Both the position numbers and the translations under genes were made by a program. Under the pieces are notes generated by a model. That model saw only the letters and a list, made by a program, of their open reading frames with translations. It had not been told where the DNA came from and did not search any database. A stretch of 48,647 nucleotides of DNA from Prevotella sp. (lineage in GTDB: Bacteria; Bacteroidota; Bacteroidia; Bacteroidales; Bacteroidaceae). The first letter of the stretch is position 1; each line of letters starts with the position of its first letter. Below are positions 1 to 48,647 of this stretch, in pieces. The stretch covers positions 1 to 48,647 of the forward strand of contig JAFZCU010000237.1 in NCBI GenBank assembly GCA_017556145.1, written 5' to 3'.

Positions 1-201
1 AATCTTTGTAATCTGAGCCTCAGAGAGGCGGCAGAACTGGGCAAAAGAGATTTGATTCTCTTTGTGCAGTTGCACCAATGACTCGGTTGAGCCATCGAAC
101 GCCTCGCGCTCCTCCTCACGATCAATTTCATGAGTTCGGGGGAGGAGTACATTGTTATAGAGGAGCTCGTAAAGAGCCTTTTGCAAGTATTCTTGTGTCA
201 T
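1..201 (-). CDS. Hypothetical protein, cut by the window edge
   Basis: An open frame starts at the ATG complementary to 199-201 (MTQEYLQKALYELL...) and runs without a stop off the left end, giving 67 residues. It is charged, rich in Glu and Leu, and looks like a soluble helical protein. I do not recognise the family. A long copy of the dispersed hairpin repeat begins 40 bases upstream of its start, the same arrangement as manA and its repeat copy. The start is chosen because no other ATG precedes it before the repeat. Confidence 0.5.
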   Translation of the reverse strand, partial: MTQEYLQKALYELLYNNVLLPRTHEIDREEEREAFDGSTESLVQLHKENQISFAQFCRLSEAQITKI

Positions 202-240
202 CTTTTATTGCATCCTTATACTCAGTAGGTCAAGATTAGT

Positions 241-521
241 GTACTTTACTCTGGCGCAGAGAAAGTACCAAAGAGACATCCACCCCCTACCAAACCACCC
301 CCTATATGGGGTGTCTTAACTGAAAATCGCGGGAAACCGTCGATTTTCAGGATTCTTGCGTCCCGTTGGTAGCAAGCGCCACCCTTCGGGATGTCGAGCG
401 TTGGTATGGCTCGCTAGCATGTGCCCTAACGGGCGAGCCATGAGTTTCTTTCGGCTGGCGCGACGTGTAATAAAGCCTTGTACCTGAAGGCGAGCCATGA
501 GTTTTTATCGGCTGGCGCAGA
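241..521. repeat. Dispersed hairpin-rich repeat, long copy A
   Basis: This is one of two long copies (the other is 4327-4593). In order it holds a 28-base dyad with GTACTTT/AAAGTAC arms (241-268); a CACCCC/GGGGTG hairpin around a CTATAT loop (296-313); a hairpin at 320-350 with a 10-bp stem CTGAAAATCG/CGATTTTCAG and an inner CGG-GAAA-CCG; an insertion of about 47 bases absent from copy B; and two terminal modules (431-474 and 490-521) containing GCGAGCC...GGCTGGC. It shows no sign of coding: the only frame over 50 residues is in antisense and is broken differently in copy B. Confidence 0.85.
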
Positions 522-564
522 ATTTAACTCAATTCGTTAACCTTATTAGCGTTAAAAGTTAAAC

Positions 565-876
565 TTATTTCCTTTTCCTTTGCTTTTCAAAGAGTTTTGA
601 GTGGCTGCCCAAACGAACAAGGCGTATCTCTTTCCTTTCAGGATCTTTCCAAATGAGGAGGAAGTCATCCTCAATATGACACTCCATACAGTGTTTATAT
701 TGTCCTTTCAGAGGATGAGGAAGATATTCAGATGGAACGGAACCTGTGCTTCCAAGATGTTCAAGTACCTTCTGGAGTTCATCAAGTTTGTGTTCATCAT
801 ACTTCAGAGCCTTCAGGTCCTTCTTGAACTGAGAGGACTGCTTGAGCGTATATTCGAAATGCGATTTTTGTTCCAT
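565..876 (-). CDS. YafQ-family type II toxin
   Basis: This 103-residue protein has the RelE/YafQ signature: a central ...HPLKGQYKHCMECHIEDDFLLIW... block (about 53-76) and the C-terminal motif RLVRLGSHSKLF (about 86-97). YafQ toxins are ribosome-dependent mRNA endonucleases; the conserved His residues in the ECHI, H-x-L-K-G and GSHS segments match the catalytic histidines of the family. The gene follows the antitoxin by 5 bases on the same strand, the usual antitoxin-first order. A terminal module of the hairpin repeat lies about 45 bases past the stop codon. Full length and apparently intact. Confidence 0.9.
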   Translation of the reverse strand: MEQKSHFEYTLKQSSQFKKDLKALKYDEHKLDELQKVLEHLGSTGSVPSEYLPHPLKGQYKHCMECHIEDDFLLIWKDPERKEIRLVRLGSHSKLFEKQRKRK

Positions 877-881
877 CTGTT

Positions 882-1127
882 TCAGAGACTATTGACGTAC
901 TCTTTGAAATTGGTAATGTCGAGTGTTTCAAGTTCTGCACCGCTTTCGCATTCCTCTATGGCAGCACGGGTCTTTGCATTCGGAACATATTCTGTCTCTG
1001 TTTCCTTAGCCTTTGACTTTCGACGAATGGAACGCACAAACTTGATGGTCTGTGTCATCAAATCCTCATCTCCCATGATGTGACTCATTTCATTGAGCAA
1101 GGATTTTTCTAATGTTACTGTTGCCAT
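882..1127 (-). CDS. Antitoxin partner of the YafQ-like toxin
   Basis: An 81-residue protein (MATVTLEKSLLNEM...) lies directly upstream of the toxin with a 5-base gap. The N-terminal residues 1-8 are beta-strand-like, followed by helices, a basic stretch RRKSKAKE (about 35-42) and an acidic C-terminal half that would wrap the toxin. This is the normal layout of a RelB/DinJ-type antitoxin with an N-terminal DNA-binding part, but the sequence is too divergent to assign to a named family by eye. It probably represses its own operon from the promoter at 1225-1283. Confidence 0.8.
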   Translation of the reverse strand: MATVTLEKSLLNEMSHIMGDEDLMTQTIKFVRSIRRKSKAKETETEYVPNAKTRAAIEECESGAELETLDITNFKEYVNSL

Positions 1128-1224
1128 ATTCTTATATGTTTATTACAATTTTTTGTTTATTTCAAAACTCTTGGAGTCGCCTCTAAGGTCATGGATCCAC
1201 TTGTCAGCATCACTCACTCCTGAA

Positions 1225-1283
1225 TCGGTTGCAAAAATAAGGATTTAATTCGATATTTGCAAGAATTATGCCAATAATTTGTT
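1225..1283 (-). promoter_or_regulatory. Promoter of the YafQ operon; 59-base sequence repeated at 3043-3101
   Basis: On the minus strand a -7 box TATTTTTG (complement of 1232-1239) follows a TTG -33 element (complement of 1260-1262) by 20 bases, a good Bacteroidota promoter. The whole 59 bases recur at 3043-3101 with one mismatch, in front of an unrelated toxin-antitoxin pair. The predicted start near 1225 leaves a leader of about 100 bases before the antitoxin ATG; the other copy leaves only about 15. Confidence 0.75.
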
Positions 1284-1503
1284 TGTGAGTTATCTCGATT
1301 TGACGTTTCAGTTAACCCGATGGATGAATCGAGTTAAGACGGGGGTTGTATTAAACTATGTTAATGAGTGGAAAGATTTTCTGAATCCTTGACATTTGGG
1401 GTGACTGCTGCGGTCACGGGCGATATTGTGGATTTGATAACTTTGCCGTGCATTTCCATGTGGGATCTGCATGACTTTTTTTATTCATTAAATTTTTTAC
1501 ATC
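1284..1503. other. Intergenic region between divergent units
   Basis: No gene is supported here. It contains a CTCGATT/AATCGAG inverted repeat (7-bp arms, about 1293-1332) and a short GTGAC/GTCAC dyad near 1401-1417. A -7-like box TAACTTTG at 1438-1445 on the plus strand could drive the small ORF at 1504; I see no good -33 box at the right distance. A frame starting with GTG at 1368 overlaps the next gene out of phase and has no recognisable content. Confidence 0.4.
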
Positions 1504-1677
1504 ATGTCAAAAATCAAAGAAAAACTGACAAGCAAGTGCGCCGGGATTATCCTGCGCGAAGCGAGGGTGAAGGGCCGACTGACCATCATCAGTGACGAAT
1601 GCGGCGTCAACCGCAAGTATTTTAACCGTAAACTGCTGCGTATGCTGAGATTCCACCGAAACGCCTGCAGGCGGTGA
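1504..1677 (+). CDS. Small basic protein, possible helix-turn-helix
   Basis: The frame (MSKIKEKLTSKCAGIILREA...) encodes 57 residues, strongly basic, with a helix-turn-helix-like stretch around LTIISDECGVNRKYFNRK (residues 26-43). It begins 58 bases after a TAACTTTG box. It ends at AGG CGG TGA, and immediately after this stop the +1 frame continues as a Gly/Asp-rich tail (to 1771), so it may be the front part of a longer protein broken by a one-base shift. It heads a cluster with smalltalk and amidase genes, the place normally held by an HU-like DNA-binding protein in Bacteroidota. Function unassigned. Confidence 0.45.
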   Translation: MSKIKEKLTSKCAGIILREARVKGRLTIISDECGVNRKYFNRKLLRMLRFHRNACRR

Positions 1678-1771
1678 GACACCGGGTGGCGGCGAGTCAG
1701 GCGGCGGATCTACCGGCGGTGACGGCGGTGACGGTGGCGACGGCGGCGATGATGGCTTCGATAAAGACTAA
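1649..1771 (+). pseudogene. Gly/Asp-rich C-terminal tail, out of frame with the preceding ORF
   Basis: After a TGA at 1646-1648 this frame reads through ...ETPGGGESGGG... and a run of GGD repeats to a FDKD end and TAA at 1769-1771, with no start codon of its own. Such acidic Gly-rich tails end many Bacteroidota HU-like DNA-binding proteins found just upstream of smalltalk and amidase genes. Either it is the remnant of a deleted HU gene, or it joins the 1504-1677 ORF through a +1 shift at AGG CGG TGA G (two Arg codons before a UGA). The sequence alone cannot decide. Confidence 0.5.
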
Positions 1772-1783
1772 CCCATTAAAAGT

Positions 1784-2056
1784 ATGTTCGAAATGAAAGC
1801 GTTTTTGAAAAAATTATTTCAGAAGTTGATCCAAAGGATCGTTAGGATATTTGTATCCGCTGAGGAGGATGCCCCCGTGAGCGATCAGGATCCTGAGCTC
1901 GCCGAAGGAACCGAGGCTGCCGAAGGAACCGAGGGCGTCGCGGAGGTCAGATCGAAGAAGGCCATCTGGAAATTCGTCATCCAGACGCTCATCAGTATCC
2001 TCACTGCTATTCTGACGGCACTCGGTGCCACCTCGTGCGTAACCCAACTGATGTGA
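1784..2056 (+). CDS. Smalltalk-family protein with an N-terminal extension
   Basis: Residues about 60-86 (the segment IWKFVIQTLISILTAILTAL and following GATSC) match the short hydrophobic smalltalk protein that sits before amidase genes in Bacteroides and relatives; it looks like a single membrane segment ending in a possible lipid-attachment Cys. Usual family members are about 30-40 residues, whereas this frame is 90, adding an amphipathic N-terminus and an acidic AEGTEAAEGTEG repeat. Translation might also start internally. The stop is 3 bases before the amidase ATG, so the two are probably translated together. The family has no proven function. Confidence 0.65.
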   Translation: MFEMKAFLKKLFQKLIQRIVRIFVSAEEDAPVSDQDPELAEGTEAAEGTEGVAEVRSKKAIWKFVIQTLISILTAILTALGATSCVTQLM

Positions 2057-2059
2057 GCC

Positions 2060-2497
2060 ATGCGTACCATCACGCTGATCATTATTCACTGCTCTGCTGT
2101 GAGACCATCGCAGCAGAGCGGTGTGAGCGACATCGACAACTGGCACCGCCGGAAGGGATGGAAAGGGTGCGGCTACCACTTTGTGGTCAGGCGCGACGGC
2201 TCCGTCGAGACGGGGCGCAGGCTCGAGGAGATTGGAGCCCACTGCGTGGGGCACAACCGACACAGCATCGGGGTCTGTTATGAGGGGGGCCTGAATGCCG
2301 AGGGGGTTGCCACCGATACGCGCACGGAGGCGCAGAAGACGGCCATGCTTGGGTTGCTGCAGCGGCTGCACGCCCGCTTCCCCAAGGCCCTCATCGTCGG
2401 CCACGATGTCTTCAACCCCGGCAAGCGTTGTCCTTGCTTCAACGCCGCCCACGAATATTCCGCCCTCCAGCCCCCAGGCCCTGCGGGCGAGCCATGA
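2060..2497 (+). CDS. N-acetylmuramoyl-L-alanine amidase (T7-lysozyme type)
   Basis: This 145-residue amidase_2-fold protein should cleave the amide bond between muramic acid and the stem peptide. Visible are the first zinc His (H10, in LIIIHCSAV), the HF of GYHFVV (39-44), the HSIGVCYEGG strand (68-77), and the second zinc ligands H115 (VGHD) and C124/C126 (PGKRCPCF), with K122 as a likely catalytic residue. No signal peptide, as in phage and island-borne relatives, so export would need a partner such as the adjacent smalltalk protein. The last residues (GEP and the TGA) are encoded by a module of the dispersed hairpin repeat. Confidence 0.88.
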   Translation: MRTITLIIIHCSAVRPSQQSGVSDIDNWHRRKGWKGCGYHFVVRRDGSVETGRRLEEIGAHCVGHNRHSIGVCYEGGLNAEGVATDTRTEAQKTAMLGLLQRLHARFPKALIVGHDVFNPGKRCPCFNAAHEYSALQPPGPAGEP

Positions 2498-2519
2498 GTT
2501 TTTATCGGCTGGCGCAGAC
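2478..2519. repeat. Dispersed hairpin repeat, terminal module only (copy C)
   Basis: The module GCCC-loop-GGGC followed by GCGAGCC...GGCTGGCGCAGA matches the last module of copy A almost exactly. It overlaps the end of the amidase gene, providing its stop codon, and stops 6 bases before the stop codon of the second toxin. The same module lies just downstream of the first toxin at 490-521. Confidence 0.8.
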
Positions 2520-2525
2520 TTATTC

Positions 2526-2822
2526 CTACTCATGCATGTTCTGGGCGTGGCAGGCATCGACGATGGTGACGATGTCACCCTCAAGGGTGTAGGCATAATA
2601 CCACTTGTCGGTGTTTGCCATGTGATATCCCTTGTCTTTCCACCGGGAAAGCGTTGGTTCGCGTCGCAGAAGTGTTTTCTCTATCTGAAAAATAGAGTCG
2701 TAGGCATCATCGACGTTCTGATGCATCAGTTCCTCAGAGTACGTATGCTTGTACTTTTTGGAAACGTTGCGATAGAACGAGACTATCTTTTGGGCACACC
2801 GTTTCTTGATAATATGCTTCAT
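2526..2822 (-). CDS. RelE/ParE-superfamily toxin
   Basis: A 98-residue basic protein (MKHIIKKRCAQKIVSFYRNV...) ending YAYTLEGDIVTIVDACHAQNMHE. The C-terminal strand pattern with a late His (ACHAQNMH) and the helical N-terminal half fit RelE/ParE-superfamily toxins of Bacteroidota. It overlaps the upstream antitoxin by 4 bases (ATGA-type), which supports the assignment. It differs clearly from the YafQ-type toxin at 565. Whether it cleaves mRNA or acts on gyrase cannot be read from the sequence. Confidence 0.75.
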   Translation of the reverse strand: MKHIIKKRCAQKIVSFYRNVSKKYKHTYSEELMHQNVDDAYDSIFQIEKTLLRREPTLSRWKDKGYHMANTDKWYYAYTLEGDIVTIVDACHAQNMHE

Positions 2823-3028
2823 ACCTTCGCGTACTCCTCCCGAACCGCAGCATGAGTGAGAGCACGAGCTTCCTCGATACTCATCGTCTCAGTATCCTCC
2901 AACTCCATCTGCTGAATACGAAGGTCTATCAGCTGCTGTGCCCAAAGGCGGATAGCGGCCGTGGTATTAAGATCCGGACGCATCTCCCGAAGGGTAGCCT
3001 CATTCACTTTTATGCTAACTGTACACAT
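2819..3028 (-). CDS. Antitoxin partner of the second toxin
   Basis: A 69-residue protein beginning MCTVSIKVNEATLREMRP, with a beta-strand-then-two-helix pattern typical of ribbon-helix-helix antitoxins, then a Glu-rich C-terminal helix. It overlaps the toxin start by 4 bases, indicating translational coupling. The promoter copy at 3043-3101 puts the transcript start about 15 bases before the ATG. The DNA-binding part probably autoregulates that promoter. Confidence 0.75.
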   Translation of the reverse strand: MCTVSIKVNEATLREMRPDLNTTAAIRLWAQQLIDLRIQQMELEDTETMSIEEARALTHAAVREEYAKV

Positions 3029-3042
3029 ATCTTACACTTTTT

Positions 3043-3101
3043 TCGGTTGCAAAAATAAGGATTTAATTCGATAATTGCAAGAATTATGCCAATAATTTGT
3101 T
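3043..3101 (-). promoter_or_regulatory. Promoter of the second toxin-antitoxin operon; repeats 1225-1283
   Basis: The minus-strand -7 box TATTTTTG (complement of 3050-3057) and TTG -33 (complement of 3078-3080) are separated by 20 bases, as in the first copy. Only one base of 59 differs between the copies although the downstream antitoxin genes are unrelated. It lies 40 bases beyond the manA stop codon. Confidence 0.75.
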
Positions 3102-3141
3102 ATTTGACTTTGGCTGTATCTTTTGTTGCTGCGTCATAAAT

Positions 3142-4305
3142 TCAGGGTTGGGAGGCGTGGAAGAAGCGGGTGATGAGGGTGGAGAGGGGGTTGTCGAAAT
3201 TGTCGATGAAGGCATCGAGGAGACGGGTAGAAACACCAGTAGGACGGGGGGATATACCAGTAGGACGGGGCGCAACACCAGAATGAGGACGAGTCGCAAC
3301 ACCAGAATGAGGACGGGCGGTTACACCGGTATGAGGAGGGATGCCGTCATTAGCGAGGGGGGCCTGAGGAAGGACGTCGTAGTCGGCGATGGCGGCGGGG
3401 ATGAGGGTGGAGGAACCTTGCCTCAACGTAATTTCATCACCTGTAGAGCGGATGCGGAGGGTGCAGTCGCCCTCGATGCACATGGAGATGACGAAGCTGT
3501 CGTATTTGCGGAGGTCGCGGTGGAAGGGACGCGAGATCTCGGTCACGCGGACATCGAAATAGGGGGTGTCGATAATCTGGACGGCGCGATTGGAGGTGTC
3601 GGCATACTGTGTGCGGTAGTTGGGTTCGACGTGGAAGTTGAGGGCCTGGGCTGCCAGGGCGGTATGGAGCTCGCGGGGCTTGCCGTCCATGCCGGGGCGG
3701 TTGTAGTCGAAGATGCGGTAGGTGATGTCGGAGGACTGCTGGACTTCTGCGAGCAGGATGCCGCCACAGATGGCGTGGACGCGGCCAGCGGGGAGGTAGA
3801 ACACGTCGCCTGCCTTAACCTGGTGGTCGGCGAGGACCTCGGTGATGCTGCCGTCCTCTACGCGCTTCTGGTACTCGTAGGGGGTGATGTTCTGCTTGAA
3901 GCCGGCATAGAGGTGGGCGCCTGGGTCAGCCTTGATGATGTACCACATCTCGGACTTGCCCATCTTGCCGTGGAGGCGCTGCGCCAGGGCATCGTTGGGG
4001 TGGACCTGTATGCTGAGGTCTTTTTCTGCATCAATGAATTTGACTAATAAAGGCAGTTGGCCGTGGAATCTTTCGTTGACGGCCTTGCCGAGGATTTCCT
4101 CGGGGTGGTCGTTGATCACGGAAATGAGGTCGCGGCCTTTCCAACTGCCGTTGGAGATGATGCTGGGGCTGGAGGGGACGGCACTGACTTCCCAGCTTTC
4201 GCCGATTGGATCGGAGGAGGGCTCCAGACCTTTGTAAGGCCGGAGCTGGTGGCCGCCCCAGATCACGGGGTGGAGGTTTGGTTCAAACAATAATGGGTAA
4301 AACAT
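3142..4305 (-). CDS. manA: Type I mannose-6-phosphate isomerase
   Basis: Interconverts mannose-6-phosphate and fructose-6-phosphate in the cytosol, feeding mannose into glycolysis or supplying GDP-mannose for glycans. The cupin zinc site is visible: Q100 and H102 (SIQVHPND), E119 (KSEMWYI) and H177 (AGRVHAI); R197 in the TYRIFDYNR segment is the usual catalytic Arg. At 387 residues it is longer than most Bacteroidota homologues of about 320. The excess is a tandem repeat loop at about residues 324-361 and a tail after the last cupin strand (RLLDAFID). Gene start (MFYPLLFEPN) is standard. Its promoter is probably 4709-4739, giving a leader of almost 400 bases that carries repeat copy B. Confidence 0.93.
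   Translation of the reverse strand: MFYPLLFEPNLHPVIWGGHQLRPYKGLEPSSDPIGESWEVSAVPSSPSIISNGSWKGRDLISVINDHPEEILGKAVNERFHGQLPLLVKFIDAEKDLSIQVHPNDALAQRLHGKMGKSEMWYIIKADPGAHLYAGFKQNITPYEYQKRVEDGSITEVLADHQVKAGDVFYLPAGRVHAICGGILLAEVQQSSDITYRIFDYNRPGMDGKPRELHTALAAQALNFHVEPNYRTQYADTSNRAVQIIDTPYFDVRVTEISRPFHRDLRKYDSFVISMCIEGDCTLRIRSTGDEITLRQGSSTLIPAAIADYDVLPQAPLANDGIPPHTGVTARPHSGVATRPHSGVAPRPTGISPRPTGVSTRLLDAFIDNFDNPLSTLITRFFHASQP
3223..3336 (-). repeat. In-frame tandem repeat in manA
   Basis: About five units of 21-24 bases encode HTGVTARP, HSGVATRP, HSGVAPRP, TGISPRP and TGVSTR. Two adjacent 24-base units are nearly identical at DNA level. The repeat keeps frame and sits between the last two strands of the C-terminal cupin domain, away from the zinc site. 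Confidence 0.85.
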
Positions 4306-4326
4306 GCTGTTTTAAAGCTTTTATAT

Positions 4327-4593
4327 GTACTTTACTCTGGCGCAGAGAAAGTACCAAAGAGACATCCACCTATCCCAAACCCTTCCCTATATGGAAGGGC
4401 TTAACTGAAAATCGCGGAAAACCGACGATTTTCAGGGGTTTGGTATGGCTCGCAAGCCTGTGCCCTAACGGGCGAGCCATGAGTTTCTTTCGGCTGGCGC
4501 GACGTGTAATAAATGCCCTGAAGATGCGCAAAGAAGCCTGGACACTAAAAGGCGAGCCATGAGTTTCTTTCGGCTGGCGCGACGTGTAATAAA
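4327..4593. repeat. Dispersed hairpin-rich repeat, long copy B
   Basis: Same order of parts as copy A: identical 28-base GTACTTT dyad (4327-4354); a CCCTTCC/GGAAGGG hairpin on the same CTATAT loop (about 4379-4399); the CTGAAAATCG/CGATTTTCAG hairpin with inner CGG-AAAA-CCG (4405-4435); then two terminal modules (4470-4513 and 4551-4593). Against copy A the second hairpin has three stem pairs changed on both sides with pairing kept. It lies 22 bases upstream of manA and inside its probable transcript. Confidence 0.85.
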
Positions 4594-4871
4594 TTATATC
4601 CCAAGGTGATGGTGTAATCGATTGATTATCAGCACGTTGGTTATTATACAGAGCAGTATATAAGGGCGAAAAGGGGGGTGATGAAAATCGATTTTCCCTA
4701 TTCGAAGGCAAAGTTACGAAAAAAAAACGAAACGACAAAATAAAAACAAGTTTTTATTCTGTCATGGAGCACAAAGCGATAAAAACATGAAGGTCGTCAG
4801 GCGAAGGGGGGCTAGACATAAATGCAGCGGGCTTACACATTATATTATATATAGAGGGGCGAAAAAGCTCA
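4594..4871. other. Intergenic stretch with A/T-rich palindromes
   Basis: No gene found. It contains the perfect palindrome TAAAAACAAGTTTTTA at 4741-4756, with a third half-copy ATAAAAAC at 4779-4786, and a weak TAATC/GATTA dyad near 4612. The palindrome lies just upstream of the manA promoter's -33 box, so an operator role is possible. Confidence 0.4.
4709..4739 (-). promoter_or_regulatory. Promoter reading toward manA
   Basis: Minus-strand -7 box TAACTTTG (complement of 4709-4716) follows a TTTG -33 box (complement of 4736-4739) by 19 bases, a near-perfect Bacteroidota promoter. The transcript would run through repeat copy B before the manA start at 4305. Confidence 0.7.
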
Positions 4872-5045
4872 AATAAATTTGGCTTTTCGTTCGTTTTTGC
4901 GTAACATTAGCAAAGCTGAAGTTACTTAGCACTCAGAAAAGTCCTAATAAATTTGGCTTTTCGTTCGTTTTTGCGTAACATTGACTATGTCGAAATTACT
5001 AAGCACTCAGAAAAGTCCTAATAAATTTGGTTTTTCGTTCGTTTT
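4872..5045 (+). repeat. 74-base tandem repeat upstream of ruvC (two and a third units)
   Basis: Units begin at 4872, 4946 and 5020 with AATAAATTTGG...TTCGTTCGTTTTT; the third is partial and runs into the ruvC promoter. Each unit contains a TTTG -33 box followed 20 bases later by a -7 position: TAACATTA in unit 1, TAACATTG in unit 2 and the consensus TAATTTTG in the last. The array therefore looks like successive copies of one promoter. Confidence 0.85.
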
Positions 5046-5057
5046 TAAGTAATTTTG
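5026..5057 (+). promoter_or_regulatory. ruvC promoter
   Basis: TTTG at 5026-5029, 20 bases, then TAATTTTG at 5050-5057. The ruvC ATG is at 5066, only 8 bases after the -7 box, so the transcript would be leaderless or nearly so. Confidence 0.7.
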
Positions 5058-5065
5058 TAGCGCAA

Positions 5066-5707
5066 ATGGAGAAAGTGATTTTGGGGATTGACCCGGGGAC
5101 GAACCTGATGGGCTATGGGCTGCTGAAGGTGAGCGATGGCAAGGCGCAGATGATGACGATGGGCGTTATCGACCTGCGCAAGTTTGCCGACGCCTACCTG
5201 AAACTCGGCCATATCTTCGAGCGCGTGACGGGGATCATCGACGGCTACCTGCCCGACGAGATGGCCATCGAGGCCCCTTTCTTCGGCAAGAACGTGCAGT
5301 CGATGCTGAAACTCGGTCGCGCCCAGGGTACCGCCATCGCAGCCGCCATCCACCACGGGGTGCCCATCCACGAATATGCGCCCATGAAGATCAAGATGGC
5401 CCTGACCGGCAATGGCGGGGCATCGAAGGAACAGGTGGCGGGGATGCTGCAGCGTCTGCTGAAAATTCCTGACGAGGAGATGTCGAAGTTTATGGATGCG
5501 ACGGATGCCCTCGCTGCCGCCTACTGCCACTACCTGCAGATGGGACGGCCAGAGAGTGAGGTGAAGTATCGGGGGTGGAAGGACTTCGTGAACAAGAACA
5601 AAGAGAAGGTCGCAAGAAGGAGAGAAGGAGAACTCGGCTCTGCCGCTTGCTACCGAAGGGACGCAAGAAGGAGAGAAGGAGAGAAGGAGAAGGATGAAGA
5701 CGATTGA
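5066..5707 (+). CDS. ruvC: Holliday junction resolvase RuvC
   Basis: RuvC nicks four-way junctions symmetrically and works with RuvAB in recombinational repair. The RNase-H-fold catalytic residues are visible: D9 in ILGIDPGT, E69 in [10 protein letters not shown], and the acidic pair in the [12 protein letters not shown] segment (about 147-158). The start at 5066 ([12 protein letters not shown]) matches the family; longer frames upstream begin inside the promoter repeat. At 213 residues it exceeds the usual 160-190; the extra C-terminus (about 180-213) is a highly charged tail from a duplicated AGAAGGAGAGA-type sequence (5611-5631 and 5662-5682, period 51). It overlaps the next gene by 14 bases, indicating coupled translation. 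Confidence 0.92.
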
Positions 5708-7274
5708 GATGATAGAGGCGAGGGCGAGGAAGCCCGAGTGGTCGATGGCAGAACCCGTGAACTTCACCCTCGACGCGGGTGAGCATATTGCCATCGTCGG
5801 TCGTAACGGGGCAGGCAAGTCGATGTTTGTCGACATGCTCACTGGTCGGCATCCTGCCTTCCCGGGGATGGTGAGATACTGCTTCGACGAGCCCTATAAC
5901 AACCTGAAACACATCACTTTCCGGGATACCTACGGGGGCGACAACGACCGCACGTATTTCCTGCAGCAACGCTGGAATCAGATGGAGATCGATGAAGAGA
6001 CGCCTACTGTGGGCGAGAAACTCGAGGAGGCTTTTTTGATGGCAAACTCTGAAGACTCTGAGAACTCTGAGAACGCTGATAGCGGCAGGCGCTCTGACCG
6101 ACGGGCACTACAGCATCATATCTACGACATTCTCGGTCTTTGGCCATTGCTGGATAAGTATATCATCCTGCTCTCAAGCGGCGAACTAAGGAAATATAAG
6201 TTGGCTGCCAATCTGTTTTCCAACCCGAAGGTGCTGATCATCGAGAACCCTTTCATCGGACTGGATGCGGAAACGCGGGACCAGGTGAAAGCGTTGCTCA
6301 AGGCGCTGGCAGAGGAGCAGGGGGTGCAGATGATACTGGTGCTGGCGAAAAGCGACGAAGTGCCGGAATTCGTAACGCATATCGTAGAGGTGAGGGAGAT
6401 GAAGGTCTTGCCGAAGGTCGCAAAGGTTTTGCCGAAGGTCGCACACAGGGGACAGACCCCCTGTAATACGCTGCGCTGCTCACAGATGGGTCAGTCCCCA
6501 TGTGCGACTGACGCGACGGAAGCACAGGGGGACGAAGCACACGGGGACTGTCCCAGCTGTGAGGAAGGAGCGCCAGCGACTGGATTACAGGGGGACTGTC
6601 CCCTGCGTGCGGAGGTAATCCGGTTCAACAAGGTGACGATAAGGTATGGCGAGCGGACGATATTGAAGGATCTGGACTGGGTGGTGATGAGGGGGGAGCA
6701 CTGGGCGCTGTCGGGCCAGAACGGCTCGGGGAAGTCGACGCTGCTCTCGCTGGTCTGCGCAGACAATCCCCAGCGCTATGCCTGCGACATCTCACTGTTC
6801 GGTCACAAGCGCGGCTCTGGCGAAAGCATCTGGGACATCAAGAAGCGCATCGGCTACATCTCGCCCGAGATGCACCGCAGCTACAAACAGAACATCCCGG
6901 CGCTGCAGATCGTGGCGAGCGGCCTGAAAGATACCATCGGCCTCTACTCCACCCCGACGCCAGCGGAAAAAGACCAATGTATCAGATGGATGAACATATT
7001 CGGCATCGGACACCTGGCTGACCGCAGGTTCCTCGAAATGTCGAGCGGGGAACAGCGACTGGTGCTGTTGGCACGGGCGTTTGTGAAAAGTCCTGAGCTG
7101 CTGATTCTCGACGAACCGCTACACGGACTGGACCTCTGCAACCGCGACCTGGTGAAGGGGATTGTGGACCGGTATATGTCTGAGAATCCTGACCGCACGC
7201 TCATCTATGTCACGCATTATGAAAACGAGTTGCCGAACTGCATTGAACACTCAATCTTTTTGAAAAGGAGTTGA
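5694..7274 (+). CDS. Double ABC ATPase, ModF-like
   Basis: A soluble 526-residue protein with two ABC ATPase domains and no membrane segments, like ModF/PhrA. Domain 1: Walker A GRNGAGKS (36-43), signature LSSGELRK, Walker B region [12 protein letters not shown] (about 180-191) where the usual Asp-Glu is Glu-Asn, so domain 1 may hydrolyse ATP poorly. Domain 2: Walker A GQNGSGKS, signature MSSGEQR, an intact [12 protein letters not shown] and H-loop VTHYENE. Two in-frame low-complexity insertions: NSEDSENSE (about 118-129) and a Cys/Gly-rich linker (about 237-307) made from palindromic GGGGACTGTCCCC-like DNA. No transporter subunit nearby; the substrate or role is unknown. Coupled to ruvC. Confidence 0.85.
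6402..6612 (+). repeat. Palindromic repeats inside the ABC-protein linker
   Basis: First a 21-base direct duplication (TTGCCGAAGGTCGCA core, 6402-6443), then four palindromic units of the ACAGGGG...CCCCTGT type (about 6445-6464, 6483-6504, 6523-6560, 6588-6606). The units resemble extragenic palindromes but here stay in frame across about 70 codons between the two ATPase domains. Confidence 0.7.
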
Positions 7275-7303
7275 GGAGAGAAGGAGTAAGGAGTTGAGGA
7301 TTT

Positions 7304-7906
7304 TTATTTGTCTTCTAAAAGGGCTGCGGTGCGGACGCGAGAAAGGGTCTCGGGCGTCATCTGCAAGTAGCTGGCGATATAGACCAGCGGGGCGCGGAGC
7401 ACCAGTTGCGGCTGACGCTTGATGAGTTTATGATAGCGGTCCTGCGCACTCTCGAAACGCAGCATGTCGGCATGCACCTGCGACAGGATGAGCGACTCCT
7501 CGAGAATCTTACGATAAAGAATCTGGATGTTGACGCTCTTCATGGCCACCGCCTCGAGTTCGAGTTTGGGAATCGCTATGAGGACCGACGGTTCGATGGT
7601 CTTGATCTGCAGATGGGTAGGCTGTTCCAGGAACAGGCTCTCGATGCACATCACGATATTGTTCTCGGTAGCCATATACTCGGTCAGCTCCTTCCCATTC
7701 TTATAATAGAACTGGCGCACCAGGCCCTTCACCACCCAATAGATGTTGGTACAGGTCTCTCCTTCGCGGAGAATCATCTCGTTCTTCGCATATTTCACCG
7801 GCAGGAGTATGCTTTCCAGCAAATCGAGCTCCTCGTGTGTCATTGTACTGTAGCGACGGGCCAGCTCACGGGCAACGTCTCTCGAAGTAATACTAACAGT
7901 AGCCAT
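7304..7906 (-). CDS. Crp/Fnr-family transcriptional regulator
   Basis: A 200-residue protein with an N-terminal cyclic-nucleotide-binding-type beta barrel (about 25-125; ILREGETCTNIYWVVKGLVRQF contains the conserved roll Gly residues) and a C-terminal winged helix. The recognition region is LVYIASYLQMTPETLSRVR (about 172-190), the form common in Bacteroidota Crp-like proteins. No Cys cluster for an iron-sulphur centre. The ligand and targets are unknown. It converges on the ABC gene; the 29-base gap contains GGAGTTGAGGAGAGAAGGAG simple sequence. It lies just downstream of lepA on the same strand. Confidence 0.88.
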   Translation of the reverse strand: MATVSITSRDVARELARRYSTMTHEELDLLESILLPVKYAKNEMILREGETCTNIYWVVKGLVRQFYYKNGKELTEYMATENNIVMCIESLFLEQPTHLQIKTIEPSVLIAIPKLELEAVAMKSVNIQILYRKILEESLILSQVHADMLRFESAQDRYHKLIKRQPQLVLRAPLVYIASYLQMTPETLSRVRTAALLEDK

Positions 7907-7932
7907 AGGTCTTTAAAAATATTAATATGTTA

Positions 7933-9714
7933 TTAGTCAAGTTTCAACACTGCGAGGAAGGCCTTCTGAGGCACTTCCACATTTCCAATCTGCTTCATGC
8001 GCTTCTTACCGCGCTTCTGTTTCTCTAAGAGCTTACGCTTACGCGTGACGTCACCACCATAGCACTTTGCCGTGACATCCTTACGCACCTGCTTCACCGT
8101 CTCGCGGGCGATAATCTTCGCACCGATGGCCGCCTGAATGGCAATATCGAACTGCTGGCGCGGGATGAGCTCCTTGAGCTTCTCGCACATGCGCCGGCCA
8201 AAGGTGACGGCATTGTCCTGATGCGTGAGTGTGGAGAGGGCATCCACCGGCTCGCCATTGAGCAGGATATCGAGTTTCGCCAGTTTCGAAGGCCGGAAGC
8301 CATCGATGTGATAGTCGAACGAGGCATAGCCCTTGGAGATGGACTTCAGCTTGTCGTAGAAATCGATCACAATCTCCCCCAACGGCAGCATAAAGTGAAT
8401 CTCCACGCGATTACCGCTAACATACTGCTGGTCAATCAGTTCACCCCGCTTGTCAAGACAGAGTTTCATGATCGGACCGATGTAGTCGGCAGCTGTGATG
8501 ATGGACGCCCGGATATAAGGTTCCTCGATGTGGTCGATGAGCGTCAGGTCGGGCAGTCCGGAGGGGTTGTGCACCTCCTTCACCTCCCCCTGCTTGGTGT
8601 AGCAGACATAGCTCACATTAGGCACGGTGGTGATGACATCCATGTCGAACTCACGGTCGAGGCGCTCCTGGATAATCTCCATGTGGAGCAGACCGAGGAA
8701 GCCACACCGGAAGCCGAAGCCAAGGGCGACGGAGCTCTCTGGTGTAAAGGTGAGCGAGGCATCGTTGAGCTGCAGTTTCTCGAGCGACGCACGCAGGTTC
8801 TCGTAGTCGGTGGGATCGATGGGATAGACACCGGCGAACACCATGGGCTTCACCTCCTGGAAGCCCTCGATGGCCTTGTCGCAGGGCTTTGCCACATGGG
8901 TGATGGTATCGCCCACCTTCACCTCCCTGGAATTCTTGATTCCCGAGATGATGTAGCCCACATCGCCCGTGCGCAGCTCCTTGCGCGGAATCATGTCCAT
9001 CTTCAGCACTCCGATCTCATCGGCATCGTATTCCATCCCGGTATTGAAGAACTTCACCAGGTCGCCCTGACGGATGACCCCGTTGACAATCTTGAAATAG
9101 GCGATGATGCCCCGGAACGAATTGAACACCGAGTCGAAGATGAGCGCCTGCAAGGGAGCCTCCTCATCGCCTACGGGATGAGGGATGCGCTCGACGATGG
9201 CATCCAGCACCTGCTCAATCCCCTCGCCCGTCTTGCCGGAGGCGCGGAGGATCTCAGAGCGGTCGCAACCAATCAGGTCGACAATCTCATCCTCTACCTC
9301 GTCGGGCATGGCGGAAGGCATGTCGATCTTGTTGATGACGGGGATGATCTCGAGGTTATGGTCGATGGCCATGTAGAGGTTGGAGATGGTCTGCGCCTGC
9401 ACGCCCTGTGTGGCATCGACCACCAGCAACGCCCCTTCGCAGGCGGCGATGGAACGCGACACCTCGTAGGAGAAGTCGACATGTCCCGGCGTATCGATCA
9501 GATTGAGGATGTATTTTTCGCCATTGTGCATATACTCCATTTGGATGGCGTGGCTCTTGATGGTGATGCCACGCTCTCGCTCCAGGTCCATGTCGTCGAG
9601 CATCTGCCCTTCAGTGACCTGGATGGTCTTGGTAAATTCGAGCATGCGGTCAGCCAGCGTCGACTTTCCGTGGTCTATATGTGCAATGATACAGAAATTT
9701 CTGATATGATTCAT
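7933..9714 (-). CDS. lepA: Elongation factor 4 (LepA)
   Basis: A ribosome-associated GTPase that back-translocates or remodels stalled elongation complexes and aids initiation or assembly. Visible: G1 AHIDHGKST (8-16), the switch region [10 protein letters not shown]3 DTPGHVDF, G4 NKIDMP, then EF-G-like domains and the LepA-specific C-terminal domain ending [10 protein letters not shown]. Length 593, as expected. The start is [16 protein letters not shown] at 9714; an upstream in-frame start would read through the promoter. The promoter is at 9738-9768, divergent from the lipoprotein gene. Confidence 0.97.
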
Positions 9715-9737
9715 TAATGTACGTGTAGTTTGAGATG

Positions 9738-9768
9738 CAAAGATACAAAAATTCTGTTGTTTCACCAA
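9738..9768 (-). promoter_or_regulatory. lepA promoter
   Basis: Minus-strand TATCTTTG (complement of 9738-9745) with a TTG -33 (complement of 9766-9768) 20 bases upstream. It overlaps the divergent promoter region of the lipoprotein gene. Confidence 0.7.
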
Positions 9769-9786
9769 TATTTTTGCTTTTTTTTG

Positions 9787-9794
9787 TATCTTTG
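9787..9794 (+). promoter_or_regulatory. -7 box of the lipoprotein gene
   Basis: TATCTTTG fits TAnnTTTG and lies 21 bases before the ATG at 9816. No clear -33 element is seen at the right distance, so this is weaker than its divergent partner. Confidence 0.5.
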
Positions 9795-9815
9795 CACCGA
9801 AAAATTACATTCGTT

Positions 9816-10205
9816 ATGAAAAAAGTAATACTATTTGTGTTGGCAGCCCTCACATTGGGTGCCTGTCAGGAATCGCTGGAAGACAGATGTGCCAGGGAGT
9901 GTCTGGAGTTTACGAAGCGGAAGTGCCCCTCGGCTGTGGCAGAGAACATGGTGATCGACAGTATGACCTTCGTCCGGGCAACGCATACCATTCAACATTA
10001 TTATAAGCTGACCGGCGTTGCCGACCGTGCCGACGGGTTTCAGAAAGACCAGGCGAAGGAATTGCTGAAAGGTGCCCTGAAGAACACCACGCAGGTGATG
10101 GCGTATAAGGAGGCGGGGTATCAGTTCAGGTATATCTATTATTCGGAGAAGAATCCGCAGACAATCTATCTCGATATTCTCCTCACAGAAAAAGACTATC
10201 AATAA
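9816..10205 (+). CDS. Small lipoprotein of unknown function
   Basis: A 129-residue protein with a lipoprotein signal: MKKVILFVLAALTLGAC, lipobox LGAC, so Cys17 is the likely lipidated residue. The mature part has two further Cys residues (DRCARECLEF) that could form a disulfide with the third at KRKCPS, and a later beta-rich region. I do not recognise the family. The start is chosen for the signal peptide and the TATCTTTG box upstream. Its 3' end forms a shared terminator with yebC. Confidence 0.75.
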   Translation: MKKVILFVLAALTLGACQESLEDRCARECLEFTKRKCPSAVAENMVIDSMTFVRATHTIQHYYKLTGVADRADGFQKDQAKELLKGALKNTTQVMAYKEAGYQFRYIYYSEKNPQTIYLDILLTEKDYQ

Positions 10206-10240
10206 GAAGGAAGCCCCGCCTGCCGGCGGGGCTTCCTTCT
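10205..10240. terminator. Bidirectional terminator
   Basis: A perfect 16-bp stem (arm AGAAGGAAGCCCCGCC, loop TGCC) lies between the convergent lipoprotein and yebC genes, beginning at the last base of the lipoprotein stop codon. ATTTTA follows on the plus strand. Confidence 0.88.
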
Positions 10241-10243
10241 ATT

Positions 10244-10969
10244 TTACTCGGGTTGCATGTTCGTGTAAACCGTCTGGACATCGTCGAAGTCCTCGAGTTT
10301 CTCCACCATCTTGTCGATGGTCTCACGCTGTTCGGGTGTGACCTCCTTCATGTCATTGGGGATGCGTGTGAACTCAGCCCCCGTCACCTCGAACCCATTC
10401 TCCTCGAGGTGCTTCTGAATGGCCCCGAATGAAGAGGGATCGCCATAGATGGTGATGCTGTTCTCCTCCTCGTCCTCGTCGAACTCATCCTCCACGCCAT
10501 AGTCGATCAGGTCGAGGATCATCTCGTCCATATCCAGACCGTCCTTCTTCTTGAAGGTGAACACTGCCTTGTGGTCGAACAGGAAGCTCAGCGAGCCCTG
10601 TGTACCCAGGTTACCATTGAACTTGTTGAAGACCGAACGCACGTCACCCACGGTACGGGTGGTGTTGTCGGTCAGTGTCTCCACGAAGATGGCGATGCCG
10701 TGAGGGCCGTATCCCTCGTAGGTCACTTCCTTGTAGTCGCTCTGGTCCTTACCCATCGCGTTCTTGATGGCACGCTCGATGTTGTCCTTCGGCATGTTCT
10801 CACGCTTGGCATTGGCGATGATGGCACGCAGCGTAGGGTTGTTCTCTGGCTCTGGACCGCCTGCCTTCACAGCAATGGCGATCTGCTTACCGATCTTTGT
10901 GAATGTCTTGGCCATGTGGCCCCATCTCTTCAGCTTCGTAGCTTTACGATATTCAAATGCTCTTCCCAT
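10244..10969 (-). CDS. YebC/PmpR/TACO1-family protein
   Basis: A 241-residue YebC-like protein, a family described as transcriptional regulators and, for TACO1-type members, as factors easing translation of poly-proline stretches. The N-terminal block MGRAFEYRKATKLKRWGHMAKTF and the NNPTLRAIIANAKRENMPKDNIERAI segment (about 43-67) are typical. The usual start contains the KR-rich helix seen here. It is followed by the terminator at 10205-10240 and lies 31 bases after pheT in the other direction, so read-through from another promoter is possible; none is clear in front of it. Confidence 0.93.
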   Translation of the reverse strand: MGRAFEYRKATKLKRWGHMAKTFTKIGKQIAIAVKAGGPEPENNPTLRAIIANAKRENMPKDNIERAIKNAMGKDQSDYKEVTYEGYGPHGIAIFVETLTDNTTRTVGDVRSVFNKFNGNLGTQGSLSFLFDHKAVFTFKKKDGLDMDEMILDLIDYGVEDEFDEDEEENSITIYGDPSSFGAIQKHLEENGFEVTGAEFTRIPNDMKEVTPEQRETIDKMVEKLEDFDDVQTVYTNMQPE

Positions 10970-11000
10970 AATTGATATTTTATTTTTTACCTTTTTAATT

Positions 11001-13496
11001 TTATCTCAGTTCCGCGTTGAGCTGTTTCTTGAGGTTAGCGATGAGCTTAGCCATAATCGCTTCGATCTGCTTGTCACCCATGGTTTTCTCGTCGTCCTGG
11101 AGGATGAAGTTGACGGCGTAGGACTTCTTGCCGGCAGGGAGCTTGTCACCCTCGTAGACATCGAAGAGCTCCACCTTCTTGAGGAGTTTCTTCTCTGTCT
11201 GACGGGCAATCTGCTCGATCTGGGCGAACTCAACGCCATTATCCACCAGCAGCGCCAGGTCACGGCTCACAGCTGGGAACTTCGGCACCTCGGAATAGAG
11301 CACCTCATTCTTCCTGACCACCTTCATCAGCGCCGTCCAATCCAGTTCCGCATAGTAGACGGGATGGTCGAGACCGAACTGCTTGAGGAGTTTCTTGGTG
11401 ATGATACCCATCTCGACGAGTGTCTTGCCACCCCGGTTCTCGATGGTCATGCCTGCCGAGAAGATGTCGTTCTCCGACTTCTTGCGAACCAGCATACCCG
11501 GCTTCACGCCAATACGACGGAGGATGTTTTCCACGTAGGCGCTCAGCTCATAATAGGTGGCGTCCTCGTCCTGGTGCGCCCAGGAGCCCTCGACGCGCTT
11601 GCCAGTGACCCAAAGTGCTGCATGATAGGATTCCTTGTAGGCCTGCATCGGGTCATCGTCGTTCTGCTTCTCAGGTGAGAAGAAATAAACGTTTCCGAAC
11701 TCGAAGAAGCGCAGGTTGCCGCGCTTGCGGTTCACGTTGTGCTGGATGCTCTCCAGACCGCCAAAGAGGAGGGTCTGGCGCATGACGTTGAGATCGGTGG
11801 AGAGGGGGTTCATGATGCGGACGAGGGTAGATTTCTCTGAAGACTCAGAATACTCAGAGTTTTCAGAGTTTTCAGAGTTTTCAGACTGATAATAGGCGGC
11901 CTTCGTCAACGAGTTGTTGAGGATTTCGTTGAAGCCCTCACCGACGAGCTGCTCGCTCACGAGGTTGGCGAGCTTGTGCTTCTGGTCCTCATCGCCCTTG
12001 ATGACGAGGGAGCCCTTCAGCTGCGTGGGAATCTCCACATTATTATAGCCGTAGATGCGCAGGATATCCTCGACCACATCGCAAGGACGCTGCACGTCGA
12101 CACGATAGGCAGGAATCTCGAGCGTCAAGCCCTCAGATGACTCATTGAGCACCTTCATCTCCAGGCTCTCGCAGATGGCCTTGATGGTGTCTACAGGGAT
12201 CTCCTTGCCGACGAGGCTGTGTACATACTGATAGCTGAGCTCTACCACCGCATTCTTAATGGGTTCGGGATAGATATCGCAGACCTCCATCGACACCTTG
12301 CCGCCAGCCAGTTCCTGACAGAGGATGGCCGCCTGCTTCAGGGCATAGATGGTGCCATTGGGATCGACGCCACGCTCGAAGCGGAACGAGGAGTCCGTGC
12401 TCAGGCCATGACGACGCGCCGACTTACGGATCCAGGTGGGATGGAAATAGGCACTCTCGAGCACCACGTTACGCGTGGTCTCATAGGTACCGCTCCCCTT
12501 TCCGCCAAACACACCGGCGATACACATGGGATCCTCGGCATTGCAGATGGCCAGGTCGCGGTCGGAGAGTTTGTGCTCCTCGCCGTCGAGTGTCTGGAAA
12601 GGTGTACCCTCAGGCATGGTCTTCACCACAATCTTGTGACCTTTCACCATGTCTGCATCAAACGTGTGCAGAGGTTGACCATAAGCCATCATGATGTAAT
12701 TGGTGATATCGACGATGTTGTTGATCGGACGCAGGCCAATGGTGGTGAGTTTGTTCTTCAGCCAGTCGGGTGATTCCTTCACCTCGCAGTCAGTGACTGA
12801 CACACAAGCATAGCGCTTGCAGGCCTCCTGATTCTCAATCGTCACCTCGATGGGCAGGTCGTGGTTCTCCACCTTGAACTTTGCGCAGTCAGGGCGGTGC
12901 ATCTGCGTCTCATAGCCATTGCGCTTGAGCCAGGCATAGAGGTCGCGCGCCACACCCCAGTGTGACAGACCATCGGCACGGTTGGCGGTGATATCCACCT
13001 CGATGAGCCAGTCGCTCTCTAAATGATAATACTCCGCAGCAGGTGTGCCCACCACTGCATCCTCCGGCAGGACGATGATGCCATCGTGGGAGGTACCCAC
13101 GCCAATCTCATCCTCGGCACAGATCATGCCGTTCGACTCCACGCCACGCAGCTTCGACTTCTTGATGACAAACTCCTGATCGCCGTCGTAGAGCACACAA
13201 CCAAGATCCGCCACGATCACCTTCTGACCAGCTGCCACGTTGGGTGCGCCACACACAATCTGCGAGGGCTCGCCCTTGCCTAAGTCTACCGTTGTCACAT
13301 GCAGGTGGTCGCTATTGGGATGGGCCTCACACGTGAGCACCTTACCCACGTAGAGACCCTTCAGTCCACCTTTGATACTCTGTACTTCTTCCAATGCGTC
13401 GACTTCGAGACCTGTCGATGTCAGGGCATCACACACCTGCTGTGCCGTGAGGTCGAAATCAACGTATTCCTTCAACCATTTGTAGGAAATATTCAT
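11001..13496 (-). CDS. pheT: Phenylalanyl-tRNA synthetase beta subunit
   Basis: With PheS it charges tRNA-Phe; the beta subunit carries the editing (B3/B4) and tRNA-binding domains. In order: B1, then the EMAP/OB tRNA-binding domain (VGKVLTCEAHPNSDHLHV, about 51-68), B3/B4 with RFERGVDPNGT, B5 (VDVQRPCDVVEDILRIYGYNN), the catalytic-like core, and the FDX-ACB anticodon domain at the C-terminus (PAVSRDLALLVDNG onward). Length 831 is slightly above average because of a low-complexity in-frame insertion of NSE units at about residues 537-555. pheS is not adjacent. The promoter is 13541-13572. Confidence 0.97.
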   Translation of the reverse strand: MNISYKWLKEYVDFDLTAQQVCDALTSTGLEVDALEEVQSIKGGLKGLYVGKVLTCEAHPNSDHLHVTTVDLGKGEPSQIVCGAPNVAAGQKVIVADLGCVLYDGDQEFVIKKSKLRGVESNGMICAEDEIGVGTSHDGIIVLPEDAVVGTPAAEYYHLESDWLIEVDITANRADGLSHWGVARDLYAWLKRNGYETQMHRPDCAKFKVENHDLPIEVTIENQEACKRYACVSVTDCEVKESPDWLKNKLTTIGLRPINNIVDITNYIMMAYGQPLHTFDADMVKGHKIVVKTMPEGTPFQTLDGEEHKLSDRDLAICNAEDPMCIAGVFGGKGSGTYETTRNVVLESAYFHPTWIRKSARRHGLSTDSSFRFERGVDPNGTIYALKQAAILCQELAGGKVSMEVCDIYPEPIKNAVVELSYQYVHSLVGKEIPVDTIKAICESLEMKVLNESSEGLTLEIPAYRVDVQRPCDVVEDILRIYGYNNVEIPTQLKGSLVIKGDEDQKHKLANLVSEQLVGEGFNEILNNSLTKAAYYQSENSENSENSEYSESSEKSTLVRIMNPLSTDLNVMRQTLLFGGLESIQHNVNRKRGNLRFFEFGNVYFFSPEKQNDDDPMQAYKESYHAALWVTGKRVEGSWAHQDEDATYYELSAYVENILRRIGVKPGMLVRKKSENDIFSAGMTIENRGGKTLVEMGIITKKLLKQFGLDHPVYYAELDWTALMKVVRKNEVLYSEVPKFPAVSRDLALLVDNGVEFAQIEQIARQTEKKLLKKVELFDVYEGDKLPAGKKSYAVNFILQDDEKTMGDKQIEAIMAKLIANLKKQLNAELR
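11834..11886 (-). repeat. In-frame 9-base tandem repeat in pheT
   Basis: Nine-base units of the form AACTCTGAA/AACTCTGAG encode repeated Asn-Ser-Glu, drifting to Tyr-Ser-Glu and Ser-Ser-Glu. A related ACTCTGAGA array occurs in the unrelated ABC gene at 6046-6080. Confidence 0.85.
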
Positions 13497-13540
13497 TATA
13501 CCGATTCTTTAGTAATTACTAACTGTGAAATTTCAGCGTG

Positions 13541-13572
13541 CAAAGGTACTAAAAAATCGGTATATACACAAA
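13541..13572 (-). promoter_or_regulatory. pheT promoter
   Basis: Minus-strand TACCTTTG (complement of 13541-13548) and TTTG (complement of 13569-13572) spaced by 20 bases, matching the Bacteroidota consensus. The leader is about 38 bases, too short for an attenuator. Confidence 0.75.
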
Positions 13573-13587
13573 GATTTTGTGAAAAAA

Positions 13588-14208
13588 TCATTCAATGCAC
13601 TTCATAATGAAGTCAACAGCCCCATTTACACCGAATTTCCGCACGTCGATTGAGATGTCATAATTGCGTGCATCCGTCCAGTCCTTGCCTGTAAACGTCT
13701 TGGTGTAGAGTTCACGGCTGTAGTCATTGTCGACCACCATCGCCGCAGCATCCGAGAGACTCAGGTCGTACTTCTCCGCGATGCGTCGTTTGCGACAGTC
13801 CTCTGAGGAATGGATGAAGATCTTCAGTGCGTTGGGATGTTCGGCAAAGATGTGGAAGCCACACCGTCCGATGAGCACACACGACTCCCTTGAGGCGATA
13901 GAGCGGATGGCCTCTGCCTGCGCCTCAAAGAGCTCATGCGACGTGCGGTCGTGCTCCAGGCCATTATACTCCGCCCTGCTCATGTAGGTACGGTAGAAAC
14001 TGGTGAAGTCGTCACGCCATAGCGGATTGCGTGCCTCGAGTTTCTCGACGGCCTCCTCGACCACGTTCATGCGCTTTGCCACCTCATTCAACACCTGTTT
14101 GTCAATCAGTTTTACCCCCAGCCTACGCGCCAGCTCGACACCAATCTCATGGCCGCCGGTTCCGAACATTCGGCTGATGGTGATGATAAATTGTTCCTGT
14201 CTGTTCAT
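13588..14208 (-). CDS. Cytidylate-kinase-like family protein
   Basis: A 206-residue protein of the cytidylate kinase-like family (Pfam cytidylate_kin_2). The N-terminal loop SRMFGTGGHEIGVELARRLG (about 12-31) takes the place of the P-loop, and RKRRIAEKYDLS (about 147-158) and the C-terminal segment match the LID-type region of kinases. True CMP kinases have a canonical GxxGxGKS loop, which is absent, so the nucleotide substrate is uncertain. Monocistronic, with its own promoter. Confidence 0.85.
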   Translation of the reverse strand: MNRQEQFIITISRMFGTGGHEIGVELARRLGVKLIDKQVLNEVAKRMNVVEEAVEKLEARNPLWRDDFTSFYRTYMSRAEYNGLEHDRTSHELFEAQAEAIRSIASRESCVLIGRCGFHIFAEHPNALKIFIHSSEDCRKRRIAEKYDLSLSDAAAMVVDNDYSRELYTKTFTGKDWTDARNYDISIDVRKFGVNGAVDFIMKCIE

Positions 14209-14246
14209 AGTGCCACGTATTTTTAGTTAGTTCATATTTTATGGCA

Positions 14247-14278
14247 CAAAGTTAAGAATAAAATTTGGAAAAAACAAA
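14247..14278 (-). promoter_or_regulatory. Promoter of the cytidylate-kinase-like gene
   Basis: Minus-strand TAACTTTG (complement of 14247-14254) and TTTG (complement of 14275-14278) with 20 bases between. Confidence 0.72.
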
Positions 14279-14295
14279 TTTTTTAAGTGTTTTTT

Positions 14296-15936
14296 TTAGA
14301 GATGATTTGTTATATAGGCGGCGGCCATTTCTGCGCAGCGTTCGCCATCGACGCCAGCTGAGACGATGCCCCCCGCATAACCGGCCCCCTCGCCACAGGG
14401 GAAAAGGCCCTGGACACGCACATGCTGGAGGGTCTCATGATCCCTGAGAATACGTACCGGACTGCTCGTACGCGTCTCTACCGCGATGAGCACTGCTTCG
14501 TTGGTTAGGAAGCCATGGGCATTGCGCCCGAAAGTCTTGAAACCTTCCTGCAGACGCTTGGTAATCATTGGCGGCATCCAGAAGTGTAAAGGACTGGATA
14601 TCAGGCCCGGGGCATAGGATGACTTGGGCAGATCGTAGCTCAGACGGCCATTGACGAAGTCAGCCATCCGCTGGGCAGGAGCTGTCTGTTGCCTATTGCC
14701 TTGCTGCCAGCAGAGTTTTTCGAGTTCTTCTTGAAAGCGAAGAACTCGCAAAGGTAAACAATAACCATTAACCAATAACCGTTCGTCCTCGATGTCTTCA
14801 GGGCGGAGCTCTACGACCATACCAGAATTCGACCACTGCGTGCCGCGACTGGCTGGACTCATGCCATTAACCACAATCTGTTGCCTGTCGGTCGCAGCAG
14901 GAATGACGAAGCCACCGGGACACATGCAGAAAGAGTAGACACCACGACCCTCCACCTGTGTCACCATCGCATACTCCGCAGCAGGGAGATACTTGCCCCT
15001 GCCCTGCTTGTTATGATACTGGATCTGATCGATCAGCTGCGAGGGATGCTCTAAGCGCACACCTACGGCAATGCCCTTCGCCTCCATCTCAATCTTTGCT
15101 TCAGCCAGATATCTGTAAACATCTCTGGCAGAGTGACCTGTGGCCAAAATCACAGGACCACGGAATTCCAATTGATAATTGATAATTGATAATGGATAAT
15201 TATTGGCTACCGCCTCTACGCCAACGACTCTGCCCGTCAAACAATTATCCATTGTCAATTGTCCATTATCAATTATCAATCGCGTCATTCGCGTTTGAAA
15301 GTGCACTTCGCCACCACAGTTGATGATGGTGTTGCGCATGGCCTCGATGACCTTCGGGAGGCGGTCGGTACCAATATGCGGATGCGCATCAGCGAGGATG
15401 GCCGTTGATGCCCCATGCTGACAGAAGACATTCAGGATCTTGTCTGTATTACCCCGTTTCTTCGAGCGTGTGTAGAGCTTGCCGTCGGAATAGGCACCTG
15501 CCCCACCCTCGCCAAAACAATAGTTGCTCTCGGGGTCCACCTGCTGCGTCTTGGTGATCGCAGCCAGGTCCTTTTTCCTTTCATGCACGTTCTTACCCCG
15601 TTCGAGTACGATGGGTCGCAAGCCCAATTCTATGAGCCTCAGCGCCGCAAAGAGCCCACCAGGTCCAGCCCCCACCACAATCACCTGCGGTTTCCCCTCT
15701 ACATTGGGATATTCCGTCCGGATGTATTCATCGTCGTGGGGCTGTTCGTTGATATACACCCGCACCTTCAGATTCACGAAGATCTGTCGCTGTCGGGCAT
15801 CAATGCTCCGCTTCAGGATGCGCACCCCGAAGATGGTTCTCACGTCGAAGCCATACTCATCTGCCAGCCAGGCCTTCAACCTGTCTTCCTGTGCTGCGAC
15901 CTCAGGCACTACGCGTATCTGATATTCATTTGTCAT
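14296..15936 (-). CDS. COG2509-type FAD-dependent oxidoreductase
   Basis: A 546-residue flavoprotein of the uncharacterised FAD-dependent dehydrogenase family. After an N-terminal domain (about 1-80), the FAD Rossmann motif VIVVGAGPGGLFAALRL (about 86-102) is followed by the family block CFGEGGAGAYSDGKLYTRSKKRG; ATGHSARDVYR and the C-terminal PCGEGAGYAGGIVSAGVDG FAD-contact motif are intact. The reaction is unknown. Three in-frame low-complexity segments are odd: residues about 219-232 (IIDNGQLTMDN), 245-256 (NNYPLSIINYQL) and 383-393 (LLVNGYCLPL), all encoded by AT-rich simple repeats seen elsewhere between genes. First of a minus-strand group with yggS reading toward it. Confidence 0.9.
   Translation of the reverse strand: MTNEYQIRVVPEVAAQEDRLKAWLADEYGFDVRTIFGVRILKRSIDARQRQIFVNLKVRVYINEQPHDDEYIRTEYPNVEGKPQVIVVGAGPGGLFAALRLIELGLRPIVLERGKNVHERKKDLAAITKTQQVDPESNYCFGEGGAGAYSDGKLYTRSKKRGNTDKILNVFCQHGASTAILADAHPHIGTDRLPKVIEAMRNTIINCGGEVHFQTRMTRLIIDNGQLTMDNCLTGRVVGVEAVANNYPLSIINYQLEFRGPVILATGHSARDVYRYLAEAKIEMEAKGIAVGVRLEHPSQLIDQIQYHNKQGRGKYLPAAEYAMVTQVEGRGVYSFCMCPGGFVIPAATDRQQIVVNGMSPASRGTQWSNSGMVVELRPEDIEDERLLVNGYCLPLRVLRFQEELEKLCWQQGNRQQTAPAQRMADFVNGRLSYDLPKSSYAPGLISSPLHFWMPPMITKRLQEGFKTFGRNAHGFLTNEAVLIAVETRTSSPVRILRDHETLQHVRVQGLFPCGEGAGYAGGIVSAGVDGERCAEMAAAYITNHL
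15169..15280. repeat. Inverted pair of ATTGATAATT-type arrays inside the COG2509 gene
   Basis: An ATTGATAATTGATAATGG array at 15169-15203 and its reverse complement form at 15241-15280 face each other across about 37 bases. They could form a stem of roughly 35 pairs. Both arms are translated in frame. Confidence 0.85.
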
Positions 15937-15945
15937 ACAACCCCT

Positions 15946-16617
15946 TTAATAAACTCGGGGACCGAAGATGGCCGTGCCGATGCGAACCATCGTGGAACGC
16001 GTCTGACAAGCTATCTGATAATCATCGCTCATGCCCCAGGAACGCTCACAGAAGGCGTCATCGTCGGGGAAATAGCGTGCCTTCACCTCATCAAAGAAAT
16101 CGGCAGCCGTCTGCATCTCCCGACGAATCTGCGCCTGGTCGTCGACGAACGATGCCATCATCATCAGACCACAGATCCGGACATGCGACATCTCCCGCCA
16201 CTCCCCCTGTTCGAGCAGTTCACGACAGGCCTCAAGCGTCAGGCCGTATTTGGTCGATTCCTCGGCAATATGCAGTTCAAGTAATACTTTCACCACACGT
16301 CCGCATTTCTCAGCCTGCTTATTGATCTCACGCAGGAGCTTCAGCGAGTCCACCGCCTCGATCATCGTCACGTAAGGTGCGATATACTTCACCTTGTTGG
16401 TCTGCAGATGACCGATGAAATGCCACTCGATATCCGCCGGCAGCGACGCATGTTTCTGTCGCAGCTCCTGCTCGTGGCTCTCACCGAAGATACGCTGTCC
16501 CTCGGCATAGGCCGCCTCGATATACTCATTGGGATGATACTTGCTAATGGCCACCAGGCGTACCCCCTGTGGCAACTGGCTCAGCACCTCACGAAGATGA
16601 CCTTTTACATCATACAT
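15946..16617 (-). CDS. YggS/PLPBP-family pyridoxal phosphate homeostasis protein
   Basis: A 223-residue single-domain TIM-barrel PLP protein without known catalysis, involved in vitamin B6 and amino-acid homeostasis. The PLP Lys is in LVAISKYHP (about residue 24); IFGESHEQELRQKH, WHFIGHLQTNKVKYI and the C-terminal MSDDYQIACQTRSTMVRIGTAIFG phosphate-binding block are all typical. The start MYDVKGHLREVL at 16617 fits family length; longer frames run into the preceding gene. It begins 4 bases after the DUF4494 stop and ends 9 bases before the COG2509 gene, so the three are likely one operon. Confidence 0.93.
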   Translation of the reverse strand: MYDVKGHLREVLSQLPQGVRLVAISKYHPNEYIEAAYAEGQRIFGESHEQELRQKHASLPADIEWHFIGHLQTNKVKYIAPYVTMIEAVDSLKLLREINKQAEKCGRVVKVLLELHIAEESTKYGLTLEACRELLEQGEWREMSHVRICGLMMMASFVDDQAQIRREMQTAADFFDEVKARYFPDDDAFCERSWGMSDDYQIACQTRSTMVRIGTAIFGPRVY

Positions 16618-16621
16618 GGCC

Positions 16622-17065
16622 TTACTGGTGCTCATAGACATCCATGAGGAGCGTCTCAGAAACGGTGGCGATGATATAGTCGACCATCGTACCACCCATC
16701 ACCTCCTCGATATGCTTCACAGCCCCATTGAAGGAGCCCGCCTGCACCAGGTAGTTGATGGCAGTAGTCTTCTCCTTGGCTGTCTTCTCGTCGATGGTGA
16801 CGAATTTGAGCTTTGCCTTGTACCATTTGTCGGCACTGTCGCTATCGGCAAAGAAAATCTCCTTGTAGGAGGCCTTCTTGATGTCGACCACATCAAACTG
16901 TCCGCTGATGAAATGCGACATCTCCTCGATGATGCGTTTTTCTGCCTCGGAGAAGCTCAACGCATCGACGACATAGTTTTCTGTCACTCGTTTCTGCAAG
17001 CCGTCTTCCATCACTTTCTCATAACGGATCTTGCACTCAAACCAATCTGCTGTTCTTGATCTCAT
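16622..17065 (-). CDS. DUF4494 family protein
   Basis: A 147-residue protein matching the Bacteroidota DUF4494 family: MRSRTADWFECKIRYEK at the start, VTENYVVDALSFSEAEKRI (about 27-45), and WYKAKLKFVTIDEKTAKEK (about 80-98). It looks cytosolic, alpha/beta, without catalytic motifs; function unknown. The start at 17065 is the family start; ORF extension adds only MFF. Its neighbour yggS follows at once, as often seen in this phylum. Confidence 0.88.
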   Translation of the reverse strand: MRSRTADWFECKIRYEKVMEDGLQKRVTENYVVDALSFSEAEKRIIEEMSHFISGQFDVVDIKKASYKEIFFADSDSADKWYKAKLKFVTIDEKTAKEKTTAINYLVQAGSFNGAVKHIEEVMGGTMVDYIIATVSETLLMDVYEHQ

Positions 17066-17079
17066 AAAAAACAATAAAC

Positions 17080-17139
17080 ATTAACCAATAACCAATAACC
17101 GTTATACAATAACCAATAACCGTTAACCAATAACCGTTA
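17080..17139. repeat. AACCAATAACCGTT simple-repeat array
   Basis: Five or so degenerate copies of the 13-14-base unit AACCAATAACCGTT fill the gap between the pseudokinase gene and DUF4494, and provide the pseudokinase stop codon. A shorter relative lies in frame within the COG2509 gene at 14757-14786. Confidence 0.85.
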
Positions 17140-18432
17140 GTCCTTGCTGCCTTGCTGGTAGCCGTAGTTGGGTTTTTCGCCCAGCTCGACTTTCTTACGC
17201 TCTGTGATCTGTTCGATGATCTCAGAGGCAATGCGCTGACTCTTCTCTGCAGGCAGCGACGAATGCTCGCCCAACTCTATCTGTTTCTGGACCAGTTCCT
17301 GCATCGCCTTGCCACTGGCATCCTCAAACGACTTCTGCCCACTCGACATGCTCCGTTTGTTATAGACCCCAGAGAGGATGCGGTCCGCCTCCTTGGCGAA
17401 CTGCTTGCGGAAGATCGCCTCGCCCTTGGCCTCGAACTCACGCATCTTACGCTCGTCGATTTTGTCGGAATCCTTCATCTGGTAGTCCTTGATCGCCTTA
17501 GCGATGGTGGCTGAATCAGCCGCAGCACCCAGTTCTGTGGAGGGGTCGAAGCCCTCGTCAAGCAGTTCTTCGCTGATAGGCTCCTCTACAGGTTTGACAA
17601 ACTCCACCATCTCGGTATCCGGGGTGAGGGCGAAGAACAGGCCCACCAGGATCAGTGCGATGGCCACGGCACCCAAGGTCATGACCGCAGACTTGAACGT
17701 CGCCTTCCGTTGGGAGAGTGCCTTAGAGAGGTCGGCTACAGAGGCATAACGGGCCTCAGGATCATCAGAAGTAGCCTTCTTGATGACAGATTTCAGATAG
17801 AAGGGCATGCCTGAGGAAGCATTGAGGTATTCGATGAACTTCGCGATGCCATAGACGTCGCTACGGTCGGTAGGTGCCTCCCCCCGCAGCACTTCCGGGG
17901 CGATGTATTCCTCGATGCCCTCGTAGAGTGTCTCATTGGCCCCCAGCCGGTGGAAGGGCGAGCCGTGCAGCAGCAGGCGCACACTGTTGTCATTCCTGCG
18001 CACGAAGACATTCGACGGTGCGAAACACACCTGCTGGACGCCCTTCTCGTTGAGGGCGATGGTCAGTTGCAGCAGGTCCTTGATGGTGTTCTCGAGGAAA
18101 TCCTTCTGCGCCACTACCGAGGGCGTCTCGTTGAGCAGCTGTCCCATGGTGAGATAGTGGCCAGGTTCGACAGCGATGGCGTAGATACCATCAGTCCCCT
18201 CTTCAGCATTGGGCGTGAAGTGGAGCTGGTGTCTATCGCCCAGCTGCGCCGTCACCTCGCAGTCCTTCTTCAGGCATTCCGCGAAGAGGATGTTGTCGGA
18301 GAGTTCATCGAGGAACTCCACGAAGTTGCTGTACTTGCCGTCGATCTGGCGCTTGTGGAAATAGCCGAAGGGCATTTTCACCTTATTTGACTTCCGTACG
18401 TCACGGGTTTCTACAAGTTCTTCGTAATTCAT
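17137..18432 (-). CDS. Single-pass membrane pseudokinase
   Basis: A 431-residue protein with a cytosolic protein-kinase-like domain, a membrane helix (about 250-269) and a long charged, helical C-terminal part. The kinase C-lobe is recognisable: YIAPEVLRGEAPTDRSDVYGIAKFI (about 176-200) contains the APE motif and the SDVYG helix, and DDPEARYASVADLSKAL matches the end of the lobe. The catalytic loop reads VCFAPSNVFV in place of HRDxKxxN, and DFG is replaced by LHGSP, so catalysis is unlikely. The start MNYEELVETRD at 18432 follows a TACTTTTG box by about 21 bases. Role unknown; a scaffold or sensor is plausible. Confidence 0.75.
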   Translation of the reverse strand: MNYEELVETRDVRKSNKVKMPFGYFHKRQIDGKYSNFVEFLDELSDNILFAECLKKDCEVTAQLGDRHQLHFTPNAEEGTDGIYAIAVEPGHYLTMGQLLNETPSVVAQKDFLENTIKDLLQLTIALNEKGVQQVCFAPSNVFVRRNDNSVRLLLHGSPFHRLGANETLYEGIEEYIAPEVLRGEAPTDRSDVYGIAKFIEYLNASSGMPFYLKSVIKKATSDDPEARYASVADLSKALSQRKATFKSAVMTLGAVAIALILVGLFFALTPDTEMVEFVKPVEEPISEELLDEGFDPSTELGAAADSATIAKAIKDYQMKDSDKIDERKMREFEAKGEAIFRKQFAKEADRILSGVYNKRSMSSGQKSFEDASGKAMQELVQKQIELGEHSSLPAEKSQRIASEIIEQITERKKVELGEKPNYGYQQGSKD

Positions 18433-18453
18433 ATCCACACATGTTTTGACGTG

Positions 18454-18461
18454 CAAAAGTA
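18454..18461 (-). promoter_or_regulatory. -7 box of the pseudokinase gene
   Basis: Minus-strand TACTTTTG (complement of 18454-18461) is consensus; the leader would be about 15 bases. It diverges from the aminotransferase promoter. Confidence 0.6.
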
Positions 18462-18555
18462 CACAATAAAATCGAAATAAGTGACAATCTGATAAAAAAA
18501 ACAATATGTAATGGCGTTTTTTTTCGTTTCATTCTTCATTTTTCATTTTTCTTTG

Positions 18556-18563
18556 TACCTTTG
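18556..18563 (+). promoter_or_regulatory. -7 box of the aminotransferase-permease operon
   Basis: TACCTTTG, consensus, 26 bases before the ATG at 18590. The preceding bases are TTTCATTTTTC simple sequence, and no clean -33 box is visible. Confidence 0.6.
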
Positions 18564-18589
18564 CACCGTTTTATAAAAATACAGACAAG

Positions 18590-19795
18590 ATGCCAGAGAT
18601 ATCCGTACGCGGTCTGGAGATGCCGGAGTCACCTATCAGGAAGCTCGCTCCGCTCGCTGCCGCCGCCAAGAAAAGAGGTACGAAGGTGTACCACCTGAAC
18701 ATTGGTCAGCCCGATCTGCCAACGCCCCAGGTCGCCCTCGACGCCCTGAAGACCATCGACCGTAACATCCTCGAGTATTCTCCCTCGCAGGGCTACCTGA
18801 GCTATCGCGAGAAGCTGGTGGACTATTACGCGAAATACGACATCCGTGTGACTGCTGATGACATCATCATCACGTCGGGTGGCTCAGAGGCGGTGCTCTT
18901 TGCCTTCCTCTCCTGTCTGAACCCTGGCGACGAGATCATTGTGCCAGAGCCCGCCTACGCCAACTACATGGCCTTTGCCATCTCAGCAGGTGCCAAGATC
19001 CGCACCATCGCCACCACCATCGAGGAGGGATTCTCACTGCCGAAGGTGGAGAAGTTCGAGGAGCTCATCAACGAGCGTACGCGAGCCATCATGATCTGCA
19101 ACCCCAACAACCCCACCGGCTACCTGTATACCCGTCGGGAGATGAATCAGATCCGCGACCTGGTGAAGAAGTACGACCTGTATCTCTTCTCCGACGAGGT
19201 GTATCGCGAGTATATCTATACCGGCTCCCCCTATATCTCCGCCTGCCATCTGGAGGGCATCCAGCAAAATGTGATTCTCATCGACTCCGTGTCGAAGCGC
19301 TATTCCGAGTGTGGTATCCGTATAGGTGCCCTTATCACGAAGAATGCCGAGGTGAGAAAGGCTGTGATGAAATTCTGTCAGGCCCGTCTCTCGCCCCCTC
19401 TCATCGGCCAGATTGTGGCAGAGGCGTCGTTAGAGACCCCAGAAGACTATCTGCGCGATGTCTACGACGAATATGTGGAGCGTCGTAAGTGCCTCATCGA
19501 CGGTCTGAACCGCATTCCCGGTGTGTATTCCCCCATCCCCATGGGTGCCTTCTATACGGTTGCCAAGCTGCCTGTGGACGATGCTGAGAAATTCTGCCGC
19601 TGGTGTCTTGGTGAGTTCAACTACGAAGGTGAGACGGTGATGATGGCGCCTGCCGCAGGTTTCTACACGACCCCTGGTGCCGGCATCAATCAGGTGCGTA
19701 TCGCCTATGTCTTGAAGAAGAAAGACCTTGAGCGCGCTTTGTTCATTTTACGCAAGGCCCTCGAAGCCTACCCCGGCAGGGTGGATGAAGAATGA
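18590..19795 (+). CDS. PLP-dependent class I aminotransferase
   Basis: A 401-residue fold-type I aminotransferase. Visible: substrate-region LNIGQPDLPTP (36-46), PLP-phosphate loop SGGSEA (96-101), the NPNNPTGYLY motif (171-180), DEVY (202-205) and the Schiff-base Lys K236 in SVSKRYSECGIRIG. R-rich end VRIAYVLK contains the carboxylate-binding Arg. It resembles aspartate/aromatic aminotransferases of Bacteroidota; the exact amino donor is not clear. The TGA overlaps the next ATG, so it is coupled to the FtsX-like permease gene. Confidence 0.9.
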   Translation: MPEISVRGLEMPESPIRKLAPLAAAAKKRGTKVYHLNIGQPDLPTPQVALDALKTIDRNILEYSPSQGYLSYREKLVDYYAKYDIRVTADDIIITSGGSEAVLFAFLSCLNPGDEIIVPEPAYANYMAFAISAGAKIRTIATTIEEGFSLPKVEKFEELINERTRAIMICNPNNPTGYLYTRREMNQIRDLVKKYDLYLFSDEVYREYIYTGSPYISACHLEGIQQNVILIDSVSKRYSECGIRIGALITKNAEVRKAVMKFCQARLSPPLIGQIVAEASLETPEDYLRDVYDEYVERRKCLIDGLNRIPGVYSPIPMGAFYTVAKLPVDDAEKFCRWCLGEFNYEGETVMMAPAAGFYTTPGAGINQVRIAYVLKKKDLERALFILRKALEAYPGRVDEE

Positions 19796-21036
19796 ATCTC
19801 CCGTTCTTTATAGCCAAGCGAATCTATAGCGATCAGGGCGACAAGCGAAAGGTGAGTCGTCCCGCCATCCGTATTGCCACCATCGGTGTTGCCATCGGAC
19901 TGGCGGTGATGATAGTGACCGTCAGTGTGGTGCTTGGCTTCAAGCACAGCATCCGCGACAAGGTGGTGGGGTTCGGCAGTCATATCCAGGTGCAGAACAT
20001 GCTCACCTTCCTCAGTACCGACTCCTACCCTATCTGCATCGACGACAGCGTCATGCAGAGCTATGCGCAGATAGACGGTGTGAAGCACGTGGAGCGCTAT
20101 GCCTATTCGCAGGGTATCCTGAAGACCGATGACGACTTCTTAGGCGTGGTCTTCAAGGGCGTAGGTCCCGAGTACGACCTGACCTTCCTGCGCCAGCACC
20201 TGACAGCGGGTGAGATGCCCGTGTTCAGCGACACCGCCAGCACCAACAAGATACTCGTCTCGAAGATGATTGCCGACAAGCTGCGCCTCCAGGCAGGCGA
20301 CCGTATCTTCGCCTACTTCATTGGCGAGAGCGTGCGCACGAGACGCTTTACCGTGACAGGCATCTACCAGACCAACATGACACGTTTCGACGAAACGCTC
20401 TGCTTCACCGACCTCTACACCACCCGGAAGCTCAACGACTGGTTTGACGACCAGTGCAGCGGTGCAGAGATCACCGTCAAGGACTTCGATCAGCTGCAGG
20501 CCACTGCCGACCGCTTCATCGAGCAGGTGAACCGCAAGGTTGACCGCGACTTCAACACCTATTCCTCACAGACCATCTTCGAGACCTATCCGCAAGTGTT
20601 CAACTGGCTGGAGCTGCTTGACATCAACGTGTGGATCATCCTCGTGCTGATGGTGTGTGTGGCAGGCTTCACCATGATCAGCGGCCTGTTGATCATCATC
20701 CTGGAAAGGACACAGATGATCGGTGTGCTGAAGGCCATAGGCGCCAGGAACAAGACCATCCGTCACACCTTCCTCTGGTTTTCCGCCTTCATCATCGGCC
20801 AAGGCCTGCTCTTAGGCAATGTGCTCGGCATCGGCATCATCGCCCTGCAGAAATATACAGGACTGGTGAAACTCGACCCCCAGACCTATTATGTGAGCGA
20901 GGCCCCCATGGAGGTGAACATCCCCCTCTTCGTGCTGCTGAACCTCGCAACCCTTATCATCTGTGTCTTCGTATTGATAGCCCCAAGTTATCTGATTTCG
21001 CACATCCATCCTGCGAAATCTATGCGATATGAGTAA
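19792..21036 (+). CDS. LolC/LolE-like FtsX-family permease
   Basis: A 414-residue inner-membrane protein with the FtsX/MacB layout: N-terminal membrane helix (IATIGVAIGLAVMIVTVSVVL, about 29-49), a large periplasmic domain (about 50-275), then three helices (about 282-305, 325-348, 375-400). In lipoprotein sorting, LolC/E with the LolD ATPase extracts lipoproteins from the inner membrane. The N-terminal FIAKRIYSDQGDKRKVSRPAIRIA is typical of the Bacteroidota form. No ATPase gene is adjacent, so LolD must be elsewhere. Starts inside the aminotransferase stop (ATGA). Confidence 0.88.
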   Translation: MNLPFFIAKRIYSDQGDKRKVSRPAIRIATIGVAIGLAVMIVTVSVVLGFKHSIRDKVVGFGSHIQVQNMLTFLSTDSYPICIDDSVMQSYAQIDGVKHVERYAYSQGILKTDDDFLGVVFKGVGPEYDLTFLRQHLTAGEMPVFSDTASTNKILVSKMIADKLRLQAGDRIFAYFIGESVRTRRFTVTGIYQTNMTRFDETLCFTDLYTTRKLNDWFDDQCSGAEITVKDFDQLQATADRFIEQVNRKVDRDFNTYSSQTIFETYPQVFNWLELLDINVWIILVLMVCVAGFTMISGLLIIILERTQMIGVLKAIGARNKTIRHTFLWFSAFIIGQGLLLGNVLGIGIIALQKYTGLVKLDPQTYYVSEAPMEVNIPLFVLLNLATLIICVFVLIAPSYLISHIHPAKSMRYE

Positions 21037-21062
21037 AATAAGGTTAATTTCTGCACATTTTT

Positions 21063-21094
21063 TTTGCAAATGTGCAAGAAATGAATTACCTTTG
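21063..21094 (+). promoter_or_regulatory. Promoter of the acyl-CoA-synthetase pair
   Basis: TTTG (21063-21066), 20 bases, TACCTTTG (21087-21094), followed by a leader of about 25 bases. Confidence 0.75.
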
Positions 21095-21118
21095 CACAAA
21101 ATTTTGAAATTTGTGCAA
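21092..21118. promoter_or_regulatory. Palindromic operator candidate
   Basis: Perfect 9-base arms TTGCACAAA and TTTGTGCAA around a 9-base centre overlap the -7 box and the likely transcription start, ending 5 bases before the ATG. Further GTGCAA half-sites lie at about 21072. A bound repressor here would block initiation; a transcript hairpin over the ribosome-binding region is the alternative. Confidence 0.6.
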
Positions 21119-21123
21119 TTTTA

Positions 21124-22782
21124 ATGGAATCATTCAGTAGCTTCAACGCCTATATCCAACGCGCGATCATCGACAATTGGGATCAGGACGCCCTCACCGA
21201 CTATCAGGGAGCCACCCTCCAGTTTCATGATGTCGCACGGAAGATTGAGAAACTGCATATACTCTTCGAGAACAGTCATGTGAAACAAGGTGACAAGATT
21301 GCCATCTGCGGCCGTAACTCCGCCCACTGGGCAGTGGCCTTCCTTGCCACGCTCACCTATGGTGCCGTGGCAGTGCCCATTCTCCATGAGTTCAATGGCG
21401 AGCAGATCCACAACATTGTCAACCACTCCGAATCGAAACTCCTCTTCATCGGTGACTATGCCGTGAAGACCATCAATCCTGATGAGATGCCCGACTTGGA
21501 AGGCATCATCAACATCCCCGACTTCTCGCTGATGGTCAGTCGCTCAGAGGAGCTCACCTACGCGCGCGAACATTTAAATCTCATGTTCGGCAACAAGTAT
21601 CCGATGGCTTTCCGGCGAGAGCACGTCAGCTATCATCAGGATGAGGCTGAGGAGCTGGCCCTCATCAACTACACGAGTGGTACGACCGGTTACTCGAAGG
21701 GCGTGATGCTCCCCTATCGCGCCATCTGGGGCAATATCGAGTTTATCATCAGTCGTCTGGGTAAGATTGTCAAGCCCGGGGATAACCTGCTGAGCATCCT
21801 GCCCATGGCCCACATGTACGGCATGGCCGTAGAGTTCCTCTTCGGTTTCTGCCACGGCTGTCATCTGTTCTTCCTGACGCGTCTGCCAAGTCCTGCCATC
21901 ATTGCGCAGGCCTTCCTCAACGTGCAGCCTACACTCGTGGTCACCGTGCCCCTGATCATCGAGAAAATCATCCGCAAGAAAGTGTTCCCCAAGATACAGA
22001 ACAACCGCATGCGCCTGTTGTTGGCGATGCCCGTGGTGAGCAAGAAGGTGAAGGACCGCATCTGCAGTGAGGTGTACAAGGCCTTTGGCGGAAAGCTCTA
22101 CGAGGTGATTGTGGGCGGTGCTGCCCTCTCGAAAGAGGTCGAGGAGTTCCTGCTGAGCATCGGCTTCCCCGTCACTGTAGGCTACGGCACCACCGAGTGT
22201 GCGCCCCTCATCTCCTACTGCGACTACAAGGAGTTCCTCGCCGGTTGTTGCGGTAAGCCTGTGGACCGTATGGAGGTGAAGATTCTCTCCAACGACCCGC
22301 AGCACATCCCCGGGGAGATTGTGACCAGAGGCACCAACGTCATGCTCGGCTACTACAAGAACGACGAGGCCACCCGCGAGGCCCTTGACGACGAGGGCTA
22401 CTATCATACCGGCGACCTGGGTACCCTTTCCGCCTCGAACCACCTGTTCATCCGCGGTCGCATCAAGAACATGCTGCTCGGTGCCAACGGACAGAACGTC
22501 TATCCTGAGGAAATCGAGGACAAACTCAACTCGATGACGATGGTGGCAGAGAGTGTGGTCATCCAGCGAGGCGACAAGCTCGTGGCCCTCGTACACCCCG
22601 ACAAGGACGAGATGATAAACTTCAGCCGGGAAGAGCTGGAGCAGATCATGGAGCAGAACCGCCAGAACCTGAACGAACAGCTGCCTGTGTACAGCCGTAT
22701 CTCACAGATCATCCTCCACGAAGAGGAATTTGCCAAGACACCTAAGAAGAGTATCAAACGCTACTTATATCAGAACTACTAA
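21124..22782 (+). CDS. AMP-binding acyl-CoA/acyl-ACP synthetase, first paralogue
   Basis: A 552-residue member of the ANL superfamily, related to long-chain acyl-CoA synthetases: adenylates a carboxylate, then transfers it to a thiol. A3 P-loop YTSGTTGYSKGVM (about 181-193), A5 GYGTTECAPLIS (about 355-366), A7 YHTGDLG (about 425-431), A8 RGRIKNMLLGANGQNVYPEEIE (about 442-463), and the A10 Lys near KTPKKSIKRYLY at the C-terminus are all present, so the enzyme should be active. No signal peptide. It is followed one base later by a close paralogue with the same architecture. Confidence 0.9.
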   Translation: MESFSSFNAYIQRAIIDNWDQDALTDYQGATLQFHDVARKIEKLHILFENSHVKQGDKIAICGRNSAHWAVAFLATLTYGAVAVPILHEFNGEQIHNIVNHSESKLLFIGDYAVKTINPDEMPDLEGIINIPDFSLMVSRSEELTYAREHLNLMFGNKYPMAFRREHVSYHQDEAEELALINYTSGTTGYSKGVMLPYRAIWGNIEFIISRLGKIVKPGDNLLSILPMAHMYGMAVEFLFGFCHGCHLFFLTRLPSPAIIAQAFLNVQPTLVVTVPLIIEKIIRKKVFPKIQNNRMRLLLAMPVVSKKVKDRICSEVYKAFGGKLYEVIVGGAALSKEVEEFLLSIGFPVTVGYGTTECAPLISYCDYKEFLAGCCGKPVDRMEVKILSNDPQHIPGEIVTRGTNVMLGYYKNDEATREALDDEGYYHTGDLGTLSASNHLFIRGRIKNMLLGANGQNVYPEEIEDKLNSMTMVAESVVIQRGDKLVALVHPDKDEMINFSREELEQIMEQNRQNLNEQLPVYSRISQIILHEEEFAKTPKKSIKRYLYQNY

Positions 22783-22783
22783 T

Positions 22784-24445
22784 ATGGAACAGATTCCAAG
22801 TTTTAACGCACTCATACAGAAGAGCATCATCGACAACTGGGACCGTGATGCGCTCACTGACTACAAGGGTCAGACCTTGCAATACCATGATGTGGCCAGA
22901 AAGATAGAGAAGATCCATATTCTTTTCGAGAACAGCGGTATCCAGAAAGGCGACAAGATAGCCCTCTGTGGCCGCAACTCCTCACAATGGGCCGTTGCCT
23001 TTCTGGCAACACTCACCTATGGTGCCATCGCCGTACCCATCCTGCATGAGTTCAATGCCGAGCAGATCCATAATATCGTGAACCACTCCGGAGCACGACT
23101 TCTCTTTGTGGGCGATCATGTGGCCACCATCATCGACCCCCTGGCCATGCCCACCCTCGAAGGTATCATCAACAACCCCGACTATTCGCTGATGATCAGT
23201 CGCACCGACAAGCTGACCTATGCCCGCGAGCACCTCAACGAGCTCTATGGCAAGAAATTCCCGAAGTACTTCCGCAAACAACATGTGGCCTACTATATCG
23301 AGCAGAGTCCCGATGAGCTGGCCGTCATCAACTACACCAGCGGCACCACGGGCTTTTCAAAAGGTGTGATGATACCTTACCGAGCCCTTTGGTCGAATTA
23401 CGATTTTGCCCGCTATGAGCTGGGTAAGATCATCAAAGCCGGCGACAAGGTGATCTCCATGCTCCCCATGGCCCACATGTACGGCATGGCCTTTGAGTTC
23501 CTCTTCGAGTTCGTCCACGGCTGCCATGTCTACTATCTGAACCGTGTGCCCTCGCCAGCCATCATCGCACAGGCACTGGCAGAGATCAAGCCCATCGTCG
23601 TCATCGCCGTACCCCTCATCATCGAGAAGATCATCCGTAAGAAAGTATTCCCCAAGATACAGAACAACCGCATGCGCCTGTTGCTGCAGATGCCCGTTAT
23701 CTCGAAGAAGGTGCGGGAGATGATCTGTCAGGAAGTGCTCAAGGCCTTTGGCGGAAAGATGTACGAGGTAATCATCGGGGGTGCTGCCCTCAACCAGGAG
23801 GTGGAACGATTCCTCAAGCGCATCGAGTTCCCCTACACTGTAGGCTATGGTGCTACCGAGTGTGCCCCCATCATCTGCTATAGCGACTGGCACACCTTCG
23901 CCCAGGGCTCCTGCGGTCGTGCTGCCTTGCACCAGGAGGTGGAAATCGACTCCCCCGATCCCCGTCGCATTCCCGGCGAGATCCTTACCAAGGGTCCCAA
24001 CGTCATGCTCGGCTACTATAAGAACCCCGAGGCCACTGCCCAGACCATCGATCGCGAAGGCTGGTATCACACTGGCGACCTGGGCACGATAGACCTGAAC
24101 GGCAATGTCTTCATCAACGGCCGCTCGAAGAACATGCTCCTGGGGCCCAACGGCCAGAATATCTATCCCGAAGAGATCGAGGACAAGCTCAATTCGATGA
24201 CCATGGTTGTGGAGAGTATCGTGGTGCAGCGCGACAACAAGCTCGTCGCCCTTGTCTACCCCGACTACGACGAGGCCAAGAACCTGAACCTCTCTGCCGA
24301 CGACATCAAGCATATCATGGAGCAGAACCGCAATGGTCTCAACGAGATGCTCCCCGCCTATGAGAAGATCTCGGAGATAGAAATCCACGAGCAGGAGTTT
24401 GAGAAGACCCCCAAGCGCTCCATCAAACGCTATCTATACACCTGA
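22784..24445 (+). CDS. AMP-binding acyl-CoA/acyl-ACP synthetase, second paralogue
   Basis: A 553-residue tandem paralogue; the start MEQIPSFNALIQKSII aligns with MESFSSFNAYIQRAII of the first copy. A3 YTSGTTGFSKGVM, A5 GYGATECAPIIC, A7 YHTGDLG, A8 NGRSKNMLLGPNGQNIYPEEIE and the C-terminal KTPKRSIKRYLYT are intact. Long identical blocks (for example VFPKIQNNRMRLLL) show a fairly recent duplication, while the acyl-pocket region around 210-260 differs in several positions, which may reflect different acyl specificity. No promoter of its own; co-transcribed with the first copy. Confidence 0.9.
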   Translation: MEQIPSFNALIQKSIIDNWDRDALTDYKGQTLQYHDVARKIEKIHILFENSGIQKGDKIALCGRNSSQWAVAFLATLTYGAIAVPILHEFNAEQIHNIVNHSGARLLFVGDHVATIIDPLAMPTLEGIINNPDYSLMISRTDKLTYAREHLNELYGKKFPKYFRKQHVAYYIEQSPDELAVINYTSGTTGFSKGVMIPYRALWSNYDFARYELGKIIKAGDKVISMLPMAHMYGMAFEFLFEFVHGCHVYYLNRVPSPAIIAQALAEIKPIVVIAVPLIIEKIIRKKVFPKIQNNRMRLLLQMPVISKKVREMICQEVLKAFGGKMYEVIIGGAALNQEVERFLKRIEFPYTVGYGATECAPIICYSDWHTFAQGSCGRAALHQEVEIDSPDPRRIPGEILTKGPNVMLGYYKNPEATAQTIDREGWYHTGDLGTIDLNGNVFINGRSKNMLLGPNGQNIYPEEIEDKLNSMTMVVESIVVQRDNKLVALVYPDYDEAKNLNLSADDIKHIMEQNRNGLNEMLPAYEKISEIEIHEQEFEKTPKRSIKRYLYT

Positions 24446-24462
24446 TATTATGACGGCAATCG

Positions 24463-25086
24463 TCAGGCGTCCATGGGGAAGAGTCCATAGAGCTTGGCAT
24501 CGATCATATCCGTCACCTGATTCAGGTCCTCGGCATTCTCACCAAACTTACAATGGTCGCCATCGACAATGATGAGCTGCCCTTTATAGGTAGCTATCCA
24601 ATCTTCGTAACGTTTCTCAAGTCCCTGCAGATAATCCAGTCGCATGGTCTGCTCATATTCACGGCCACGTTTCTGTATCTGTGCCACCAACGTGGGTATG
24701 CTCGAACGGATATAAATCATCAGGTCGGGCAGACGCACCAGCGACATCATCAGTTCGAAGAGGTCGGAATAATTCTGGAAGTCGCGATCGCTCATCATCC
24801 CCTGACCATGCAAGTTGGGGGCGAAGATGCAGGCATCCTCGAAGATGGTGCGATCCTGGATAATGACCTCTTTCGACTTGGATATCTCCACGACCTCCTT
24901 GAAGCGCTTGCTGAGAAAGTACACCTGCAAGTTGAACGACCACCTGGGCATGTCGGCATAGAAATCGGCCAGATAGGGATTGTTGTCTACAGGTTCGAAA
25001 CGCGGCGTCCATCCATAACGATGGGCGAGTAATTTGGTGAGGGTGGTCTTGCCACTGCCTATGTTTCCGGCTACTGCTATATGCAT
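24463..25086 (-). CDS. Deoxynucleoside kinase, downstream paralogue
   Basis: A 207-residue dNK-family kinase (thymidine kinase 2/dGK/dCK type) that phosphorylates salvaged deoxynucleosides. P-loop GNIGSGKTT (7-15), the catalytic EPVDNN (36-41) in place of the usual E-R/W site, DRTIFEDACIF (about 77-87) with the conserved DR pair, and the LID region QKRGREYEQTMRLDYLQ (about 137-153). Base specificity cannot be read. It is the second of two tandem genes, separated by a GAGAGTTGAGAGTTTAGA-type array. Confidence 0.9.
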   Translation of the reverse strand: MHIAVAGNIGSGKTTLTKLLAHRYGWTPRFEPVDNNPYLADFYADMPRWSFNLQVYFLSKRFKEVVEISKSKEVIIQDRTIFEDACIFAPNLHGQGMMSDRDFQNYSDLFELMMSLVRLPDLMIYIRSSIPTLVAQIQKRGREYEQTMRLDYLQGLEKRYEDWIATYKGQLIIVDGDHCKFGENAEDLNQVTDMIDAKLYGLFPMDA

Positions 25087-25087
25087 A

Positions 25088-25180
25088 GTTGAGAGTTGAG
25101 AGTTTAGAGATGAGAGTTGAGGGTTGAGAGTTGAGAGTTTAGAGTTTATAGTTTAGAGATGAGAGTTTAGAGATGAGAAT
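25088..25180. repeat. GAGAGTTGAGAGTTTAGA simple-repeat array
   Basis: Roughly ten degenerate units fill the space between the two deoxynucleoside kinase genes and extend into the upstream one, where they encode the last residues (LNSHL) and the stop codon. Confidence 0.88.
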
Positions 25181-25788
25181 AATCCGTAGAGTTCGGCATC
25201 GATGCGGTCGATGATCTGCGCCAAGTCCTTTGGCTGATGGATAAAGTCGAGATGGTCTTTATCGACTGTCATCACACGTCCCTGGTATTTGTTGCAGATG
25301 AAGTCGTCGTAGCGTTCGTTCAAGTTCTGGAGATACTCCAGTTGTATGGTCTGCTCATAGTCGCGGCCCCGGTGTTGGATATTACTGACCAGATGGGGTA
25401 CTGATGCCCTCAGATAGATCATCAGGTCGGGCAACTTGACCAACGACATCATCTGATGGAAGAGTTCCATATAAGTATCGAAGTCACGATCAGACAGGTT
25501 GCCCATGGCATGGTTGTTGGCCATGAACACATAGACGCCCTCGAAGATGGTGCGATCCTGGATGATGGTATGATCCGTCTGCGAGATGGCAATCAGGTCG
25601 CGGAAGCGCTCTTTGAGGAAATAGACTTCAAGATTGAACGACCACCGGTGGATGTCGCGGTAATAGTCCTCCAGATAGGGGTTGCCGTCGACAGCCTCAT
25701 AGCGAGGCTCCCATCCGTAGTGCTTGGCGAGCAGACGGGTGAGAGATGATTTCCCGCTTCCGATATTTCCTGCTATTGCGATGTACAT
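25153..25788 (-). CDS. Deoxynucleoside kinase, upstream paralogue
   Basis: A 211-residue kinase with P-loop GNIGSGKSS (7-15), YEAVDGNPYLEDYY (35-48), the DRTIFEGVYVF catalytic segment and LID region QHRGRDYEQTIQLEYLQ. Same fold and length as the downstream gene, to which it is clearly paralogous. In lactic acid bacteria adjacent dNK genes encode subunits of heterodimeric kinases with different base preferences; the pair here could work likewise, which is inference. Its C-terminus is written by simple-repeat DNA. Confidence 0.9.
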   Translation of the reverse strand: MYIAIAGNIGSGKSSLTRLLAKHYGWEPRYEAVDGNPYLEDYYRDIHRWSFNLEVYFLKERFRDLIAISQTDHTIIQDRTIFEGVYVFMANNHAMGNLSDRDFDTYMELFHQMMSLVKLPDLMIYLRASVPHLVSNIQHRGRDYEQTIQLEYLQNLNERYDDFICNKYQGRVMTVDKDHLDFIHQPKDLAQIIDRIDAELYGLFSSLNSHL

Positions 25789-25818
25789 CTGATCTGGAAT
25801 GCTGATTTCATGCGATGC

Positions 25819-26952
25819 TTAATGACCATAGTCATAGTAATACCAGTAGGTACGGCCATAGAGGTCCTCAACCTTCCCCCTGCGCTCGGTAGCATCAGGG
25901 TATTTACGTTCCAACTCGCGCAGGTTGAGGTAATCCTCCTCCATCACAGGGTTGCGGTAGATGATGGCAGGATGACGACGAAGATGGTTGTAGAGCGTGA
26001 GCGCCTCGCGGTAATGAAGGGGCAGACGAGCGGTATCGAGGGAGTCTTTCCCGTTGCTGAAATCACGCAGCTTCCCGACGAACTCATCGAGGCGACGGTC
26101 GATGAGCAGACCGCAGAGTATGTAATCCTCAAGAGGTGAGAGGTGACGCGCAGCCATGAGGTTGAGGTAAGTCATGGGCATCATCTTACGGGCAGGACGA
26201 GCCCCAAAGACACGATAGAGGCTATCGACAGGATAGCGCACAAAGTGTGAGGCATCGCTGGTGGGGAGCATGACGCTGCTGCTGCCGACGATGGGATAAT
26301 GGAAGAGTCGTTCACCAAGTTCACCCCGTCGCGCCATCGCATACATGCGGATCATCTGCAGGTCGGCATCACTCTCGAGCGACTCCATACCCGCCTCGAG
26401 GGCACCTTCGAAATCGCCTTCCAGCAGACACGTCTCGGCACGCATGCGAAAATGGAACACGGCATTGGTGTTGCCAACCCAGGCGACGCCAAGCATCATC
26501 AGTACCATGACCAGCATATTGATCCACATGGGGCGCGAGAAAAACACGCTTGTATCCTTGTCGGGCTCGACATTCTGGATGTATCGCACCACGAGGCAGA
26601 CACCTACCCAGAGTGCGAGCACCAACAGAATGAGAATCCACCAGAAGCCCCAGTCGTAAGACTGCTGCAGGTCTGTATTGACGGCGCTGATGAGGGCCAG
26701 TGCAAGCATCGAGGGGAAATAAGTCAACGCATGACCACGGTTCCTGAGACGGAAGAAAGAATAGACCAGCAACTGTAACAACTGCAGGAGCACCGTTATA
26801 ATCACGGCGCCCAGCAGCGGATTATACCTGGTTCTGCCTCCACTCATCACATGCTGCACGCCCGCCAGCACGTCGGCCTGGAAGCGATAGAGCCACAGGA
26901 ACGCGAAGGCGATGAAAACAAGCGCGCACGTCAGGCGAAGCAACTTATTCAT
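25819..26952 (-). CDS. Multi-spanning membrane protein with helical-repeat C-terminus
   Basis: A 377-residue protein. The N-terminal half has about five membrane helices (about 8-25, 45-66, 76-92, 103-124, 145-160). The C-terminal half (about 170-377) is soluble and helical with an AETCLLEGDFEGALEAGMESL stretch like a TPR unit, ending in a Tyr-rich YGRTYWYYYDYGH. It resembles Bacteroidota DUF6057 proteins by layout, but I am not certain. No enzymatic motifs. Adjacent genes are unrelated (glycogen branching, nucleoside kinases), so context gives no role. Confidence 0.6.
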   Translation of the reverse strand: MNKLLRLTCALVFIAFAFLWLYRFQADVLAGVQHVMSGGRTRYNPLLGAVIITVLLQLLQLLVYSFFRLRNRGHALTYFPSMLALALISAVNTDLQQSYDWGFWWILILLVLALWVGVCLVVRYIQNVEPDKDTSVFFSRPMWINMLVMVLMMLGVAWVGNTNAVFHFRMRAETCLLEGDFEGALEAGMESLESDADLQMIRMYAMARRGELGERLFHYPIVGSSSVMLPTSDASHFVRYPVDSLYRVFGARPARKMMPMTYLNLMAARHLSPLEDYILCGLLIDRRLDEFVGKLRDFSNGKDSLDTARLPLHYREALTLYNHLRRHPAIIYRNPVMEEDYLNLRELERKYPDATERRGKVEDLYGRTYWYYYDYGH

Positions 26953-26980
26953 TTGAAATGAATGACAAACTTCAAAACAA

Positions 26981-29068
26981 TCAGTTCTTCTTGAGGACGA
27001 CAGCAGAGCGGGCTGGGATGTAGAGTTTCAGCCACTCCTTCTTGTCAGCGACATAAAGCGGATCGTAGTTCGTGGTATGCGTCATGGTGTCGTCAGCGAA
27101 GCCATTACCCCCGAAATCCTTCGAATCGGTGTTGAGCACCACGTCGTATGAACCCGTAGGCACCAGGAAACCGTAGTCGGTATAGCTGCGTGTGGGTGAG
27201 AAATTGAATACGAACACGAGGTCGCCGCGCATGAAGCAGAGCACCTGGTCGCCATCGTCGTGCCAGATTTCCTGAACGGGCGTGTCCTGGAAATTCTTCA
27301 CGCTCTTGATGACGCGAAGCATCTCGCGGTCGAAGTCGCCCAGCCAATGATAGCAGAGGTCCTTGTTGTCGACGAGGCTCCACTGACGGCGAGCATACTT
27401 GTAGCTCCAGCCATTGCCCTCGCGCGGGAAGTCAATCCACTCAGGATGCCCGAACTCATTGCCCATGAAGTTGAGGTAGCCACCATTGATGGCACCTGCT
27501 GTCACCAGTCGGATCATCTTATGGAGGGCGATACCCCGCTGCGCCATATCGTTGACATCCTTCTTGGCAAAGTGCCAGTACATATCGGCATCGATCAGCC
27601 GGAAGATGATGGTCTTGTCGCCCACCAGCGCCTGGTCGTGGCTCTCGCAATAGGAGATGGTCTTCTCGTCGGGACGGCGGTTCTTCACTTCCCAGAAGAT
27701 GCTGCAGACATTGATATCCTCATCGCGTACCTCTTTTATCGTCTTGATCCAGTAGTCGGGGATGTTCATCGCCATGCGATAATCGAAGCCATAGCCACCA
27801 TCCTCGAACTTCGCAGCGAGACCCGGCATGCCCGACACCTCCTCAGCAATCGTGATGGCATTGGGGTTTACCTCGTGGATGAGCTTGTTGGCGAGGGTGA
27901 GATAACAGATGGCGTTGTCGTCCTCATGACCGTTGAAGTAGTCGCCATAGCCACCAAAGGCCTCACCCAGTCCATGAGAATAATAGAGCATAGAGGTAAC
28001 ACCATCGAAGCGGAAGCCGTCGAAATGGAACTCCTCGAGCCAGTATTTGCAGTTGGAGAGCAGGAAATGGAGCACATCGTCCTTGCCATAGTCAAAGCAA
28101 AGGGAGTCCCATGCAGGATGCTCATGCCGATCGCCAGGGTAGAAGAACTGATTGGGATCGCCACAGAGGTTACCCAGCCCCTCTACCTCGTTCTTCACAG
28201 CGTGGGAGTGGACGATATCCATGATGACAGCGATGCCGTTCTTATGGGCTGTGTCGATGAGTTCCTTCAATTCCTCCGGGGTACCGAAACGGCTCGAAGG
28301 CGCAAAGAAACTCGAAACATGATAGCCGAAGGAGCCATAGTAAGGATGCTCCTGGATGGCCATCACCTGGATGCAGTTATAGCCATCCTTGATGACACGC
28401 GGGAGTACGTTGTCCTTGAACTCGGTATAGGTACCCACCTTCTCGGCATCCTGTCCCATACCCACGTGGCACTCGTAGATGAGCAGGGGATTCTTCTTGG
28501 GCTTGAAGGTCTTCTTTTTCCACTCGTAAGGCTGGGCAGGATTCCATACCTGAGCAGAGAATATCTTGGTATTCTCATCCTGCACCACCCGCTGGCACCA
28601 GGCTGGGATACGCTCACCTTCTCCCCCATTCCACTTCACCTTCATCTTATAGAGCTGTCCGTGTCTGAGGGCTTTCTCAGAGAGTTTCAACTCCCAATTG
28701 CCAGTGCCTTCAATGCGCTTGCAACGATATTTCTCGGTTTCAGTCCAGTTGTTGAAGTCGCCCACCAGATAGATGTCTGTGGCATTAGGTGCCCACTCGC
28801 GGAACACCCAGCCCTTGGCGAGTTTGTGGAGTCCGAAGTAAAGATGACCAGTTGCAAAATCAGAGAGTTTCTTCTTTCCGTTCTGCGTCAGCTGGTTCAG
28901 TTTCCACACAGCGTGATCGTGACGACCACGAATGGCTGCCTCGAAAGGCTCCAGCCAGCTGTCATTTCTCACGAGGCCAATATGTTCCGGCTCCTTCTGG
29001 TCAACAATCTTTTTCACTGCCACCTTCTTTGTGGCAGATTTCTTTGGTGTGGTTTCTTTCTTTGCCAT
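26981..29068 (-). CDS. glgB: 1,4-alpha-glucan branching enzyme (GH13)
   Basis: Forms alpha-1,6 branches in glycogen by cutting alpha-1,4 chains and transferring the piece. The layout is CBM48 (FREWAPNATDIYLVGDFNNWTE, about 89-110), the GH13 barrel (YECHVGMG; MDIVHSHAVKNEVEG; the nucleophile Asp in FHFDGFRFDGVTSM; the acid Glu in ITIAEEVSGMPG; YCESHDQALVGDK) and a C-terminal beta domain. At 695 residues it is of the eukaryote-like GH13_8 type rather than the E. coli type. The N-terminal 25 residues are a Lys/Thr/Ala-rich tail (MAKKETTPKKSATKKVAVKK). It precedes yhcH-like on the same strand with a 6-base gap. Confidence 0.95.
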   Translation of the reverse strand: MAKKETTPKKSATKKVAVKKIVDQKEPEHIGLVRNDSWLEPFEAAIRGRHDHAVWKLNQLTQNGKKKLSDFATGHLYFGLHKLAKGWVFREWAPNATDIYLVGDFNNWTETEKYRCKRIEGTGNWELKLSEKALRHGQLYKMKVKWNGGEGERIPAWCQRVVQDENTKIFSAQVWNPAQPYEWKKKTFKPKKNPLLIYECHVGMGQDAEKVGTYTEFKDNVLPRVIKDGYNCIQVMAIQEHPYYGSFGYHVSSFFAPSSRFGTPEELKELIDTAHKNGIAVIMDIVHSHAVKNEVEGLGNLCGDPNQFFYPGDRHEHPAWDSLCFDYGKDDVLHFLLSNCKYWLEEFHFDGFRFDGVTSMLYYSHGLGEAFGGYGDYFNGHEDDNAICYLTLANKLIHEVNPNAITIAEEVSGMPGLAAKFEDGGYGFDYRMAMNIPDYWIKTIKEVRDEDINVCSIFWEVKNRRPDEKTISYCESHDQALVGDKTIIFRLIDADMYWHFAKKDVNDMAQRGIALHKMIRLVTAGAINGGYLNFMGNEFGHPEWIDFPREGNGWSYKYARRQWSLVDNKDLCYHWLGDFDREMLRVIKSVKNFQDTPVQEIWHDDGDQVLCFMRGDLVFVFNFSPTRSYTDYGFLVPTGSYDVVLNTDSKDFGGNGFADDTMTHTTNYDPLYVADKKEWLKLYIPARSAVVLKKN

Positions 29069-29074
29069 ATCTGT

Positions 29075-29521
29075 TTATGCTTTAATCTTAAATATTGCTT
29101 TCTTAATCTCGGCTTGAGGCGTGATACAGGGCGCATGGCCATCCTGAGGGAAGAAGATGACAAACTGTCCGGGTTTCACCGTCACGTAGGTCTGAGCCTT
29201 CGTATCGCCATACTTTGTGATGTCCTTTTCCGCATTGTACTCGAAGTCTGGCAAATCCTGCAATGGCGTATAGCCGAAAGACTCCTCAGCAGAAAGAGGA
29301 ATCTGGATGTCGATCATCTCGATATGCGTTTCGAGAACCGCTGCCTCCTGACTACGGCCCTTGGCCATCTGCAGGTTCAGGAAGACATTATTACCTTGGA
29401 TAGGATACTTACCAACCTCCAATGTCTGGAGGTCATGGTCATTCAGAAACTCAACCACATCAGCAAACAAGGGATTGATTGCTGCATACAAACTGAGATT
29501 TTCCAGTCGATCAATGATCAT
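29075..29521 (-). CDS. YhcH/YjgK/YiaL-family cupin protein
   Basis: A 148-residue DUF386 protein. Cupin-type metal ligands are seen in AAVLETHIEMIDIQIPL (His and Glu, about 81-97) and the C-terminal VIFFPQDGHAPCI (His, about 124-136). Members act on sugars, for example in sialic acid catabolism or as anomerases. Here it sits six bases upstream of glgB (transcribed first), not in a sialic-acid locus, so its sugar substrate is unclear. Start MIIDRLENLSLYAAINP is standard. Confidence 0.9.
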   Translation of the reverse strand: MIIDRLENLSLYAAINPLFADVVEFLNDHDLQTLEVGKYPIQGNNVFLNLQMAKGRSQEAAVLETHIEMIDIQIPLSAEESFGYTPLQDLPDFEYNAEKDITKYGDTKAQTYVTVKPGQFVIFFPQDGHAPCITPQAEIKKAIFKIKA

Positions 29522-29554
29522 AATAAATAGGTTTTTAAGTTTTGTTTATAAGCG

Positions 29555-30676
29555 TCAATTATCCTGCTGACGATGGCCACGTGTATAGGTACCAGTAGCG
29601 ATGACCTTGCCGTTCCGATCCTTCTCGACAAACTTTCCATCGCGGACATCCTCCAGGTAATAGCCCTCAAAGCGCATCCCTTCTTTGTCTTCCTCGATGG
29701 CAGCACCATTGCGTTTGCCATTCTTGAAGGTACCCTTGAACTTCGAACCGTCGGCATAGCGGGCCACGCCCTCACCATCGATCTTGCCATCCTTGAACTG
29801 ACCCTCGAACACATCGCCTTTCTTCGTTGTCAACTTGCCCTTACCATTAGGTCTGTCAGCCTTCCAAAGGCCTACGTACTGGTCGCCGTTCTTCCAAACC
29901 ATCGTGCCTTGGCCCTGCTTGTCACCTTCATAGAACTGGCCTGTATATTTATCGCCATTGGCATATTTCGAGATGCCCGTTCCTGTACGTTCACCATCGA
30001 CATAGTCGCCTTCATAGACATCGCCATTCTGAAACTTATAGATGCCGCGGCCATTCTGCATATTGTTCTTCCACTGGCCGACATACACATCGCCTGAGGC
30101 ATATTTGAAAGTGCCCTTGCCCTGACAAACATTGTTTACCCATTGGCCATCATAGGAGGAGCCATCGCCCCAGTTGAAGTAGCCCTGGCCGTTTTTCTGG
30201 TCATCCTTCCATTCACCTTTGTAATAGGCCCCATTGGCAAAGGTATAGACCCCCTTGCCGGAACGCTTGTCCATATACCAGTTGCCATCGTATTTGTCGC
30301 CGTTGAAATAGTACATGATGCCATGACCATGCTGATAGTCGCGGAACCACAGACCTTCGTAACGGTTGTTGTTGGAGAAATAATACACACCCTTTCCATG
30401 CTGCTGGTCCTGAAACCATTCACCTTCGTATTTCTCACCATCGAAGAAGGTGTAGGTGCCGAAGCCCTGACGCTTGCCTTTTTCGTATTGGCCTTCATAC
30501 CAGTTGCCGTTCTTATAAACGGTTTTCCCTTTGCCATGAGGCTTTCCCTGAAAGAGTTCGCCCTGAAACTCACCACCATCCTTCGTGGTACACGAACCAA
30601 GTGTGATTTTCTGTGCCATCAGCACCAAGGGCAGCATTAATAATATAGCAGAAAACGTATATCTTATCTTATTCAT
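29555..30676 (-). CDS. Secreted MORN-repeat protein
   Basis: A 373-residue protein with a signal peptide (MNKIRYTFSAILLMLPLVLMAQ) and about fourteen MORN repeats of roughly 23 residues each (YEGQYEKGKRQGFG, YEGEWFQDQQHGKG, YDGNWYMDKRSGKG and so on), forming a single long beta-hairpin stack. The final repeats (FEGYYLEDVRDGKF) decay into a short tail. MORN stacks bind membranes or partner proteins; no catalytic domain is attached. Start chosen at 30676 for the signal peptide, 28 bases after a TATTTTTG box. Confidence 0.9.
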   Translation of the reverse strand: MNKIRYTFSAILLMLPLVLMAQKITLGSCTTKDGGEFQGELFQGKPHGKGKTVYKNGNWYEGQYEKGKRQGFGTYTFFDGEKYEGEWFQDQQHGKGVYYFSNNNRYEGLWFRDYQHGHGIMYYFNGDKYDGNWYMDKRSGKGVYTFANGAYYKGEWKDDQKNGQGYFNWGDGSSYDGQWVNNVCQGKGTFKYASGDVYVGQWKNNMQNGRGIYKFQNGDVYEGDYVDGERTGTGISKYANGDKYTGQFYEGDKQGQGTMVWKNGDQYVGLWKADRPNGKGKLTTKKGDVFEGQFKDGKIDGEGVARYADGSKFKGTFKNGKRNGAAIEEDKEGMRFEGYYLEDVRDGKFVEKDRNGKVIATGTYTRGHRQQDN

Positions 30677-30703
30677 TTTTGATTCTGATTTCAATTTGCT
30701 TTG

Positions 30704-30734
30704 CAAAAATACGAATTATAATCGAGACCACCAA
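30704..30734 (-). promoter_or_regulatory. Promoter of the MORN-protein gene
   Basis: Minus-strand TATTTTTG (complement of 30704-30711) and TTG (complement of 30732-30734), 20 bases apart. Confidence 0.68.
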
Positions 30735-30787
30735 GGCTCATCTACAATATTTAACGATATTACTCATTTTCTATCAAAAATTATTAT

Positions 30788-30795
30788 TACCTTTG
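30788..30795 (+). promoter_or_regulatory. kdsB -7 box
   Basis: TACCTTTG ends only 7 bases before the kdsB ATG at 30803, so the transcript should start at or within a few bases of the start codon. The -33 element is not clear. Confidence 0.6.
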
Positions 30796-30802
30796 CAGCC
30801 GT

Positions 30803-31543
30803 ATGACATTTACAGCAATCATCCCCGCCCGTTATGCGTCGACACGCTTTCCGGGCAAGCCGTTGGCAGTTCTCGGCAGAAAGACTGTCATTCAGAGAGT
30901 ATATGAGCAGGTGAGCAGCGTACTCAGCGAGGTGTATGTGGCAACAGATGACGAGCGTATTCTTACCTGCGTGGAATCGTTTGGCGGTAAGGCCGTGATG
31001 ACGCGTACTGACCATCAGAGCGGCACGGACCGTATCCAGGAAGCTGTTGAGAAGACCGCCACCCAGGCAGATGTCATTATCAATGTGCAAGGTGACGAGC
31101 CGTTTATACAACCCTTACAGATTCAAACGCTGATGCAGCTTTTCGATGTTCCATCGACGCAGATCGGCACACTCGGAAAGCCATTTGAGAGCATCGAGGC
31201 TGTTGAGAACCCTAATTCTCCGAAGATTGTGACCGACGTTCGTGGCTTCGCCCTGTATTTCAGTCGCAGCGTCATTCCCTATATCCGAGGAAAGGCACAA
31301 AAGGACTGGTTTGGCGAATACCCTTTCCTGAAACATTTGGGTGTGTATGCCTATCGTCGGGAGGTGTTGGAAGAGATTACGAAACTACCACAGAGTCCAC
31401 TTGAGAAGGCAGAGAGTCTGGAGCAGTTGCGATGGTTGCAAAACGGCTATCGCATCCGCGTAGGACTCACGGATGTCGAGACTGTGGGCATCGACACCCC
31501 TGAAGACCTGCAACGGGCAGAGGCGTTTCTAACGACCCTTTAA
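30803..31543 (+). CDS. kdsB: 3-deoxy-manno-octulosonate cytidylyltransferase
   Basis: Activates Kdo as CMP-Kdo for the lipopolysaccharide inner core. The N-terminal nucleotide-binding block IIPARYASTRFPGKPLA (5-21), the ATDDERI strand (about 51-57), MTRTDHQSGTDRIQEA (about 70-85) and NVQGDEPFI (about 95-103) are all characteristic. Length 246 is standard. The start directly follows the promoter, suggesting a leaderless message. It converges with the AbgT-like gene, whose stop lies 2 bases beyond. Confidence 0.96.
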   Translation: MTFTAIIPARYASTRFPGKPLAVLGRKTVIQRVYEQVSSVLSEVYVATDDERILTCVESFGGKAVMTRTDHQSGTDRIQEAVEKTATQADVIINVQGDEPFIQPLQIQTLMQLFDVPSTQIGTLGKPFESIEAVENPNSPKIVTDVRGFALYFSRSVIPYIRGKAQKDWFGEYPFLKHLGVYAYRREVLEEITKLPQSPLEKAESLEQLRWLQNGYRIRVGLTDVETVGIDTPEDLQRAEAFLTTL

Positions 31544-31545
31544 CT

Positions 31546-32142
31546 TCAAAAAACGAATCGGAGCGATTCGAAGAGCTGAATCACCAGAATGTAGAAAATG
31601 AACAGCGGCGCACCCTTCCTGCATCCGAATGAAAGTGCGTCGAGCACATCAGAGAGCGTCTGAAAGCGTCCTGATATGAGTCCGAAGGTGACAGATACGA
31701 GGATGATGCCGAAACTGAGGATGGGAATGATGCTACGCGAAAAAGGTGATGGGAAAAGGCTACCCGTGGACGACAGCAATACCGCATGTGGGACAGCCGT
31801 CAGCAGCAGGACCACCCCTACATAGAGCACAAGAAACACAAAGGTGATCCGCAAGGCCATACGGTCGCGATAGCTGGTATGCGGTCGCCTAAAGAGTCCA
31901 CTCTTCTGGATACACCCCAGCGCCACCAGCATCAGCACAAGACAAGCCAGCCACGGTGATGCCACCATTGACGTGAAATTACCGAAGAACCAACGCACGC
32001 CTTCGCCTGACAGCAACGAGCGAACCCCATCGACCCTCATGGCAGAAAGGATCCATGAGAGGAGGATGAGCACTGCCTCGGCTATCAGCAGAAGCAACAT
32101 GAGCATCCCTAACCGTGAAGTCTTGCCCTGACTATTCATCAT
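31546..32142 (-). CDS. Half-length AbgT-like membrane protein
   Basis: A 198-residue protein with about five membrane helices. The segment VDGVRSLLSGEGVRWFFGNFTS followed by a hydrophobic helix and ALGCIQKSGLFRR closely resembles the N-terminal part of AbgT (p-aminobenzoyl-glutamate) transporters, which are about 500 residues. The C-terminal half is missing and the gene ends normally, so it is either a decayed transporter or a distinct short family. It overlaps the response regulator gene by 11 bases and is last in the sensor operon. A CGAATCG/CGATTCG dyad lies at its 3' end. Confidence 0.6.
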   Translation of the reverse strand: MMNSQGKTSRLGMLMLLLLIAEAVLILLSWILSAMRVDGVRSLLSGEGVRWFFGNFTSMVASPWLACLVLMLVALGCIQKSGLFRRPHTSYRDRMALRITFVFLVLYVGVVLLLTAVPHAVLLSSTGSLFPSPFSRSIIPILSFGIILVSVTFGLISGRFQTLSDVLDALSFGCRKGAPLFIFYILVIQLFESLRFVF

Positions 32143-32851
32143 CGGCTACAAGATTGTCGATGTCGATAATATGCAGTTCGATGGCACGTACCACCAGACG
32201 TGTCGCATTGACATTGCCGACACTCTCTGGAAACAGTTTCTTGATGAGCTCGTTTTGGCGCTTCTCCAGACTCTTCACGCCAAAGGGCATGCCACGCAGA
32301 CCTGTAATCTGCTCCTTGGTATAACCCAGCGCCAGATGGCGCAGGAAACGCTCATCGTATTCATCGACCTCATAACTCACGACAGCCTCCTGTTTTGCAA
32401 GTTGACCGCTGACGGCCTGTTTGAAGCGCTCGACGATTTTCTCGAGGATGGGCTCATTGAATACCAACGTCTTACCCTCCATCACCGCGTTCACATCGCG
32501 ACGTGTCAGCAATTCGCCAGTCTTCAGGATGATACCATCGGCACCAGCATCCAGTACATCAACCCAGAGTTTCTCGTTAAGAATCTCGCCCGTAAAGATC
32601 AGCACCTTGATATCCGGATGCATCTCCTTTGTACTTCGACATATCTCCACACCAACAGTCGTTGAGCCGCTCAAGCCCAGATCAAGCAACACAAGGTCAG
32701 GTTTCTGTTGTTTGAGAAGTTTCCAATAGGCTGGCTCCGATTCTGCCGTGCCAATAACCTCTGCCTCAGGAATGTCGCTCTTGAGGATGCCCAGCGTGCC
32801 CTTCAACTCCAAGAGCACATCTTCTACAATGATGACTTTAAACTGATTCAT
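32132..32851 (-). CDS. Response regulator with LuxR-like output domain
   Basis: A 239-residue regulator. The receiver (1-125) has acidic pair E10/D11, phosphoacceptor D57 (LVLLDLGLSGS), and a conserved Lys at ILKTGE (about 109). The C-terminal part, RFLRHLALGYTKEQITGLRGMPFGVKSLEKRQNELIKKL (about 168-206), fits a divergent LuxR/GerE helix-turn-helix. It lies 6 bases after the large sensor gene and is surely its partner. Targets unknown. Confidence 0.88.
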   Translation of the reverse strand: MNQFKVIIVEDVLLELKGTLGILKSDIPEAEVIGTAESEPAYWKLLKQQKPDLVLLDLGLSGSTTVGVEICRSTKEMHPDIKVLIFTGEILNEKLWVDVLDAGADGIILKTGELLTRRDVNAVMEGKTLVFNEPILEKIVERFKQAVSGQLAKQEAVVSYEVDEYDERFLRHLALGYTKEQITGLRGMPFGVKSLEKRQNELIKKLFPESVGNVNATRLVVRAIELHIIDIDNLVADDE

Positions 32852-32857
32852 ATACTT

Positions 32858-35800
32858 CTATTCTATTTGATGATTTGACACTTTAGGGGCAGCGGGCAGA
32901 ATGATGCGTACGACTGATTGACTGTCGCGCACTTCTGCCCAGATGCCACACATACGACGGTTGGTTGCCTCGCCATGATCGCGCACGATCTGTCGGCATA
33001 GCAGATAAGGAATGTTCTTTATGGAGGCAGGTGTAAACAATGCCTGGGCCTCATCGTTGCTCAGATGGAGACCGGGCATTGGCATCGTAATCTCGACATA
33101 CTTGCCATCATGGATGAGGGATACATCCGAGGGCTCCTTCCCCCCACCCTGCTTACGAAGGATGGAGAACAGGTAGCTGACGAGATTCTCATCGCCCAAG
33201 ATACCGTTCGACAGACGACGGATATGCAGATTCGTCCGTTCCGTCTGATCCATCGCCTGCTGTGAGAGCATGCCGTAAAGTTCGCGATAATAGCCCACAA
33301 TCTCTGACAGTGACCCCTCTTCACCCTGATCCACCAACTGTCGGATGCGCGATGGATAATACATCGTTTCATGCTTGAGGGTGGAGAGACAATTGTCGAG
33401 CACTGCATTCGACACATGCAGATTGGCAGTCTCGAGATCCAGACGTCGCAACTCATCGTCCATCATCTCCAGGCTCGACATCTGCTGTCGCTCCATCAGG
33501 AAACGATAGTATAGCCGATGGCGATAATACAACAGATAATAGGCAGGCAGAATGGAACACAGCACAAGGATGAGCAAAATGACCGCAATACGCTTGTTGG
33601 TCTGCGACTGCTGCATCATACGACAATAGTCAGCCAATGTGTTATCAGCCGACATCTCTTTGTAAAGCTGCGTGTAGATACGGTTGTTATAATGGTAGAG
33701 TTGCCACTCGTGGAGGGCGAGCGCTGCTACAGCACTCTCATTACGGATGTCAAGGATGATATTATAATTGGTATCCAGCGAATCCTGATACCACTTGATC
33801 TCCGGAATCATCAATGAAAGGTCACCCTGACGCAGCATCAGGTCATTGCCTTTCGGACAAAGCTGCTGATAGTGAAGGTTCAGATAGTAACGGCATGAGT
33901 CTGCGAACATCAAGGTCCGCTCGAAGGTGCCGTTGATATTGGAGAAATAAGCAGAATCGGCAAATACGCTCGCCTTCCCGACAAAATCGTCTGTCGCCAA
34001 TGCCTTCGAAGGAAGAAGTGCGACACTCATGGTTATCAAACCTATCAGCATACGCACCACGCCTTTAGGCAGGCGGAAGGAGAAGCAAGAACCATGCCCT
34101 TTGGTACTCTGAGCAGTGATCTGGCAGATTGAAAAGATTTGACTGATCTTGCGGTATTTCTCGATGATTCCCTTACAGTTAAGTAAGCCGAAACCATGAT
34201 TGCCAATGGGTTTGGGATCGAAGATATGCGCCAGCTGTTCCTCGCTGATACCCTCGCCTGTATCTGTCACTGAGATCTCCACATAGTCGGGTGTCTGCTT
34301 GGCAGAAACGGTGACACTTCCCCCCTCAGGCGTGAACTTTCGGGCATTGTCGGCCAACGTATTGAGCATAAAGAGCGTTAAGACACGGTCGGCCTTCACC
34401 TGTGCATCTGTGGTCTGCAGATCCAAGGTGATGCCCTTCATGGCAAATGCCTTGCGGCTATGTGACATCAGGTCGAAGAGCGGCTGCAAGGGGAAACTCT
34501 CAATCTTGAGGTTCAGTTCACCCTGACGCAGCTGTATCCATTGCGTGAGGATATCATTGTAGTCGTTGATCTGATCGGTGAGTTCACGAATATAGGCAAG
34601 ACTCTCCTGTTTGCTACTTTCGTCCAAGGTATCAAGTCGGCTAATCTCATGAAGGATACGATCAATGAAAGGCGTAATACCATTGACAAGTGATATCTTA
34701 GCGCGTTGCTCCAGATGACGCCGCTCGTTGTCTTCAAGACGTAGCTTGCTGGCGGACACATCATCCTGACGCTGTTCTATTTCGTCTTCAAGTTGGCTAT
34801 AACTGCCTTTTTTCCGCTTATTCAAACGGTTGAAGAGCCATAACAAGAACACCAGAAGGATAATAGCCACCACCACTGCCACCAACATGAAATTAAGTTG
34901 GTTGGCACTGCGCTCGAACTGCCCCGCACGTGCCTCGAGTTCACGGTCCTGACGTGTCTCGCTCATCAAATCGATATAGGCATTACGGTTCTCGTCGCTC
35001 AGTCGTTTCTCGTCCATTGCAGAATAGACCAGACTTAGTTGCTCGCGAATACTGGCAACGAGGTCAGGGGCCTGGTAGATGGCAGAGTCAGAGAGTGCTT
35101 CCTCCAGATTAAAAAGCGCTGACTCATAATCATCGATCTGACGATAGCAAGAGGCTAAGGTTCGGTAAGCACCAGCTATCTGGTAGATGTCACCATAGCG
35201 TATAAAAAGGTGAAGGGCATCCTCAGCAAGCCAGCCTGCGAGCATCTCATCATCGACACCATCGGGATTGATGAACTTCATGGCAGGAAGGTTGTCTGCC
35301 AAAAGTTGGCGACGGTAATCAGGATCCATGAAATGTTCTGAGAGTGCCTCAAGTGCATTGGCCGCAAAATAGGGATAATCGCCTTGACGTGCGTGTATGA
35401 AGCAACGCAACAGATGGTCGAATTCCTCCTGATTAATATCCTGCTGAGTGCCCGTGGTGATGATGCCACCAGAGCCGACATAATACAAATAATTCAACCA
35501 TTGTGCCGTATCGCGCCTGAGATCGTTGACATCGATGTTCTGGAGAGCCTCTATCGACTGTCGCTCCAAACCCACATAATAATAATAGGTGGAAGTGACG
35601 ATGGCCATTTCCGATTCTGCATAGCGCAGACGACTCAACTGATAATCGTTTAATTGTTCACGCTCTTCATTGATACGCTTCAGAGCCTCCATCGCATTCT
35701 CACGGTATTCATAGAACTCGCGATTCTTCGAGCGACGCTGGCAGAGGCGCATCTGTTGCACATAACTAACAAGAAGTTCTGTCTGATTATCAGTGATTTG

Positions 35801-36064
35801 TACAACTTCATTCAAGCGTTTGTTAGCCTTATCGTATTGCATCTTGACAATATCGGTAAAGGCCAAATTGTTAAGAGCCTCTGCCCTGCCCTTGTCGTAA
35901 TGCGCAGATAGGTCGTAGGCTTGTTTCGCATAGTATTCGGTAGAGTCAACATTCTTGTAATGATAGGCGTATGATAGCGCATTCAGCTTGTCGACTGTCC
36001 GCCTATTAGGATGCGCACAGGCTGAAATGAGAACAGTTGACAGTATGAATAGCCAGAACTTCAT
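32858..36064 (-). CDS. Large membrane sensor with two kinase-like modules (DUF5112/DUF5113 type)
   Basis: A 1068-residue protein. Order: lipoprotein-type signal (lipobox LISAC, C16); TPR-like helical extracytoplasmic domain (about 25-385); membrane helix (391-412); coiled coil; a first kinase module with an ATPase domain showing N-box LNTLADNARKFTPEGG (about 567-582), G1 TDTGEGI (600-606) and G2 GNHGFGLLN (about 621-629) but no His in the expected HisKA site (ISLVNGITPFIDRI); then a second signal-like helix (673-690), another extracytoplasmic domain (691-824), membrane helix (825-847), and a second module with a HisKA-like LKHETMYYPSRI (H898) but an ATPase fold without glycine boxes. Start at MKFWLFILST because longer frames cross a terminator. 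Confidence 0.8.
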   Translation of the reverse strand: MKFWLFILSTVLISACAHPNRRTVDKLNALSYAYHYKNVDSTEYYAKQAYDLSAHYDKGRAEALNNLAFTDIVKMQYDKANKRLNEVVQITDNQTELLVSYVQQMRLCQRRSKNREFYEYRENAMEALKRINEEREQLNDYQLSRLRYAESEMAIVTSTYYYYVGLERQSIEALQNIDVNDLRRDTAQWLNYLYYVGSGGIITTGTQQDINQEEFDHLLRCFIHARQGDYPYFAANALEALSEHFMDPDYRRQLLADNLPAMKFINPDGVDDEMLAGWLAEDALHLFIRYGDIYQIAGAYRTLASCYRQIDDYESALFNLEEALSDSAIYQAPDLVASIREQLSLVYSAMDEKRLSDENRNAYIDLMSETRQDRELEARAGQFERSANQLNFMLVAVVVAIILLVFLLWLFNRLNKRKKGSYSQLEDEIEQRQDDVSASKLRLEDNERRHLEQRAKISLVNGITPFIDRILHEISRLDTLDESSKQESLAYIRELTDQINDYNDILTQWIQLRQGELNLKIESFPLQPLFDLMSHSRKAFAMKGITLDLQTTDAQVKADRVLTLFMLNTLADNARKFTPEGGSVTVSAKQTPDYVEISVTDTGEGISEEQLAHIFDPKPIGNHGFGLLNCKGIIEKYRKISQIFSICQITAQSTKGHGSCFSFRLPKGVVRMLIGLITMSVALLPSKALATDDFVGKASVFADSAYFSNINGTFERTLMFADSCRYYLNLHYQQLCPKGNDLMLRQGDLSLMIPEIKWYQDSLDTNYNIILDIRNESAVAALALHEWQLYHYNNRIYTQLYKEMSADNTLADYCRMMQQSQTNKRIAVILLILVLCSILPAYYLLYYRHRLYYRFLMERQQMSSLEMMDDELRRLDLETANLHVSNAVLDNCLSTLKHETMYYPSRIRQLVDQGEEGSLSEIVGYYRELYGMLSQQAMDQTERTNLHIRRLSNGILGDENLVSYLFSILRKQGGGKEPSDVSLIHDGKYVEITMPMPGLHLSNDEAQALFTPASIKNIPYLLCRQIVRDHGEATNRRMCGIWAEVRDSQSVVRIILPAAPKVSNHQIE

Positions 36065-36068
36065 AAGC

Positions 36069-36107
36069 AAAAAACAGTCCCTCTCGCCATATTCCAGCGA
36101 GAGGGAC
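36069..36107 (-). terminator. Terminator after the KDPG aldolase gene
   Basis: An 11-bp perfect stem (GTCCCTCTCGC/GCGAGAGGGAC, 36077-36107) is followed on the minus strand by TGTTTTTTG. It separates eda from the sensor gene, whose ATG lies 5 bases past the T-run. Confidence 0.88.
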
Positions 36108-36118
36108 ACATACGGATA

Positions 36119-36787
36119 TTATGCACGGGCCTTGGCCACGTAACCCAGTGCTTCCTTGCACTTGTCGGTCACATATTGCCAGTCGCCTGCCTTCACTTTG
36201 TCTGATGGGAAGAGTTTTGAGCCCATACCCACACAGAAAACGCCAGCCTTGAACCAGCCCTTCAGGTTCTCCTCTTCAGGAGCAACACCACCGGTAACCA
36301 TGATTTTTGACCAAGGCATCGGTGCCTTCAGGCCTTTCACCATATTAGGGCCAACCACATCGCCAGGGAACACCTTCGTCAGGTCGCAGCCCAGTTCCTG
36401 AGCCTTACCGATCTCAGAAACAGTCATACAGCCAGGACAATAGGGGATCAGTCGACGGTTGCAAACAGGAGCGATGTCAGGATTCAACAGCGGACCTACG
36501 ACGAAACAAGCACCCAACTGGATGTACATAGCTGCTGTAGGTGCATCGACAATAGAGCCAATACCCAGAGCCAGTTCGGGGCACTCTTTATCAGCCCACT
36601 TCACCAATTCGCCAAAGATCTCCTGAGCGAAGTCGCCACGATTCGTGAACTCAAATGCCCGAACACCACCCTCGTAGCAAGCCTTCACCACATTCTTACA
36701 GGTGTCGAGATCCTTATGATAGAAGACGGGTACCATTCCGGTATCACCAATCTTCTTCATGACTGCAATTTTATCAAACTTAGCCAT
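36119..36787 (-). CDS. eda: KDPG/4-hydroxy-2-oxoglutarate aldolase
   Basis: A 222-residue class I aldolase that splits 2-keto-3-deoxy-6-phosphogluconate into pyruvate and glyceraldehyde-3-phosphate, the last step of hexuronate breakdown. Glu in FEFTNRGD (about 47), the substrate region [12 protein letters not shown], the Schiff-base Lys region ([26 protein letters not shown], where the FPGD precedes a phosphate site) and [17 protein letters not shown] are typical. Downstream of kdgK on the same strand with a 106-base gap that holds GTGAAAAGTGAAG-like simple sequence but no clear promoter. Confidence 0.93.
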
Positions 36788-36893
36788 AACTTTTCACTAT
36801 TGATGTTTCACATCGAGCTCGCTCACGTTCTACATAACTTAAGCAAGCTCAGTTCTGTTCTCACTTAATCGCGATCTTCACTTTTCACTAATA

Positions 36894-37916
36894 TCAGCGC
36901 TGAACACGGCCACTGGCGTTACCACCTGCAAGCGACTCGACCTCATCGACAGAAACAAGGTTGAAGTCGCCATTGATGGTGTGCTTCAAGGCAGAAGCAG
37001 CCACCGCAAACTCGAGGGCCTCACCCTGTGTTGACTTCGTGAGCAGGCCGTGAATCAAACCACCTGAGAAGGAATCACCACCACCAACGCGGTCGATGAT
37101 CGGATTGATCTCATAACGCTTAGACTGATAGAACTCCTTACCATCATAGATAAGCGCCTTCCAGCCGTTGTACGTAGCACTGTAGCTCTCGCGGAGCGTA
37201 GAAACAACATATTTGAAACCGAATTCCTTCATCATCTGCTTGAAGATGCCCTCATAGCCAGCAGCATCCGTCTTTCCGCCCTCTACGTCAGCATCGGGCT
37301 TGAAACCGAGACAAAGTTCAGCATCCTCCTCATTACCGATACATACATCAACATACTGCATGAGCGGGCGCATGATGGAGATAGCCTTCTCAGAAGTCCA
37401 CAGCTTCTTACGGAAATTCAGGTCGACAGAAACGGTGACGCCATGACGCTTAGCGGCCTCACAAGCGAGCTTTGTGAGCTCAGCAGCCTTATCGCTGATG
37501 GCGGGCGTGATACCAGACCAATGGAACCAAGCAGCACCCTCCATGATCTTGTCGAAGTCGAAGTCTGAAGGCACAGCCTCTGCGATAGACGAATGGGCAC
37601 GATCGTAAATCACCTTTGAAGGACGCATCGAGGCACCTGTCTCTGCATAGTACAGACCCACGCGGTCGCCTCCACGGGTGATAAACTCGGTATTGACACC
37701 ATAACGGCGCAGTGCGTTGACTGCAATCTGACCAATCTCGTGTTTAGGAAGCTTTGATACGAAGTAAGCCTCATGACCATAATTAGCGACTGAGATTGCC
37801 ACATTTGCCTCACCACCACCAGGGATGATGCGGAATGATTCACTCTGAATGAAACGATCGTTTCCCTGAGGGGAAAGGCGAAGCATAATCTCGCCTAATG
37901 TTACGATTTTTGCCAT
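36894..37916 (-). CDS. kdgK: PfkB-family 2-dehydro-3-deoxygluconokinase
   Basis: A 340-residue ribokinase-fold sugar kinase that phosphorylates KDG to KDPG. The N-terminal GEIMLRLSPQGNDRFIQ and the GGGEANVAISVANYG motif (about 33-47) bind sugar; the C-terminal DRVGGGDSFSGGLIHGLL (about 283-300) carries the anion hole and catalytic Asp of the PfkB signature 2. Assignment as KDG kinase rests on the family type plus the adjacent aldolase and altronate dehydratase. The promoter is 37969-38000, facing away from the LacI-type gene. Confidence 0.9.
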   Translation of the reverse strand: MAKIVTLGEIMLRLSPQGNDRFIQSESFRIIPGGGEANVAISVANYGHEAYFVSKLPKHEIGQIAVNALRRYGVNTEFITRGGDRVGLYYAETGASMRPSKVIYDRAHSSIAEAVPSDFDFDKIMEGAAWFHWSGITPAISDKAAELTKLACEAAKRHGVTVSVDLNFRKKLWTSEKAISIMRPLMQYVDVCIGNEEDAELCLGFKPDADVEGGKTDAAGYEGIFKQMMKEFGFKYVVSTLRESYSATYNGWKALIYDGKEFYQSKRYEINPIIDRVGGGDSFSGGLIHGLLTKSTQGEALEFAVAASALKHTINGDFNLVSVDEVESLAGGNASGRVQR

Positions 37917-37968
37917 TGCTTTTTTGCTTTTGTTTTATAGATTAACACTATTCTCTTCAATTCGACCA

Positions 37969-38000
37969 CAAAAGTACGACTTTTTTCTGAAACTACCAAA
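37969..38000 (-). promoter_or_regulatory. kdgK-eda promoter
   Basis: Minus-strand TACTTTTG (complement of 37969-37976) and TTTG (complement of 37997-38000), 20 bases apart. Confidence 0.75.
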
Positions 38001-38027
38001 TATTATATAGTGAAAAAGGGCAGAAAA

Positions 38028-38049
38028 GTTACGGAAACGATTTCGTAAC
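38028..38049. promoter_or_regulatory. LacI-type operator candidate
   Basis: A 22-base imperfect palindrome, arms GTTACG/CGTAAC with a GAAACGATTTC core, symmetric at 18 of 22 positions around a central CG as in LacI-family sites. It lies between the two divergent promoters, just upstream of both -33 boxes, so one bound regulator could control both sides. Confidence 0.68.
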
Positions 38050-38056
38050 AAAATCA

Positions 38057-38088
38057 TTTGGTGGAATCAATTATTATTTGTACCTTTG
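38057..38088 (+). promoter_or_regulatory. Promoter of the LacI-type regulator
   Basis: TTTG (38057-38060), 20 bases, TACCTTTG (38081-38088). The ATG at 38111 follows 22 bases later. Confidence 0.75.
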
Positions 38089-38110
38089 CACGGCAAAAGC
38101 ATCAAACGAA

Positions 38111-39178
38111 ATGGGTAAAGAGAATATCAGAATTAAGGATATCGCCGAACGTGCAGGCGTCTCGGTTGGTACTGTTGACCGTGTGCTCCACAATCGTCCA
38201 AATGTATCTAAGACAGCCCTTGAGAAGGTAAACAAGGCGCTGGCGGAAATGGACTATAAGCCCAATATGTACGCCTCTGCCCTCGCCTACAACAAGAAAT
38301 ACACGTTCTATTGTGTATTACCCAAGCATGAGCAGGAGGCTTATTGGGATGAGATTGAGGAAGGTGCCCAAGCCTGTACAGACTTCCGCCGCGATTTCGG
38401 CATCACCCTGAAATTCATCTATTACGAACGTTTCAACAATGCTTCGTTCACCCGCATGGTTCGTGAGTTCTTTACAGAGAAGTTCGATGGTGTGATCATC
38501 GTGCCGACGACGTTGGAACAGACCGCCCGCTTTACGGAAAAGCTCATTGACCGTGGCATCCCATACGTTTTGCTCGACAGCTATATGCCCGACCTGAAGC
38601 CCCTGGCCTTCTTCGGACAGGACTCCTTTGCCAGCGGTTACTTCGCTGCCCGTATGCTGATGCTCATTGCATCCAAGGAGAAAGAGATCGCACTGGTGAA
38701 GCAGACACGAGATGGCAAGGTGGGATCGAAGCAACAAGCCAACCGTGAAACGGGTTTCCGTCATTATATGGTAGACCACTTCCCTGATGTCAAGATCACG
38801 GAAGTAGACTTGCCCTTGGATGAGGAGCGTGTGGAATATGACACCATCCTTGAGAAATTCTTCAAAGACCACCCCAATATCCACCATTGCATCACGTTTA
38901 ACTCAAAGGCACACATTGTGGGAGAGTTCTTAAAGAAGAGTAATCGTCGTAATATCCAGATCATGGGCTATGACATGGTGCCTAAGAACGAGGTCTGTAT
39001 CCGTCAGGGCAGTATCTCCTTCCTGATTGCACAACATGCCTATCAGCAAGGTTATGCCAGTGTGGATGCCTTGTTCAATGCTATCGTTCTGAAACGAGAA
39101 GTGAATCCTGTGAACTACATGCCCATTGAGATCCTGACAAAGGAAAATGTTGATTTCTATCGGCGAAAGGCAATATAA
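38111..39178 (+). CDS. LacI-family transcriptional regulator
   Basis: A 355-residue regulator: N-terminal helix-turn-helix IRIKDIAERAGVSVGTVDRVLHNRPNVS (about 6-33) with hinge helix, then a periplasmic-binding-protein-like effector domain (FDGVIIVPTTLEQTARF; FFGQDSFASGYFAARML). The start MGKENIRIKDI at 38111 is set by the HTH. Likely regulates the kdgK-eda and uxaA units in response to a hexuronate or KDG-like intermediate, inferred from position and the palindrome at 38028. The VGTVDRVLH motif is of the subtype often seen with a two-lobed PBP binding simple sugars. Confidence 0.93.
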   Translation: MGKENIRIKDIAERAGVSVGTVDRVLHNRPNVSKTALEKVNKALAEMDYKPNMYASALAYNKKYTFYCVLPKHEQEAYWDEIEEGAQACTDFRRDFGITLKFIYYERFNNASFTRMVREFFTEKFDGVIIVPTTLEQTARFTEKLIDRGIPYVLLDSYMPDLKPLAFFGQDSFASGYFAARMLMLIASKEKEIALVKQTRDGKVGSKQQANRETGFRHYMVDHFPDVKITEVDLPLDEERVEYDTILEKFFKDHPNIHHCITFNSKAHIVGEFLKKSNRRNIQIMGYDMVPKNEVCIRQGSISFLIAQHAYQQGYASVDALFNAIVLKREVNPVNYMPIEILTKENVDFYRRKAI

Positions 39179-39219
39179 AATCCAAACTTTCAAAAGCATA
39201 CTAAACAAATTACAAACAC

Positions 39220-40716
39220 ATGGAATTGGCAACTTACTTAAAAATTAATCCGGCAGACTCTGTGGTGGTCTGCTTGCAGCCTAAAAAGAAAGGAGACATC
39301 ATTCGTGTCGACGGTAAGACGGTTGTTTTGAACCAGGACACACCTGCAGGTCACAAAGTGCTTATCAAAGATGTCCTGGAAGGTGAGGACATCATCAAAT
39401 ACGGCTATCCTATCGGTCATGCCCGACAAGATCTGAAAGCTGGCGACTGGGTGAATGAGAACAACCTGAAAACCAATCTTTCCGGCACCCTCGAATATAC
39501 TTACAACCCTGTAGGTGAAGAATTGTCTATCAAGAAAGAAAACCGCACCTTCAAGGGCTACAAACGTAAGAATGGTGATGTAGGCGTTCGCAATGAGATA
39601 TGGATTGTTCCGACTGTTGGCTGCGTGAATGGTATCGCTGAGAAACTGGCAGAGAAATTGCGCAACGAGACAAAACTTGAAGGCATCGACAATGTGTATG
39701 CCTGGCATCATAACTATGGTTGTTCGCAACTATCAGAAGACCATGAGAATACCCGTAAAGTCTTACGCGATATCTGTCTGCATCCTAATGCAGGCGGGGT
39801 GTTGGTGCTGAGTCTGGGTTGTGAGAACAACCAGCCTGATGACTTCATGGCTATGTTGGGCGACTATGACAAGGACCGCATTAAACTGCTGGTGACTCAG
39901 AAGGTAGAAGGCGACGAGATCGAGGCTGGTATGACTATCCTTCGTGATCTATATGATATTGCCAAAGAAGACAAGCGCGAGGATGTGCCCGTCAGTGAAC
40001 TTCGTGTAGGTTTGAAATGCGGAGGTAGCGATGGTTTCAGTGGCATCACAGCCAATCCATTGGTAGGTGAGTTCAGCGACTGGCTGGTTGCACAAGGTGG
40101 AACCAGCGTTCTGACGGAGGTGCCTGAGATGTTTGGTGCAGAAACCATTCTGATGAACCGTTGCCGAACTGAAGAGCTCTTTAATCAGACCGTTTCAATG
40201 ATCAACAACTTCAAAGAGTACTTCCTGTCGCATGGTGAACCTGTGGGCGAGAATCCCTCACCAGGCAATAAGGCCGGTGGTATCTCCACGCTCGAAGACA
40301 AGGCCCTGGGCTGTACGCAGAAATGCGGTAAGGCCCCAGTCAGTGGTGTGATGGAATATGGCGACCGCTTGACCAACAAGGGGCTGAACCTGCTTTCAGC
40401 TCCAGGCAATGACCTGGTAGCATCAACGGCCCTTGCCTCATGCGGCTGTCATATCGTGCTCTTTACCACTGGGCGCGGTACGCCTTTCGGCACCTTCGTA
40501 CCTACCATGAAGGTGGCTACGAATCCCACGCTGGCCAAGAACAAGCCCAGTTGGGTGGACTTCTCTGCAGGGCAACTGGTGGAGGGGCGCACGATGCAGG
40601 AACTGGTACCCGAGTTTATCGACAAGGTGCTTGCAGTAGCCAGTGGCCAACTTGCCAAGAATGAAGAGAATGGCTATCGTGAAATATCAATCTTCAAGAA
40701 CGGCGTAACGCTTTAA
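39220..40716 (+). CDS. uxaA: Altronate dehydratase (UxaA family)
   Basis: A 498-residue protein with both UxaA parts: the N-terminal SAF-like domain (about 1-95) and the C-terminal dehydratase domain (about 105-498). Characteristic blocks are GYKRKNGDVGVRNEIWIVPTVGCVN, WHHNYGCSQL, SLGCENNQPDD, LKCGGSDGFSGITANPLVG and FTTGRGTPFGTFVPTMKVATN. The Cys residues likely hold the iron. Dehydrates D-altronate to KDG, which kdgK and eda then process. Neither uxaB nor uxaC lies in this window. It follows the regulator gene by 41 bases. Confidence 0.93.
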   Translation: MELATYLKINPADSVVVCLQPKKKGDIIRVDGKTVVLNQDTPAGHKVLIKDVLEGEDIIKYGYPIGHARQDLKAGDWVNENNLKTNLSGTLEYTYNPVGEELSIKKENRTFKGYKRKNGDVGVRNEIWIVPTVGCVNGIAEKLAEKLRNETKLEGIDNVYAWHHNYGCSQLSEDHENTRKVLRDICLHPNAGGVLVLSLGCENNQPDDFMAMLGDYDKDRIKLLVTQKVEGDEIEAGMTILRDLYDIAKEDKREDVPVSELRVGLKCGGSDGFSGITANPLVGEFSDWLVAQGGTSVLTEVPEMFGAETILMNRCRTEELFNQTVSMINNFKEYFLSHGEPVGENPSPGNKAGGISTLEDKALGCTQKCGKAPVSGVMEYGDRLTNKGLNLLSAPGNDLVASTALASCGCHIVLFTTGRGTPFGTFVPTMKVATNPTLAKNKPSWVDFSAGQLVEGRTMQELVPEFIDKVLAVASGQLAKNEENGYREISIFKNGVTL

Positions 40717-40717
40717 A

Positions 40718-40748
40718 GAAGTGAAAAGAGAGAAGTGAAAAGTGAAGA
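40718..40748 (+). repeat. GAAGTGAAAAGAGA simple sequence around the nhaC-like start
   Basis: Two to three degenerate copies of GAAGTGAAAAG lie between uxaA and the transporter gene and provide the GTG start codon of the latter. Similar sequence lies between kdgK and eda (about 36785-36893). Confidence 0.6.
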
Positions 40749-42019
40749 ATAGAGGCGTCATAGCATTGTCACCTCTCGGGGTGTTTGTCATATTGTATTT
40801 AGTCACCAGCATCATTGCTGGTGACTTCTACAAAGTGCCAATTACAGTAGCATTCATGGTCTCATGCATCTACGCTGTTGCCATTTCCCAAGGAAGATCC
40901 CTCAAAGAGCGTATCGAGATCTTCAGTCGCGGAGCAGCATCCAATCAGATGATGCTCATGATCTGGATCTTCCTTCTGGCAGGCGCTTTTGCCAATTCTG
41001 CCAAAATGATGGGCAGTATCGATGCCACGGTCAACCTGACACTCCATCTTCTACCATCCCAGATGTTGCTGGCAGGCCTCTTCCTGGCAGCCTGCTTCAT
41101 TTCCATCTCCATTGGCACGAGTGTTGGCACTATTGTGGCATTGACGCCTATAGCCGTTGGCGTAGCCCAGCAAACCGGAACCGATGTAGCCTTGATGACT
41201 GCCGTTATTGTGGGCGGATCATTCTTTGGCGACAACCTCTCGTTTATCTCGGACACCACCATCGTAGCTACTTCTACTCAAGGCTGCAAACTATATGACA
41301 AATTCCGGGTGAACTCCTTTATCGTCATTCCTGCTGCCTTGATCATCCTGATCGTATATTATATCATGGGGGACAACACACATGCTGCACAACAGACGAA
41401 CACTGTAGAATGGGTCAAGGTCATCCCCTACCTGGTTGTGCTGGTGACAGCTATCTTCGGAATGAATGTCATGGCCGTATTGACACTCGGCGTTCTTCTG
41501 ACAGGCTGTATTGGTATCATGACAAGCAGTTTCGATATCTACGGATGGATGAAAGCCATGGGCGACGGGATGGTCGGCATGGGCGAACTCATCATCATCA
41601 CCATGATGGCTGGCGGTATGCTGGAGCTAATCAAACAGCAAGGGGGCATCGACTTCATCATCCAACGAATGGTGAAACATATCCATAACAAACGTGGTGC
41701 GGAGTTATGCATCGGAGCCTTAGTTGGATTCGTCGACATCTGTACAGCCAATAATACAGTGGCCATCATTACTGTTGGCGGTATTGCCAAGCAAATAGGC
41801 GACCGCTATGGCGTAGACAACAAGAAAGCAGCCTCTATCCTCGATACCTGTTCGTGCTTCGTACAAGGTTTAATTCCCTATGGTGCACAGTTACTGATAG
41901 CAGCCGGGCTGGCAGCTATCAGCCCTGTCAGCATTATTCCCTATCTCTACTATCCCTTCGCCATTGGGGTCGCAGCACTCCTCTCTATCCTATTCCGATA
42001 TCCAAGACGATACTCATAA
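40742..42019 (+). CDS. NhaC-family Na+/H+ antiporter-like transporter
   Basis: A 425-residue inner-membrane protein with about 11 helices; ISIGTSVGTIVALTPIAVGVA and GGSFFGDNLSFISDTTIVAT (about 158-177) are NhaC-family hallmarks, including the FGDNLSxISDTT motif. The start is GTG at 40742 within simple-repeat DNA; no upstream alternative exists and the next ATG falls inside a helix. Located right behind uxaA and apparently in its transcript, so it may move a sugar acid or balance ions during uptake; its family usually exchanges Na+ and H+, so the substrate is uncertain. Confidence 0.85.
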   Translation: MKNRGVIALSPLGVFVILYLVTSIIAGDFYKVPITVAFMVSCIYAVAISQGRSLKERIEIFSRGAASNQMMLMIWIFLLAGAFANSAKMMGSIDATVNLTLHLLPSQMLLAGLFLAACFISISIGTSVGTIVALTPIAVGVAQQTGTDVALMTAVIVGGSFFGDNLSFISDTTIVATSTQGCKLYDKFRVNSFIVIPAALIILIVYYIMGDNTHAAQQTNTVEWVKVIPYLVVLVTAIFGMNVMAVLTLGVLLTGCIGIMTSSFDIYGWMKAMGDGMVGMGELIIITMMAGGMLELIKQQGGIDFIIQRMVKHIHNKRGAELCIGALVGFVDICTANNTVAIITVGGIAKQIGDRYGVDNKKAASILDTCSCFVQGLIPYGAQLLIAAGLAAISPVSIIPYLYYPFAIGVAALLSILFRYPRRYS

Positions 42020-42030
42020 TATATAATAAG

Positions 42031-42855
42031 GTGAATATTATCCAACGAAATTTCTTCCGACTCATCCGCTGTGGTGAATTCAAGAAACAGGAACAAATAG
42101 AACCCATGTCCATCAGCAAATGGAACAAGGTTTACCAAATGGCAATGATGCATCAGGTCATACCATCCGTCTATGCAGGCATCCAACAATGCAAAGACCA
42201 ATTTTTCCTACACCTGTCTGAAAAGCAGATGAAGGAATGGGAAAAGGCCGACATAGAATCCAGACAGACGAATAAGCAAGAGGAAGAAAACGAACTATTA
42301 CGTGCCGATCACCTGACGAACCCCCTATTAAACAAGAAACTGCAAGCCATTCTTGATGACGAGCAGTCGGATATTGCCACACGACAACTTCTGCTGATTA
42401 TTATCCACATCACCCGACATATCCTGAACGAAGGCGTGCCTATCTACAATCTCGTGCAACTTGGTAAATATCTCACGGCAGAAGGATATCGCGTGGATTT
42501 CCTTACTTTGAACCAATGGCTGAAAAAACTGGGGTTCACCCCGATGGCACAGCTCGAAGGCGCACTGCTCATCCAGATGTTCGGGTTCAGCAAGGAGGAG
42601 ATACCTTTTCTGGTAGAGGAGCCCGACAAGCGGGTAGAACGAGTGGCACAAGAGCTGACAGAATTTACAAACACACGAGCTGAAGAATTCTATTTCTCGC
42701 AAGATTCTGACAGTGTATTTGTACATACCAGCAACAGCAGTGCGATACTGGGGCACATCCGGCGCTCAGCACATTATTTCCGCTACCTGCCGTCAGAAAC
42801 ACTGACGAACTTCTTCGCTTCGTTTGCCCATTCTCTCTCACACATTGAGGAATAG
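42031..42855 (+). CDS. Unrecognised protein, possibly a degenerate nucleotidyltransferase-like protein
   Basis: A 274-residue helical protein starting at GTG 42031 (NIIQRNFFRLIRCGEF), 11 bases after the transporter stop; an ATG at 42106 is an alternative start. The opening FFRLIRCGEF...WNKVYQMAMMHQVIPSVYAGI and ...QWLKKLGFTPMAQLEGALLIQMFGFSKEEIPF resemble Bacteroidota nucleotidyltransferase-family proteins of the NTP_transf_5 kind, but I see no GSx-D-x-D catalytic site in between. Could be a decayed or structural relative. Probably transcribed with uxaA and the transporter. Confidence 0.5.
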   Translation: MNIIQRNFFRLIRCGEFKKQEQIEPMSISKWNKVYQMAMMHQVIPSVYAGIQQCKDQFFLHLSEKQMKEWEKADIESRQTNKQEEENELLRADHLTNPLLNKKLQAILDDEQSDIATRQLLLIIIHITRHILNEGVPIYNLVQLGKYLTAEGYRVDFLTLNQWLKKLGFTPMAQLEGALLIQMFGFSKEEIPFLVEEPDKRVERVAQELTEFTNTRAEEFYFSQDSDSVFVHTSNSSAILGHIRRSAHYFRYLPSETLTNFFASFAHSLSHIEE

Positions 42856-42868
42856 CGCGATCTAATAC

Positions 42869-43729
42869 CTAAGGAATCAGTATCGTTGCCTCGTGTTCTG
42901 CAGCAACAGCGGCCTCTTCAGCTGCTTTGATAGAATCTTGCTCTGCCTTTATCTGTGCCGCACGCACCATCTCCTCCTCCAGACGATCGTACTCACTCTT
43001 AGCCTCATCGTAATAATAGCCCTGTTCGTGGTCTTCCATATATTTCTTATAGGACTCCATCGAGTTGCCCATCTTTGCAGTCTCAAAGTCCAGGGAATCA
43101 ATCATCAAACGAGCCTCACGAACATGGACATTATCGGAGTTTCTGTCGATGAACAATTGGAGAGCCGACTTCGACTTACTGATACGGGCATTTTCCCAGT
43201 CACGGTCGATTTTCATCAATGTCTGCAGATGTACCTTGATGGAATCACGATGGGCGACAGGAGCTTCAATGTACATGTCAAGGAAATTCTGAAGTACGGC
43301 GGGCTCTGTACTCATCATGGCATTTTCATACGCCCGCAACTCATTCTCCATCTGCGTCTTTTGCGCATAGTAGATGCCAAGGAACACGATGATCAGTGCC
43401 AATACGAGACCTACAATCAGGGCCGACCAAAAAGCCTTGCGACTTTTTTTCTTTGGAGGTTCTTGCGTCGTGTCAGCTGAGATGGTCGGAATACTCGGAA
43501 TTATCTGAGAGTTCGGATTATTCAGATTATCAGGGAGCGCGGTCTCCGGTTCCGCTGCTGCAGCGTTGATCGAGCAATGACAGTTCGGACACTCATGATC
43601 ATCCTTGAAGATGTATTCTCCACAATCGGGGCAACGGGTCACCTTGCCTGCGATATCTACGCCACACGATGGGCAAGTTCTTGCGCGGTCGCTTACCTGA
43701 TGACCGCATTCTGGACACTTGATTATCAT
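42869..43729 (-). CDS. Zinc-ribbon membrane protein
   Basis: A 286-residue protein with two tandem zinc ribbons at the N-terminus (CPECGHQVSDRARTCPSCG, 4-22; CPDCGEYIFKDDHECPNCH, 33-51), a Pro/Thr-rich linker, one membrane helix (about 101-122, FWSALIVGLVLALIIVFLGIYYA), then an extracytoplasmic helical domain with TPR-like spacing (about 130-260) and an Ala/Glu-rich end. The basic PPKKKSRK before the helix places the ribbons inside. No known partner; a sensor or scaffold is possible. It is followed upstream by the GH25 gene, with a 50-base gap. Confidence 0.8.
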   Translation of the reverse strand: MIIKCPECGHQVSDRARTCPSCGVDIAGKVTRCPDCGEYIFKDDHECPNCHCSINAAAAEPETALPDNLNNPNSQIIPSIPTISADTTQEPPKKKSRKAFWSALIVGLVLALIIVFLGIYYAQKTQMENELRAYENAMMSTEPAVLQNFLDMYIEAPVAHRDSIKVHLQTLMKIDRDWENARISKSKSALQLFIDRNSDNVHVREARLMIDSLDFETAKMGNSMESYKKYMEDHEQGYYYDEAKSEYDRLEEEMVRAAQIKAEQDSIKAAEEAAVAAEHEATILIP

Positions 43730-43779
43730 CTTGTTTCTTCTTTTTATATTCTAGGACATTTGTCCATTTGACTTCCTAT

Positions 43780-44634
43780 TTAATGTCTAAACCGGATTTC
43801 CCTAAGTCCATGACGCCCGAGGAAACGCGACTTATCCACATAACCATTGATACCGACGATACGCCCCTTACCTGTATATTGCCACATGGTGATGTCACGC
43901 TCATCAGCCAATACGGGTTCCTCTTCCAGATATAAGGCAATCATCAACTGGTAGTCATCGAGCTTCCCAACGAGATGCCAGTTATAGAAATTGCGGAACG
44001 TATATACCAACGGCTTCTGATGATATGCCACCTCTACCATATGGAGGAAAGTCAGCAGCGAGTCGCAGAACTGGTCAACCTGTAAACCACCAAGTGTTTC
44101 AACGTCAATCATCGGTATCAAGTCCTGTTCACCAGGCAGACATTGTGCCGTAAAGTTCTCCAACTGCTTCTGCAAAGGGGTTTTCGGACGGAAGAAATGA
44201 TAGGATCCCACCTTCAGCCCATAGCGATGTGCCAAGTTGATATTGCGCTCAAACTTCGGATCGATACGGTCACCACCCTCCGTCGCTTTCAGATAGACAT
44301 AAGCCATCTTTGTATTCTCCCCGACCGTCTCCCAGAACACATCACCCTGATAACGGCTCAGATCAATGCCATGCACATGGTCACAGGTATCCTCGCACTG
44401 AAGATAGGGATCATAATCGGGATCGTTAAGACGCGGATCTGGTGTAGGTTTCACCGTAGCACGAACCACTTTTGTTTTGGCCTTAGCTTTCGCTTTCGAC
44501 TTTTTCTTCACGACCTTCGATGATTTCACGCGGGTGCTGCGCTGCTGTTTCTTAGGTTTGGCCCCCAACATGTCGCCCGCTGACATCACGGCAATCAATA
44601 ATAAAATAATGTATAGTGTATATCTCTTTTTCAT
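43780..44634 (-). CDS. GH25 lysozyme-type muramidase
   Basis: A 284-residue secreted protein: signal peptide (about 1-24), a very basic Lys/Arg/Ser linker (about 26-65, VKKKSKAKAKAKTK), then the GH25 TIM-barrel (from about 88). The catalytic Asp of HGIDLSRYQGD and the D-x-E of LIPMIDVETLG (about 168-178) are present; MWQYTGKGRIVGINGYVDKSRF is the usual end. It hydrolyses the beta-1,4 bond of peptidoglycan. The basic linker may hold it near the cell envelope. A TAATTTTG box lies 20 bases upstream. Confidence 0.92.
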   Translation of the reverse strand: MKKRYTLYIILLLIAVMSAGDMLGAKPKKQQRSTRVKSSKVVKKKSKAKAKAKTKVVRATVKPTPDPRLNDPDYDPYLQCEDTCDHVHGIDLSRYQGDVFWETVGENTKMAYVYLKATEGGDRIDPKFERNINLAHRYGLKVGSYHFFRPKTPLQKQLENFTAQCLPGEQDLIPMIDVETLGGLQVDQFCDSLLTFLHMVEVAYHQKPLVYTFRNFYNWHLVGKLDDYQLMIALYLEEEPVLADERDITMWQYTGKGRIVGINGYVDKSRFLGRHGLREIRFRH

Positions 44635-44653
44635 TGTTTCTGATTTTTAGCCA

Positions 44654-44661
44654 CAAAATTA
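44654..44661 (-). promoter_or_regulatory. -7 box of the GH25 gene
   Basis: Minus-strand TAATTTTG is consensus; a TTG -33 lies only 17 bases away, so spacing is not ideal. It is divergent from the clostripain promoter. Confidence 0.5.
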
Positions 44662-44785
44662 CACATTTTTTCTGAAAACAAGAAAGTCTCCGCAAAAAAA
44701 ATAAATAATCCCCCTTTCAATCGTGCGCCATATCAATTCCATACTCTCCTATCAACAATAAGCCAAGAAAAAATAATGATGATTA

Positions 44786-44817
44786 TTTGGTTTTCTCCTT
44801 GCTTATTCGTACCTTTG
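44786..44817 (+). promoter_or_regulatory. Promoter of the clostripain-like gene
   Basis: TTTG (44786-44789), 20 bases, TACCTTTG (44810-44817); the ATG follows at 44835. Confidence 0.78.
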
Positions 44818-44834
44818 CAGCAAAATTAGAAGTA

Positions 44835-46043
44835 ATGAAAAGGATACTTATATTATTATTGTCCCTGATGACACTCGCAGCATGCCACAAGGATAAAGAG
44901 AAAGACGAGCCCATCGCCGAACGGACGGTGCTCATCTATATGGCAGCGCAGAACAACCTGACTTACTGGCCTTATTCAGGTTATCGTTATGCCGAAGGCG
45001 ACCTGAAGGAAATTCAACAGGGCATCAAGAACATCGGCAACAACCACCTTGTCGTTTATGTGGACAAGGCCAAGGATCCCGTGGCCAGTCACGACGACCA
45101 CAAGCCCTATCTGCTCCATTACCGCAAGGGAGAGCTCAGAGACTCCATCCCCATGGATTCGACAATGATGGCATGCGATCCCGCTACGCTGAAGGCTGTG
45201 GCCCAAAAAGCCTTTACCGACTATCCAGCCAACGACTATGGTCTTGTGCTCTGGGGCCATGCAACAGGATGGCTCTTTAGAAACGACACCATCGCCAGTT
45301 ATTCCACCCGGAAGAGAGCCTACGGTGGTACGAACCTGAACGAGTCGAACAGAGGTAGCGGCGACTTGTGGATGAATATCCCGACACTGGCAAAGGTACT
45401 GAAGACCCTGCCCCATCTGAAGTTCATCTTCGCTGACTGTTGCAATATGATGTGTGCTGAATGCGCCTACGAGTTTAAGGATGTAACCGATTATTATATC
45501 GGCTCCGCAGCCGAAATCCCTGGCGAGGGCGCCTATTACACAACGATTGTTCCAGCAATGATGGAAAAAGAGACATTCGCTACTTCAATTGTCGACATAT
45601 ATGCTGCAAAGTACAACAATCGCGTACCCCTTGCCGTCGTCAAAAGCAGCGAGATGTCCTCTTTGGCCGCTGCCACAAGGACCATCTTGCAATCAATGGA
45701 CTTGCCAGTCTATTTTATGAGTTCAGAACTAAAGGAAAAGAGTCTTATTTACTATTTGGACTACAATTTATACGATATCAATCACTTTATCAAGACATAC
45801 GCTACAGAGGCAGAATACAACAGTTGGAAGCAAGCTTTCGACAAAGCAGTTATATATAAGGTATTTGCCAAGGAATGGGATACGATGAATCATGTAATAT
45901 TCCGATATATGAATCTAGACGAAACAAATTATGGCGGCATGAGCATGTTTATCCCACAAAGAGAACTGCAAAGCACAGATAATCAGTATATTAAGAAGTT
46001 TGGCTGGTATGATGCTGCCGGCTATGAATCCATCGGCTGGTAA
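44835..46043 (+). CDS. Clostripain-family (C11) cysteine peptidase lipoprotein
   Basis: A 402-residue surface peptidase. Lipoprotein signal MKRILILLLSLMTLAAC (lipobox LAAC, C17). The caspase-like fold has its catalytic His at H142 in LVLWGHATGW and Cys at C202 or C203 in FIFADCCNMMC; RTVLIYMAAQNNL (30-42) is the first strand. C11 enzymes usually cut after Arg or Lys. The C-terminal third ends with YDAAGYESIGW. It has its own promoter and a bidirectional terminator, so it stands alone. Confidence 0.9.
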   Translation: MKRILILLLSLMTLAACHKDKEKDEPIAERTVLIYMAAQNNLTYWPYSGYRYAEGDLKEIQQGIKNIGNNHLVVYVDKAKDPVASHDDHKPYLLHYRKGELRDSIPMDSTMMACDPATLKAVAQKAFTDYPANDYGLVLWGHATGWLFRNDTIASYSTRKRAYGGTNLNESNRGSGDLWMNIPTLAKVLKTLPHLKFIFADCCNMMCAECAYEFKDVTDYYIGSAAEIPGEGAYYTTIVPAMMEKETFATSIVDIYAAKYNNRVPLAVVKSSEMSSLAAATRTILQSMDLPVYFMSSELKEKSLIYYLDYNLYDINHFIKTYATEAEYNSWKQAFDKAVIYKVFAKEWDTMNHVIFRYMNLDETNYGGMSMFIPQRELQSTDNQYIKKFGWYDAAGYESIGW

Positions 46044-46053
46044 GAAATCTAAT

Positions 46054-46087
46054 AAAAGTGGTGAATCAAGGATGAATCACCACTTTT
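46054..46087. terminator. Bidirectional terminator
   Basis: An 11-bp stem (AAAAGTGGTGA/TCACCACTTTT) with T-runs on both sides lies between convergent clostripain-like and gldE-like genes; the gldE-like stop codon is inside the loop. Confidence 0.85.
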
Positions 46088-47373
46088 ATTTTTGAAATAC
46101 GGTGCCCGTCGAGTTCGGTCACCTCGAAAGTGAAGTTCTTATAATCGATATGCTCGTGGAGTTCAGGAAAGTCGCCCTTGATTTCCAGAAGGAGTCCTGC
46201 CAATGAGTCGGCATCGCCCTCGACCTCTTCAAAAGTCTCATCGTCCAAGTCAAGCAGTTTATAAAAATCACTAAGGAGCGTTTTACCCTCAAAGATATAC
46301 GTGTTGGCATTGATGCGTACGAAGGGTTTCTCCTCTTCATCGTACTCATCATTGATTTCTCCAACGATCTCTTCGAGAATATCCTCCATCGTAATCAATC
46401 CGCTGGTACCTCCAAACTCATCAACAACAATGGCAATATGCACCTTATTCTCTTGGAACTCACGCAGCAGATCATCAATCTTCTTAGTCTCCGGCACAAA
46501 ATACGGTGGACGGATGAGCGACTGCCAGCGGAAAGTATCAGGTTTGGAGAGATGAGGCAGCAAATCCTTGATGTAAAGAATGCCTCGGATGTTATCGATG
46601 GAATCCTGATAAACGGGGATACGGGAATAGTTGTTCTCAACGACACACTTGATGACCTCGTGGAATTTGCTCTTGAAGTCGAGGTCGACAATATCCTGAC
46701 GGCTGGTCATCACCTCCTTGGCGGTCTCGTCACCAAATCGTACGATGCCTTCCAGCATATTCTTCTCTTCCTTCAGTTCCTCCTCGTCGGTGAGTTCAAG
46801 TGCCTGTTCCAAATCATCGACACTCAACACGTGGTTTTCCGTCTGTACGACTTTGCCTGCCAAGGCTCCTGAGCGCAGGAGGATGCTGGCCAATGGGCGG
46901 AACAACTTGCGGAGAAAGAAGATACTATCGCAAAATGCACGACACATCTTTAATGCATGCTGTCCGCAATACACCTTCGGCATGATCTCGCCAAAGAGCA
47001 GCAGAAGGAAAGTCAACAAGATGGTAATCACAAGGAACTGTAACCATACAGCAGATCCAAAATCAACCAAACTATTAAAGAAATAGTTACAAAGCATGAT
47101 GATTGTAACATTGATCACGTTGTTGGTTATCAGGATTGTTGCCAATGTACGCTCAGAGTCCTCACGCAGTAGAAGGATGCGCTTATCTTTATCGGAATTG
47201 CTCTCCTCGAGTTCGTTGATATCGTTAGGTGTCAACGAGAAGAAGGCAATTTCAGATCCGGAAGCAAAGCCGGAGAAAAGCAAAAGGATAGCCGCTAAGA
47301 CTATAGCGAAGATGGCTCCCGCAGAGGGAGCCATGATAGTTACTTCATTGAATATTTGTTGAAGATAGTCCAT
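46066..47373 (-). CDS. CNNM/CorC-family transporter-like protein, GldE type
   Basis: A 435-residue protein: a DUF21 membrane domain with four hydrophobic segments (about 17-37, 77-97, 107-128 and a re-entrant one), a CBS pair (about 205-330, MTSRQDIVDLDF and IVVDEFGGTSGLITMEDILEEIVGEI) and the C-terminal CorC/HlyC domain. GldE is a gliding-motility-associated member of this family, conserved also in non-gliding Bacteroidota. A role in Mg2+ or other ion homeostasis is known for relatives. Start taken at ATG 47373 (MDYLQQIF); it lies 9 bases after the ssb stop. Confidence 0.9.
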   Translation of the reverse strand: MDYLQQIFNEVTIMAPSAGAIFAIVLAAILLLFSGFASGSEIAFFSLTPNDINELEESNSDKDKRILLLREDSERTLATILITNNVINVTIIMLCNYFFNSLVDFGSAVWLQFLVITILLTFLLLLFGEIMPKVYCGQHALKMCRAFCDSIFFLRKLFRPLASILLRSGALAGKVVQTENHVLSVDDLEQALELTDEEELKEEKNMLEGIVRFGDETAKEVMTSRQDIVDLDFKSKFHEVIKCVVENNYSRIPVYQDSIDNIRGILYIKDLLPHLSKPDTFRWQSLIRPPYFVPETKKIDDLLREFQENKVHIAIVVDEFGGTSGLITMEDILEEIVGEINDEYDEEEKPFVRINANTYIFEGKTLLSDFYKLLDLDDETFEEVEGDADSLAGLLLEIKGDFPELHEHIDYKNFTFEVTELDGHRISKIKVVIHP

Positions 47374-47382
47374 TTTAAACAA

Positions 47383-47805
47383 TTAAAACGGCAATTCCTC
47401 ACGAGGAGCCTCAGATACTATGTCCTGAGGCTGCGCAGGGGATTCCTCCTGTTGCGGAGCCGATATTGGCGTGGTGGCTTTCGGAGTCAGCATTTCCATA
47501 TTGTCAGCCCATATCTCTGTCATAAAACGGCGTTGGCCTTGTTTGTCATCATAGGTGGTATAACGAATGCGACCCTCAATATAGAGTTTGTCGCCTTTAT
47601 GCACATACTTCTCTACGATCTCGGCCAGTTTTCTCCAGAGAATTACATTGTGCCAGTCTGTATGATCCGGCACCTGAGTACCATTCTGAAGCGTGTAACC
47701 ACGCTCAGTAGTGGCCAGACGAAGGCGTGCCACAGCAACACCTTGTTCAACGTAACGTACTTCAGGATCCTGTCCTACGTTTCCAATCAACATTACTTTA
47801 TTCAT
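47383..47805 (-). CDS. ssb: Single-stranded DNA-binding protein
   Basis: A 140-residue SSB with an OB fold (MNKVMLIGNVGQDPEVRYVEQG at the start; WHNVILWRKLAEIVEKYVHKGDKLYIEGRIRY, about 51-82) and a disordered Pro/Gln/Ser tail ending EELPF, the acidic tip that recruits partner proteins. It coats ssDNA in replication and repair. Directly upstream of the gldE-like gene, the usual order in this phylum; the mutY gene that often precedes ssb is absent, replaced by a gene of unknown function. Confidence 0.95.
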   Translation of the reverse strand: MNKVMLIGNVGQDPEVRYVEQGVAVARLRLATTERGYTLQNGTQVPDHTDWHNVILWRKLAEIVEKYVHKGDKLYIEGRIRYTTYDDKQGQRRFMTEIWADNMEMLTPKATTPISAPQQEESPAQPQDIVSEAPREELPF

Positions 47806-47835
47806 AATAATAGTTTTAAAAGGTTTATAAATATA

Positions 47836-48381
47836 CTATTTGGCCATACCCAAATAGCGGAACTTGAAATTCTTACCTTTTGCAGAGGGGAACTGACTGC
47901 GCTCATCCACACGTTCACGCAGATAGTCTACAATGCGGTTATAGCAGTCGATACCGGAATTAGCCTTGACATGAGCCACAAACTGAGTGTCGCGATACTG
48001 ATACTTACCCGTTCCAGGCACCAGCAATACACGCTTGAAGTCAATCATGCCCTCATACCATCCAGGCTTCACCTCATTCAAACGGACGATAACAGGAGCG
48101 GCAGGTTTTGTAGTACCCATCATGGCAGCAGTATTGTGTACGGCTTTCTTATCTTTGAAATCTTGCATGTTATCGGCTTCGGTCTTGATAATAATGAAAT
48201 ATACACGAGGACGGACTTTATATCGTTTGGGATAAAAAACATCACTGGCTGCATATTCACGGATATCAGCTTCCAGAACGGGATTCATACCCACTTCCTC
48301 TATTTCGCTTAAAAAGGCAATTGCCTCATCGACAGTGTGTACGAGCGTTTCACGGTCGAAATATCTTAAATATAAATTCAT
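47836..48381 (-). CDS. Conserved protein of unknown function
   Basis: A 181-residue soluble protein (MNLYLRYFDRETLVHTVDEAIAFLSEI...), alternating charged and hydrophobic strands, with VYFIIIKTEADNMQDF and GWYEGMIDFKRVLLVPGTGKYQYRDTQFVAH segments. No signal peptide or catalytic motif. I do not recognise a family. The start at 48381 avoids reading through a tRNA gene. It precedes ssb by 30 bases on the same strand. Confidence 0.65.
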   Translation of the reverse strand: MNLYLRYFDRETLVHTVDEAIAFLSEIEEVGMNPVLEADIREYAASDVFYPKRYKVRPRVYFIIIKTEADNMQDFKDKKAVHNTAAMMGTTKPAAPVIVRLNEVKPGWYEGMIDFKRVLLVPGTGKYQYRDTQFVAHVKANSGIDCYNRIVDYLRERVDERSQFPSAKGKNFKFRYLGMAK

Positions 48382-48415
48382 GTAAGAACGATTCGTTGTT
48401 TTCCTAATAAAAAAG

Positions 48416-48488
48416 AGCGGAAAACGGGACTCGGACCCGCGACCCCAACCTTGGCAAGGTTGTGCTCTACCAACTGAGCTATTTCCGC
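48416..48488 (-). tRNA. tRNA-Gly (GCC)
   Basis: On the minus strand the 73-base sequence has the acceptor GCGGAAA/TTTCCGC, D arm AGCTCAGTTGGTAGAGC, anticodon loop TTGCCAA (anticodon GCC) and a T arm in which the usual TTCGA reads TCCGA. No CCA is encoded. Confidence 0.95.
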
Positions 48489-48500
48489 AATAAAAAGATG

Positions 48501-48584
48501 TGAAGAGGAGGAGACTCGAACTCCCACGTCGCAATTGACACTACCCCCTCAAAGTAGCGCGTCTACCAATTCCGCCACCTCTCC
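48501..48584 (-). tRNA. tRNA-Leu (GAG)
   Basis: The 84-base class II tRNA has the acceptor GGAGAGG/CCTCTTC (one G-T pair), D arm GGCGGAATTGGTAGACGC, anticodon loop TTGAGGG (GAG), a long variable arm and T loop TTCGAGT. No CCA is encoded. It lies 12 bases upstream of tRNA-Gly. Confidence 0.93.
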
Positions 48585-48607
48585 AACATACGTTGAATAA
48601 AAAAGAG

Positions 48608-48647
48608 TGCCCAGAACAGGACTCGAACCTGCACGCCTTGCGGCACA
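48608..48647 (-). tRNA. Partial class II tRNA, probably tRNA-Leu
   Basis: The 3' part of a tRNA: end of a long variable arm (TGCCGCAAGGCG), T arm GCAGG-TTCGAGT-CCTGT, acceptor 3' strand TCTGGGC with discriminator A. The long variable arm and the implied GCCCAGA acceptor suit Leu; the anticodon is outside the window. Confidence 0.75.

Follow-up and report, generated by a model that had tools for sequence, protein, structure and literature searches.

A dispersed mosaic DNA repeat of Prevotella with covarying hairpins and a mirrored third strand suggestive of a purine-motif triplex

Whether DNA triple helices form in living cells, and whether they are relevant there, is a long-standing question. 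The closest described system is the class II motif (BoxC/PIT/TM-ECO; PMC4666352), built from a pyrimidine arm, a loop, a purine arm, a short spacer and a mirror third strand; in-cell footprinting of the E. coli motif indicated a triplex that is minor or transient, if formed at all (PMC4666352). REP/BIME sequences with their RAYTs form a second related system. In a stretch of 48,647 nucleotides from Prevotella sp. (hereafter the window) we analyzed a repeat which shares with class II motifs the layout above, an intergenic multi-copy distribution and possible head-to-head pairing on opposite strands, and with REP/BIME sequences the short, dispersed, palindromic and intergenic character with inverted pairs at times. 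Departures from the class II motif are a first hairpin (H1) that is A-rich where the CCCTCNCCC type is G-rich, a recurrent GGCGC loop, an CATCCACC linker and a bulge in the two window copies. In addition, H1 is followed by a G-rich unit that resembles a triplex and lies on the opposite strand, and then by a pair of modular hairpins. In comparison with REP/BIME sequences it is larger, carries triplex motifs and is not consistently linked to a Y1 transposase. Assignment to TM-ECO, with the E. coli BoxC consensus CCCTCNCCC-GGGNGAGGG-GGGNGAGGG, was rejected, as H1 is A-rich and the second hairpin (H2) is similar in kind only. A search of titles and abstracts, with most subscription papers and preprints outside its range, returned no description of this Prevotella element or of the loop clasp treated below. 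Prevotella-only and palindromic Bacteroidetes RNA candidates have been named (PMC8040213), and the element may overlap with some of these. Overall, the repeat is in our view probably a mosaic DNA element, non-autonomous and BIME-like, which acts as folded single-stranded DNA with a triplex at H1 and is recognised by an enzyme.

The sequence-only reading had placed two copies, A and B, with their hairpins in the same order, and both were confirmed. The order is an H1 dyad, a CTATAT hairpin (H2), H3 CTGAAAATCG, H4 with a GCGAGCC arm and a right end GGCTGGCGC; positions below are on the plus strand unless noted. H1 of copy A (241..268) is a hairpin with a GGCGC loop; its 5' arm has a single bulged A, and its 3' purine arm AGAGAAA (258-264) is followed by AAAGAGAC (270..277), which mirrors this arm and the C preceding it. 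Thereafter come H2, CACCCC-CTATAT-GGGGTG (296..313), H3 (320..350), H4 ATGGCTCG..CGAGCCAT (406..441) and the right end GAGTTTCTTTCGGCTGGCGC (442..461), with an additional right-end module of family D5 behind it (484..518). Copy B has H1 with the same bulged A (4327..4354), AAAGAGAC (4356..4363), H2, CCCTTCC-CTATAT-GGAAGGG (4380..4399), H3 (4405..4435), H4 (4445..4480), the right end (4481..4500) and an additional right-end module of families D5 and D7 (4551..4580). Between H3 and H4, copy A alone of the two contains an unrelated palindromic repeat of about 48 nt, CTTGCGTCCC..GGTAGCAAGCG (353..400, ends approximate), which also occurs inside two copies on contig C101 of the same genome and at 5641-5669. 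An isolated right-end module without the left half overlaps the end of an amidase ORF (2480..2518). As single-stranded DNA, copy A (241-470, z -4.3) and copy B (4327-4510, z -5.7) each folded better than 200 of 200 dinucleotide shuffles.

The purine segment behind H1 (270-277; 4356-4363) had been overlooked in the first reading. Across the fetched copies it mirrored the 3' arm of H1 exactly at 116 of 118 distinct anchored places. Units entered these counts if they had a GGCGC loop, an A[T/C]CCACC anchor and a stem of 4 pairs or more. From the 126 anchored units, 6 were left out, two as chance matches (L114, L138) and four because the stem was broken or truncated (one in L153, L162, L170, L172); the remaining 120 include two places seen twice. 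Units with other loops were excluded, for example the CGTGC unit of L037, in which the third segment departs from the mirror. Among 10 distinct arm/third-strand pairs 8 were exact (shuffles: mean 0.9, maximum 6 in 5000), although the shuffles overstate independence because there are just 10 such pairs and the copies are related. Such a like-with-like mirror is the signature that a class II purine-motif intrastrand triplex would leave (BoxC/PIT/TM; PMC4666352). Class II was defined as a pyrimidine arm, a loop of 1-6 nt, a purine arm, a second loop of 1-6 nt and a third strand that follows A(T)-A-T and G-G-C on a stem of at least 6 nt, and in relatives a mirror of at least 8 nt was present in 51 of 56 distinct units. 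The third strand of copies A and B is likewise an exact mirror, and their duplex carries the bulged A, which is also found in two further C101 copies. Due to this bulge in the first stem the triplex of the window copies would be imperfect, and for the same reason a strict triplex finder returned 0 in the window, which counts against our main reading. Differences that run through both arms and the third strand together were observed at orthologous sites (L113/L115, L118/L121 and L049/L164); evolution seems to have kept all three helix strands in step. The fold of copy B prompted the idea that the third strand pairs with downstream DNA, which was rejected since there was no excess over shuffles, and values for a copy's own downstream DNA (5.26) and that of other copies (5.32; 113 units) were alike. 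Upstream matches of at least 7 to the third strand numbered 34 vs 20.7, which we ascribe to H1-like sequence upstream.

Template switching gives rise to inverted or direct repeats, not to mirror repeats. This bears on the possibility that the repeats are neutral palindromes, perfected by hairpin-templated correction and gene conversion without any selected structure. In its favour, the two sides of the stems change together without intermediates and segments seem to be exchanged between copies, but the third strand is a mirror and tracks the arm both at the 116 places and in an independent collection of viral contigs. There, in a crossed control run on viral contigs only, arm type against third-strand type gave 14, 2, 0 and 10 stretches (Fisher p 1.2e-5; stretch L320 counted in two cells). 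We therefore regard neutral palindromes as very improbable. A triplex-like arrangement can be drawn for H2 as well, on the opposite strand, with putative and imperfect third strands on the minus strand at 283..291 in copy A and at 4369..4376 (GGGATAGG) in copy B. The mean match was 0.903 vs 0.806 (sd 0.014) in 39 distinct units, kept from 50 after 10 with arms under 6 were dropped and one was merged. The mirror is imperfect and the excess modest, and H2 may be a weaker, G-rich version of the triplex.

Double changes in H2, described for copies A and B in the sequence-only reading, were correct and proved general. In 23 chosen copies 8 of the 14 H1/H2 pairs varied on both sides, giving 57 doubly changed cells; shuffles gave 17.8 and slid controls 3 to 7. 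This supports the constraint on pairing that the same reading had proposed; it had also named a lack of covariation as refuting, and covariation was present. For H3/H4 of relatives another 85 doubly changed cells were counted over 27 references (26 ranges from 44 listed H3 units and one fragment of copy A). Beside these 142 cells there were 0 one-sided changes of the G-C to G-U type, and none of the non-pairing cells (7/322 and 11/495) was a wobble. Further pair types fell below shuffles in both counts (9 vs 13.9; 16 vs 18.5), which counts against our main reading. Since the stems change on both sides without wobble, the pattern speaks for DNA over RNA. A structured RNA or 5' leader regulator, one of the options raised by the sequence-only reading, would account for covarying stems with conserved linkers, for GAAA-like loops in some H3 and for the location of copies A and B, which lie upstream of start codons by 40 and 22 bases. 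The distances hold for these two copies but not as a rule: among 86 distinct copies, with crude ORF calling, the gene to the left pointed leftward in 41 and rightward in 32 and was absent in 13, and with gene orientation this inconsistent a leader role was rejected. Membership of an RNA family was rejected as well, since Rfam at gathering level found two tRNAs only in the window and nothing at E<=1 in five element loci, and one-sided changes were 0. Purine-motif triplexes are reported not to form in RNA (PMC4666352), and the mirror third strand fits a DNA triplex, so that we give the RNA explanation hardly any credence.

A model of the element's first half (R1) matched in 110 of the 398 genomes of the genus, own genome counted, and 100 R1 regions, chosen among the matches listed, were fetched. 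Copy-rich genomes include G094, G257, G394 and G292, and the H1 unit is also present in Xylanibacter ruminicola D31d (record L239). The own genome had 7 CM matches, on contigs C178, C101 and C27; further copies outside the window, the absence of which the sequence-only reading had named as refuting, were thus present both there and in the genus. Plasmid and phage collections gave no element match. Near-identical copies occur at unrelated sites and the order H1-H2-H3-H4 recurs, while a right-end signature lay at most 320 nt away in just 55 of 113 units, which counts against our main reading. At sites orthologous between G094 and G257 the intergenic regions without the element were shorter or different, and in L112/L124 H2-H4 of other types were found inside flanks of 96-99% identity. 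Measured against MITE criteria, presence/absence sites were found, whereas clean or exact ends and target-site duplications, the latter a check named beforehand, were not seen at the orthologous sites compared. Presence and absence at orthologous intergenic sites partly establish mobility, and the REP-like or non-autonomous mobile element suggested in the first reading is supported as the likely kind, for mobility in part only. A structural repeat without mobility is an unlikely alternative, in which triplexes stall replication, raise local recombination and persist as sites of instability, as has been suggested for the TM motif of E. coli. TM motifs are tied to variable loci (PMC4666352), and intergenic regions around our copies differ strongly between relatives, with differing modules at the same site; instability alone, however, leaves the recurring hairpin order and the near-identical copies at unrelated sites unexplained. 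For the enzyme-recognised mosaic element we instead propose that H1 would form its hairpin when the strand is unpaired during replication, repair or transfer, and that the purine segment behind it would then enter the major groove as a class II third strand. H2 could form a triplex likewise on the other strand, and H3 and H4 would be plain hairpins. A single-strand-processing enzyme, as we infer, would recognise the folded shape and copy the element into new intergenic sites by active transposition, and recombination among copies, possibly conversion, would swap internal modules. If an enzyme does recognise the fold, a widespread and unexplained class of repeats gains a mechanism.

A candidate for such an enzyme would be a RAYT (Y1 transposase), with the element as its REP sequence, like the atypical REPs of Bacteroidetes TnpA-REP subclass 2.6 (PMC6006769). 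PF01797 was somewhat commoner in strong carriers (33/51 vs 163/347, p 0.024) and in one case (L337) the distance between a Y1 gene and an element is about 440 bases. Of the 30 Y1 loci with the highest scores, however, just 1 had a significant element match, PF01797 was absent in 18 of 51 strong carriers, including G094 (12 matches) and G257 (11 matches), and it is a different palindrome that flanks the own-genome Y1 gene. After examination of PF01797 over the 398 genus genomes, an R1 scan of these 30 loci and a reading of the own-genome Y1 locus, a cognate Y1 partner was rejected, and we hold this to be the least probable of the explanations considered.

In RNA triple-helix pseudoknots, a strand folds back along the stem and the bases beyond it pair with the hairpin loop. 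A contig scan found the A-rich triplex motif across many phyla, and these relatives share the pseudoknot topology: longer hairpin loops paired with bases after the third strand, here called a clasp, in 44 of 56 distinct cases (shuffles 5.2), the 56 being those kept from 92 distinct cross-phylum units with a loop of at least 6 after stem extension. No clasp was found in short hairpin loops of 3-6 nt (24 units) or in the window copies. Judged from sequence, the cross-phylum relative is a predicted clasped triplex pseudoknot, in contrast to its RNA counterparts made of DNA and with a purine-motif, like-with-like third strand. Three-strand covariation in nature, together with a clasp where a folded-back third strand would end, amounts to evolutionary evidence for the fold, and the element copies provide a catalogue of natural variants for testing it. 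Tentatively, and with more doubt than confidence, clasped triplexes may be a selected, phylum-spanning class in which the loop locks the folded-back third strand by Watson-Crick pairing and which serves as recognition signal of an undiscovered machine processing single-stranded DNA, the Prevotella element being a composite form without clasp. As a generic control, mirror and direct motifs in 1.11 Mb of fetched loci numbered 14 vs 12, a count that carries no information either way, and 10 of the 12 direct matches had AAAGAAAG arms, with a 7-nt core that is its own mirror. Clustering of ORFs from 119 loci by the cross-phylum motifs, with clusters judged by inspection alone, yielded no transposase-like family. 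Several recurrent ORF clusters were situated at distance 0 and represent ORFs over the repeat itself.

The two repeat copies, A (241-521) and B (4327-4593), are present as the sequence-only reading had described them, with a common order and common sequence, and in single-stranded DNA folding none of 200 dinucleotide shuffles did as well as either copy (z -4.3 for A and -5.7 for B). Copy A is split at about 353-400 by some 48 nt of a different palindromic repeat, one that recurs on the minus strand at 5641-5669. This repeat is also nested in H2, the second of the element's four hairpins (H1 to H4), in two copies on contig C101 of the same genome, between CCTTC and CCTATATGG, and its family (CTTGCGTCCC..GGTAGCAAGCG) was also seen in L021, L022 and other own-genome contigs.

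The claim that stem changes are compensated on both sides was borne out. In a 23-sequence alignment, H1 and H2 had 57 doubly changed cells (17.8 in shuffles, 3 to 7 in slid controls) and not a single one-sided change, with 7/322 cells non-pairing, and for H3 and H4 in 27 sequences the corresponding counts were 85 and 0 (shuffles 27.1, slid controls ≤11), with 11/495 non-pairing. Further pair types were below the shuffles in both counts (H1/H2, 9 vs. 13.9; H3/H4, 16 vs. 18.5). An RNA helix usually changes by way of a G-U intermediate, and the lack of one-sided changes fits DNA; correction of palindromes by template switching would also account for it, an explanation to which we give low weight. 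Of the proposed structured RNA or mobile hairpin the repeat itself is real, while the RNA reading lost support, as no one-sided changes were seen. We conclude that the repeat is a DNA-level element that carries triplex motifs beyond its compensatory stems, the mechanism of which we infer.

H1 is followed by a purine segment (the third strand) that repeats the 3' arm of H1 in mirror image, e.g. AGAGAAA..AAAGAGA, AAAGAAAA..AAAAGAAA, GAAGAAAA..AAAAGAAG and AAGAAAA..AAAAGAA, and its count of A's also tracks the arm. A perfect mirror of at least 8 nt was found in 51 of 56 distinct units (one of the 51 truncated), and in a stem-filtered set of 120 units, representing 118 distinct places, the mirror was exact over 8 nt in 116/118. 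Eight of ten distinct arm/third strand pairs were exact, compared to a mean of 0.9 and a maximum of 6 in 5000 shuffles. At three orthologous loci (L113/L115, L118/L121 and L049/L164) all three strands differ jointly, for which conversion by another copy is a possible explanation. The third strand matched its own downstream DNA no better than that of other copies. Copies A and B and two C101 copies have a bulged A in the H1 5' arm (GTACTTTACTCT or GTCCTTTACTCT), and therefore a strict triplex finder returned zero motifs over the window; the triplex of these copies would be imperfect, with a third strand that is still an exact mirror. In L153 (3160; G299:C10) the purine arm has a T (CTAT..ATAG) and the third strand has C, not T, opposite, possibly a rule for inverted pairs.

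H2 follows the same mirror logic on the minus strand, G-rich and with A or T opposite A. Its third strand matched at 0.903 vs. 0.806 (sd 0.014, max 0.853) in 39 distinct units, and at 0.832 vs. 0.740 under a strict rule. Together with the H1 motif, two facing triplex motifs are thus possible in one element, an arrangement that recalls the TM motifs of E. coli, of which MG1655 has five inverted pairs (PMC4666352). To the right of elements in the same Prevotella intergenic regions, L100 and L103 have G-rich BoxC-like motifs (CCCCTCC..GGAGGGG..GGGGTGG).

A single A-rich triplex pattern gave at least 119 stretches in genome_contigs, of which 80 were listed by title. The listed titles included Paraburkholderia, Xanthomonas, Stenotrophomonas, Aeromonas, Pasteurella, Selenomonadaceae, Clostridia, Sphingobacteriaceae, Chitinophaga, Lentisphaerae, Elusimicrobia, Desulfobacterales and archaeal MAGs; some matches may have arisen by chance, for instance where the loop is A/T-only, the crossed control covering viral contigs only. 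In that control, two arm types by two third strands, the mirror combinations gave 14 and 10 stretches and the crossed ones 2 and 0 (Fisher p 1.2e-5). In Paraburkholderia (L211, L217, L249, L259) two opposite-strand triplex motifs lie about 350-500 bases apart.

Longer loops of this cross-phylum set pair through their 3' end with the bases that directly follow the third strand, e.g. GCTTGCCC with GGGC, a pairing (the clasp) that was not part of the search pattern. Restricting the set to true loops of ≥6 left 56 distinct units, 28 of which had an in-register clasp of ≥4 contiguous pairs (shuffled 2.7, max 11; parallel control 1/56). With one unpaired base allowed on either side the count rose to 44 (shuffled 5.2, max 13), and over unique loops it was 38/48 (shuffled 4.5, max 16). 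Loops of 3-6 showed no clasp (0.79 vs. 0.84 pairs, 24 units), and the window's GGCGC loop has none. Burkholderia relatives contribute a large share of the units, whose independence is therefore incomplete. Such a pairing would be predicted if the third strand ended at the loop, and a pseudoknot with the third strand in another groove may be an alternative.

The intrastrand triplex motif class (BoxC/PIT/TM) was already known; in the portions of PMC4666352 consulted, Holder et al. study G/C-rich TM and describe RNA as incapable of a purine-motif triplex. The main text of that article is without Prevotella, Bacteroid-, pseudoknot or covar-, and the part of PMC3733652 consulted mentions Bacteroidetes once and neither triplex nor mirror. 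PMC8040213, consulted in part, covers RNA candidates in Prevotella and Bacteroidetes, known here by name, with which the element possibly overlaps. To judge by the literature searched, three things are new: the composite Prevotella element, the use of three-strand covariation as evidence, and the clasp.

Copies also occur beyond the window. A covariance model of H1, third strand and H2 (R1), built from 23 chosen sequences, matched 7 places in the own genome and 110/398 genus genomes at E≤0.001 (own included), with a best E below 1e-9 in 51 of these (strong carriers). BLAST with copy B matched 16/199 genomes, own included and of a single genus throughout, and a DNA search gave 20 matching pieces in the own genome, those >50 nt on contigs C178 and C101 only. 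Inverted pairs of R1 matches a few hundred bases apart are recurrent (e.g. G018:C201, G018:C152, G394:C17). Contigs L093, L097, L106, L120 and L137 start or stop near a copy, as expected of a repeat that breaks assemblies.

Element-bearing intergenic regions of genome G394 correspond to short or different regions in relatives: 370 nt vs. 40 for one (G094 and G257) and, between matching flanks, 272 nt vs. 7 for another (G094). Neither exact ends nor target duplications were found at these sites. L112 and L124 share flanks (96-99% identical) and an identical H1 and have H2, H3 and H4 of different types, which indicates an exchange of modules, with conversion between copies its probable cause. 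The right-end signature TCGGCTnnCGC occurred within 320 nt in only 55/113 units, so variation is greater in the right half than in the left half.

On its occurrence across the genus genomes and the 30 best-scoring Y1 loci, the REP-type transposase Y1 (PF01797) was rejected as partner of the element. It is present in 196/398 genus genomes and in 33/51 strong carriers (p 0.024), the 18 negative carriers including G094 and G257 (99% complete; 12 and 11 matches), and only 1 of the best 30 Y1 loci (L337) had a significant element match. A divergent TnpA-REP might still be the partner, given the atypical flanking structures of Bacteroidetes subclass 2.6 described in the part of PMC6006769 consulted. 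The own-genome Y1 gene (L366, about 1190-2400; G000:C81) is flanked by a different palindrome, CTCACAGCACTCCTGTCCCC.

Candidate toxin-antitoxin-like small gene pairs lie around copies in the window (565-1127 and 2526-3028) and in L022 (2094-2750 and 4578-6460), the C101 pairs being judged by eye. Pfam assigns 565-876 to the YafQ toxin family and gave no match for 882-1127 and 2526-2822. A DUF6486 and amidase gene pair (Pfam; 1784-2497) lies near copies in the window, and small genes similar to this pair, by eye, are apparently near copies in L056 and L021 (6780-8900). Elsewhere in the window, two adjacent paralogous genes (21124-24445) are 73-78% identical over long stretches, and a tandem repeat with a 74-base unit (its 42-base start three times) lies at 4863-5052, directly upstream of ruvC.
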